The translations under genes were made by a program, and so were the position numbers. From IMG/VR virus record IMGVR_UViG_3300035199_000428, positions 1-36,333 of that record: a DNA stretch of 36,333 nt; one strand, given 5' to 3'. The notes beneath the pieces are model-generated. The model was not told the origin of the DNA. It made no database searches and saw nothing but the letters and a program-made list of their open reading frames with translations. Of this stretch, positions 1-36,333 are shown one piece after another; the stretch's first letter is position 1; every line of letters begins with the position of its first letter. The stretch comes from a virus.

Positions 1-234
1 GATACCTAAATTTTACGTGAGGATGGGAATTTTGATTCAACCAAGTGTACACACGATAAGCGTATAAAAATGATGCAAAACCTCGCATTACAGTGTATAT
101 ACGTGTATATTGAGTGAATGAAGAGTCTATTGTTGTATAGGTATATAGTGTATGTAGTATAGACATATGTATGTATTACCTAATGTAAGAACCCCTAACT
201 CACTGACTCCCACATTGTCCACGATACCAGTTGA
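1..234. other. AT-rich non-coding edge region
   Basis: No supported gene. The stretch is rich in alternating purine-pyrimidine runs such as GTGTATATACGTGTATAT around 93-110 and ACATATGTATGTAT around 162-177. A leftward ATG near 90 opens a frame that runs off the window edge, but it has no Shine-Dalgarno sequence and is not called. Confidence 0.4.
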
Positions 235-660
235 TTAGCTGAGACGTGGATGGGGCGAGACTTCATTCAATAAAAGGATCTTATGGGGCGAACGATAGAC
301 GTTATCACAGACGGCGGATCTAGTTTCCTTTCCCATGTATAGATATGAGTATGCACGATTATTCACTGACCCTCCGTATACATGAATACCATTATCTTCT
401 ATATCCTTAACAATATACACACCACGATCAGTAAGATAGTGTTTTTCGTTATTCTCATCAAGATGATAGGGGCCTGACCCGCCCACCACACGGATTCTAT
501 CGCCCTTCTTTAATGTTTTATAATCAGTAATTAATTCTCGTTTGTTTTTCTGCTTCTTTTTCATAGGGAATGGATCGTTGCACTTCTTACAATTATATGC
601 TCGAACACCGTTAATTGCATTACAATTCTTACATATTTTCTGACCACGTTTTGTTTTCAT
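235..660 (-). CDS. Small zinc-ribbon protein
   Basis: 141-aa product of unknown function. Residues 8-27 hold two Cys pairs (CKNC and CKKC, 13 residues apart), the pattern of a short zinc ribbon. A Lys-rich linker and a C-terminal domain of about 90 residues follow (GDRIRVVGGSGPYHL onward), which looks beta-rich. A longer frame opens at 753, but that ATG lies inside the -35 box of the promoter at 725-753, so the start at 660 is chosen. The Shine-Dalgarno is weak (GAGAA). It is the last leftward gene visible. Zinc binding is inferred from the Cys spacing only. Confidence 0.6.
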   Translation of the reverse strand: MKTKRGQKICKNCNAINGVRAYNCKKCNDPFPMKKKQKNKRELITDYKTLKKGDRIRVVGGSGPYHLDENNEKHYLTDRGVYIVKDIEDNGIHVYGGSVNNRAYSYLYMGKETRSAVCDNVYRSPHKILLLNEVSPHPRLS

Positions 661-724
661 TTTGTTAATTCTCGCTGGCTGTAGACATCTTGACGATAGG
701 GAAGGATTAGGAAAGACGCCCCTT

Positions 725-753
725 ATTGTATCATATTTATCGACACATGTCAA
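725..753 (-). promoter_or_regulatory. Sigma70-type promoter
   Basis: TTGACA (753-748), 17-bp spacer containing CGATAAATAT, TACAAT (730-725). It drives the zinc-ribbon gene at 660. Confidence 0.75.
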
Positions 754-862
754 GGGGAACTTGAGTATTTTTTCGCTGGCGGGCTGTTTTTCGCTGGCGG
801 GCTGTTTTTTGCTGGCGGGCTGTTTTTCGCTGGCTGTGGCTATCTTGGCGAAGTGTGTTCAT
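737..862 (-). CDS. Possible small basic repeat peptide
   Basis: 41-codon frame whose middle consists of repeated KTARQR/KTARQQ units, encoded by the 18-bp tandem repeat beneath it. The unit is a multiple of three, so the frame stays open. It lies downstream of the promoter at 943-971. An in-frame N-terminal extension would add CDRC and CFYC pairs, but its ATG overlaps the -10 box. No Shine-Dalgarno precedes the ATG at 862. It may equally be non-coding repeat DNA. Confidence 0.25.
   Translation of the reverse strand: MNTLRQDSHSQRKTARQQKTARQRKTARQRKNTQVPLDMCR
768..840. repeat. 18-bp tandem repeat, about 4 copies
   Basis: The unit TTTTTCGCTGGCGGGCTG occurs about four times, with one C-to-T change in the third copy and a diverged last copy. 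The half-motif CGCTGGCTG with TATCTTGGCG (829-850) resembles a second stretch at 672-692 (CGCTGGCTG, ATCTTGACG), suggesting an older duplication. Confidence 0.85.
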
Positions 863-942
863 TAGGTAAGACACATGAGGTGTATACTCACAATAAAAAC
901 AGAAAAGAAATAAAAAATTCTCCTTGCATCGATCACACAACC

Positions 943-971
943 ATTCTACCATATGTATCGTCATTTGTCAA
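943..971 (-). promoter_or_regulatory. Sigma70-type promoter
   Basis: TTGACA (971-966), 17-bp spacer with CGATACATAT, TAGAAT (948-943). It lies downstream of repeat element R1. What it drives is uncertain: the 41-codon repeat frame or readthrough into the 660 gene. Confidence 0.7.
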
Positions 972-1030
972 GAGGATCTTTAGTTTTTTAAAATCTTTTA
1001 ATGGCACGTTATTTGCACTATAGATTTGTC

Positions 1031-1111
1031 ATAAGTACTTACTACCAAAGGGTTTACATCAAAAGGGGTGGGCCCCGCACGCCGTAAACCTTTACGCCGC
1101 AAGGGGTTACG
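1031..1111. repeat. 81-bp boundary element R1
   Basis: Ungapped copy of the eight-member family. Arms: ATAAGTACTTA, AAGGGTTTAC, core GGGGTGGGCCCC, CGTAAACCTTTAC, AAGGGGTTACG. The second and third arms form a near-perfect stem around the GC core. Its right edge is 7 bp from the end of the tiny gene at 1119. Confidence 0.9.
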
Positions 1112-1118
1112 TCAAATT

Positions 1119-1178
1119 TTAATCTTGAATTGATTCGATCAACAAAAAAATAAAAACTAAAATTAACAGTTGAGTCAT
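1119..1178 (-). CDS. Tiny hydrophobic membrane peptide (19 aa)
   Basis: 19-codon frame beginning MTQLLILVFIFLL and ending ESIQD, essentially one transmembrane segment. It has a strong Shine-Dalgarno (GGAGGTGCG before the ATG), which is the main reason for calling it. It lies just past the terminator of the DUF932 gene, so its expression would need readthrough. It resembles the peptide at 2924-2992 (M-x-QL, hydrophobic run, ES). Membrane location is inferred; function is unknown. Confidence 0.55.
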   Translation of the reverse strand: MTQLLILVFIFLLIESIQD

Positions 1179-1190
1179 CGCACCTCCATA

Positions 1191-1231
1191 TAAAAATCCC
1201 CCACAGGCAGCTACAAGCCGCCCGCAGGGGA
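1191..1231 (-). terminator. Intrinsic terminator after DUF932 gene
   Basis: On the minus strand a 14-bp stem (with G-U pairs) opens with CCCCTGCGGGCGGC and closes with GCTGCCTGTGGGG, loop TTGTA, followed by ATTTTTAT. Confidence 0.85.
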
Positions 1232-1249
1232 CCACACGAAAGGGATTCG

Positions 1250-2152
1250 TTACGCTGCCAAGGCTAGCAACTCGGCCTTGTGGACAGCCTGATCGCGGCT
1301 TGCGTTGATGATTCGATCAAATTCGCTAGAAAAACCGCGTTTTCTTGAAGAATCGTGCTGGACATATCCTTGCACGGCATTATACGCTTGCCACGCAGAT
1401 ACGAGCAAATCACCACCCATAGCGGGACGACCTGAACGATAACATTCGTCTTGCAGTCGTTTGATGATTGCCTCAGTGCGATTCTTGTGAACCGTCACAG
1501 CACGCTTGCCAGCGTCCTCTTCGGGTTGGGGGTAAATCGCATTCAGATAATCAACCACTTGCACTTGACGACTTTCAAGATTATCGATCAAGCTCGTGAG
1601 ACCTCCCCACGATTCTTTGAGAACCTGAAACGTCCGAATCAAGTCGTTCATCTCACCACGCAGCTTCGACGTATGCCGAATTTTAGCCCGTGTTGATTTG
1701 ATCGATTTGAGCATCGACAAGTTGGCACAAAGATCCCGCCAGTATCCCATCGTAGCCTGGAAAGATCGACCGTCATAACCCGCACTAATAAAAATTCGCG
1801 GGAAAATGTTGTCAGTACCGTTTCCATCTCTTTCAAAGATAGACCGTCGATGACCATTCGTCGGGGCGATTGATACATAATGACCGTCACGAAAATGGCA
1901 GTCCACTTTCACGTCCGTATCAAAAGCCTCTTGAGCGGCTTCAACTAGGGCGAGAACGTCATCAGTTTGATGAGGTTGATAGCGATCAGTCTTAGAACCT
2001 TGGCCCACTACAGTGCCCGTATCGCTCCTGAACAAGCCATACCACGGCGTTGCCATTCCATCAGGACCAGACAGCGGAAACTTATCCACGGAAAAATCGA
2101 AAACTTCCTTTACCCTGTCCAACGCTTCGCTTGCTGCAACTTCAGTTCTCAT
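1250..2152 (-). CDS. DUF932 family phage/plasmid-like protein
   Basis: 300-aa protein matching the DUF932 family (TIGR03299-like 'phage/plasmid-like'), which is common in phages and mobile elements and has no settled biochemical role. Family-like stretches include the N-terminal PWYGLFRSDTG, the central YDGRSFQATMGYWRDLCANL, a Lys/Arg-rich helix after it, and VDYLNAIYPQPEEDAGKR near residue 210. The ATG at 2152 is chosen over an upstream TTG because GAAAGGG precedes it at good spacing. Promoter at 2195-2222, terminator at 1191-1231: it forms its own unit and is the longest gene of the left region. Confidence 0.75.
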   Translation of the reverse strand: MRTEVAASEALDRVKEVFDFSVDKFPLSGPDGMATPWYGLFRSDTGTVVGQGSKTDRYQPHQTDDVLALVEAAQEAFDTDVKVDCHFRDGHYVSIAPTNGHRRSIFERDGNGTDNIFPRIFISAGYDGRSFQATMGYWRDLCANLSMLKSIKSTRAKIRHTSKLRGEMNDLIRTFQVLKESWGGLTSLIDNLESRQVQVVDYLNAIYPQPEEDAGKRAVTVHKNRTEAIIKRLQDECYRSGRPAMGGDLLVSAWQAYNAVQGYVQHDSSRKRGFSSEFDRIINASRDQAVHKAELLALAA

Positions 2153-2194
2153 AACGTACCCTTTCAAAAAGTGAAAAAAACTAACAACGCCTTC

Positions 2195-2222
2195 ATTGTA
2201 CCATAATTCAAGTCAAAGTCAA
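2195..2222 (-). promoter_or_regulatory. Sigma70-type promoter
   Basis: TTGACT (2222-2217), 16-bp spacer, TACAAT (2200-2195). The -35 box contains the TGA stop of the upstream gene (2221-2219). No CGATA in the spacer. Confidence 0.7.
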
Positions 2223-2437
2223 GCACCAATCTCCTCAAAAATCATGAACATTTTTGCCCAACAGTCGTCACAGGTTTGACTGATCAACAGTTCACGCTGT
2301 ACCCTGGTCAGATATGGCATAGCATCCTGAATATGCTTGCCCTCTTGACGCCACTCCCTAAAATCTGCATCGCCCACAGTGAAGGTGAACTCTTTACCAC
2401 AATCTCCGCACTTAATTCTTACACCTTTCATAGCCAT
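2219..2437 (-). CDS. Small zinc-ribbon protein
   Basis: 72 aa with an N-terminal CGDC pair (about residues 10-13) and a C-terminal CDDC pair (about residues 56-59) flanking a helical middle (IQDAMPYLTRVQRELLIS). This treble-clef or zinc-ribbon layout is common among small phage proteins. The ATG at 2437 follows GAAAGGAAAA and the promoter at 2472-2499. It is a single-gene unit whose end is fused to the DUF932 promoter. Function unknown. Confidence 0.65.
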   Translation of the reverse strand: MAMKGVRIKCGDCGKEFTFTVGDADFREWRQEGKHIQDAMPYLTRVQRELLISQTCDDCWAKMFMIFEEIGA

Positions 2438-2471
2438 CGTTTTTTTTCCTTTCGTTAATGGTTATGCTCTC

Positions 2472-2499
2472 ATTCTATCATATTTATCGGCAATTGCAA
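2472..2499 (-). promoter_or_regulatory. Sigma70-type promoter
   Basis: TTGCAA (2499-2494), 16-bp spacer with CGATAAATAT, TAGAAT (2477-2472). Element R2 starts 31 bp upstream of the -35. Confidence 0.75.
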
Positions 2500-2530
2500 C
2501 CCCCAAACTTTAAAGAATTCCAAAATTGCC

Positions 2531-2611
2531 ATAAGTCGTTATGTGGTAAGGGTTTACGGCCTGCGGGGCCCGCCCCCATCGCCCTAAACCTTTACGCCAC
2601 AAGGACTTACG
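2531..2611. repeat. 81-bp boundary element R2
   Basis: Same ungapped layout: ATAAGTCGTTA, AAGGGTTTACG, core GGGGCCCGCCCC, CCCTAAACCTTTAC, AAGGACTTACG. The two short loops hold GTGG and CCAC, which could pair. The stop codon of the gene at 2607 lies inside the last arm. Confidence 0.9.
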
Positions 2612-2699
2612 GATAACTTACCATTGTCATGACACACAAAGCACACCACGCAACGATGCCGCAAATTTCAAGCGTTAATATCAGTTTCTTCTTGGTCAT
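2607..2699 (-). CDS. Tiny membrane peptide (30 aa)
   Basis: MTKKK followed by about 22 hydrophobic residues (LILTLEICGIVAWCALCVMT): a single transmembrane segment with a positive N terminus. The ATG follows the preceding stop by one base (TAAAATG), so it is probably translationally coupled to the 54-aa gene. Its TAA is the last arm of element R2. Function unknown. Confidence 0.5.
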   Translation of the reverse strand: MTKKKLILTLEICGIVAWCALCVMTMVSYP

Positions 2700-2700
2700 T

Positions 2701-2865
2701 TTATGCTCTTTCAATTTTAAAATCATCTAGAGTGTGGGAGTAATCGTGGCAAACGCATACGCCGTCACCATTTAGGGCGTTTTCGTAGGCGTCATCCACC
2801 GTGTCTGCATCTACTTTCCAAACAACACTATGCACTTCTTTCAATAATACTTCGTAGGTTTTCAT
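2701..2865 (-). CDS. Small conserved-looking protein (54 aa)
   Basis: 54 residues starting MKTYEVLLKEVHSVVWKV. The opening beta-hairpin pattern MKxYxV is also seen in the phage proteins at 6892-7101 and 16271-16522, which suggests a small sandwich or SH3-like fold (inference). GGAG precedes the ATG at good spacing. It lies after the hairpin at 2885-2918 and before the tiny peptide at 2607. Function unknown. Confidence 0.55.
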   Translation of the reverse strand: MKTYEVLLKEVHSVVWKVDADTVDDAYENALNGDGVCVCHDYSHTLDDFKIERA

Positions 2866-2877
2866 TTTATTCTCCAG

Positions 2878-2918
2878 AGATAAAGAGGGCAGGAGGTCAC
2901 ACGATCCCTCCCACCCTC
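2878..2918 (-). terminator. Hairpin terminator or attenuator
   Basis: Minus-strand 12-bp stem GAGGGTGGGAGG / CCTCCTGCCCTC (two G-U pairs), 10-nt loop, then TTTATC. The U tract is weak and no promoter separates it from the next gene at 2865, so it may attenuate rather than fully stop transcription. Confidence 0.6.
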
Positions 2919-2923
2919 ACACC

Positions 2924-2992
2924 TCACTCACTTTCAGAAAAGAAAGATTCAAAACAAAAATACAAAACTACTAGGACGATTAGTTGACCCAT
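2924..2992 (-). CDS. Tiny hydrophobic membrane peptide (22 aa)
   Basis: Begins MGQLIVLVVLYFCFESFF. A perfect AGGAGG sits 4 bases before the ATG and begins just at the stop of the GP88-like gene (TAGGAGGCTTATG), so the pair is coupled. It resembles the peptide at 1119-1178. Single membrane segment, acidic tail. Function unknown. Confidence 0.6.
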   Translation of the reverse strand: MGQLIVLVVLYFCFESFFSESE

Positions 2993-2999
2993 AAGCCTC

Positions 3000-3770
3000 C
3001 TAAGTTCGAGAATAGGAATGTTTCACTTTATTTTTCCTTAGCAGTTTCAATGCTTCTGCGGCCTCTGTGTCTTTAGGCTGTGTCCCGTGAATGAGTAAAG
3101 CAAAATCTTGATGCTTTAACTCAGGATCGGCAGCGTGCGAGTCGTCATGGTCAATGTCAAGGCCTAGAGAATCGGCTTGCTCTTCTGAGAAAACAACCGT
3201 TGTGGCCCTCAACTCATGCTCACTTATCAACTCATCATCACGACCGCCAAAACTAGCTGTCAAGACAAAGTTAGGCAAATGATCAACAAAATCCCTGTTG
3301 GCTATCCAATATCGCAATGATTTTGTATAGGCGTAAAATAGAATGTGTGGGTTTAAATTAGCGATCACCAACCAAGCATAGAAATAATCTTCGTTGAAAA
3401 AATCGCCTGCCACATGAATTCTACACACGCCCATATCTTTCGGCATAGCTGCTAGAATTTCCTTGGCCATTTCTTTTATGTCCAGTTTACGCAATTCGTC
3501 AAAATTATTCTTGCGTAGGTTGTAGACGTTTGTATACTGGACTTCTTGAGACGCAGAAAAACATCGAAACTCCGTGTCTGGCCCATCCTTAATCTTCCGC
3601 TTACCTTCACTATTTACCGTAGCTTTACTAAGGCATTGCTTGGCGAACGGACACGAATAACCAGACAATAAATCAAAAGAATAAACTTTCCTACCTTCCA
3701 AAAATGGTGTGAGAGACGGAACATTTTGTAGTGCTTCAATTTTTGCGTTTGCTTTCGAAAACTTAACCAT
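3000..3770 (-). CDS. GP88-family protein
   Basis: 256 aa. It resembles the phage 'gene product 88' family in LSGYSCPFAKQCL (about residues 30-42), IKDGPDTEFRCFSAS, the central RIHVAGDFF, FYAYTKSL, LTASFGG and IDHDDSHA, ending FALLIHGTQPK. Conserved Cys residues near the N terminus and D/H-rich stretches suggest metal or Fe-S binding, but the biochemical role is not established. The ATG at 3770 follows CACGAAAGGAAAAGTC; an upstream ATG at 3809 would overlap the -10 box. It has its own promoter at 3801-3828. Confidence 0.65.
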   Translation of the reverse strand: MVKFSKANAKIEALQNVPSLTPFLEGRKVYSFDLLSGYSCPFAKQCLSKATVNSEGKRKIKDGPDTEFRCFSASQEVQYTNVYNLRKNNFDELRKLDIKEMAKEILAAMPKDMGVCRIHVAGDFFNEDYFYAWLVIANLNPHILFYAYTKSLRYWIANRDFVDHLPNFVLTASFGGRDDELISEHELRATTVVFSEEQADSLGLDIDHDDSHAADPELKHQDFALLIHGTQPKDTEAAEALKLLRKNKVKHSYSRT

Positions 3771-3800
3771 GACTTTTCCTTTCGTGTGTTGTGTTCTCTC

Positions 3801-3828
3801 ATTATACAATATTTATCGTCAATTGCAA
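3801..3828 (-). promoter_or_regulatory. Sigma70-type promoter
   Basis: TTGCAA (3828-3823), 16-bp spacer with CGATAAATAT, TATAAT (3806-3801). Confidence 0.8.
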
Positions 3829-3903
3829 CCCCTAAACTTGAGAAATTCTCGCTGACCTGCTGGCTACCCATTATACCCGAACCGGAAGGTTTGAAAAAGA
3901 CAG

Positions 3904-3977
<74 letters not shown>

Positions 3978-3985
3978 ATAGTACC

Positions 3986-4013
3986 ATTCTAACATAGTTA
4001 TCGGCAAAGTCAA
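3986..4013 (-). promoter_or_regulatory. Dedicated tRNA promoter
   Basis: TTGACT (4013-4008), 16-bp spacer with CGATAACTAT, TAGAAT (3991-3986). Element R3 starts 27 bp upstream. Confidence 0.75.
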
Positions 4014-4040
4014 CCCCTAAACTTGAGAAAATAAATCGTC

Positions 4041-4121
4041 GTAAGTCGTTATGTGACAAGGGTTTACGACGTGCGGGGCGGGCCCCTATCGCCGTAAGTC
4101 TTTACAGCGTAAGGGTTTAGG
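4041..4121. repeat. 81-bp boundary element R3
   Basis: Close to the family consensus: GTAAGTCGTTA, AAGGGTTTACG, core GGGGCGGGCCCC, CGTAAGTCTTTAC, AAGGGTTTAGG. In the plus-strand RNA the last two arms form an 11-bp stem with G-U pairs. Confidence 0.92.
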
Positions 4122-4123
4122 TT

Positions 4124-4155
4124 AAAAAATCCCGCAGATATACACCGCTGCGGGG
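4124..4155 (-). terminator. Intrinsic terminator
   Basis: Minus-strand stem CCCGCAG / CTGCGGG, loop of about 10 nt, then ATTTTTT. It ends the 4539-4178 unit directly before element R3. Confidence 0.85.
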
Positions 4156-4177
4156 CCGGTGGGAAGAAAGGCGGGCG

Positions 4178-4378
4178 TCACCGCAAAACAATCTTCTTGT
4201 CAGAGCAACTACGGATCTGTCCGTTTTGCTCCTGAACCGTCACAAATGGGCCGTTTGGACCCGTGCCGTGATCAATCTGTTCACCCGCAACGGTGCGGAG
4301 AACATTCATGTACCCGTGTACAGGATACTGAAATTTGACTTGACTGCCACGACGCCTCTTAATCTTCAAAACACTCAT
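4178..4378 (-). CDS. Small basic protein (66 aa)
   Basis: Begins MSVLKIKRRRGSQVKF with a basic N terminus, then a probable small beta domain (GTGPNGPFVTVQEQNG). Its ATG overlaps the stop of the 54-aa gene upstream (ATGA), so the two are coupled. A terminator follows at 4124-4155. No family recognised; the basic start could bind nucleic acid (inference). Confidence 0.55.
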   Translation of the reverse strand: MSVLKIKRRRGSQVKFQYPVHGYMNVLRTVAGEQIDHGTGPNGPFVTVQEQNGQIRSCSDKKIVLR

Positions 4379-4539
4379 GACTTCTTTCCTTCCTTATCAA
4401 AAATAGAATTCTCAACTTCTGCGAACGTCGCAGATAGCTTTTTGCCATCCTTTGTTAAATCGACACAGTCGTTACGGATGGCGGTGACCGTGCCAATTTT
4501 CAACTCTTCACCGATGAACACTAATGGTTGCTGATGCAT
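4375..4539 (-). CDS. Small protein (54 aa) behind a structured leader
   Basis: 54 residues beginning MHQQPLVFIGEELKIG and containing a likely beta hairpin (IGTVTAIRNDCVDLTKDG). A good Shine-Dalgarno (TTAGGAGAAAGCA) precedes the ATG. First gene of a two-gene unit, overlapping the next by 4 bp. Its leader of about 139 nt is far longer than others in the region. No family recognised. Confidence 0.55.
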   Translation of the reverse strand: MHQQPLVFIGEELKIGTVTAIRNDCVDLTKDGKKLSATFAEVENSIFDKEGKKS

Positions 4540-4555
4540 TGCTTTCTCCTAAGTT

Positions 4556-4643
4556 GTGGGCTACCCCGTGTGGACTTCCACCACAAACAGTGGCATCAGT
4601 TGCTTGACGCTAGGCTCGCCACCACATCTGATGGCCTACCCAC
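4556..4643 (-). ncRNA. Candidate structured 5' leader RNA
   Basis: Minus-strand leader of the gene at 4539. P1: GTGGGTA (4643-4637) with TAGCCCAC (4563-4556), one bulge. P2: GGCCATCAG (4636-4628) with CTGATGCC (4599-4592), continuous with P1 on the 5' side. P3: TGTGG (4585-4581) with CCACA (4573-4569). Together they make a three-stem fold ending 8 nt before the Shine-Dalgarno region. No known riboswitch class was recognised. Confidence 0.4.
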
Positions 4644-4684
4644 TGTCGTCTGTATGACCGGGGCTCATTGTTTCTTACTCTTTC

Positions 4685-4712
4685 ATTCTACCATAATTAT
4701 CGGCTATGTCAA
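4685..4712 (-). promoter_or_regulatory. Sigma70-type promoter
   Basis: TTGACA (4712-4707), 16-bp spacer with CGATAATTAT, TAGAAT (4690-4685). It abuts the end of the tiny gene at 4716. Confidence 0.78.
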
Positions 4713-4715
4713 CCC

Positions 4716-4799
4716 CTAATCTTTAAACATTTTCGAGAGAAGTATGCCGATTACAAGTATGCTGGGGACAACTACAAACATCATAAATTCTGGATTCAT
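4716..4799 (-). CDS. Tiny membrane peptide (27 aa)
   Basis: Begins MNPEFMMFVVVPSILVIGIL and ends with a charged tail (SKMFKD): one transmembrane segment. AGGAG precedes the ATG at 8 nt. It is the last gene of the 5289 unit. A different 39-codon frame overlaps it (ATG at 4842, AAGGA before it), but its composition is not protein-like. Function unknown. Confidence 0.5.
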   Translation of the reverse strand: MNPEFMMFVVVPSILVIGILLSKMFKD

Positions 4800-4859
4800 A
4801 ATAAATTCTCCTGACTGGCTCGCTGACTGACTGTTTTGCCATTGATCCTTTTGGAGAGG

Positions 4860-5063
4860 CTAGGACACCTGTGTGTCTGGTCCAACTTCCTCAAAACCTT
4901 GTGTCATATCCTTGGGAATCCACTGGCCGTTGAATTCTTTAATGATCCAATCGACAATCTTAGCGGGTTCCATTTCTCTAACCAAGTCGGATGGTAGCTC
5001 AACTTGTAGCCACGATTCCGTCGTGGGTCGGTAGCACTGACAAACAAACTGCTCAGAGTTCAT
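4860..5063 (-). CDS. Small acidic protein (67 aa)
   Basis: Starts MNSEQFVCQCYRPTTESW; contains VQ/LPSDLVREMEPAKIVDWI, probably a helical segment. The ATG at 5063 has GGAG nine bases upstream. An earlier in-frame ATG at 5078 is possible but has poor spacing. The start overlaps the end of the 78-aa gene, implying coupling. No family recognised. Confidence 0.5.
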   Translation of the reverse strand: MNSEQFVCQCYRPTTESWLQVELPSDLVREMEPAKIVDWIIKEFNGQWIPKDMTQGFEEVGPDTQVS

Positions 5064-5289
5064 AGTAAATTTCTCCATTTTCTTCCAATTGTTTCCTGTA
5101 CAATTCTGCCCTTCTAGTTCTTTCGATTCTATCTTTTTCTGCTTGTGATAGACCTTCTAGCTTATCGCACATTTTGTCAATTTTTGCAAGTGAGACGTAG
5201 CCGGTTCTTTCATTATGAAATTCTTTTGGTAGAATGTGATTAGGGGCAACAAAACATTCTAGTACGGCTTGCTCTAATTCTTTCAACAT
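5053..5289 (-). CDS. Small helical protein (78 aa)
   Basis: Begins MLKELEQAVLECFVAPNHI; the C-terminal half is strongly charged and helical (LSQAEKDRIERTRRAELYRK). First gene of its unit, with the typical leader ACACGAAAGGAAGAAACC before the ATG. No family recognised. Confidence 0.55.
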   Translation of the reverse strand: MLKELEQAVLECFVAPNHILPKEFHNERTGYVSLAKIDKMCDKLEGLSQAEKDRIERTRRAELYRKQLEENGEIYYEL

Positions 5290-5326
5290 GGTTTCTTCCT
5301 TTCGTGTTGTTGTGTCTTACTCCCCC

Positions 5327-5354
5327 ATTATACTTTATTATCGGTCGAAGTCAA
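5327..5354 (-). promoter_or_regulatory. Sigma70-type promoter
   Basis: TTGACT (5354-5349), 16-bp spacer with CGATAATAAA, TATAAT (5332-5327). Element R4 starts 40 bp upstream. Confidence 0.78.
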
Positions 5355-5394
5355 TAGCCCACAACAGGAATTCTGAAAAGTTTTTAAGATAGTC

Positions 5395-5475
5395 GTAAGT
5401 CGTTGGTGTCAAAGGGTTTAGGGCCTGCGGGGCGGGCCCCTATCGCCGTAAGTCTTTACGACGACAGGGGTTACA
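5395..5475. repeat. 81-bp boundary element R4
   Basis: GTAAGTCGTTG, AAGGGTTTAGG, core GGGGCGGGCCCC, CGTAAGTCTTTAC, AGGGGTTACA. It lies between the end of the gene at 5482 and the promoter at 5327-5354. Confidence 0.9.
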
Positions 5476-5481
5476 GATATT

Positions 5482-6081
5482 TTAGTCAACAGGAAAAAAC
5501 CCATCAACAGATGTTTTACTATTGATACCGGGGCGTCGAAACAAAGCCCATGCTTCTCGTGCCATATCTAAGGGTGGTAGTAAAGCTTTTTTGATATTTA
5601 TGCACCAGTTTGAGTTAAAGGTTTTTCTACCATAATTCTCCCACATGCGTTCATCACCATAAACCTTTCTAGGAATTATAAACCATACATCTTGTTTTCC
5701 AGCATCCCCTGTGTTAATATTTTCTTTTTCACCACTATTGTAGTTGTGGATCAAAATTGCTATAATATCAACATCCTTCCTAATTTTTGCAATAGGTTTT
5801 GATACTATCCAACTTGGACTAGTTCCCCCACCATAACAACCTGGATCATTTTCAGTACAACTAGTTACTTGGACGTTGTATACTCTACGTTTGTCAGGAT
5901 CTGACGAAGTTTTACTGGTTACGTGAAAATCTATACCAGTATCACTTCCATAAGCTGGAGACATAACTTCAAAACCATGCTTTTCTGCTTCTTCAAAAAA
6001 CAAAAGTTCTGCTTTGCCTCCAGTTCCTAGAGACTTGCTATTTTCACCCAAACGTGCTTCTTTGAAACTTGTTGCTGACAT
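5482..6081 (-). CDS. Possible PD-(D/E)XK-type nuclease
   Basis: 199 aa. The N-terminal stretch GTGGKAELLFFEEAEKHGFEV (residues 20-40), then GSDTGIDFHV and YNVQVTS, resembles the alpha-beta-beta core of PD-(D/E)XK enzymes, with E24 and D50 as candidate metal ligands. The usual D/E-x-K is read here as Q-x-T, so activity is uncertain and it could be an inactive or divergent member. Four Cys residues lie in the sequence. Leader CACACGAAAGGGAAGAAAG; its promoter at 6140-6167 lacks the CGATA spacer. Single-gene unit bounded by R5 and R4. Confidence 0.45.
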   Translation of the reverse strand: MSATSFKEARLGENSKSLGTGGKAELLFFEEAEKHGFEVMSPAYGSDTGIDFHVTSKTSSDPDKRRVYNVQVTSCTENDPGCYGGGTSPSWIVSKPIAKIRKDVDIIAILIHNYNSGEKENINTGDAGKQDVWFIIPRKVYGDERMWENYGRKTFNSNWCINIKKALLPPLDMAREAWALFRRPGINSKTSVDGFFPVD

Positions 6082-6139
6082 CTTTCTTCCCTTTCGTGTG
6101 CTTGTGGAAATAACTAATTGCTTACTTGTTATATCGTCT

Positions 6140-6167
6140 ATTATACAACATAACTTTATAATTGCAA
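6140..6167 (-). promoter_or_regulatory. Sigma70-type promoter
   Basis: TTGCAA (6167-6162), 16-bp spacer without CGATA, TATAAT (6145-6140). R5 starts 41 bp upstream. Confidence 0.78.
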
Positions 6168-6208
6168 TAGCTAGTTGGGAAGTTTTTTTAATTTAGTCGA
6201 AAGTTGTC

Positions 6209-6290
6209 GTAACTCGTTATCTCCAAAGGGTTTACGTAAAAAGGGGCGGGCCCCCATCGTCCTAAACCCTTACGGGCAAAGGACTTAGGG
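6209..6290. repeat. 81-bp boundary element R5
   Basis: GTAACTCGTTA, AAGGGTTTACG, core GGGGCGGGCCCC, CCTAAACCCTTAC, AAGGACTTAGG. The arms AAGGGTTTA and TAAACCCTT around the core pair perfectly. It ends 8 bp from the gene at 6298. Confidence 0.92.
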
Positions 6291-6297
6291 CGTTTTT

Positions 6298-6480
6298 TCA
6301 GTCGTAGAACGGGTCGGACTCTGCCTCATCCCACTCTTCCCTCTCATCATACCAATCTCCCCAAAGCTGCCTATTCGCTTCTTCGTCAAGATGTCTATTA
6401 TAATCTTCCCAATCTTCAGGAGAAAAAGTGCCGTTTTCGTATACTTCTTCGCAAGTTTTTTCTGTATCAAAATGATCCAT
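6298..6480 (-). CDS. Small very acidic protein (60 aa)
   Basis: Dominated by D/E and aromatic residues (WEDYNRHLDEEANRQLWGDW, ending ESDPFYD). A strong Shine-Dalgarno AAGGAG precedes the ATG at 6480. Last gene of the 6773 unit, next to R5. The composition would suit a DNA-mimic or protein-inhibitor role, but that is only an idea; no family recognised. Confidence 0.55.
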   Translation of the reverse strand: MDHFDTEKTCEEVYENGTFSPEDWEDYNRHLDEEANRQLWGDWYDEREEWDEAESDPFYD

Positions 6481-6490
6481 TATTTTCTCC

Positions 6491-6598
6491 TTAGAAATTT
6501 AACAGAATTATTGTACCAATTGCCGCACTTAACAGTACCATACTTGTCAAGACAAACATAATCGCAATCTCTTTTATCCAATAAAACAGAATTTTCAT
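6491..6598 (-). CDS. Tiny membrane peptide (35 aa)
   Basis: Begins MKILFYWIKEIAIMFVLTSM and continues hydrophobic to LLNF. Its ATG follows the stop of the preceding gene after one base (TAAAATG), so translation is coupled. One membrane segment with a positively charged N side. Function unknown. Confidence 0.5.
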   Translation of the reverse strand: MKILFYWIKEIAIMFVLTSMVLLSAAIGTIILLNF

Positions 6599-6599
6599 T

Positions 6600-6773
6600 T
6601 TAACCCCACATTCCATTCATTTTGTTGAGATGAGAGAAATTATTATCGTATTCCTCGTCAATTTCCTTGAGACATCGTGTTGCCTCATTTTCAGCCTCTA
6701 ATGGGCCGAGGCCCTTTGCCCTGAGATACTTTACGATTTTGATCCAATCCTTGTCCATTTTCAAATCTGACAT
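6600..6773 (-). CDS. Small helical protein (57 aa)
   Basis: Begins MSDLKMDKDWIKIVKYL; the sequence GLGPLEAENEATRCLKEIDEEY looks like a helix pair. The ATG at 6773 is chosen for its GAAAGGAAAGAAA leader; an upstream ATG at 6827 is in the leader. First gene of its unit. No family recognised. Confidence 0.55.
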   Translation of the reverse strand: MSDLKMDKDWIKIVKYLRAKGLGPLEAENEATRCLKEIDEEYDNNFSHLNKMNGMWG

Positions 6774-6858
6774 TTTCTTTCCTTTCAAGTGTTTTGTTCG
6801 TTCAGTGTCTCTTAAACCTAATCCCATGATTCCAGTCGAACGTGTTTCTTATTCTGTT

Positions 6859-6886
6859 ATTGTACCAAAATTCAAACCGTTGTCAA
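6859..6886 (-). promoter_or_regulatory. Sigma70-type promoter
   Basis: TTGACA (6886-6881), 16-bp spacer, TACAAT (6864-6859). No CGATA and no boundary element upstream. Confidence 0.75.
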
Positions 6887-6891
6887 GTACC

Positions 6892-7101
6892 TTATTCGCA
6901 AGAAAATCTACCGTTACAGGTCACAGCTTCCCAGCTTGGCGGGGTCACTTCTTCAGTTGCGATAACCTCAGAGGCTTGTCTGTAAATCTTGCAGTATTCC
7001 TCTCCGTGTTCATTTTGAAACAAACGGTCACGGCTGATATACAGGTGCTTTTCTTCGCGTCCTGTGTTTGGGTTTTGAACTGTAACGTTGAAATACTTCA
7101 T
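6892..7101 (-). CDS. Small protein (69 aa)
   Basis: Begins MKYFNVTVQNPNTGREEKHL, a beta-hairpin-like start also seen in other small genes of this phage. Leader CACGAAAGGGAAACC. Monocistronic, with its promoter inside the 3' end of the upstream gene. No family recognised. Confidence 0.55.
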   Translation of the reverse strand: MKYFNVTVQNPNTGREEKHLYISRDRLFQNEHGEEYCKIYRQASEVIATEEVTPPSWEAVTCNGRFSCE

Positions 7102-7137
7102 GGTTTCCCTTTCGTGGTTGTTGTTTCTGATTCTCTT

Positions 7138-7166
7138 ATTTTAGCAAGATTGGAACTGGTTGTCAA
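7138..7166 (-). promoter_or_regulatory. Sigma70-type promoter inside upstream gene end
   Basis: TTGACA (7166-7161), 17-bp spacer, TAAAAT (7143-7138). The TAA stop of the upstream gene is the first three bases of the -10 box. Confidence 0.65.
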
Positions 7167-7338
7167 TCGCTCTTTGTTTCATAATCTCTTGAGCTTTCGA
7201 TTCGCAACCGCCGTCATTATGCCAGCGGGTTCCTTCGATAATCTTACCATCAAACTTTGCAACAAAGTGCCGAAAGTGTATCTTTACTACTTCGATACCG
7301 AATACGTTTCCGCCATTGTTGAATGTGATTTTAGTCAT
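7141..7338 (-). CDS. Small protein (65 aa)
   Basis: Begins MTKITFNNGGNVFGIEVVKI, with HFRHFVAKFDGKIIEGTRW next, probably a small beta domain. The start at 7338 follows CACGAAAGGAAATGAG; the upstream ATG at 7374 would be at the transcription start. Bounded by the promoter at 7381-7409. No family recognised. Confidence 0.55.
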   Translation of the reverse strand: MTKITFNNGGNVFGIEVVKIHFRHFVAKFDGKIIEGTRWHNDGGCESKAQEIMKQRAIDNQFQSC

Positions 7339-7380
7339 CTCATTTCCTTTCGTGTTATCATTGTTACTTGTCATGCTCTT

Positions 7381-7409
7381 AGTATATACTATATATCGGC
7401 AAAAGTCAA
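7381..7409 (-). promoter_or_regulatory. Sigma70-type promoter
   Basis: TTGACT (7409-7404), 17-bp spacer with CGATATATAG, TATACT (7386-7381). R6 starts 50 bp upstream. Confidence 0.7.
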
Positions 7410-7459
7410 TAGCTCACACCACTAATTCCGCGAGATTCCCCAAGATTTCCAAAGTAGTT

Positions 7460-7540
7460 GTAAGTCGTTACTGTATAAGGGTTTACGGAAATCGGGGCCC
7501 GCCCCTCTCGACCTAAACCTTTACCATATAAGGGTTTACG
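7460..7540. repeat. 81-bp boundary element R6
   Basis: GTAAGTCGTTA, AAGGGTTTACG, core GGGGCCCGCCCC, CCTAAACCTTTAC, AAGGGTTTACG. It contains the stop codon of the tiny gene at 7536. Confidence 0.92.
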
Positions 7541-7625
7541 AATATCTCATATACAATTCAAACGCATACAATCCTATCGCAACCCATAACCCAGAAACTA
7601 TAAGCCATTTTTGTAAGTTATTCAT
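7536..7625 (-). CDS. Tiny membrane peptide (29 aa)
   Basis: Begins MNNLQKWLIVSGLWVAIGLY, one transmembrane segment with a short polar end (MRYS). AAGGAAGAAGA precedes the ATG. Its TAA lies inside the last arm of R6. Last gene of the 8125 unit. Function unknown. Confidence 0.55.
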   Translation of the reverse strand: MNNLQKWLIVSGLWVAIGLYAFELYMRYS

Positions 7626-7674
7626 TCTTCTTCCTTTACTATAGAGCCGCACTAGGCGTATACATGGGGTAAGA

Positions 7675-7902
7675 CTATTCACCCCACGGGTTAGTCCATC
7701 GGATATGCTCTTGCTCTATCCATCCGAACCATCCATCATCCGAGCGTAAGTATACACTAGGGACACCGTTCATACAAGAGGGCGTGTCGAAGTCTTCCAT
7801 GTCAAACGTTGGGCCATGCTGTGCTATCCTCTCCTTGGTACGCTTATTGGCCTTGCTTGTTGGTACTATGTTCACACGTACTACGTTGTTGTGCCAGCTC
7901 AT
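7675..7902 (-). CDS. Small basic protein (75 aa)
   Basis: Begins MSWHNNVVRVNIVPTSKANK, with a Trp-rich C terminus (WFGWIEQEHIRWTNPW). Overlaps the stop of the 39-aa gene by ATGA; AGAGGTGAG serves as ribosome binding site. No family recognised. Confidence 0.55.
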   Translation of the reverse strand: MSWHNNVVRVNIVPTSKANKRTKERIAQHGPTFDMEDFDTPSCMNGVPSVYLRSDDGWFGWIEQEHIRWTNPWGE

Positions 7903-8018
7903 ATCTCACCTCTTTCATTGAACTCTGCGAACTCTTCCTCAACCCACTGTAGAAGGATTGCATTGTCTAAGCATTCCTCCGCAGCAAGTAGGTCATCCTC
8001 TGTAATGCGATCATTCAT
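7899..8018 (-). CDS. Small acidic protein (39 aa)
   Basis: Begins MNDRITEDDLLAAEECLDNA and is helical and very acidic. CGAAAGG sits 6 nt before the ATG. It is sandwiched between two other small genes in one unit, with a 4-bp overlap downstream. No family recognised. Confidence 0.5.
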   Translation of the reverse strand: MNDRITEDDLLAAEECLDNAILLQWVEEEFAEFNERGEI

Positions 8019-8020
8019 GG

Positions 8021-8125
8021 TTAGCCTTTCGCTTGTTGAACCATTGCACTCCAACGTGCAACACTGATGTGAATAGGACGCGGTTGATTGAACTGGATGT
8101 GTAGTTGTACTTGAGTGAGTGTCAT
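8021..8125 (-). CDS. Small protein (34 aa)
   Basis: Begins MTLTQVQLHIQFNQPRPIHI. AAGGGATAAGACA precedes the ATG, 15 nt after the predicted transcription start. First gene of a unit of four (8125, 8018, 7902, 7625). No family recognised. Confidence 0.5.
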   Translation of the reverse strand: MTLTQVQLHIQFNQPRPIHISVARWSAMVQQAKG

Positions 8126-8146
8126 TGTCTTATCCCTTATGCCCTC

Positions 8147-8174
8147 ATTATAACTAGTTATCGACACATTGCAA
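8147..8174 (-). promoter_or_regulatory. Sigma70-type promoter
   Basis: TTGCAA (8174-8169), 16-bp spacer with CGATAACTAG, TATAAT (8152-8147). R7 starts 40 bp upstream. Confidence 0.78.
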
Positions 8175-8214
8175 TAGGTATGGCTACTTATTCTGAAAGA
8201 TATCCGAGATAGCT

Positions 8215-8295
8215 GTAAGTCTTTACTGTGTAAGGGTTTACATCAACAGGGGCCCGCCCCTATCGCCCTAAAGCCTTTGGTAGTATAGGGTTATG
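8215..8295. repeat. 81-bp boundary element R7
   Basis: GTAAGTCTTTA, AAGGGTTTACA, core GGGGCCCGCCCC, CCTAAAGCCTTTG, TAGGGTTATG. The right half is the most diverged but keeps the spacing. Overlaps the stop of the gene at 8291. Confidence 0.88.
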
Positions 8296-8392
8296 ACCAC
8301 ATATCTCTGTCATCCTTTGTTGCCTTCCATATACCACGCCATACCATCACCACAACTATAGCCCATACAATCATAAACGTTGTAAAATACAT
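8291..8392 (-). CDS. Tiny membrane peptide (33 aa)
   Basis: Begins MYFTTFMIVWAIVVVMVW, a transmembrane segment, then a charged tail (KATKDDRDMWS). Starts one base after the preceding stop (TAAAATG). Ends inside element R7. Function unknown. Confidence 0.5.
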   Translation of the reverse strand: MYFTTFMIVWAIVVVMVWRGIWKATKDDRDMWS

Positions 8393-8393
8393 T

Positions 8394-8549
8394 TTAATAT
8401 CCTAAGTAGTTGAGTACCTCATAACCATAGTATTCCTGCTTATCGCCACGCTCTAGTGCGAACTCATGGAACAGGGCACCATGTGCCTCTAGTTCGAGGC
8501 GTGCTTCCTGTCGTGATACAATCGCTTCACATGCATCGTGGTAGTCCAT
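8394..8549 (-). CDS. Small acidic protein (51 aa)
   Basis: Begins MDYHDACEAIVSRQEARLEL. The ATG at 8549 follows GGGGGT, just past the stop of the preceding gene; an ATG at 8561 in the same frame has worse spacing. Ends YYGYEVLNYLGY. No family recognised. Confidence 0.5.
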   Translation of the reverse strand: MDYHDACEAIVSRQEARLELEAHGALFHEFALERGDKQEYYGYEVLNYLGY

Positions 8550-8550
8550 A

Positions 8551-8820
8551 TCAACCCCCATTCTCTTCGGTCCAAGTCTTACCATTGGCGTCACATGACA
8601 GCCGTACAGTCTCTCGCTTAGTACTAGGAAAGCCATTCATTATGAACTGATGTGTCGCAGCAATACCACCTGCGAATCTCTTACCATCCTGTGTAGTGAA
8701 TGACCAACACGTACCTTCCTTCTTGATATCAGTACAACCAATACCTTGTAGGTCTTTGATAGTCTCAGTTACAATAGTGCGAACTTGTCTTACTCTCTTC
8801 ATAGCTTCAATGGTTGTCAT
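8551..8820 (-). CDS. Small protein (89 aa)
   Basis: Begins MTTIEAMKRVRQVRTIVTET, a basic helix, then a likely beta domain (CWSFTTQDGKRFAGG). AAGGAGTTATC precedes the ATG at 8820; an upstream in-frame ATG at 8895 would overlap the 63-aa gene. Second gene of the 9022 unit. No family recognised. Confidence 0.55.
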   Translation of the reverse strand: MTTIEAMKRVRQVRTIVTETIKDLQGIGCTDIKKEGTCWSFTTQDGKRFAGGIAATHQFIMNGFPSTKRETVRLSCDANGKTWTEENGG

Positions 8821-8830
8821 GATAACTCCT

Positions 8831-9022
8831 TTACTTAGTGGGTAACGTGGTGCAACGGGATAACTTAGTGATTGCATTATAGCAGTCACCCTCACTCTTG
8901 CAATAGTAAACGTATGTTTGTTTGTTACGTGTGATGTCTACCTTATAGCCAGCCGCTACCTTATAGATGTGTGCTGAGTAACCACCGTTCCTTGTACTGT
9001 ATACTGAGTTGACCTTGATCAT
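8831..9022 (-). CDS. Small protein (63 aa)
   Basis: Begins MIKVNSVYSTRNGGYSAHIY, basic and aromatic-rich with three Cys in the C-terminal half. The start at 9022 follows CCAAAGGGAAACACA. First gene of its unit. No family recognised. Confidence 0.55.
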   Translation of the reverse strand: MIKVNSVYSTRNGGYSAHIYKVAAGYKVDITRNKQTYVYYCKSEGDCYNAITKLSRCTTLPTK

Positions 9023-9061
9023 TGTGTTTCCCTTTGGTGTGTTGTTGTTTGTCATGCCCTT

Positions 9062-9090
9062 ATTATATACATAGTATCGTCATGAGTCAA
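9062..9090 (-). promoter_or_regulatory. Sigma70-type promoter
   Basis: TTGACT (9090-9085), 17-bp spacer with CGATACTATG, TATAAT (9067-9062). R8 starts 50 bp upstream. This is the rightmost leftward promoter. Confidence 0.75.
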
Positions 9091-9140
9091 CAGCATGAGC
9101 CACTAATTCTCAAAGAATAACAAAGAATAACAGAATAGAT

Positions 9141-9221
9141 GTAAGTCGTTGTCACATAAGGGTTTACGGCGTTCGGGGCCCTCCTTTATGGGCATAAACC
9201 CTTCTGAGATATGGGTTTACG
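9141..9221. repeat. 81-bp boundary element R8
   Basis: GTAAGTCGTTG, AAGGGTTTACG, core GGGGCCCTCCTT (degenerate), CATAAACCCTTC, ATGGGTTTACG. Last copy before the divergent junction. Confidence 0.88.
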
Positions 9222-9225
9222 TCAT

Positions 9226-9898
9226 TTTTTCAAAATAATGACCCCATAGGTTATATCTTCAGGTTTTTTTTGTATCTTGCCCTTAAAAAAAGCGGGGGTG
9301 GTTGAGAAACAATTCACTCACGCTCAAGGGATGTCTTTGCCAATCTATAACCATCGCCCTAAATGTGTGTTTTTTGTCTCGCTCCTTCTAGCTTCTGAAA
9401 AATCGCCCTCGAATAAGGTGTAGCTACAACACCCCCTTTTATGCTTCCAAGCAATACGATGCTACGGAGCATATAAGGTATCTAGTAGTAAGCAATTTGT
9501 CAGCGGTTATTGCTTCGTGGTCTGGATCGAGAGGGGAAACTCAACGCTCGGCCATTTCTGGGCCACAGCTTGCTGTTACCAGCATCCAACGCTGTCCAAA
9601 ATTTACTGGGATTGTGTCTGTCCCAGGTGCAACTTCTACCCATCGCCCATTTCCTCTCACTCATCTTCCGTACAGATCCTGTACCATAGAGCCGGTAGGC
9701 CATAAACCCCGGTGATTCTTTTGTTTGGCCATAATTTAAAAGTTCATAGGTTCTTGATACCCTCTAAAAGGGTTCTGATTACTATATTTTATACAAAATC
9801 GCCCTAAACTCCAAAACAAAATTGGAAAAATAGTCCCTTTGGTGTATTATATACTGTAGAACAATCTAATTGACCTCTTTATCAATGGGAATGTGACA
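9226..9898. other. Non-coding divergent junction with hairpins
   Basis: About 670 bases between leftward and rightward genes. Short frames around 9497-9715 are open on both strands but have no ribosome binding site, and the local base composition is richer in G+C than the flanks. Perfect short hairpins include TGCTG/CAGCA (9571-9584), CTGGGA/TCCCAG (9606-9626), GTACAG/CTGTAC (9670-9684) and ACCCT/AGGGT (9759-9773). ATCGCCCT occurs three times (9353, 9402, 9798). Candidate for a structured RNA, an origin or a regulatory hub; none is proven. Confidence 0.5.
9417..9440. terminator. Possible weak terminator hairpin
   Basis: GGTGT / ACACC stem with 7-nt loop, flanked by AA and by CCCTTTT, so the stem can extend to AAGG / CCTT. 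It could act on plus-strand transcripts. Confidence 0.35.
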
Positions 9899-10051
9899 AT
9901 GAAAGCAAAAAACAACAAGAAAAACCCCTCACAGTGCACCATCCAAGTCGAGTGTAAGGCAACGGCGTCTCTAAATGAGAAGACTAAGGAAGAATTACAG
10001 GAAGAAGACAAGCCCCTCAAGGAAATACTAGATGACCCAAATAGCAACTAA
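9899..10051 (+). CDS. Small charged protein (50 aa)
   Basis: Begins MKAKNNKKNPSQCTIQVECK: Lys-rich N terminus, then a Glu-rich helical C-terminal half. First rightward gene. A TATA-like element TATTATATACT near 9845 could be its promoter. It overlaps the next gene by 20 bp. No family recognised. Confidence 0.45.
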   Translation: MKAKNNKKNPSQCTIQVECKATASLNEKTKEELQEEDKPLKEILDDPNSN

Positions 10052-11390
10052 CTCTTCTGCTCAAAGTGCTGGTCAGTATGACGACACTTCTGGGTATATC
10101 AAGCTATTACCTCTGCTAGATGCAGATGGCACCTCCTATCTTAAGCGGGTCCACAGTTTTTTTGCTTATACAACAACAGAAAGTGATCTTCTCCAGAACA
10201 ATATCCCCCTAGGGCAAAATTTCTTCTATACTGTTCATCAATATTCTTTGACTGGAGTGAATTATGAGATAGAAGCTCTTGAAAAAGGGATTGGGGAGCT
10301 TAAAAAAATAGGGGATGACTACTTTCTGGTCAGGGAGAACACTTTTGAGGAATTTACCAAAACAGACGGACTCACTGATTCTCTCTACGGGACAGGATTT
10401 TTAATTTTTGACTCTTCTAAGTACGTTTGTGTTTCTTCTTATATCCCAACAAACTACATTCAGCTCTGTGCTTCTGCCGACTCCGTTATCTGCACAACGG
10501 AACCTTACAATCCTGTACCTATCGAATTAGCAGAAAACGCCGTCTTAGGTCGTACAAACGGTCAGATTGAATCACTAGATCACACGAAGATCCATCAGAT
10601 TCTTGGATATGAAAGCCCACTTAAAAATGTTTCCGACGCTAATGAACCAATACTGCTTAATACTGAACGATTAGAAGTATTAGGGGGAGACTCTCATATT
10701 GGATGTAGACAATTACAACTTAGAACTCGAAACACTAGACCAGAGACTAAAGCAAAAGGATATTTAATTTTTAATGAGGCTAAGAGAGCTTTTGAGGGTT
10801 ACGACGGAAGTGAGTGGCGTCAATTGCAGTGGTTTGAAGGTTCGCAACAAATGAGATCAGAAGAAGTCGTTGAAACCGCGACCACAATCACGACTACAAC
10901 TACAACAACCGTAGCTCCAGCTTTAGGTATTAGAATATTAACTCCAGGAGCAGCGGTTTATGGAACTGTAAGTGATGTGGCAACAATAACTGTAGAAATT
11001 ACAGGAGAAGGATATAATCATTGGCATTGGAGTTTGGATAGTCCGGTTGTAGGAGGAGACACTCCACCAGATAGTGAAAAAATGGTTACAGAGGGAACTG
11101 GACCAGAGACGATAACAGGAATAACGGAAGGAGTCCATACCATATATGTTGCACTAGTTGATAGTTATCATAATTTAGTCTCCCCTTATGTAACAGACAG
11201 TCACTCGTTTGTTATTGGGGGTGATCCAATTGCTATAACAACTACAACAGCAGCACCCACAACAACTACTACCACTTCTGCACCTACGACCACAACTACT
11301 ACTACAGCAGCTCCAGCACCTCCAGTGGCTTATGTTAACACTTTACCCAGATATTTCTGGGATGGATCTTCTTGGAAACCCTTGCGATAA
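10032..11390 (+). CDS. Thr-linker virion/fibre protein with Ig-like domain
   Basis: 452 aa. Residues 1-235 are of unknown fold. KGYLIFNEAKRAFEGYDGS (242-260) is the short motif typical of phage fibre and appendage proteins. Two Thr-rich linkers (284-293 and 402-427) flank a probable Ig-like domain (298-397) containing ILTPGAAVYGTVSDVATITV. The C terminus YFWDGSSWKPL echoes the fibre motif. The same (T)n-AP linkers occur in the 1833-aa protein at 30332, so both are probably surface-exposed virion parts. AAGGAAATACTAG precedes the ATG. Confidence 0.55.
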   Translation: MTQIATNSSAQSAGQYDDTSGYIKLLPLLDADGTSYLKRVHSFFAYTTTESDLLQNNIPLGQNFFYTVHQYSLTGVNYEIEALEKGIGELKKIGDDYFLVRENTFEEFTKTDGLTDSLYGTGFLIFDSSKYVCVSSYIPTNYIQLCASADSVICTTEPYNPVPIELAENAVLGRTNGQIESLDHTKIHQILGYESPLKNVSDANEPILLNTERLEVLGGDSHIGCRQLQLRTRNTRPETKAKGYLIFNEAKRAFEGYDGSEWRQLQWFEGSQQMRSEEVVETATTITTTTTTTVAPALGIRILTPGAAVYGTVSDVATITVEITGEGYNHWHWSLDSPVVGGDTPPDSEKMVTEGTGPETITGITEGVHTIYVALVDSYHNLVSPYVTDSHSFVIGGDPIAITTTTAAPTTTTTTSAPTTTTTTTAAPAPPVAYVNTLPRYFWDGSSWKPLR

Positions 11391-11394
11391 TAAT

Positions 11395-11904
11395 ATGAAA
11401 ATTCCAAAGGATATGACAGAAATTGAGGTTATTGACCAAATAGAAAAGGTCTGTAACCGAATCGCCCCTAGGTATACCTTCTATGGATACACCCTAGACG
11501 ACATAAAACAAGAATCCTTTATAATTTGTATGGAAGCCCTCAAAAGATATGATAATTCTCGCCCTCTTGAAAACTTCCTCTCAGTAAATCTGTCTAATCG
11601 CCTTAAGAATTTCGTTAGAGACAATCATTTCATCCATTATGACGATGGTGATAGAGTTAGAGTTCTAAAACCCGCCCAATTAGAACACGAAAACGCCGTC
11701 GTAGATGAAAAAGAAGACAATGTCTCCTACGATTCAATAGAATACAAAAATATGGCCGAAATTATCGATGTGAAGATACCGGCGGCAATAAGATTGGATT
11801 ATTTGAGGATGATAAATGATGTCTATATAACGAAACAGCGACGAGAAGAGATAATTGAAACTATCAACGAGATTTTACAGGAGCATGGCTATGAAGATGG
11901 GTAG
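11395..11904 (+). CDS. Late-transcription sigma factor, gp55-like
   Basis: 169 aa, close to T4 gp55 in size (185 aa). Residues 10-78 look like sigma70 region 2: YTLDDIKQESFIICMEALKR, then RPLENFLSVNLSNRLKNFV, matching the D-x-x-Q-E-x-x-x-x-x-x-A core helix. Such factors bind host RNA polymerase and direct it to late promoters with only a -10-like box. The TGTGTATAAT motif ahead of late genes is a candidate target. The ATG at 11395, right after the previous stop, is preferred over ATGs at 11332 and 11362 inside the upstream gene. Confidence 0.7.
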   Translation: MKIPKDMTEIEVIDQIEKVCNRIAPRYTFYGYTLDDIKQESFIICMEALKRYDNSRPLENFLSVNLSNRLKNFVRDNHFIHYDDGDRVRVLKPAQLEHENAVVDEKEDNVSYDSIEYKNMAEIIDVKIPAAIRLDYLRMINDVYITKQRREEIIETINEILQEHGYEDG

Positions 11905-12703
11905 AATCTCCAAGGGAGAGGAAAAATTCATTAGGGAAAATTTAAATCTCGGTTTTGAAGAACTAGCAACCGAACTTGACCGAGAACCAGAGAGTGTTTT
12001 CGGTTTTATTAAGAAAAAAGTTGCCAAGGGCGATTTTCCTAATCCACACTGGATGGAAGAACCAGATTCAGAGGAACAAGCACAGTTTGATTTGACATAT
12101 AGACCTTATTGGAACGAGTTGAAGTTACAATTTACCGAGGGCGAATTAGAATTATTTAAATATCACTGGGCAAGAATCATTTCGCAGTTTAGGGACGACG
12201 TGATTCCGACAGAAGAACTACAAGTAGTTGATCTTATAAAATTAGAACTGCTGATGAATCGATCACTTAAGTACAACAAGGAGAACATAGAGCAGATTTC
12301 TCAGTTTGAGGGTCTTATTAACAATCTTAGGGCGGTTGACGTAGATCAGCAAGATAGGGATGAGATTTTTAACCTAGAGCGGCAGGTGGCATCCTTGAAG
12401 GCGTCACAGGAATCCCTGAATAAGGACTATCGTGAGCTACAAACTAAAAAAAACTCAATGTTAAAAGAAATGAAGGCAACTCGTGAACAGAGAGTCAAGC
12501 GTTTAGAGGATAGCAAGCAAAGTTTTGTGGGTTGGTTGGCTTATTTGGTTAGTAATCCAGATGTTGCAAGAAGTTATGGTGTAGAAATGGAAAAAATGCG
12601 TCTTGCTATGCAAAAACAAAAGGAGAGATTGTCGGAATACCATAAATATCAGGACGATTTGGTAGATCAACCGTTTTTGACTCCAGATACGGTAAAAGAA
12701 TAA
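11894..12703 (+). CDS. HTH plus coiled-coil protein; possible small terminase
   Basis: 269 aa. Residues 5-45 form a homeodomain-like HTH (EEKFIRENLNLGFEELATEL, then EPESVFGFIKKK). A long charged coiled coil spans about 140-215. An HTH followed by a coiled coil suits a DNA-recognising small terminase subunit, but TerL is 5.6 kb away behind other genes, so this is tentative. The ATG at 11894 is seven bases after AGGAG; ATGs at 11855 and 11888 are worse placed. It overlaps the sigma gene by 11 bp and kdsB by one base. Confidence 0.45.
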   Translation, partial: KMGRISKGEEKFIRENLNLGFEELATELDREPESVFGFIKKKVAKGDFPNPHWMEEPDSEEQAQFDLTYRPYWNELKLQFTEGELELFKYHWARIISQFRDDVIPTEELQVVDLIKLELLMNRSLKYNKENIEQISQFEGLINNLRAVDVDQQDRDEIFNLERQVASLKASQESLNKDYRELQTKKNSMLKEMKATREQRVKRLEDSKQSFVGWLAYLVSNPDVARSYGVEMEKMRLAMQKQKERLSEYHKYQDDLVDQPFLTPDTVKE

Positions 12704-13401
12704 TGAATCCTTTAATAATTATCCCAAGCAGAAAAAATAGCAAAAGACTACCAAACAAACCAATGGTAGAGTTTGCTGGAAAAACACTTATTAGACATGT
12801 GTGGGAAAAAGCAATCGATACTGGATATACCACATTGGTAGCGACAGATTCACAAGAGATTAAAGATCACGTAGAGTCATTTGGGGGAGTTTGTTATATA
12901 ACATCATCTAAGCATAGATGTGGAACAGATAGAGTCAGGGAGGCAGCAAGTATTCATGGAGTAAAAGGTTATGATGCTATCATAAATTTACAAGGTGATC
13001 TCCCCTTTATTGACCCTGAACAAATAATCAAATCAACGATCCCATTGAATGATGGTTTTGATGTAGGAACCTTGATTTGCAAAATGGAAGATACAGAAAG
13101 AAGTAATAAAAACTGTGTGAAAGCAATATGCAGTAAACTTGAGAATGAATTGGTATACTTTTGTCATTGGTTTTTAAGGGCTTCTTTAGAATATGGATAT
13201 CATCATGTTGGGGTTTATTCCTTTAAACCAGAGACCTTGGAAATACCTCTTAGTCCTAGTAAGCATGAGGTAATAGAGGATCTTGAGCAGTTAAGGTTTA
13301 TTGAAAACGGAATGACTATAAGTGCTGTAAAAATAAACAAAATAATAAAAGAGGTCAACACGCCAGGGGATATATACAGTATCACAGAGGAATTGCGATG
13401 A
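12703..13401 (+). CDS. kdsB: CMP-Kdo synthetase (KdsB)
   Basis: 232 aa. 3-deoxy-manno-octulosonate cytidylyltransferase: CTP + Kdo gives CMP-Kdo, the activated sugar for LPS inner core and some capsules. Family motifs: IPSRKNSKRLPNKP (7-20), VATDS, CGTDRV (73-78), INLQGDLPFIDPEQI, YHHVGVYSF, LEQLRFIENG and NTPGDI. Slightly shorter than bacterial KdsB (about 250). Overlaps the HTH gene (TAATG) and the next gene (ATGA). The activated sugar is probably used by the transferase encoded directly downstream. Confidence 0.9.
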   Translation: MNPLIIIPSRKNSKRLPNKPMVEFAGKTLIRHVWEKAIDTGYTTLVATDSQEIKDHVESFGGVCYITSSKHRCGTDRVREAASIHGVKGYDAIINLQGDLPFIDPEQIIKSTIPLNDGFDVGTLICKMEDTERSNKNCVKAICSKLENELVYFCHWFLRASLEYGYHHVGVYSFKPETLEIPLSPSKHEVIEDLEQLRFIENGMTISAVKINKIIKEVNTPGDIYSITEELR

Positions 13402-14315
13402 AGATAACGATACCAAGATATTCAACAAATTATAACCTAAACCCTTTTGATAAAGATGAAGATGTACAAAAGTATGGATTAACCTATGTAGAAAGTTTAG
13501 ATTCAGATTTTACTGTATACTGGGGATTAAATACAACAAGACTCAATGTTCACAATAAATATGGAGTTATGGAAACTGGATATTTCAATAACGCTGCCTT
13601 TATTGATACACTTGGTGGATACCAGAATAGCTCTTTAAACACAAAATATGCTTACGACGAGATATCGAATTTTAATCTTACTGGTAGAAAATCCGCTAAA
13701 GAAATCATATCGTCCCTCAAGCCATTTATGCAGTCAAAGTTTAATCCAGTACACGGAAGAAAAGAGGCTTTTGATCAACACATAGTGTTAGCCTGTCAAA
13801 ATCCTGCTGATAGATCCATAACATACCCATATTCACGAAAAGTATATATGGATTTTGTAGAGAAGTGTTGTAAATTTTACGGAAATAACCTGTTTGTAAA
13901 ACTACACCCTTGGAATAGTAATGAAGCAGCCGCTCCATTTTATGAAATAGCAAAAAAACACGACTGCGAAATAGATAAGTGCCACTTGTCTCTATTAGAA
14001 GGTAAAGAATTTGTAATATCTTTTAACTCTACCATAGCTGTGGATTGCTGCTTATTAAATACACCACACGTAAACTATGCTTTAGGCACGTTCTGGAATT
14101 GTTTCGGAGTTCATTTCAGCAATCATACATTTCCAAAAGCTATAAAGAGACTGGAAAACTATCAAAAACTTCCAGATTTCCTAATACACAAGTATTGCTT
14201 TAACAAGAACATGGATAAAGACCTGTACATGAATATGTTAAACCATTATTCGTCAAGCAATGATATTTTTCCTATGATTGATGCATTTTCATATGCAAAT
14301 AACATAAAAGGTTAA
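13398..14315 (+). CDS. KpsC/KpsS-like capsule (Kdo) glycosyltransferase
   Basis: 305 aa. The C-terminal half has NLFVKLHPWN (about 170-180) and FVISFNSTIAVDCCLLNTPH (about 211-230), the pattern of the capsule polysaccharide KpsC/KpsS family (beta-Kdo transferases, GT-B-like), where a His-Pro motif and a S-x-x-x-x-E/D loop bind CMP-Kdo. Direct coupling to kdsB (ATGA) supports Kdo transfer. Acceptor unknown: host surface glycan or a phage glycan. Homology is by motif only. Confidence 0.6.
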   Translation: MKITIPRYSTNYNLNPFDKDEDVQKYGLTYVESLDSDFTVYWGLNTTRLNVHNKYGVMETGYFNNAAFIDTLGGYQNSSLNTKYAYDEISNFNLTGRKSAKEIISSLKPFMQSKFNPVHGRKEAFDQHIVLACQNPADRSITYPYSRKVYMDFVEKCCKFYGNNLFVKLHPWNSNEAAAPFYEIAKKHDCEIDKCHLSLLEGKEFVISFNSTIAVDCCLLNTPHVNYALGTFWNCFGVHFSNHTFPKAIKRLENYQKLPDFLIHKYCFNKNMDKDLYMNMLNHYSSSNDIFPMIDAFSYANNIKG

Positions 14316-14317
14316 AC

Positions 14318-14866
14318 ATGAGTAATTTACCGCGTCATTTAGGTGGTCACGCAAATATAACCCATTTAGATGAGCCTACACTAGACTACCTGATAGATAA
14401 ATATAATGCAAAAAGTATGTATGACGTAGGTTGCAGTGTAGGTGGGGTGGTGAAACTTGCACAAAAAAAAGGTATGCAATCAGTTGGTATTGATGGAGAT
14501 TTTACACTGAGGTATCCAGATGATATAAATATTATTGTACACGATTTTACAACTGGGCCGCTACATCTTCCAGAAGTAGATTTATCTTGGTCGGTTGAAT
14601 TTTTAGAACATGTATATGAAAAATATATGGATAATTACTTTTCTATCTTTAGCGTAAGCCGTATTGTCTTTTGCACCTTTTCCTTAACTACCCGTGGACA
14701 TCACCACGTCAATGTTAATAACCAAGAATACTGGGATTCTAAATTTAATGATTACGGATTTAATAAAGACACAGAATCGACAAATCATATTAGAGCAAAT
14801 AGTAACATGAAGAGAAATTTTGTAAGAAATACTGGGACTGTATTTGTTAATAGAAAATACTTGTAG
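14318..14866 (+). CDS. SAM-dependent methyltransferase
   Basis: 182 aa, class I Rossmann methyltransferase: motif I YDVGCSVGG (35-43), the acidic GIDGD (57-61) after beta 2, then HDFTT and DLSWSVEFLEHV as in Methyltransf_11-type enzymes. It lies in the sugar cassette two bases after the transferase, so a sugar O-methylation role is plausible. Ends with TAG in the same frame as the cupin that follows. Confidence 0.75.
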   Translation: MSNLPRHLGGHANITHLDEPTLDYLIDKYNAKSMYDVGCSVGGVVKLAQKKGMQSVGIDGDFTLRYPDDINIIVHDFTTGPLHLPEVDLSWSVEFLEHVYEKYMDNYFSIFSVSRIVFCTFSLTTRGHHHVNVNNQEYWDSKFNDYGFNKDTESTNHIRANSNMKRNFVRNTGTVFVNRKYL

Positions 14867-14881
14867 AATAAACAAGGTAAA

Positions 14882-15214
14882 ATATGGGGAAATACTCGTG
14901 AAATATTTACTCGCAACAATGTATCCGTACATAGAATAGAAATCAAAAAAGATTCATGTTGTTCAAAACACTATCACCAGCACAAGCATAATATATTTTA
15001 TGTTGAATCTGGTAAAATACTAGTACAGGAATGGAAGACGGAATATGACCTCATTGATGAGACAATACTTGAGTCTGGCGAAACATGTTTTGTTCCACCC
15101 ATGAACAATCATAGATTCGTTGGGTTAGAAGATAGCGTTGTTTATGAGATATACTTTATAGAATTAGATAACAATGATATCATAAGAGAAGATACTGGAA
15201 AGGAAAAGATATGA
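14882..15214 (+). CDS. Cupin sugar-binding protein with no normal start codon
   Basis: The frame from after the methyltransferase TAG to the TGA at 15212 encodes a cupin: WGNTREIF, HRIEIKKDSCCSKHYHQHKH, IFYVESGKILV, LESGETCFVPPMNNHRF. This matches the phosphomannose-isomerase type II/cupin_2 family, with the HxHxxH metal-like cluster. No ATG, GTG or TTG exists in frame before the conserved part; ATA at 14882 follows AAGG. An ATG at 14884 is one base out of frame (ATGGGGAAATACTCG) and stops after five codons. Losing one base there would restore the frame. Either a rare start, recoding, or a disrupted gene or assembly error. It overlaps gmd by 4 bp. Confidence 0.6.
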   Translation: MWGNTREIFTRNNVSVHRIEIKKDSCCSKHYHQHKHNIFYVESGKILVQEWKTEYDLIDETILESGETCFVPPMNNHRFVGLEDSVVYEIYFIELDNNDIIREDTGKEKI

Positions 15215-16284
15215 AAGCTATTATTTTTGGAATAACAGGACAGGATGGAAGCCATTTGGCCGACCTCCTACTTGAGAAGAACTATGAAGTTATTGGAATA
15301 TCCAGGCGAGCTAGTACGGATAACACGCAAAGAATAAAACATCTATTTGATGTTGAAGGTTTCAAACTCGAACAAGCGGATATTACAGATGTGTTTAGTG
15401 TTGGAAGTATATTAATAGAACACGCTGATGTAGATGAAATCTATAATTTAGCAGCACAGTCGCATGTCGCTGTATCTTTTAAGCAACCAGCTTTAACTTG
15501 GGATATCACGGGAAAAGGATGTCTCAATATACTACAAAGTATAGAAGAATTAGGTATACATGCTAGATTTTACCAAGCTAGTTCTAGTGAGATGTTTGGT
15601 TCATCTTATGATATTGATAGAGATCAAGTAAAATACCAAGATGAAAATACTAAATTTTTGCCACAGTCACCATACGCTATAGCAAAATGTGCAGCACACT
15701 ATATGACTAGATTATACAGGGAAGCATATGGAACTCATGCTAGTTCTGGTATTTTATTTAACCACGAAGGACCAAGAAGAGGAGAAGAATTTGTAACTAG
15801 AAAGATCACAAAGTGGATTGGAGACTTTACTAAATGGTGTAAAAAGAAAGTTGTAAAGCCAGAAGATCTTGTAATAGACAAAGACGAGGTCTATATCCCT
15901 GGGAGAACAGCACAGCATCAAGGTTTTCAATTTCCCAAGCTGCGTCTAGGTAATTTGGAAGCGTTCCGAGATTGGGGGTATGCAGGAGATTACGTGGAAG
16001 CGATGTGGATGATGTTACAACAAGAGAGTCCCGATGATTACGTTATCTGCACCGGCAAAACTTTTACTATTCGTGAATTCCTAGACGTAGCTTTTTCTCA
16101 AGTAGGTATCAGCGATTGGACAAATTATGTAGTTCAAGATCCAGAGTTTTATAGACCATCAGAAGTTGATTATTTACGTGGTCGTAAAGATAAGGCTAAG
16201 GCTATATTAGGATGGGAACCAAAACATTCTTTTGAGGATTTAGTTAGACTCATGGTAGAAAACGATACTAATGAAACTCTATAA
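15211..16284 (+). CDS. gmd: GDP-mannose 4,6-dehydratase
   Basis: 357 aa, the usual family length. Extended SDR: GITGQDGSH (7-15) binds NADP; SSSEMFG (124-130) and YAIAK (155-159) carry the catalytic Ser/Glu/Tyr/Lys; NHEGPRRGEEFVTRKI (184-199) and YVEAMWMMLQ are Gmd signatures. It makes GDP-4-keto-6-deoxymannose, the precursor of GDP-fucose, rhamnose or perosamine. A charged insert (KKKVVKPEDLVIDKDE) lies at about 213-228. The ATG overlaps the cupin stop. A second deoxysugar route beside the Kdo genes. Confidence 0.93.
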   Translation: MKAIIFGITGQDGSHLADLLLEKNYEVIGISRRASTDNTQRIKHLFDVEGFKLEQADITDVFSVGSILIEHADVDEIYNLAAQSHVAVSFKQPALTWDITGKGCLNILQSIEELGIHARFYQASSSEMFGSSYDIDRDQVKYQDENTKFLPQSPYAIAKCAAHYMTRLYREAYGTHASSGILFNHEGPRRGEEFVTRKITKWIGDFTKWCKKKVVKPEDLVIDKDEVYIPGRTAQHQGFQFPKLRLGNLEAFRDWGYAGDYVEAMWMMLQQESPDDYVICTGKTFTIREFLDVAFSQVGISDWTNYVVQDPEFYRPSEVDYLRGRKDKAKAILGWEPKHSFEDLVRLMVENDTNETL

Positions 16285-16522
16285 GGTTCAGCTAGATTTA
16301 ACACTTGTTATAAACAGTCTTAAAGAATTTAATCTCCACGAGTACAATTCCGAAAAACCAATAGTGTTTGTAGAGGCTAAGTCACCAGACGACGCCTGTC
16401 ACCAAGCGTATTATAAGCTGGCAGCTATTTTGTTAAAACAAGACTACACAAAAGAAAACGTGTCTTTTATAAATGAATTACTTCTTGATATTTCAATTTC
16501 AAGGGTTAGTGTTCCAAAATGA
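16271..16522 (+). CDS. Small protein (83 aa), unknown
   Basis: Begins MKLYKVQLDLTLVINSLKEF, with EAKSPDDACHQAYYKLAAIL in the middle. The layout (beta strand, helix after A-x-S-P-D-D-A) recalls small phage proteins such as the one at 2701-2865. It overlaps gmd by 14 bp and the HNH gene by 4 bp, so it is part of the same transcript. No family recognised. Confidence 0.6.
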   Translation: MKLYKVQLDLTLVINSLKEFNLHEYNSEKPIVFVEAKSPDDACHQAYYKLAAILLKQDYTKENVSFINELLLDISISRVSVPK

Positions 16523-16782
16523 AAAGAAACTATAACGATCCAGTATATAAAGACTGGAGGATAAAAGTATATAAGAGAGACAAGTTTACTTGTCAAATGC
16601 CAAGATGTAAAAACAAAAAAAACCTACAAGCTCATCATATTAGAAAATGGTCTTCTGCGTCTATATTAAGATATGATATTAATAACGGTATCACGCTCTG
16701 TAGAGAGTGTCACAAAAAAATAACAGGACACGAACAACAATACGAATATTTGTTTATGGATATTGTACAACATAGAAAATAA
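16519..16782 (+). CDS. HNH endonuclease (free-standing)
   Basis: 87 aa. HNH fold: C25/C30 and C61/C64 zinc pairs, the HH at 39-40, and NNGITLCRECHKKI (55-68) with the final HNH residues. A small single-domain HNH protein may be a homing-type nuclease or help packaging. In many phages an HNH protein beside TerL stimulates terminase, but here three genes intervene. ATGA overlap with the preceding gene. Confidence 0.85.
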   Translation: MKRNYNDPVYKDWRIKVYKRDKFTCQMPRCKNKKNLQAHHIRKWSSASILRYDINNGITLCRECHKKITGHEQQYEYLFMDIVQHRK

Positions 16783-16786
16783 ATAA

Positions 16787-17131
16787 ATGATAAAAATGTT
16801 TATTCAACACGATATGGCGGCAACGATGGCAGATTCTGTTTCAATAAGAAAAAGCGATATCCATGGTGTAGGAATTTTTGCGGACATTGATATACAAACA
16901 GGAACAATTATTCATAAAACACACCTAAGAGATAAAAACTATGGATGGATTAATTTTATACCCAATTCTAAATATAATCACTCAATATCGAAGGCTAATT
17001 GCGAATTGACACAAAAAGGAGAGACTAAAGAGTTAGTTTCCATTAAATATATAAAAAAGGACCAAGAAATTTTAGTTGATTACAACCAATGTTCTGAAAT
17101 ACAACCCCCAGAAAAGGATTGGAAAGACTAA
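16787..17131 (+). CDS. SET-domain protein (putative lysine methyltransferase)
   Basis: 114 aa. The SET pattern is clear: IHGVGIFADIDIQTGTII (25-42), NFIPNSKYNHSISKANCEL (56-74) with the N-H-S and N-C residues that line the SAM/lysine channel, and KKDQEILVDYN (90-100) with the catalytic-type Tyr. Most SET proteins methylate protein lysines; the target here is unknown (host chromatin protein, ribosomal or virion protein). No strong ribosome site, so the start could be any of the first Mets. Four bases after the HNH gene. Confidence 0.75.
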   Translation: MIKMFIQHDMAATMADSVSIRKSDIHGVGIFADIDIQTGTIIHKTHLRDKNYGWINFIPNSKYNHSISKANCELTQKGETKELVSIKYIKKDQEILVDYNQCSEIQPPEKDWKD

Positions 17132-17132
17132 A

Positions 17133-17648
17133 ATGGCTAAATATAAAAAAGCTCCTGCATACACTGTAATAAAAGACAGTCGAGAACAAGATGGATATAC
17201 TTTTACACCTTTTAGTGGAAGATACCATACATGTAAGGGTATGGTTGTAAGAAAACTAGACACTGGGGATTATAGCCTTGAAGGATTAGAAGATAAGATA
17301 TGCATAGAAAGAAAAGCTAGTGTATCTGAACTTGCTATTAACTTAGGAAAAGACAAAAGAAGATTCATGGCTGAAATAGAGAGAATGAAGGAGTTTCCGC
17401 ATAAGTTTTTAATTTTAGAATTTTCCCTTACTGATCTTATGATTTTCCCAGAAGGATCAGACATTCCTGAAGAAAAATGGAGTTCTATTGTAATAACTAA
17501 TAAATACCTTCTGAAAATGCTAATAGAGTTTCAGATGTATGATGATATTCATGTTATATTTTGTGACAGTAGAGCTAAAGCCAAGTTAGTTGTATCGAGT
17601 ATCTTAAAAAGAATTAACGAGCAGTATACTATCGGGAGGAAAAAATGA
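17133..17648 (+). CDS. ERCC4/XPF-type nuclease
   Basis: 171 aa. ERCC4 nuclease motifs: VIKDSREQDG (12-21), DTGDYSLEG (43-51) and the catalytic ICIERKASVSELA (56-68) of the GDxn-ERKx3D/E type, then RRFMAEIERMKEFPHKFLILE. Family enzymes cut branched or flap DNA, so recombination, repair or branch removal before packaging are likely roles. The ATG at 17133 is used (GGAAAG upstream); an ATG at 17076 lies inside the SET gene. 4-bp overlap with the ClpP-like gene. Confidence 0.8.
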   Translation: MAKYKKAPAYTVIKDSREQDGYTFTPFSGRYHTCKGMVVRKLDTGDYSLEGLEDKICIERKASVSELAINLGKDKRRFMAEIERMKEFPHKFLILEFSLTDLMIFPEGSDIPEEKWSSIVITNKYLLKMLIEFQMYDDIHVIFCDSRAKAKLVVSSILKRINEQYTIGRKK

Positions 17649-18298
17649 GTCTTAACGTAGACACCATTTTGGACATTCATTCCTATGGACTTGATATAGA
17701 CCATAGAGAAATTTATCTTCATAGTTATATATCTAATACAGATGAAGACCCTGGAGTAGACTATAGAATGGCTTCTCACTTCGCTAAGAATATAAGGATG
17801 TTAGACATTATTAATGATAAACCTATTATTATTCATATGCACAGTATAGGGGGAGACTGGAATGACGGTATGGCAATTTATGACTCCATTAAAATTTGTA
17901 AATCACATGTAACCATAGTTGTTTATGGACAAGCAGAATCTATGAGTAGTATTGTTTTACAAGCCGCTGACGCAAGAGTTATGATGCCGAATACTTATTT
18001 TATGTGTCATTTTGGTTCTAACGGTTGTGAAGGAAGTTTTTTGGATGTACAAAATGCAGCAAAATTCGAAAAACAAATGGCAGAAACAATGATGGACATT
18101 TATGTTTCGGGTTGTATCAAGGGGAAGTATTTTAAAGAGAATTTCGACCCTCCCACAGAGAGTAAAGTAAAAGCTTTTCTTAAGAAAAAACTTAAAGATG
18201 GCGATTGGTACTTAACAGCTGAAGAAACTATTCAGTATGGCTTTGCGGATCTTATGCTTCAAACTAGAACAAATCCTTCAATAGACAGTTTAAAATAA
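17645..18298 (+). CDS. ClpP-like serine protease
   Basis: 217 aa. ClpP/crotonase-fold protease: MHSIGGDWNDGMAIYDSI (65-82), GQAESMSS with nucleophile S99, and MCHFGSNG with H122, matching GQAASM and the catalytic His of ClpP. The C-terminal half (after 165) is a helical arm. ClpP-like proteins in phages often act in capsid maturation, but that gene usually follows the portal; here it precedes TerL and a separate protease/scaffold candidate exists at 22386. It may instead act on host or early proteins. Overlaps TerL by one base. Confidence 0.8.
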   Translation: MSLNVDTILDIHSYGLDIDHREIYLHSYISNTDEDPGVDYRMASHFAKNIRMLDIINDKPIIIHMHSIGGDWNDGMAIYDSIKICKSHVTIVVYGQAESMSSIVLQAADARVMMPNTYFMCHFGSNGCEGSFLDVQNAAKFEKQMAETMMDIYVSGCIKGKYFKENFDPPTESKVKAFLKKKLKDGDWYLTAEETIQYGFADLMLQTRTNPSIDSLK

Positions 18299-20298
18299 TG
18301 GCAAATTCGCATTTAAAAAATATAAACGATGCTTGGTTGGGCTTAGATATTCCAGATAAGGAAGTGTTTAATCCCTTTGATCTAGTTCCTTTAGGAGAAG
18401 ATGATTATCACCTAAGAGTAACCTGGATAATGTGTAGGCCAGAATATTTTTCTTTTTTATGCAAACACGTTTTTAATATAACTATTTTACCATCTCAAGC
18501 ACTTATGTTGCACGAAATGTGGCACAGGAAGTTTCCAATGCTTATTGCCAGTCGTGGATTTGGAAAATCATTTATTCTTTCGTTATACGCGATGATTAGA
18601 GCTTTACTTCTTCCGACAAGAAAAGTAGTTATTGTTGGTGCTGCATTTAGACAATCTAAAGTTTTGTTTGAATATATGGAAACAATATGGAGCAATGCCC
18701 CAATACTAAGAAGCATGTGCACTTCTGATAGTGGACCAAGAAGAGATGTTGATAGATGTGTCATGAGAATTAATAAAAGTAGAATTACTTGTTTACCCCT
18801 AGGTGATGGACAAAAGATTCGTGGTCAACGTGCGAATGATATCATTAGTGACGAATTTGCTTCTATTCCACGAGAAATTTTTGAAACTGTTGTTGCTGGT
18901 TTTGCGGCTGTAATTTCAGATCCTATTGAAAATGTTAAAAGATTAGCAGCAGAGAAAAAAGCACAGTCGTTAGGTGTAGATGTAACTCAAGACAAAAAGA
19001 ACACTATTGAAAACAAGGATAATCAAATTATACTGTCCGGTACTGCTTATTATGATTTTAACCACTTTGCTGAATATTGGAAAAAGTGGAAAGCTATTGT
19101 AAAAAGCAAAGGAGACAAAAATAAGCTTAAAGATATTTTTGGTGGAGAAGAGGCTCCAGAAGAATTTGATTGGACAGAGTATTCAGTTATTAGAATACCT
19201 TATGAACTTCTACCAGATGGCTTTATGGATGCCTCACAGGTCGCCAGATCGAAGGCAACGGTTCACACGGGGATTTATCAGATGGAGTTCGGAGCGTGCT
19301 TTACACGCGATTCTCAGGGCTTCTTCAAGAGGACGTTAATTGAGTCTTGTGTTTCTAATGAGGGTACAGATAACAAGGAGTTAATTAAAGACTCTCAAGG
19401 TAATGATATTATTTTTGAAGCTAAGTTGATGGGAGACTCGGATAAGAAATATATCTTTGGGGTTGATCCTGCTTCTGAAGTAGATAATTTCAGTATTGTG
19501 GTTCTTGAAATACACCCAGATCATAGAAGAATTGTTTACTGCTGGACCACGAATAGATCAGAACACAAAGAAAAAGTAAAGAGAGGGTATTCTTCTGAAA
19601 GTGATTTTTATGCATATTGTGCTAGAAAGATAAGGGATCTTATGAGATTGTTTCCATGTATTCATATCGCCCTGGATGCTCAGGGTGGAGGAATTGCTAT
19701 AATGGAGTCTTTGCATGATTCGGATAAAATTACGGAGGGCGAGTTACCTATTTGGCCTGTTATAGAAGAAGATAAACCAAAGGATACAGACGATCACGGA
19801 GGACTGCATATATTAGAAATGTGTCAATTTGCTAAACATGAATGGTTAGCAGGAGCTAATCACGGGCTCAGAAAAGACTTGGAAGATAAGGCTATTATTT
19901 TTCCAAGATTTGATTCAATAACATTAGGAATATCTAATGCTGAAGACGGTTTAAAAGATAGAGTGTTTGATACTTTAGAACAATGTGTAATGGAAACAGA
20001 AGATCTAAAAGATGAGTTAACTATGATTCAAATGACTCAAACCGCGTCTGGAAGAGACAAGTGGGATACTCCTGAATCTATTGTGGGAACAGGTAAAAAA
20101 GGTAAACAACGTAAAGATAGATACTCTGCATTAATAATGGCAAATATGGCAGCTAGAACTCTTTCAAGAATTCCAGAACCTGCTACATATGAGTTCTATG
20201 GAGGGTTTGCTACTGTTTCTCCTAAGACAAAAGAAGAAAAAAAAGACCTTTACAGTGGGCCTAGTTGGTTTACAGATAAAATGAAAAATATATATTAA
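18298..20298 (+). CDS. terL: Terminase large subunit
   Basis: 666 aa. Packaging motor: Walker A ASRGFGKSF (84-92), Walker B IISDEFA (182-188), then the motor-nuclease linker, and an RNase H-like nuclease domain with FGVDPASEVDNF (first Asp D390) and HIALDAQGGG. It translocates DNA into the prohead via the portal and cuts it. Around codons 306-346 the composition is markedly richer in G+C than the flanks. Start overlaps the ClpP-like stop (TAATG). Followed by a late-promoter-like motif and portal. Confidence 0.9.
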   Translation: MANSHLKNINDAWLGLDIPDKEVFNPFDLVPLGEDDYHLRVTWIMCRPEYFSFLCKHVFNITILPSQALMLHEMWHRKFPMLIASRGFGKSFILSLYAMIRALLLPTRKVVIVGAAFRQSKVLFEYMETIWSNAPILRSMCTSDSGPRRDVDRCVMRINKSRITCLPLGDGQKIRGQRANDIISDEFASIPREIFETVVAGFAAVISDPIENVKRLAAEKKAQSLGVDVTQDKKNTIENKDNQIILSGTAYYDFNHFAEYWKKWKAIVKSKGDKNKLKDIFGGEEAPEEFDWTEYSVIRIPYELLPDGFMDASQVARSKATVHTGIYQMEFGACFTRDSQGFFKRTLIESCVSNEGTDNKELIKDSQGNDIIFEAKLMGDSDKKYIFGVDPASEVDNFSIVVLEIHPDHRRIVYCWTTNRSEHKEKVKRGYSSESDFYAYCARKIRDLMRLFPCIHIALDAQGGGIAIMESLHDSDKITEGELPIWPVIEEDKPKDTDDHGGLHILEMCQFAKHEWLAGANHGLRKDLEDKAIIFPRFDSITLGISNAEDGLKDRVFDTLEQCVMETEDLKDELTMIQMTQTASGRDKWDTPESIVGTGKKGKQRKDRYSALIMANMAARTLSRIPEPATYEFYGGFATVSPKTKEEKKDLYSGPSWFTDKMKNIY

Positions 20299-20299
20299 A

Positions 20300-20309
20300 T
20301 GTGTATAAT
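20300..20309 (+). promoter_or_regulatory. Putative late promoter (TGTGTATAAT)
   Basis: TGTGTATAATAC between terL and portal, with no -35 hexamer. The same 10-mer precedes two other late genes. Confidence 0.55.
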
Positions 20310-20361
20310 ACAACAACAGTCCGATTACAGTTCAATTAGGCATTTCTAATAGGAAAAAATA

Positions 20362-22332
20362 ATGAATAAACAAGATTCTATGATAACCTGGAATGATGGC
20401 GATCCTAACGGAAAAGCAAAGGCTTTAGCCAGTTTGTCTGAGTCCATTGATTCATATGAAGGCATATCGAAGGCTGGTCATAGCACTTTTTTAGATATTG
20501 AATCCAATCGATCTGTACGACCTGGATTTGGTCAGAACGATTATTATGCTTTTCGCTCAGAGGAGCAAGTTCCTACACAGCAGAAAAAGATTATAAAAAT
20601 GTGTATGGATGCGTATGATAAAGTTGGAATTGTTAGAAATGTTATAGATCTAATGGGAGATTTTGGTAGTCAGGGTATTAATATTGTTCACGAAGACAAA
20701 AGTGTCGAGAAGTTCTTTCAGCAGTGGTTTAAGAAATGTGAAGGTAAGGAAAGATCTGAGAGATTTCTTAATAACTTGTACAGAACTGGACATGTCATTT
20801 GTTACAAGAGTTTTGCTAACATTACTCCTGATATTAGTAAGTATATTAAATCTATGGGAAGTGATATTGTAGTAAAGGTTCCTAAGATAGAAAAAGACAT
20901 AATCCCGTGGAGATATAATTTTTTTAACCCACTAACAATAGACATGAAAGACGGAGCTGTTAATATATTCTTGGGTAAGAAAAATTTTGCGATTAAAGCC
21001 AATTCTTTCTTTGACAATTTTAAGGATGGAGATATTCCAGCAAAAATTCTTGAGACTCTTCCACCTAATATTAAAAACAAAATAAAAAAGGGTGAAAAAA
21101 GTATACCACTAGACCCAGAAAGATTGTCTGTGTTCTATTACAAAAAAGACGATTGGCAGCAATGGGCTCATCCTCTAACCTATGCTATTTTAGACGATGT
21201 TATCATGTTGGAGAAGATGAGATTGGCTGACATGTCTGCTCTAGATGGTGCTATTTCTAACATTAGACTTTGGACGATAGGTAATTTGGATCATAAGATT
21301 CTTCCAAATAAAGCTGCTATTAACAAGCTTCGTAATATCTTGGCTAGTAATGTGGGAGGTGGAACGATGGAGCTTGTTTGGGGTCCAGAGCTTAGTTATA
21401 CTGAGTCTAATAGTCAAGTCTATAAATTCTTAGGTTCTGAAAAATATCAATCTGTTTTAAACAGTATCTATGCTGGACTAGGTGTTCCTCCCACGTTAAC
21501 GGGAATGGCTGGCAATGGTGGTGGATTTACCAACAATTTTATATCTCTTAAGACTCTTGTCGAAAGACTTCAGTATGGTAGAGATCAGCTTACTAAGTTT
21601 TGGGAAAAAGAACTTAATATTGTTCGAAAAGCCATGGGCTTTAGAAAACCTGCTCACGTTGTTTTTGATCAGATGAGTCTTTCAGATGAAGCTGCCGAAA
21701 AGAATTTACTTATACAGCTAGCTGATAGAGACATTATTAGTCACGAGACTATTCTAGAAAGATTTAAAGAGATTCCTTCTGTGGAAAAAGTTAGACTTAA
21801 AAGAGAGGGAAAAGAAAGGGATAAGGAGACTATTCCTGGTAAAGTAGGCCCTTTTCATAAACCTGAATCGGAGTTGCAGCCAAATAAACCTGAAAAAGAC
21901 ACATCTCCAGATGGAGGAAGACCTTTGTTTAAGAAAGATGAAGAACCTAGGAAGAAACGTGTTGATACCCCAAAAACTGTACCTGGGCTAGCAGATGTAA
22001 TTGTTTGGGCAAGTGAGTCTTTTGAGCACATCTCGCAAACTGTCAATAGGGCTTTTTTAGCAATCAATAAGAAAAGTAATATGAGACAACTAACAAAGTC
22101 TCAAGTTTCAGAACTAGAGCTGCTGAAACTTCACGTTCTAACTAACTTAGATTTGATGCAACAGATCAATCCTCAGTTGATTACAGACATAGTGTCTTCA
22201 AACAAGAAAATGCCTACAAGCTTTAAAAAGTTGGTAATTCAGAATAAAATAGCACCACTTTCCATGTCCATGGAAGACTATAAAAAACGCATTATCGCTA
22301 CATACATTGAATATTTTTACAATGCAAAATAG
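20362..22332 (+). CDS. Portal protein
   Basis: 656 aa, directly after TerL. Portal features: an N-terminal region with IVRNVIDLMGDFGSQGINIV, a wing/stem region, and the conserved stretch ending NSIYAGLGVPPTLTGMAG, then TNNFISLKTLVERLQYGRDQ. Residues about 480-535 are a Pro/Lys/Glu-rich tail. It forms the dodecameric ring for DNA entry and head-tail joining. Preceded by TGTGTATAAT and GGAAAAAATA before the ATG. Assignment rests on position and pattern. Confidence 0.85.
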   Translation: MNKQDSMITWNDGDPNGKAKALASLSESIDSYEGISKAGHSTFLDIESNRSVRPGFGQNDYYAFRSEEQVPTQQKKIIKMCMDAYDKVGIVRNVIDLMGDFGSQGINIVHEDKSVEKFFQQWFKKCEGKERSERFLNNLYRTGHVICYKSFANITPDISKYIKSMGSDIVVKVPKIEKDIIPWRYNFFNPLTIDMKDGAVNIFLGKKNFAIKANSFFDNFKDGDIPAKILETLPPNIKNKIKKGEKSIPLDPERLSVFYYKKDDWQQWAHPLTYAILDDVIMLEKMRLADMSALDGAISNIRLWTIGNLDHKILPNKAAINKLRNILASNVGGGTMELVWGPELSYTESNSQVYKFLGSEKYQSVLNSIYAGLGVPPTLTGMAGNGGGFTNNFISLKTLVERLQYGRDQLTKFWEKELNIVRKAMGFRKPAHVVFDQMSLSDEAAEKNLLIQLADRDIISHETILERFKEIPSVEKVRLKREGKERDKETIPGKVGPFHKPESELQPNKPEKDTSPDGGRPLFKKDEEPRKKRVDTPKTVPGLADVIVWASESFEHISQTVNRAFLAINKKSNMRQLTKSQVSELELLKLHVLTNLDLMQQINPQLITDIVSSNKKMPTSFKKLVIQNKIAPLSMSMEDYKKRIIATYIEYFYNAK

Positions 22333-22357
22333 TGTTTTTTTGATCTTTTTCGTAAAA

Positions 22358-22367
22358 TGTGTATAAT
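22358..22367 (+). promoter_or_regulatory. Putative late promoter (TGTGTATAAT)
   Basis: TGTGTATAATTT, 18 bp before the ATG of the protease/scaffold gene. It excludes the upstream ATG at 22359 as a start. Confidence 0.55.
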
Positions 22368-22385
22368 TTCTTGAGGTATTTATAT

Positions 22386-23855
22386 ATGAGTAAAATAAAA
22401 GTTTTTTCTTTAGAAAAACGAGATGGAATAGCTGACCTCGTAAGAAGTCAAGCTTCCTTGGCGTATTGTTCTCCTGCTAATCTTCATAAGAGTGATTTAG
22501 CTACTGCACTTGATTTTATATCAAATCAAGATGTGAAAGATAGAGTTGTAGCTGAAAATAAAGACCAAACAGATTTACATTATATAGAAGCTGTTTTGGT
22601 TTCTACGGGTTGGAATAAAAATGATGATGTGTTTACATCTCAAGCAACCTGGGAAGCTCGTAATTCACCGGAAGATAAGCAGTTCAATTTCATGCACGAT
22701 GAAAATGATATAATAGGACATATTACTGGTAGCTATGTTCTTGATAAAAACGGAGAAAAAGTAGACGCTAATTCAGAAAATTCTCCAAAAGAGTTCGATA
22801 TTGTAACACAAGCCGTTCTCTATAATAGCTGGATAGACCCAGAAAACAAGGGGAGAATGGAACAAATAATAGCTGAAATAGATGAAAACAAATGGTTTGT
22901 GTCTATGGAGTGCTTATTTGCTGGATTTGATTATGCTTTAATAGATCCAGAAGGAAAGAGACAGCTTGTCAAGAGAGATGAGGCATCTGCATTTCTTACG
23001 AAGCATCTTAGATCTTACGGAGGAACTGGAGAGTATGAAGGACATAAACTAGGGCGTGCCCTAACAAACATTTCTTTTTCTGGGAAAGGTTTAGTGTCTA
23101 AACCAGCAAACCCCAGGAGCATTATTTTAAATTCCAAAAGTGTAGCTACTTTTAATGTTAGCAATAATGACTCTAATTTATTTATAGGAGATTTAAACAT
23201 GTCAGATATTACATTGTTAGAAAAGCAACTAGCTGATGCTCAGTCTGAATTAGCTACTGCTAAAACAGAAAATGAAGCAATTAAAGCTAAGATCGAAGAG
23301 GCTAAAGATCAAGAGTTTGCTTCTAAGATTGCTATTTTTGAGGAAACTGCCGAAGAAAACAAGTTGACGATTGCTCAAATGGAAGAGACTATTAAGTCAA
23401 CCCAAGCTCGCGTGGCAGAACTGGAAGACGCTTTGGCTCAGTCTCAAAATGAGCTTTCAGAATCCATGAAGAACGTGGCAGAAATGAAAGAGAAGGAAAA
23501 ACAAGAAAAGAGAAAAGCTTCTTTGTCTGAAGTAGGGCTCGATGTAGAAGATGAGTCTGTTATGGCTTTGTTTACCTTGGAAGACGAAGCATTCGAAGCT
23601 GTGATCACCATGATGGATAAAGAAAAGAAAAGATACGCAGAAGAAAAACAAGAAACAGTAGAGGAAGAAAAGGAAACAGCTTCTAAGAACACTGCTTCTG
23701 AAGAAGACGTAGAGACTGAGGAAGTTGTTCCCGATTTCGATAACGTAGAGTCTACCGAGGCGACTTTGATCGAGTCAGAAGAAGTCGATGGAGTAGAATC
23801 AACCAGAGCTAGTGTTGCCGACTGGTTGACCAATCACGTTCTTTCCAGTAAGTAA
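22386..23855 (+). CDS. Prohead protease/scaffold fusion
   Basis: 489 aa. N-terminal domain (1-260): YIEAVLVSTGWNKNDDVF, FNFMHDENDIIGHI, WFVSMECLFAGFD and GKGLVSKPANPRS, resembling head-maturation proteases (XkdF/prohead-like), with H in FMHDEN and S in WFVSME as candidate catalytic residues. C-terminal part (272-489): a long Gln/Glu/Lys coiled coil and an acidic tail, as in scaffolds. Between portal and decoration/capsid genes, the expected place. GAGGTATTTATAT precedes the ATG. A nested start at 23199 can make the scaffold alone. Confidence 0.6.
   Translation: MSKIKVFSLEKRDGIADLVRSQASLAYCSPANLHKSDLATALDFISNQDVKDRVVAENKDQTDLHYIEAVLVSTGWNKNDDVFTSQATWEARNSPEDKQFNFMHDENDIIGHITGSYVLDKNGEKVDANSENSPKEFDIVTQAVLYNSWIDPENKGRMEQIIAEIDENKWFVSMECLFAGFDYALIDPEGKRQLVKRDEASAFLTKHLRSYGGTGEYEGHKLGRALTNISFSGKGLVSKPANPRSIILNSKSVATFNVSNNDSNLFIGDLNMSDITLLEKQLADAQSELATAKTENEAIKAKIEEAKDQEFASKIAIFEETAEENKLTIAQMEETIKSTQARVAELEDALAQSQNELSESMKNVAEMKEKEKQEKRKASLSEVGLDVEDESVMALFTLEDEAFEAVITMMDKEKKRYAEEKQETVEEEKETASKNTASEEDVETEEVVPDFDNVESTEATLIESEEVDGVESTRASVADWLTNHVLSSK
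23199..23855 (+). CDS. Nested scaffold protein (internal start)
   Basis: An in-frame ATG inside the protease/scaffold gene is preceded by TAGGAG at 8 nt, a near-ideal ribosome site. The 218-aa product (MSDITLLEKQLADAQSEL onward) is the coiled-coil and acidic part only. This is the arrangement of lambda C/Nu3, where the scaffold is made separately from the fused protease. Seen in the sequence: the start signal and frame. Inferred: its use. Confidence 0.55.
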   Translation: MSDITLLEKQLADAQSELATAKTENEAIKAKIEEAKDQEFASKIAIFEETAEENKLTIAQMEETIKSTQARVAELEDALAQSQNELSESMKNVAEMKEKEKQEKRKASLSEVGLDVEDESVMALFTLEDEAFEAVITMMDKEKKRYAEEKQETVEEEKETASKNTASEEDVETEEVVPDFDNVESTEATLIESEEVDGVESTRASVADWLTNHVLSSK

Positions 23856-23884
23856 GAATTTAACTTAATTAGAGGAGATATAAA

Positions 23885-24415
23885 ATGGCTCTTAAAACAG
23901 ATAGATATGAAGAATCTACAGATATCAGCTTCTTCTACAATGAAGGCACCGCGACTCGTGGTGGAGTTGTTATTTTGGATGCAGCAGCAATAGCTGGTGC
24001 TTCTGGTGCAGCATTGGATCAGGGTGAAAATCTTGTTAAGTATGCAGCAGCGGGTGCTACGGATGTTCCTGTTGGAATTCTTTTGAACGATGTTGTGAAC
24101 AAGGATCTTACTAGAACTCACCTCAACCAGCATAAAGATGAAGTTCAAAAGGGTGGCAAAGTCACCGTTTTGACTCGTGGCTGGGTCGTGACTAGTAACA
24201 TTACTGGTACTCCTACTGCCGGTTCATTGGCTTATGCCGATGCGACGGGTGGAACTGCTGGTAATATTGCTGTAAATGTCAATGCTCTTGGTAGTGCGGC
24301 AGCTTCTGGTAACTTGGCTATCGGTCGGTTCATGTCTCGCAAAGACGCCGATGGCTATGCTAAAGTTTATGTTAACTTGCCTAACCACGGTTCAAGTGAC
24401 AGTTCTACGTCGTAA
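23885..24415 (+). CDS. Capsid decoration/stabilisation protein
   Basis: 176 aa, rich in small residues and predicted beta, with VGILLNDVV, GGKVTVLTRGWVV and NLAIGRFMSRKD, the pattern of lambda gpD/DUF2190-type head decoration proteins. Placed directly before the major capsid gene as usual. AGAGGAGATATAAA precedes the ATG. It would sit on the outside of the shell. Confidence 0.6.
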   Translation: MALKTDRYEESTDISFFYNEGTATRGGVVILDAAAIAGASGAALDQGENLVKYAAAGATDVPVGILLNDVVNKDLTRTHLNQHKDEVQKGGKVTVLTRGWVVTSNITGTPTAGSLAYADATGGTAGNIAVNVNALGSAAASGNLAIGRFMSRKDADGYAKVYVNLPNHGSSDSSTS

Positions 24416-24444
24416 CCCATAAAATCATAAAGGAGAACTTTACA

Positions 24445-25452
24445 ATGTCATATACAGAAAGACCAAGCGATGAATTCATTGCTTTGCTTAGAAAATCTGG
24501 CGATAGCGACCAAAATGTAGCATATGCTGCACAACGCGAATTCGCTAAAGCGTTGGAACTTCCTTTGCGTAAGGGCGTTCTAGTAGGAAATATCCTTGGT
24601 GATATTTTTGAGACGATCAATGTTGAGCCTGGAAGCTCTACTGAATTTCCACTTGACTTGATTTCCCCTGGACTTGAGGGTGAACATGTTGCTTTTACTA
24701 ATCCCGGTCATGGTCGTGTTCCTGAGCGAAGTGTTGAGGGCGACTATGTGACTATTCCAACCTATAGTATTACTAGCAGCATCGATTATTTGCTTCGTTA
24801 TGCTCGTGAAGCACGTTGGGACATTGTCGGTCGTGCAATGCAGGTTTTGGAAGCTGGTTTCGTTAAGAAAATGAATGACGATGGTTGGCATACCATTCTT
24901 GCTGCGGGTGTTGATCGCAACATCTTGGTTTATGATGGTGATGCTACAGCTGGGATGTTTAGTAAGAGATTGGTATCATTGATGCAGACTGTTATGCGTC
25001 GTAATGCAGGTGGTAACACTGGATCTGCCAATCGTGGTCGTTTGACTGATCTCTATGTTTCTCCAGAGGCTCTGGAAGACGTGAGAAACTGGGGATTGGA
25101 TCAAGTAGATGAGGTCACTCGTCGAGAGATTTATACGGCATCTGAAGGTGGAGCACCTATTACTCGAATCTTTGGCGTGAATGTGCACGATCTTGATGAG
25201 CTTGGCGAAGGTCAAGAGTATCAAACGTTCTTCACGGATGGATTGAGCGGTGCTGTTCAGACTTCTGACACTGAACTGGTAGTTGGTCTTGATCAATCTA
25301 CTAGTGACAGTTTTGTCATGCCAGTCAAGCAGCAGGTAGAGATCTTTGAAGATTCCGCACTCCATAGACAGCAACGAGCTGGTTTTTATGGATTTGCTGA
25401 GCTTGGATTTGGTGTTCTTGATAATAGGAGAGTTATCCTAGGCTCGTTCTAA
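24445..25452 (+). CDS. Major capsid protein
   Basis: 335 aa, typical length for an HK97-fold capsid protein. N-terminal helix region (1-45), then GSSTEFPLDLISPGLEGE and VTIPTYSITSSIDYLLRYAR (E-loop/P-domain-like), LTDLYVSPEALEDVRNWG and a C-terminal IFEDSALHRQQRAGFYGFAE typical of phage capsid proteins that bind the next subunit. AAAGGAGAAC precedes the ATG. It closes the head module and is followed by a strong terminator. Confidence 0.85.
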   Translation: MSYTERPSDEFIALLRKSGDSDQNVAYAAQREFAKALELPLRKGVLVGNILGDIFETINVEPGSSTEFPLDLISPGLEGEHVAFTNPGHGRVPERSVEGDYVTIPTYSITSSIDYLLRYAREARWDIVGRAMQVLEAGFVKKMNDDGWHTILAAGVDRNILVYDGDATAGMFSKRLVSLMQTVMRRNAGGNTGSANRGRLTDLYVSPEALEDVRNWGLDQVDEVTRREIYTASEGGAPITRIFGVNVHDLDELGEGQEYQTFFTDGLSGAVQTSDTELVVGLDQSTSDSFVMPVKQQVEIFEDSALHRQQRAGFYGFAELGFGVLDNRRVILGSF

Positions 25453-25484
25453 CAAGAATGAAACCAACCCCACTTCCACAAGGG

Positions 25485-25519
25485 GCCATCCTCACATTAT
25501 TGGGGGTGGCTCTTTTTTT
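25485..25519 (+). terminator. Intrinsic terminator after capsid gene
   Basis: Stem GCCATCCTC / GGGGGTGGC (9 bp with G-U pairs), 8-nt loop, then TCTTTTTTT. Confidence 0.92.
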
Positions 25520-25528
25520 GTGTATAAT
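25519..25528 (+). promoter_or_regulatory. Putative late promoter (TGTGTATAAT)
   Basis: TGTGTATAATAC begins where the terminator U tract ends, restarting transcription for the fibre genes. Confidence 0.6.
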
Positions 25529-25576
25529 ACTATGTAAACTAGTTTCATTATTAGGACTTTTTTAGGAGACAACTTC

Positions 25577-26062
25577 ATGGCAGCTTTATCAGATTATTTG
25601 GAATCTGGACTTCTTCATCATATTTTTAGAGGTGAAATATTCAATAAACCATCTGGAATCGCTATAGCCCTGTGTAGCGGTGTTCCACACGATTCAGATA
25701 CTGGTGTAAACCAGGAAAAAGGAGGCACTCTTCCAGAATTGCCTTCAGGGACAAGTGATGGACAATTAACTGGATATACCAGAATTCAGCTTGGAGATCC
25801 ATCTTCTCTTGGTGATGCGTTTTGGTCGTATACCACTGAAGAACACGCTGAAGGAAGCGGATTAATAAAAAATAGTAGTTCTTTTATATTCGATACAGCC
25901 TTAGTTGATTGGGGCTTTGTCTCTGGTATTGCGATAGTTGATTCAGGTGATTATGGCACTGGAAATCTACTTATGCACGCAGCACTAGACAATCCAAGAA
26001 TTATCTACCTTGGAGATTCTGTTAAGTTTGATACATCAACCTTACAAATTAGTTTTAAATAG
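25577..26062 (+). CDS. Small fibre/virion protein
   Basis: 161 aa. The opening LSDYLESGLLHHIFRGE and the later pattern (P-S-G-I-A-I-A-L-C, a Gly-rich middle, WGFVSGIAIVDSGDYGTGNLL, H-A-A-L) match a widespread phage structural family placed near capsid or fibre genes, with a jelly-roll-like beta composition. GGAG precedes the ATG. First gene after the TGTGTATAAT motif, nine bases before the long fibre gene; possibly a fibre attachment or head-fibre protein. Confidence 0.6.
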   Translation: MAALSDYLESGLLHHIFRGEIFNKPSGIAIALCSGVPHDSDTGVNQEKGGTLPELPSGTSDGQLTGYTRIQLGDPSSLGDAFWSYTTEEHAEGSGLIKNSSSFIFDTALVDWGFVSGIAIVDSGDYGTGNLLMHAALDNPRIIYLGDSVKFDTSTLQISFK

Positions 26063-26070
26063 GGTAAAAT

Positions 26071-29000
26071 ATGATTTTGACAAAATCAGAGTATATATCT
26101 TCTATTAACTCTCTATTAGCAGACAATTCTACTCAACAGATTTCCCCAGAAGACCTAAGAACTAGTCTTGCTAATTTAGTGGACTCAGTTCCTAGTTTTT
26201 TGGTAAATCAAAAGATAGTTGCAGCTAATATATCAACTGAAGACACTAGAACAACTAGAGTTGGAGAGCTTGCATTAGATAAAATGAATCTAGCAGGTAG
26301 ATCTAGTGTAGATAACTCTGCTTTTGGTTACTATGCTTTAGGTGCTAATTTTACTGGAAGTGATAACACCGCTATTGGATCACATGCACTAGGCTGTAAT
26401 TTATACGGTCATCATAATATTGGTGTTGGTTTTAACGCTGTAGCTGGGAATGTAACAGGCTCAGGAAATGTTGGTTTAGGTAACTTCGCCCTTCAAACAA
26501 CAAAAAAGGGCGATTTTAATATTGCTATTGGTCACGGGGCAGGTCATTATATTGGGGAAGATTCAAGTTATAACCTATATGTTGGAGCGTATGGCGTAGA
26601 CGCTGAGAACTTGTGTGGAATAGAGACGGGGTCTGGATCACCTCCCCTGCTTTTTGGCGATTTGCAAAATCTTAAATTGGGTGTTGGGGTAAAAACACTT
26701 CATGATTATGGTGCTGTACAAGTTTCTGGAGATATGTCTCCCGCAGCTACTGGAGTATTTAGTGTTGGAAACAGCAATTATCCTTGGAAGTCTGTTAATG
26801 AAACAATATATTTTTCGGGTGGCAAAGCTTCTGTTGGAACTGAATGGCCATCTGGCGACCAAGGAATAATGACAGTAGCTGGTCATGTAGTTCCAAAAGA
26901 TGATAACATTTATGCGATAGGTCACCCAGAGTTAAAATGGGACGGTTATTTTAATGATATCTTAGTTAGCGGTAACGCTATTATTAATGACCTGCAATAT
27001 CACACTATAAATGATTGTCTATATGATTGTAAAACATTACATTTAGCTACTAGCGGCCTGTGTGATTCTTCAGATTACGGTTTTCATAATTCTGCTGTTT
27101 GTGGTTATTTAAGCGATCAAGCACTAGATGGAGCTGGTTTTGAAGTACACTCTAGTGGATATGATTATAGAAGAGACTATAGATTTATTTTTAAACACCC
27201 TGACCCCAACTTAACTTGTTTAGAGGTAGACAGTCATTGGGCTCGTGCTAGGTGGGAATCAAATATTAGTATCCAGATAGAATCTGGTAAGCACCTACAA
27301 ACTGATAGAGTTTTAGGTGATTCCAAGCTTTCTTTAGCTACTCAGAGCGGGTGTTATGGAGTATTTGTAAGAAGTTATCACCCGTCAGGTAATAGAACCT
27401 ATATCTCCCCAGAGGTGCATGTAAGCGGAGATTATAGTTACTCAGAGGATATCAATTTTATTGGTTCTTCTGGTACTCATTTTGGTGAAGACGGAAATCC
27501 CTCCGGTTATGATTTAACTGTATCTTACGGTGTTGTAGATTCAGGGGTCACTGTAGGACAAAAGTTTGCTAGTCGAATAAGCCAATCTATGTTAGGGTTT
27601 GGTTTAGAATATCATGATGAGATTTCTAATAGCGGTGATAGACTATCTGCTCATATTTATAATGGTCAATCAGAAATATTAGAGCCTTTTACTATCCTAA
27701 GAGGTGGAGGAATAGTAGAGAGATCTGGACTAGTTGGAATTACCAATAAGCCTCACACTGGTAATCCCGTCTTACCAGAGACAATATTTAACGTTCAGTC
27801 TTCTGGCACATGTGACATTAGATTTTCTTCTAGCAGTGGACATTTGGATGATAATCAACAGTGGTCTAGCAGGACTAGTTTAGAACTATTAGGAAACGGA
27901 AACACTCGTGCTTCCGGTCTTCATATTTCGTATAACCCAAGTGGTGACGGCACTTCTCTAGACCAAACCATTATAGACTTTTCGTTAATAAAACCTAGTG
28001 GAACAGTTGGACGTGAACTTGGATTTTTATCTGTTTCTGAAAGTGGATATGTAGGCATCGGCTCTACAAAAGACCACACTGGTAGGGAATTTGAACCTAA
28101 CGCCCCGCTGACTATATCACATAGTGGAGGAACACTTAGTGGAACAGTATCTCTGAGAGAGCAAAATTCTACTCCATCTCTTACTACCGACTTCGGTAAG
28201 CTGTATGTTAAGCCTAAAATCGTGGGTGATTATACACAGTCGCTATTTTTCTTAGACGACGGAGGTAACGAGTTTGATTTACTTGGAACTTCTAGCGATG
28301 GCAAGGGTGGTCACCTATATGGTGATATACATCATAATACTTTTGGTGGTTGGTATGCAGCAGGTGATGCTGATTCACGGGCTCTTGTTTATGACGATCC
28401 CAATACTAGCTCTTATCCTGTTGAACGTAATACTGTTCTTGGTTACAGGGCAGGTGAGACACTTTTTGTTTATGCTTCTGAAGACGAAATACCAACAAGG
28501 GATAATACCTTGTTGGGTATGCACGCCGGATCACAGCTAAAAGGAGTCTGTAACACTGTTGTTGGTTCTAATAGCTTTAGTGGTCCTAACCATGCTTCTG
28601 GTAACGTTGTTATAGGTTATCAGAACGCTGCTTATCCCTTAGAGTATGATGAGGACGGGAATTCCTTCCACAGAAGTCAGTATGCGGGTTATCCCATAAA
28701 TTCGATTTTAATTGGTACAGGACTTTTTTGGGATGATGAGATAACGGACATAGGAGATTATACGTTAGCAATTGGTTTTGGAACCACTCCGCTAATTAAA
28801 GGCTCTTTAGGAGGAGACAGGGGAAGAAATTTCTCTCTGTATTCTTTACCTTCTGATCATGCCGTTTTTTCTATTGTTGAAGATGAACATGTTTTTAGTA
28901 TCCAAAATGATAATGATGGATCTAGAGATTTAAGTATTATTAATATCCAAGACACAGACTCAGCACTTGATGCTAGAGGCTATTTGTCAATGAGGTTCAG

Positions 29001-30315
29001 TAACTCTGTTGGATTTGCTAAGACATTGGTTGACTTTGATCCTAGTGGCACTATGACCAATACACCATCTTTTGCTATTCCAAGTACTAGAAGACCTTTT
29101 GTTGCAATCAGTGGTGATCTTAGACTTAGGGGAGATATTAGATTTTCTGATGGATCAACACTAAGCACAGCTACTGTTGGTGATATTGATTTTACTAGTT
29201 TGCCTCTTGCTGTTGATGCAACGAGTACTAATACTTATGTTGCCGCTCAAGTTGACACAACGATGAGTAAAATGAGTTTACAGTCCTTAGCAAATTATGT
29301 GGGCAGTGGTTTTGCTAGCGTTGCTAATAACTGTAACCTTTTGTTTAGTAATGGTGAAGCAGATGTTGACACCATTAATAATTCCGGTTCTGTATTTATT
29401 GGTTGTGATGTTGCAACTCAAGCAACTGGGTGGAGACACTCAGTTATGATGGGAACGCAGGCTGGTGCTTATGCCGCTACTCCTAATGTTGGTTTAGATA
29501 CAGACACAGCTGTTACATTTATAGGTTATCGTGCTGGATATGATTCAGACAATATCGATAATTCTGTATTTATAGGAACAAACGCCGGTAATAATGCAGA
29601 TTCATCATCTGATTCAATATTTATTGGTTCTAGTGCTGGCTTGAATGCTACAAATCCAAACAGTATAGGTATTGGCGAAAACGCTATGCGTGGGAGCTAT
29701 GCTATTGGAGGTGCCGGGGGAACGGGTAATATCGAGATAGTGACAGCACTTCTCGACAATCAAAGGTTAATGTATGGGTCAGGACATCTTTCAAATAGGT
29801 TGAATATTCAGAATAGTATAGCAGGTAATACAAGTGAAAGACGTGTCTCTATTGGTGACGCTGTTCTTTCTCCTGACGCTCCGTTGTCTGTTAGAAGAGA
29901 TCCTACAATAACAGGCCACAGTTCTATATCAGGTATTCAAACTTGGTATGATGATGATGTTTTGCGAGCTTATGTAAATCCTTCTGGAGACTATGTTGTT
30001 CAAGCTAATACTGATAGCTATGATACCACTAAAGAAGTTCCTGCTAACTTTGGTCACTTAGAAGGAATCATGACAGAGTATATTTACGCCAATGCTGACC
30101 CCGCAGTTGGTTCAAGTGGATGGATGACTGTTAAAGTTTACGATGAGTGGTCTGGATATGCACCAGGAGGAAGCGAGGAAGGTACTGTGCTCGTTGTTAA
30201 TAGAGATCCAAAGCTAAATATTCATGGTCCAGGTGCTACAGGTGGAGCCGCCTATGTCATTACTGCTAGAGTAAATGGAGAAAATCGACCTATTTATGTG
30301 AGTTGTTCAGGCTAA
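26071..30315 (+). CDS. Long fibre/adhesin with YadA-like repeats
   Basis: 1414 aa. N terminus (1-60) is a likely virion attachment segment. Three clusters of YadA-head-like repeats (NTAIGxxAL, GxGN pattern) lie at about 80-170, 790-870 and 1105-1215, for example SDNTAIGSHALGCN and SVFIGTNAGNNA. Long beta-rich regions lie between, with repeated SGD/SSG turns. Such repeats form trimeric left-handed beta rolls, so the fibre is likely a trimer that binds host surfaces. No intramolecular chaperone is obvious at the C terminus (ARVNGENRPIYVSCSG). Confidence 0.75.
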   Translation: MILTKSEYISSINSLLADNSTQQISPEDLRTSLANLVDSVPSFLVNQKIVAANISTEDTRTTRVGELALDKMNLAGRSSVDNSAFGYYALGANFTGSDNTAIGSHALGCNLYGHHNIGVGFNAVAGNVTGSGNVGLGNFALQTTKKGDFNIAIGHGAGHYIGEDSSYNLYVGAYGVDAENLCGIETGSGSPPLLFGDLQNLKLGVGVKTLHDYGAVQVSGDMSPAATGVFSVGNSNYPWKSVNETIYFSGGKASVGTEWPSGDQGIMTVAGHVVPKDDNIYAIGHPELKWDGYFNDILVSGNAIINDLQYHTINDCLYDCKTLHLATSGLCDSSDYGFHNSAVCGYLSDQALDGAGFEVHSSGYDYRRDYRFIFKHPDPNLTCLEVDSHWARARWESNISIQIESGKHLQTDRVLGDSKLSLATQSGCYGVFVRSYHPSGNRTYISPEVHVSGDYSYSEDINFIGSSGTHFGEDGNPSGYDLTVSYGVVDSGVTVGQKFASRISQSMLGFGLEYHDEISNSGDRLSAHIYNGQSEILEPFTILRGGGIVERSGLVGITNKPHTGNPVLPETIFNVQSSGTCDIRFSSSSGHLDDNQQWSSRTSLELLGNGNTRASGLHISYNPSGDGTSLDQTIIDFSLIKPSGTVGRELGFLSVSESGYVGIGSTKDHTGREFEPNAPLTISHSGGTLSGTVSLREQNSTPSLTTDFGKLYVKPKIVGDYTQSLFFLDDGGNEFDLLGTSSDGKGGHLYGDIHHNTFGGWYAAGDADSRALVYDDPNTSSYPVERNTVLGYRAGETLFVYASEDEIPTRDNTLLGMHAGSQLKGVCNTVVGSNSFSGPNHASGNVVIGYQNAAYPLEYDEDGNSFHRSQYAGYPINSILIGTGLFWDDEITDIGDYTLAIGFGTTPLIKGSLGGDRGRNFSLYSLPSDHAVFSIVEDEHVFSIQNDNDGSRDLSIINIQDTDSALDARGYLSMRFSNSVGFAKTLVDFDPSGTMTNTPSFAIPSTRRPFVAISGDLRLRGDIRFSDGSTLSTATVGDIDFTSLPLAVDATSTNTYVAAQVDTTMSKMSLQSLANYVGSGFASVANNCNLLFSNGEADVDTINNSGSVFIGCDVATQATGWRHSVMMGTQAGAYAATPNVGLDTDTAVTFIGYRAGYDSDNIDNSVFIGTNAGNNADSSSDSIFIGSSAGLNATNPNSIGIGENAMRGSYAIGGAGGTGNIEIVTALLDNQRLMYGSGHLSNRLNIQNSIAGNTSERRVSIGDAVLSPDAPLSVRRDPTITGHSSISGIQTWYDDDVLRAYVNPSGDYVVQANTDSYDTTKEVPANFGHLEGIMTEYIYANADPAVGSSGWMTVKVYDEWSGYAPGGSEEGTVLVVNRDPKLNIHGPGATGGAAYVITARVNGENRPIYVSCSG

Positions 30316-30331
30316 TATTGGGGTTTACAGT

Positions 30332-33300
30332 ATGTCGAATTGTTGTTGTGTTACTCCACCGCCAACGGAAGTTACAACTGGGGCATGTTGTTTCTTAGAC
30401 TCGTCTATCGTACAGGTTCCAAATTATGTCATTTCGCATCAAGATCCCGAATATGTTAATGCTGTTGAGCATGATGGCGATCTTACATGTGAAGAAGAAG
30501 TAAATGTACTTGATTGCCTCTCTAGGACTAATAGTAGATTTTACTTGAATAGTGACTGCGTTGACGAAATAGTAGACAATTGCTCAGAAGTAACTTGTTT
30601 TATAGCTGACTCTAAGGTATTGCTGAGCGATGGAACTTATAAAAACATACAAGATGTTTCTATTGGCGATAAGGTAAAATCTCTAAACAGTGATAATAAT
30701 GTCATAGGTTTAGAAAGAACCGTTCTTGGTCGCAGAAAACTAGTATCTTTAAATGGATCGAAAGCTTTCTTTAGCTACGATCATCCAATTTATACTGAAG
30801 ACGGATTAAAGTCTGTAGATTCGGATGTCGCCTCTACTTTATATCCCCACCTAGATATCGTGGGGGATCTTGAGATTGGAGATGTAATTATAACTCCAAG
30901 AGGTGAAGAATCTGTTCAAACGATTGAGTTGAAAGAAAGCGATGAGGAAACAGCACTTTATGATCTAAAGTTAGACGGAAACAACATTTATTTTGTAGAG
31001 AACGTGGCTGTTCACAACTGTAGTAGAAGACCTTGTTGTGATTGGAGTACTCTTACTTGTACTTATAATTATGACGTGTGCGGTGGCGAGGGAGGAGGAG
31101 GAGGGGTAATCCACCCTAGAGCCATTAAAGAGATTGCTAGGGTTACGGGAGATGTGCACCAAACTCCTACTACCATTACAATTACTTACAGTTTTATAAT
31201 TGCAGGAACTATGATACTTAATGAAGGATATCCAGTTCATTCAAGTAGCACTCTTGAGTCCAGCGGTGTAACCCATGAACAATTTGTATCAACAACAGAA
31301 ACATCGTTGGCGATTTGGAAAGCAGCTTTTGAGCATATATGCCCTTGGCTTACGTTGAACTTTGTTAACTTAGGTGATGAGCTTGATAATAACATACCCA
31401 GTGATGGTAATATAGATACAACATATTCTATACCTAATAACAGTAATGTTGGAGATTTTAGGTTCGGAATGCATAAATTTGATGGACCTCGGAGTGTTTT
31501 AGCTCATGGATATTATCCTCAATCAAATAGTCGATTAGGATCAATAGGATCAGTAGCAGGTGATTCTCATTACGATTCTGCTGAAACATGGAGAATGGAT
31601 GGGGTTGACACAGGTTCTGGATTTACTATTAAAAGAACACTGGTTCATGAAATAGGACACATGATAGGTATTGCCCATCTGTGCAGAAATTGTGGGTTTA
31701 CAACTATTATGGCGGGCGGTGGGGCTAATGAAGGTATAGATTTTGATGTATTATGGCCTAATGGTGTAATAGGAAGTGCAACTGATTTAGATGGTCTTAA
31801 AGAAGTATATCCTCCTGCTACAAATAAGAGTTTAGTTAACAGGTGTAAGGACTGTACCTCTACCAGTACAACTCAAACTAGTACTACTACTACTACTACT
31901 ACCGCAAAACCAACCGGTGCTTGCTGTACTGATGAGGGAGATTGTCTTGGTACTGATTTAACTTCTCAAGAATGTTCAGGTTTAGGAAATTGGCATGAAG
32001 ATCAGGGCTGTGAAGTGTGCGACACTACGACTACTAGTACTACTAGTACTACTACTAGTACTACTGGTACTTCCACTACGACAACTACCGCAGGTCCAGC
32101 ATGTCCTGATGAATCATGTGAGCCTCATTATTGGGCGGCTGATTTTGAAGGTTGTCCTGAAGCACATAGTACAGTTCTTTGTGTACCAAATGTAAATAAT
32201 ACTTATTCAGGAACTGGAGAATATAGTTGTGGAGGTGGGTTTAGTGGTTCCTGGAAGTGTGATCCAACTAAAGCCGGTGACGATCCTGCTAGATGGACAG
32301 TTTTAAGTTTTTCCACTGATTGTTTTACAGGAGTGTCTTTGACTGGAGCAACTCTTAGTCCAGGAGATTCTCAAAATCCTCCGACGTGGGAGTTTACAGC
32401 AACTGGAGCTGGTAATTGTGGCTGTTGTGGGGGGGGGACAACAACAACATCAACACCGCAGACTGGTTGTTGCTGTGTTGATCAAGGTGGTGGTAGCTGG
32501 TCGTCATCCGGTGGTAAGACAGAAGAGGAGTGTACGGCTAGTGCTACTACGACAAAGTGGTTTGCTACAGACGACGGATCTTGTTATAACGTTGAGTGTT
32601 CAGATCCTGAACCTGATCCTGAACCTCCCACTGGTGATCCTGAACCTCCCACTGGTGATCCTGAACCTCCCACTGGTGATCCTGAACCTCCTGTTGGTCC
32701 TCCTGAACCTCCTGGAAAACGATCTACTACAACTACTCCTGAGCCACCACCGGCATGTCCTGAGACGGCGTGTAGTCCACATTACTGGTCGATTAATTTT
32801 CAAGGTTGTCCTGTAGAAGTAAATACGGTAATTTGTGGAGATAACGATGGCAACAATAAGTACTCAGGAAAGGATGAATATAGTTGTGGGGGCAGCTTTA
32901 GCGGATCTTTCGTTTGCGATCCAAGTAAGTATGCTGATGACCCTTATAGATGGACAAGTCCTGAACTTAGTACGGATTGTTTTACAGGAGTGTCTTTTAC
33001 TGGAGAAATTCTTAGTCCAGGAGGTGCTGATACGCCTCATACTTGGGAGTTTACAGCGACCGGTCTTGGTGGTTGTGGTTGTTGTACAACCACTACCACG
33101 GCAACTCCAGGATCTTGCTGTAATACTGAAACTGGACAATGTACGGAGTATGACTATGTAACGTGTATTAATCTAGCAACAACAGTCAACTTTGCGTCTT
33201 TAATGTGGATTGATGGAGGATGTGAAGATTGTCCGCAACCCACAACTACTCCTGGACCAGGAGAAGGATTAGGAGCTTGTTGTTTTGAAACAGAAGATGG

Positions 33301-35833
33301 AATCGATTGTAAGAATAATCTAACTGATGCAGAATGTGCATTTGAAGGAACTGAAGACACTGTACCTGGCTTTTTCCTAGGAAAGACGTGTATTGACGTA
33401 GGATGTATAACAAGTACGACTACTACGACCACGACTACGTCAGAGCCTACGACTACGCCGAAACCGTCTGACTATCCTGATGGATGTTATGTGTGTAGAT
33501 CCTGCGTTGATAAAATAATCGGAGTCCTAGCCAACAGTGATGAATGTATGTTCTACAGTAACTGTTTATACTATGAAAAAAATTATCCCAGTTGTGTTTA
33601 TGCACTAGAGAAAAAAGAAGTTTGCGAACTGGCTTGTGCTATCACAACTACCACAACTACTACAATCGAGCCTACAACTACGACCACGACTACGTCAGAA
33701 CCGGAAGATACTACGACCACGACCACGACAGATCCGGAAGATACTACGACCACGACAGATCCTTCGGGCGATCCAGGTGACGAGGGTGCTTGTTGTGTCC
33801 TAGGTGCGATGGATAATAAATGGCGTTGTAATATACACACGAGATCTCAGTGCGATACTCTTCGATCTACGACACTAACAATTTTCCATAAAGATACAGC
33901 TTGTGAGCCTTCCCCTTGTCCTCCTGATCCCACTACTACTCCTGATCCAGATGATCCCTGTGGTGGAAATAAATGTACTTGGAAATACCAAGATAACGAA
34001 ACACCTGAAGGTGTGTGGACCTTAATAGAGACATGTCCCGAGGGTTGTCAATGTCCAGAGCATGGAGCAGAACCTCTTGGTGGTGAATTTACAACATTCA
34101 AATGCATACCAGGGACTACAACCACAACTCCTGAACCTACGACCACAACAACTACTACACTAGCTCCAGAACAGATGTATTCATGCAAAAGCCAGCTTAT
34201 TGATGGCTTCGAAACGCGGTCATGTCAAATAGACGAGAATGGAACACAAACAAAGGAACAATGTGAGAAAGATTGCGTTGTTGTAGAATACGGTTTTTGT
34301 TGTGATACAAGTCATGTTGCAGAGCCTGATTCTGGAAACGGAAAATGCAAGAAAGATCCCGCCGGTCTCCCATACACCTCTCAGGATAAGTGTGACACCG
34401 CTGGTGGTATATGGTATGACGACGAAATTGAAAGTTGCTTTGACTGTCCCGTCACTCCAACCACAACCACAACCACTGGACCTCCTCCACTGGGAGTTTG
34501 TTGTCCAGGATTTTTGGGTGATTGTAGCATTACTATTGAAGCTGAGTGTTACCACGATACGATTGAGGGAGCTGGAGGAGAATGGACATCATATAGCGAT
34601 ACTTTTACTCCAGAAGGGCAACCTACTTGTGACGAGGTTTGCCCAAAGGGTACTTGTTGTTACTATGGGGGTGCATGTGAAGCTTTAACACAGAAGGCTT
34701 GCGGTCTCTTGCCAGATTCCGTTTGGTATCAGAAGAACAGTCAAATAAATCCGAACGCCACCCCGCCGGATTGTGAAACTTGTCCTACACCACCACCAAA
34801 CTCATGTCATTGTGCTAATCCTTCATTAGATACTATAAATGATTTTGGAAAAGATATTGGATACACCTTTAAAACCAACTGTATAACCAGTGAAAAAAGT
34901 ACGCCGTGTGATGGGGAATGTGAATGGATCGTTAGAGGTGGACCGGAATTAGGTGCTGATTATATTCATTTCGTGCCCACTTTAGAAGGTCAAGGTCAGT
35001 TTGCTCACTCATTCTTTGCTATTACTAATAAAAACCTCGATAATTACTGTGGCACATGTGATAACACAACGTGTTATTGGAAAGAATCTGACGGCAAATG
35101 GGAACGGGATTACGTGCAAAGCTTAGAGTGTTGTGATGGATATGAATGTGTCGAACCGAATTATACTCCCGAACGTAATGCAACAGCCTCAACGCCCTGT
35201 AAGACAACCACTACAACAACAGAAGCTCCAGGAGTCTGTTGTGATACGGAATTAGGAGAGTGTACTACTCGTACTAAAGAAGATTGTACTGGTGATAGAT
35301 ATTCCTTCTTAGAGGGAGATTGCGATGTTTGTCCCTCCGCAACACACGGTCTTTGTTGTTTTGAGAGTGATGAATCCCCGCCCGTAAAGCAATGTTCGTA
35401 TCTCACAGAGCCAGAGTGTTCAGATCTTCACGGAGATTGGTATCAAGGACAACAACTTGAGAATTGCAACGAGATTTGTGCTGAAGATCCGGGTGAGTGG
35501 CATTGTAGTGCCGGGGACGGGTGTTATCGGGGGGCAGGGGGTTATTATACCTCATTTGATGATTGTGCAGGCATTGGTATAGACGACCCAGAAACAGAAA
35601 ACAAATGTGGATGGGGATCTTGTTGTCATACATACAAATATCCAGGCTATGAAGTGGTTTATACAAGCTGTATGATGACAGACAAGCAGGGGTGTGACTG
35701 GTGGACAGACCAGGATTGGACCATATCCGCAGTTTTCCACCCTGGAAAGACATGTAGAAGAAGAGACCCTGCAACCTGGGGCTCCACAGCTGATGATTAT
35801 GTAGTGGCACCATGTGCTACCCCTTACGGCTAA
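30332..35833 (+). CDS. Intein-metzincin-Cys-repeat giant virion protein
   Basis: 1833 aa. Order: Cys-rich start (1-88); Hint/mini-intein (89-229, cut sites C89 and N229/C230); Gly linker; metzincin zinc protease (about 260-495) with HEIGHMIGIAH (439-449) and Met-turn TIM (M460); then Thr linkers alternating with about a dozen Cys-rich units of GACC type, e.g. at 529, 927 and 981. Two paralogous domains of about 110 aa occur at 590-699 and 808-918. Pro-rich DPEPPTG repeats lie at 762-789. Probably a surface adhesin/enzyme of the virion, since GACC-type units and the Thr linkers suit an extracellular stalk. Ribosome site weak (GGGG at 9 nt). Confidence 0.75.
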   Translation: MSNCCCVTPPPTEVTTGACCFLDSSIVQVPNYVISHQDPEYVNAVEHDGDLTCEEEVNVLDCLSRTNSRFYLNSDCVDEIVDNCSEVTCFIADSKVLLSDGTYKNIQDVSIGDKVKSLNSDNNVIGLERTVLGRRKLVSLNGSKAFFSYDHPIYTEDGLKSVDSDVASTLYPHLDIVGDLEIGDVIITPRGEESVQTIELKESDEETALYDLKLDGNNIYFVENVAVHNCSRRPCCDWSTLTCTYNYDVCGGEGGGGGVIHPRAIKEIARVTGDVHQTPTTITITYSFIIAGTMILNEGYPVHSSSTLESSGVTHEQFVSTTETSLAIWKAAFEHICPWLTLNFVNLGDELDNNIPSDGNIDTTYSIPNNSNVGDFRFGMHKFDGPRSVLAHGYYPQSNSRLGSIGSVAGDSHYDSAETWRMDGVDTGSGFTIKRTLVHEIGHMIGIAHLCRNCGFTTIMAGGGANEGIDFDVLWPNGVIGSATDLDGLKEVYPPATNKSLVNRCKDCTSTSTTQTSTTTTTTTAKPTGACCTDEGDCLGTDLTSQECSGLGNWHEDQGCEVCDTTTTSTTSTTTSTTGTSTTTTTAGPACPDESCEPHYWAADFEGCPEAHSTVLCVPNVNNTYSGTGEYSCGGGFSGSWKCDPTKAGDDPARWTVLSFSTDCFTGVSLTGATLSPGDSQNPPTWEFTATGAGNCGCCGGGTTTTSTPQTGCCCVDQGGGSWSSSGGKTEEECTASATTTKWFATDDGSCYNVECSDPEPDPEPPTGDPEPPTGDPEPPTGDPEPPVGPPEPPGKRSTTTTPEPPPACPETACSPHYWSINFQGCPVEVNTVICGDNDGNNKYSGKDEYSCGGSFSGSFVCDPSKYADDPYRWTSPELSTDCFTGVSFTGEILSPGGADTPHTWEFTATGLGGCGCCTTTTTATPGSCCNTETGQCTEYDYVTCINLATTVNFASLMWIDGGCEDCPQPTTTPGPGEGLGACCFETEDGIDCKNNLTDAECAFEGTEDTVPGFFLGKTCIDVGCITSTTTTTTTTSEPTTTPKPSDYPDGCYVCRSCVDKIIGVLANSDECMFYSNCLYYEKNYPSCVYALEKKEVCELACAITTTTTTTIEPTTTTTTTSEPEDTTTTTTTDPEDTTTTTDPSGDPGDEGACCVLGAMDNKWRCNIHTRSQCDTLRSTTLTIFHKDTACEPSPCPPDPTTTPDPDDPCGGNKCTWKYQDNETPEGVWTLIETCPEGCQCPEHGAEPLGGEFTTFKCIPGTTTTTPEPTTTTTTTLAPEQMYSCKSQLIDGFETRSCQIDENGTQTKEQCEKDCVVVEYGFCCDTSHVAEPDSGNGKCKKDPAGLPYTSQDKCDTAGGIWYDDEIESCFDCPVTPTTTTTTGPPPLGVCCPGFLGDCSITIEAECYHDTIEGAGGEWTSYSDTFTPEGQPTCDEVCPKGTCCYYGGACEALTQKACGLLPDSVWYQKNSQINPNATPPDCETCPTPPPNSCHCANPSLDTINDFGKDIGYTFKTNCITSEKSTPCDGECEWIVRGGPELGADYIHFVPTLEGQGQFAHSFFAITNKNLDNYCGTCDNTTCYWKESDGKWERDYVQSLECCDGYECVEPNYTPERNATASTPCKTTTTTTEAPGVCCDTELGECTTRTKEDCTGDRYSFLEGDCDVCPSATHGLCCFESDESPPVKQCSYLTEPECSDLHGDWYQGQQLENCNEICAEDPGEWHCSAGDGCYRGAGGYYTSFDDCAGIGIDDPETENKCGWGSCCHTYKYPGYEVVYTSCMMTDKQGCDWWTDQDWTISAVFHPGKTCRRRDPATWGSTADDYVVAPCATPYG
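30596..31018 (+). other. Hint domain / mini-intein (141 aa)
   Basis: Encodes residues 89-229 of the giant protein. Block A-like CFIADSKVLLSDGTYKNI begins with Cys; a His-containing block (SYDHPIYTEDGLKSV, H151) suits the catalytic block B; the end LYDLKLDGNNIYFVENVAVHN is a classic block F/G, followed by C230. All residues for Cys-type protein splicing are present. At 141 aa there is no room for a homing endonuclease. A bacterial-intein-like (BIL) domain is the main alternative. Confidence 0.82.
32615..32698 (+). repeat. 21-bp tandem repeat, 4 copies
   Basis: GATCCTGAACCTCCCACTGG (T) repeated three times exactly plus one variant, encoding DPEPPTG units that form a rigid Pro-rich spacer between Cys-rich domains. 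Confidence 0.9.
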
Positions 35834-35836
35834 TAA

Positions 35837-35856
35837 TTTTATTTTATTTTATTTTA
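35837..35856. repeat. TTTTA pentamer repeat
   Basis: Four TTTTA units in the short gap between the giant gene and the glycosyltransferase. Simple AT tract, no hairpin, so not a terminator. Confidence 0.6.
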
Positions 35857-35881
35857 AGAATTTTAGGAAAGGAAAAAGAAA

Positions 35882-36333
35882 ATGCAAAAACTAACTATTG
35901 GAATGGCTCATCACACTGATTTTGATGGAGCGTATTTTACGATTCAAGACATTAGAAAGGAGTTAATATTTAACAATAGGGGAGATTTACTACAAAATAT
36001 CGAATTTGTTATTGTAGAGAACAATAAAGACAGTAACCATGGCAGAACTCTTGAAAGGTTTGCTCGTAATAACGTTTCACCAGTAAATGTTATAAAGTTA
36101 GACTCAACCTATGGAACTTCTGCTACCAGAAATAAGATTGTAGAAGAGGCGACAGGACAGTTTGTATTAGTACTAGATTGCCATGTAATGCTATGCCCTA
36201 CAGTCAAAGTAATAGAGGATTTATTTACCTTTATGGAGTATAATAGAAACACAAACAACCTTTATTCGGGCCCTTTGGTGTATGATAATATGAGAAGTAT
36301 ATCTACTCACTATAATGACGAGTGGGGTGGGCA
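35882..36333 (+). CDS. Glycosyltransferase family 2-like (partial)
   Basis: Truncated by the window end; 150 codons seen. GT-A fold: the N-terminal strand LTIGMAHHTDFDGAYFT, then FVIVENNKDSNHGRTL, YGTSATRNKIVEEATGQFVL and VLDCHVML. The D-C-H triplet takes the place of the usual DxD metal motif (DxH variant). It transfers a sugar from a nucleotide donor. AGGAAAGG precedes the ATG. It fits the sugar cassette at 12.7-16.3 kb. Confidence 0.75.
   Translation, partial: MQKLTIGMAHHTDFDGAYFTIQDIRKELIFNNRGDLLQNIEFVIVENNKDSNHGRTLERFARNNVSPVNVIKLDSTYGTSATRNKIVEEATGQFVLVLDCHVMLCPTVKVIEDLFTFMEYNRNTNNLYSGPLVYDNMRSISTHYNDEWGG

Follow-up and report, generated by a model that had tools for sequence, protein, structure and literature searches.

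The usual account of inteins is that they parasitise conserved enzymes, and that of bacterial intein-like (BIL) domains is that they serve cleavage in variable proteins. The question here is which of these accounts applies to a Hint domain situated in a large Cys/Thr-rich protein of a marine-type phage, the virus record IMGVR_UViG_3300035199_000428. The window, that is the whole stretch of DNA analysed, is the entire record of 36,333 bases.

The Hint domain and its host protein

The initial annotation placed a complete mini-intein or BIL domain in this protein and named C89, the His of SYDH, a terminal H-N pair and C230 as its splice-site residues. All of these residues were located with exact coordinates, and the reading frame is open across the whole Hint segment of the window. 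The features are listed below.

30332..35833, + strand: host precursor protein, large and Cys/Thr-rich, 1833 aa (single open frame, ATG start)
30332..30595, + strand: N-extein, the N-terminal Cys-rich module, aa 1-88 (MSNCCCVTPPP...GACC...), common to Hint-bearing and Hint-less relatives
30596..31018, + strand: Hint / putative mini-intein domain, aa 89-229, 141 aa, no endonuclease (Pfam, PDB, AlphaFold and Foldseek matches)
30596..30598, + strand: Cys1 (C89), the predicted N-terminal nucleophile and sole Cys within the window domain; invariant in 13/13 loci
30773..30784, + strand: block B, S148-Y-D-H151 (S/T-x-x-H); D, H and P invariant
30962..30964, + strand: block F Asp211 (YDL motif), invariant
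30983..30985, + strand: Asn218, at the usual block-F His position by alignment; His in most relatives
31013..31018, + strand: block G penultimate His228 and terminal Asn229, invariant
31019..31021, + strand: Cys+1 (C230), the predicted C-extein nucleophile; 13/13 in the window family
31019..31081, + strand: first Cys module of the C-extein, CSRRPCCDWSTLTCTYNYDVC
31469..31678, + strand: M10/metzincin peptidase domain in the C-extein (Pfam PF00413, 1.6e-11)
31646-31678, + strand: metzincin motif HEIGHMIGIAH, aa 439-449
31883..35830, + strand: stalk-like region, repeated Cys-rich units with poly-Thr linkers between them

The profile check proposed in the initial annotation gave matches to the window Hint alone (Pfam Hint, 9.7e-6; Vint, 1.7e-5; Hom_end_hint, 2.2e-5), but all of these single-sequence scores are below the curated cut-offs, and a Pfam Hint_2 search of the virus record found nothing. 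When the window Hint was searched against PDB as a single sequence, the best match was a bacterial intein-like domain; with a 13-sequence profile, the gp41-1 intein came out best (7.1e-8), with a BIL behind at 5.7e-6. An AlphaFold2 model built from the 13-sequence alignment has a pLDDT of 96.3 and a pTM of 0.88. Foldseek matched this model in PDB to Tetrahymena BIL2 (1e-9), the gp41-1 intein (1.7e-8) and a C. thermocellum BIL (2.1e-8), followed by many inteins and Hedgehog. Chance resemblance is excluded by 12 full-length homologous loci together with the match of the model to solved Hint structures (E down to 1e-9). The description of a complete domain with all splice-site residues is supported. 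No LAGLIDADG or HNH endonuclease was seen by Pfam or in the AlphaFold model, the domain having 141 aa and no extra domain. A class 3 intein, which lacks Cys1/Ser1 and has a WCT motif with a block-F Cys, was rejected, since C1 is present and the window domain contains no other Cys.

The host frame (30332-35833) encodes 140 Cys and 15 runs of at least 4 Thr, and the poly-Thr linkers between the Cys-rich units give 31883-35833 a mucin-like make-up. A family 2 glycosyltransferase gene (35882-36331) follows directly, and it is possible that the Cys/Thr-rich stalk is O-glycosylated. Just upstream, at 26071-30315, is a 1414-aa protein with repeated adhesin-head-like motifs (GxxNTAIGxxAL), apparently divided into two ORFs in relatives. 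The window also holds a single tRNA gene, for tRNA-Asp, at 3903-3977 on the - strand. Where the gene order is visible in the loci described below, it runs from a head protein through one or more long tail-like proteins to the Cys-rich protein and then the family 2 glycosyltransferase. This order, together with composition, points to a virion component, which is probably at the virion surface. Of the earlier label of a Cys-rich virion adhesin, the Cys-rich part stands, while "virion" and "adhesin" rest on gene order and composition.

Relatives that carry the domain

Neither the window Hint nor the protease region, used directly as a query, gave a close viral relative. Relatives were reached by synteny through the terminase, which led to hundreds of related phage contigs, and a Hint-bearing Cys-rich protein was present in 5 of 43 terminase-related records. 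With a six-sequence alignment as query, 12 further loci were found in IMG/VR, whose Hints have 140-144 aa, match over their full length and are 44-63% identical to that of the window. Their host proteins are Cys-rich as well and start with a motif like M-x-x-C-C-x-C-x-G-T-P-P-P. The Hint had been placed within the first Cys-rich unit, which is roughly correct: it follows the first N-terminal Cys unit in the window and in most loci, and comes after several units in L096. The relatives are metagenomic fragments, and a search of GTDB genome contigs confirmed none of cellular origin.

Catalytic residues that varied freely among homologues had been named as evidence against the annotation. Across the 13 loci (12 distinct Hints), Cys1, S/T-x-x-H, the block-F Asp, the final HN and Cys+1 are instead invariant. 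Block B reads SYDH, SDDH, TDDH or TFDH, residue -1 is Thr in 12 loci and Ser in one, and the window, L101, L104 and L107 have Asn in place of the block-F His. In a protein that is otherwise rich in Cys and changes fast, the Hint alone is poor in Cys and evolves slowly: its Cys content is 0.7-2.1% (1 to 3 Cys) versus 8-18% in the host protein outside it, and the sole Cys shared by all Hints is Cys1. In the two pairs with unsaturated dS, the Hint dN/dS is 0.07 and 0.15, and over the 100 aa after the Hint identity is 21-50%, against 63-76% for the Hint itself when the same non-identical pairs are compared. We account for the invariance of the catalytic set by selection and not as a by-product of Cys richness, because the Hint is low in Cys, only Cys1 is universal, dN/dS is low and the flank diverges.

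The initial annotation also suggested that splicing could control when the stalk or the protease is activated. The matrixin-type metzincin, with its motif, occurs in the window protein only and is absent from the 12 other Hint-bearing relatives, so a general protease-regulating role is unlikely and this part of the suggestion falls. Splicing may still play a part in stalk maturation.

Hint-less relatives and the wider phage family

Comparison with homologues without the insert, also proposed at the outset, showed a shared N-terminal side and weak homology on the other. The N-module is shared by the Hint-less relatives L112, L115/L129/L130, L119/L132, L139 and L141 (for example, MTQCCQCDGLVTPPPPP...GACC...C...C), and in all of these except L139 it leads directly into Thr-rich linkers and then more Cys units. 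Excision of the Hint in silico gives a layout equal to that of these relatives. In L139 a Cys module comes after the N-module, which resembles an empty site, as do L113/L114/L118 (TACGEVDCPGYYC) when compared with L106 (TACGPCNLT|CSYVLFC). The empty-site comparison was run by HMM, shuffle test and pairwise alignment. When sequences were shuffled with Cys positions fixed, only the comparison with L106 gave consistently significant similarity on the C-side (p 0.002-0.008); in pairwise global alignment the gap is not cleanly placed, and the C-side alignment of the Hint-less L139 and L113 is weak. These comparisons suggest an exact empty site and do not prove one.

Searching viral contigs with the 13-sequence alignment brought up at least 221 relatives. 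Among the 80 relatives kept, every complete sequence has Cys1 and His-Asn, and the +1 residue of 64 distinct sequences is Lys in 48, Cys in 14 and Arg in 2. The Cys+1 set consists of the window family, L147/L148 and L194, all with Cys-rich hosts, and Cys+1 is confounded with the Cys-rich host, in which other nearby Cys are also conserved. A modestly supported branch (79/76; 74% of bootstrap trees) separates this set from the rest, and the direction between Lys and Cys is unrooted, the outgroup of phage terminase and helicase inteins being split by long branches.

The other members (L152-L221 in IMG/VR) make up a large group of phage Hints in which the terminal HN is followed at once by Lys or, rarely, Arg. 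This Lys ends the protein in six distinct sequences; other members are in Gly-rich linkers or tandem Hints. Tandem Hints with a short linker (for example, RGGC or KG) between them are seen in phage proteins at L152, L153, L154, L155, L157 and L170. In two cultured phages, Providencia phage PSTNGR1 (L222) and Achromobacter phage 2-1 (L225), a Hint without a terminal HN is near the C-terminal end of the protein, which suggests N-terminal cleavage types. Outside the window family, a scan of IMG/VR for the block-G motif HN|C found many proteins, enzymes as judged by their flanking motifs, that are interrupted at sites usual for inteins, like DE|CF...HN|CH; as the scan demanded an intein-like motif, these cases are consistent with splicing and not independent proof of it. 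In the open-access papers searched, the inteins reported from phages lie in terminase, RNR and helicase genes, and the Hint family of the window is undescribed there.

Splicing, cleavage or transfer

The explanation that we consider reasonably probable is a class-1-type mini-intein in a BIL-like context, without an endonuclease, whose splicing would leave the N-module ligated to the stalk. Cys89 would take the N-module as a thioester and Cys230 would capture it by transesterification; Asn229, aided by His228, would then cyclise and release the Hint, and an S-to-N shift would leave T88 joined to C230. The mature protein would pass from the N-module straight into the Cys/Thr-rich stalk, as the Hint-less relatives encode. 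We infer that the window Hint is spliced, and that this occurs before virion assembly. One may speculate that the Hint is removed in the reducing cytoplasm, ahead of stalk disulfide formation. The class 1 mini-intein gp41-1 (PDB 6qaz) shares the Hint fold (TM 0.70), Cys1, S/T-x-x-H, the block-F Asp, the HN end and the +1 nucleophile; it differs in that the host in the window is a hypervariable, Cys-rich and probably virion-surface protein and no conserved enzyme, in the identity of about 19%, and in the block-F Asn of the window. This host, the block-F Asn, the intein models below cut-offs, the confounding of Cys+1 with Cys richness and the weak C-side match at the putative empty site are evidence against splicing. 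Inteins, for their part, tolerate many active-site changes.

The same host brings up BIL-like autoprocessing, in which thioester hydrolysis at C89 and Asn cyclisation at N229 would mainly cleave one or both junctions with little ligation, leaving the N-module released or attached non-covalently or by a disulfide. Hypervariable, non-enzymatic hosts are typical of BILs and not of inteins (PMC7765530), and a modular host of this kind is their described setting. The nearest solved folds to the model include the A-type BILs of C. thermocellum (2lwy) and T. thermophila (BIL2, 6y75), with a TM of about 0.8 and the HN end in common, and the closest Hints outside the clade have BIL-like ends with Lys+1. 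By definition, however, BILs lack the +1 nucleophile that is invariant in the window family, and a BIL is reported to have regained splicing once its +1 residue was changed to Cys (PMC4031507, PMC7664689). Cys+1 in 13 of 13 loci, while most related phage Hints have Lys+1, is why the intein side is favoured; the spliced layout is also that of the Hint-less relatives. We regard predominant cleavage as unlikely.

Two further readings appear very improbable. In a hedgehog-like transfer, the C89 thioester would be captured by another molecule, which might be a sugar, a small thiol or a different virion subunit reacting through Lys or Cys, and the N-module would be anchored covalently elsewhere. Hint chemistry permits this, the Hedgehog autoprocessing domain (1at0) shares the fold and the N-terminal Cys, and the Lys+1 relatives retain a reactive +1 side chain, at the very end of the protein in the six sequences noted above. 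However, HN and Cys+1 are unneeded for transfer and yet invariant in the window family, the Hedgehog domain is without HN/+1 chemistry, and neither an acceptor-binding region nor a sterol-recognition region is seen in the window Hint; Hedgehog itself was rejected for these missing features. There is equally little chance that the Hint is inactive or purely structural, a spacer in the stalk. The protein is modular with many domain swaps, as such a spacer would suit, but the catalytic residues stay invariant while the rest diverges, under purifying selection.

By sequence and fold, the closest known proteins are those annotated "Hint domain containing protein" in uncultured Caudovirales (BFVD A0A6J5QBT6 and A0A6J5M6E1; IMG/VR L152-L221). 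Like the splicing candidate in the window they are structural-looking phage proteins, whereas at +1 they carry Lys (in 48 of 50 distinct non-Cys sequences), frequently within Gly-rich linkers, in tandem or as the last residue. A bolder proposal, which we hold to be rather doubtful, is that this family is kept by phages because it matures their surface proteins, and is no selfish insert. Where +1 is Lys, the side chain or amino group of that residue would capture the thioester (isopeptide or nucleophile-free ligation), and in the Cys-rich branch ordinary Cys+1 splicing would be timed before the stalk disulfides.

The window Hint thus combines intein residues with a BIL-like habitat, an unusual location for such an element. 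With a large Lys+1 sister family adjoining it, the boundary between inteins and BILs becomes testable within one set of homologues, and the window family could supply small inteins adapted to Cys-rich exteins.
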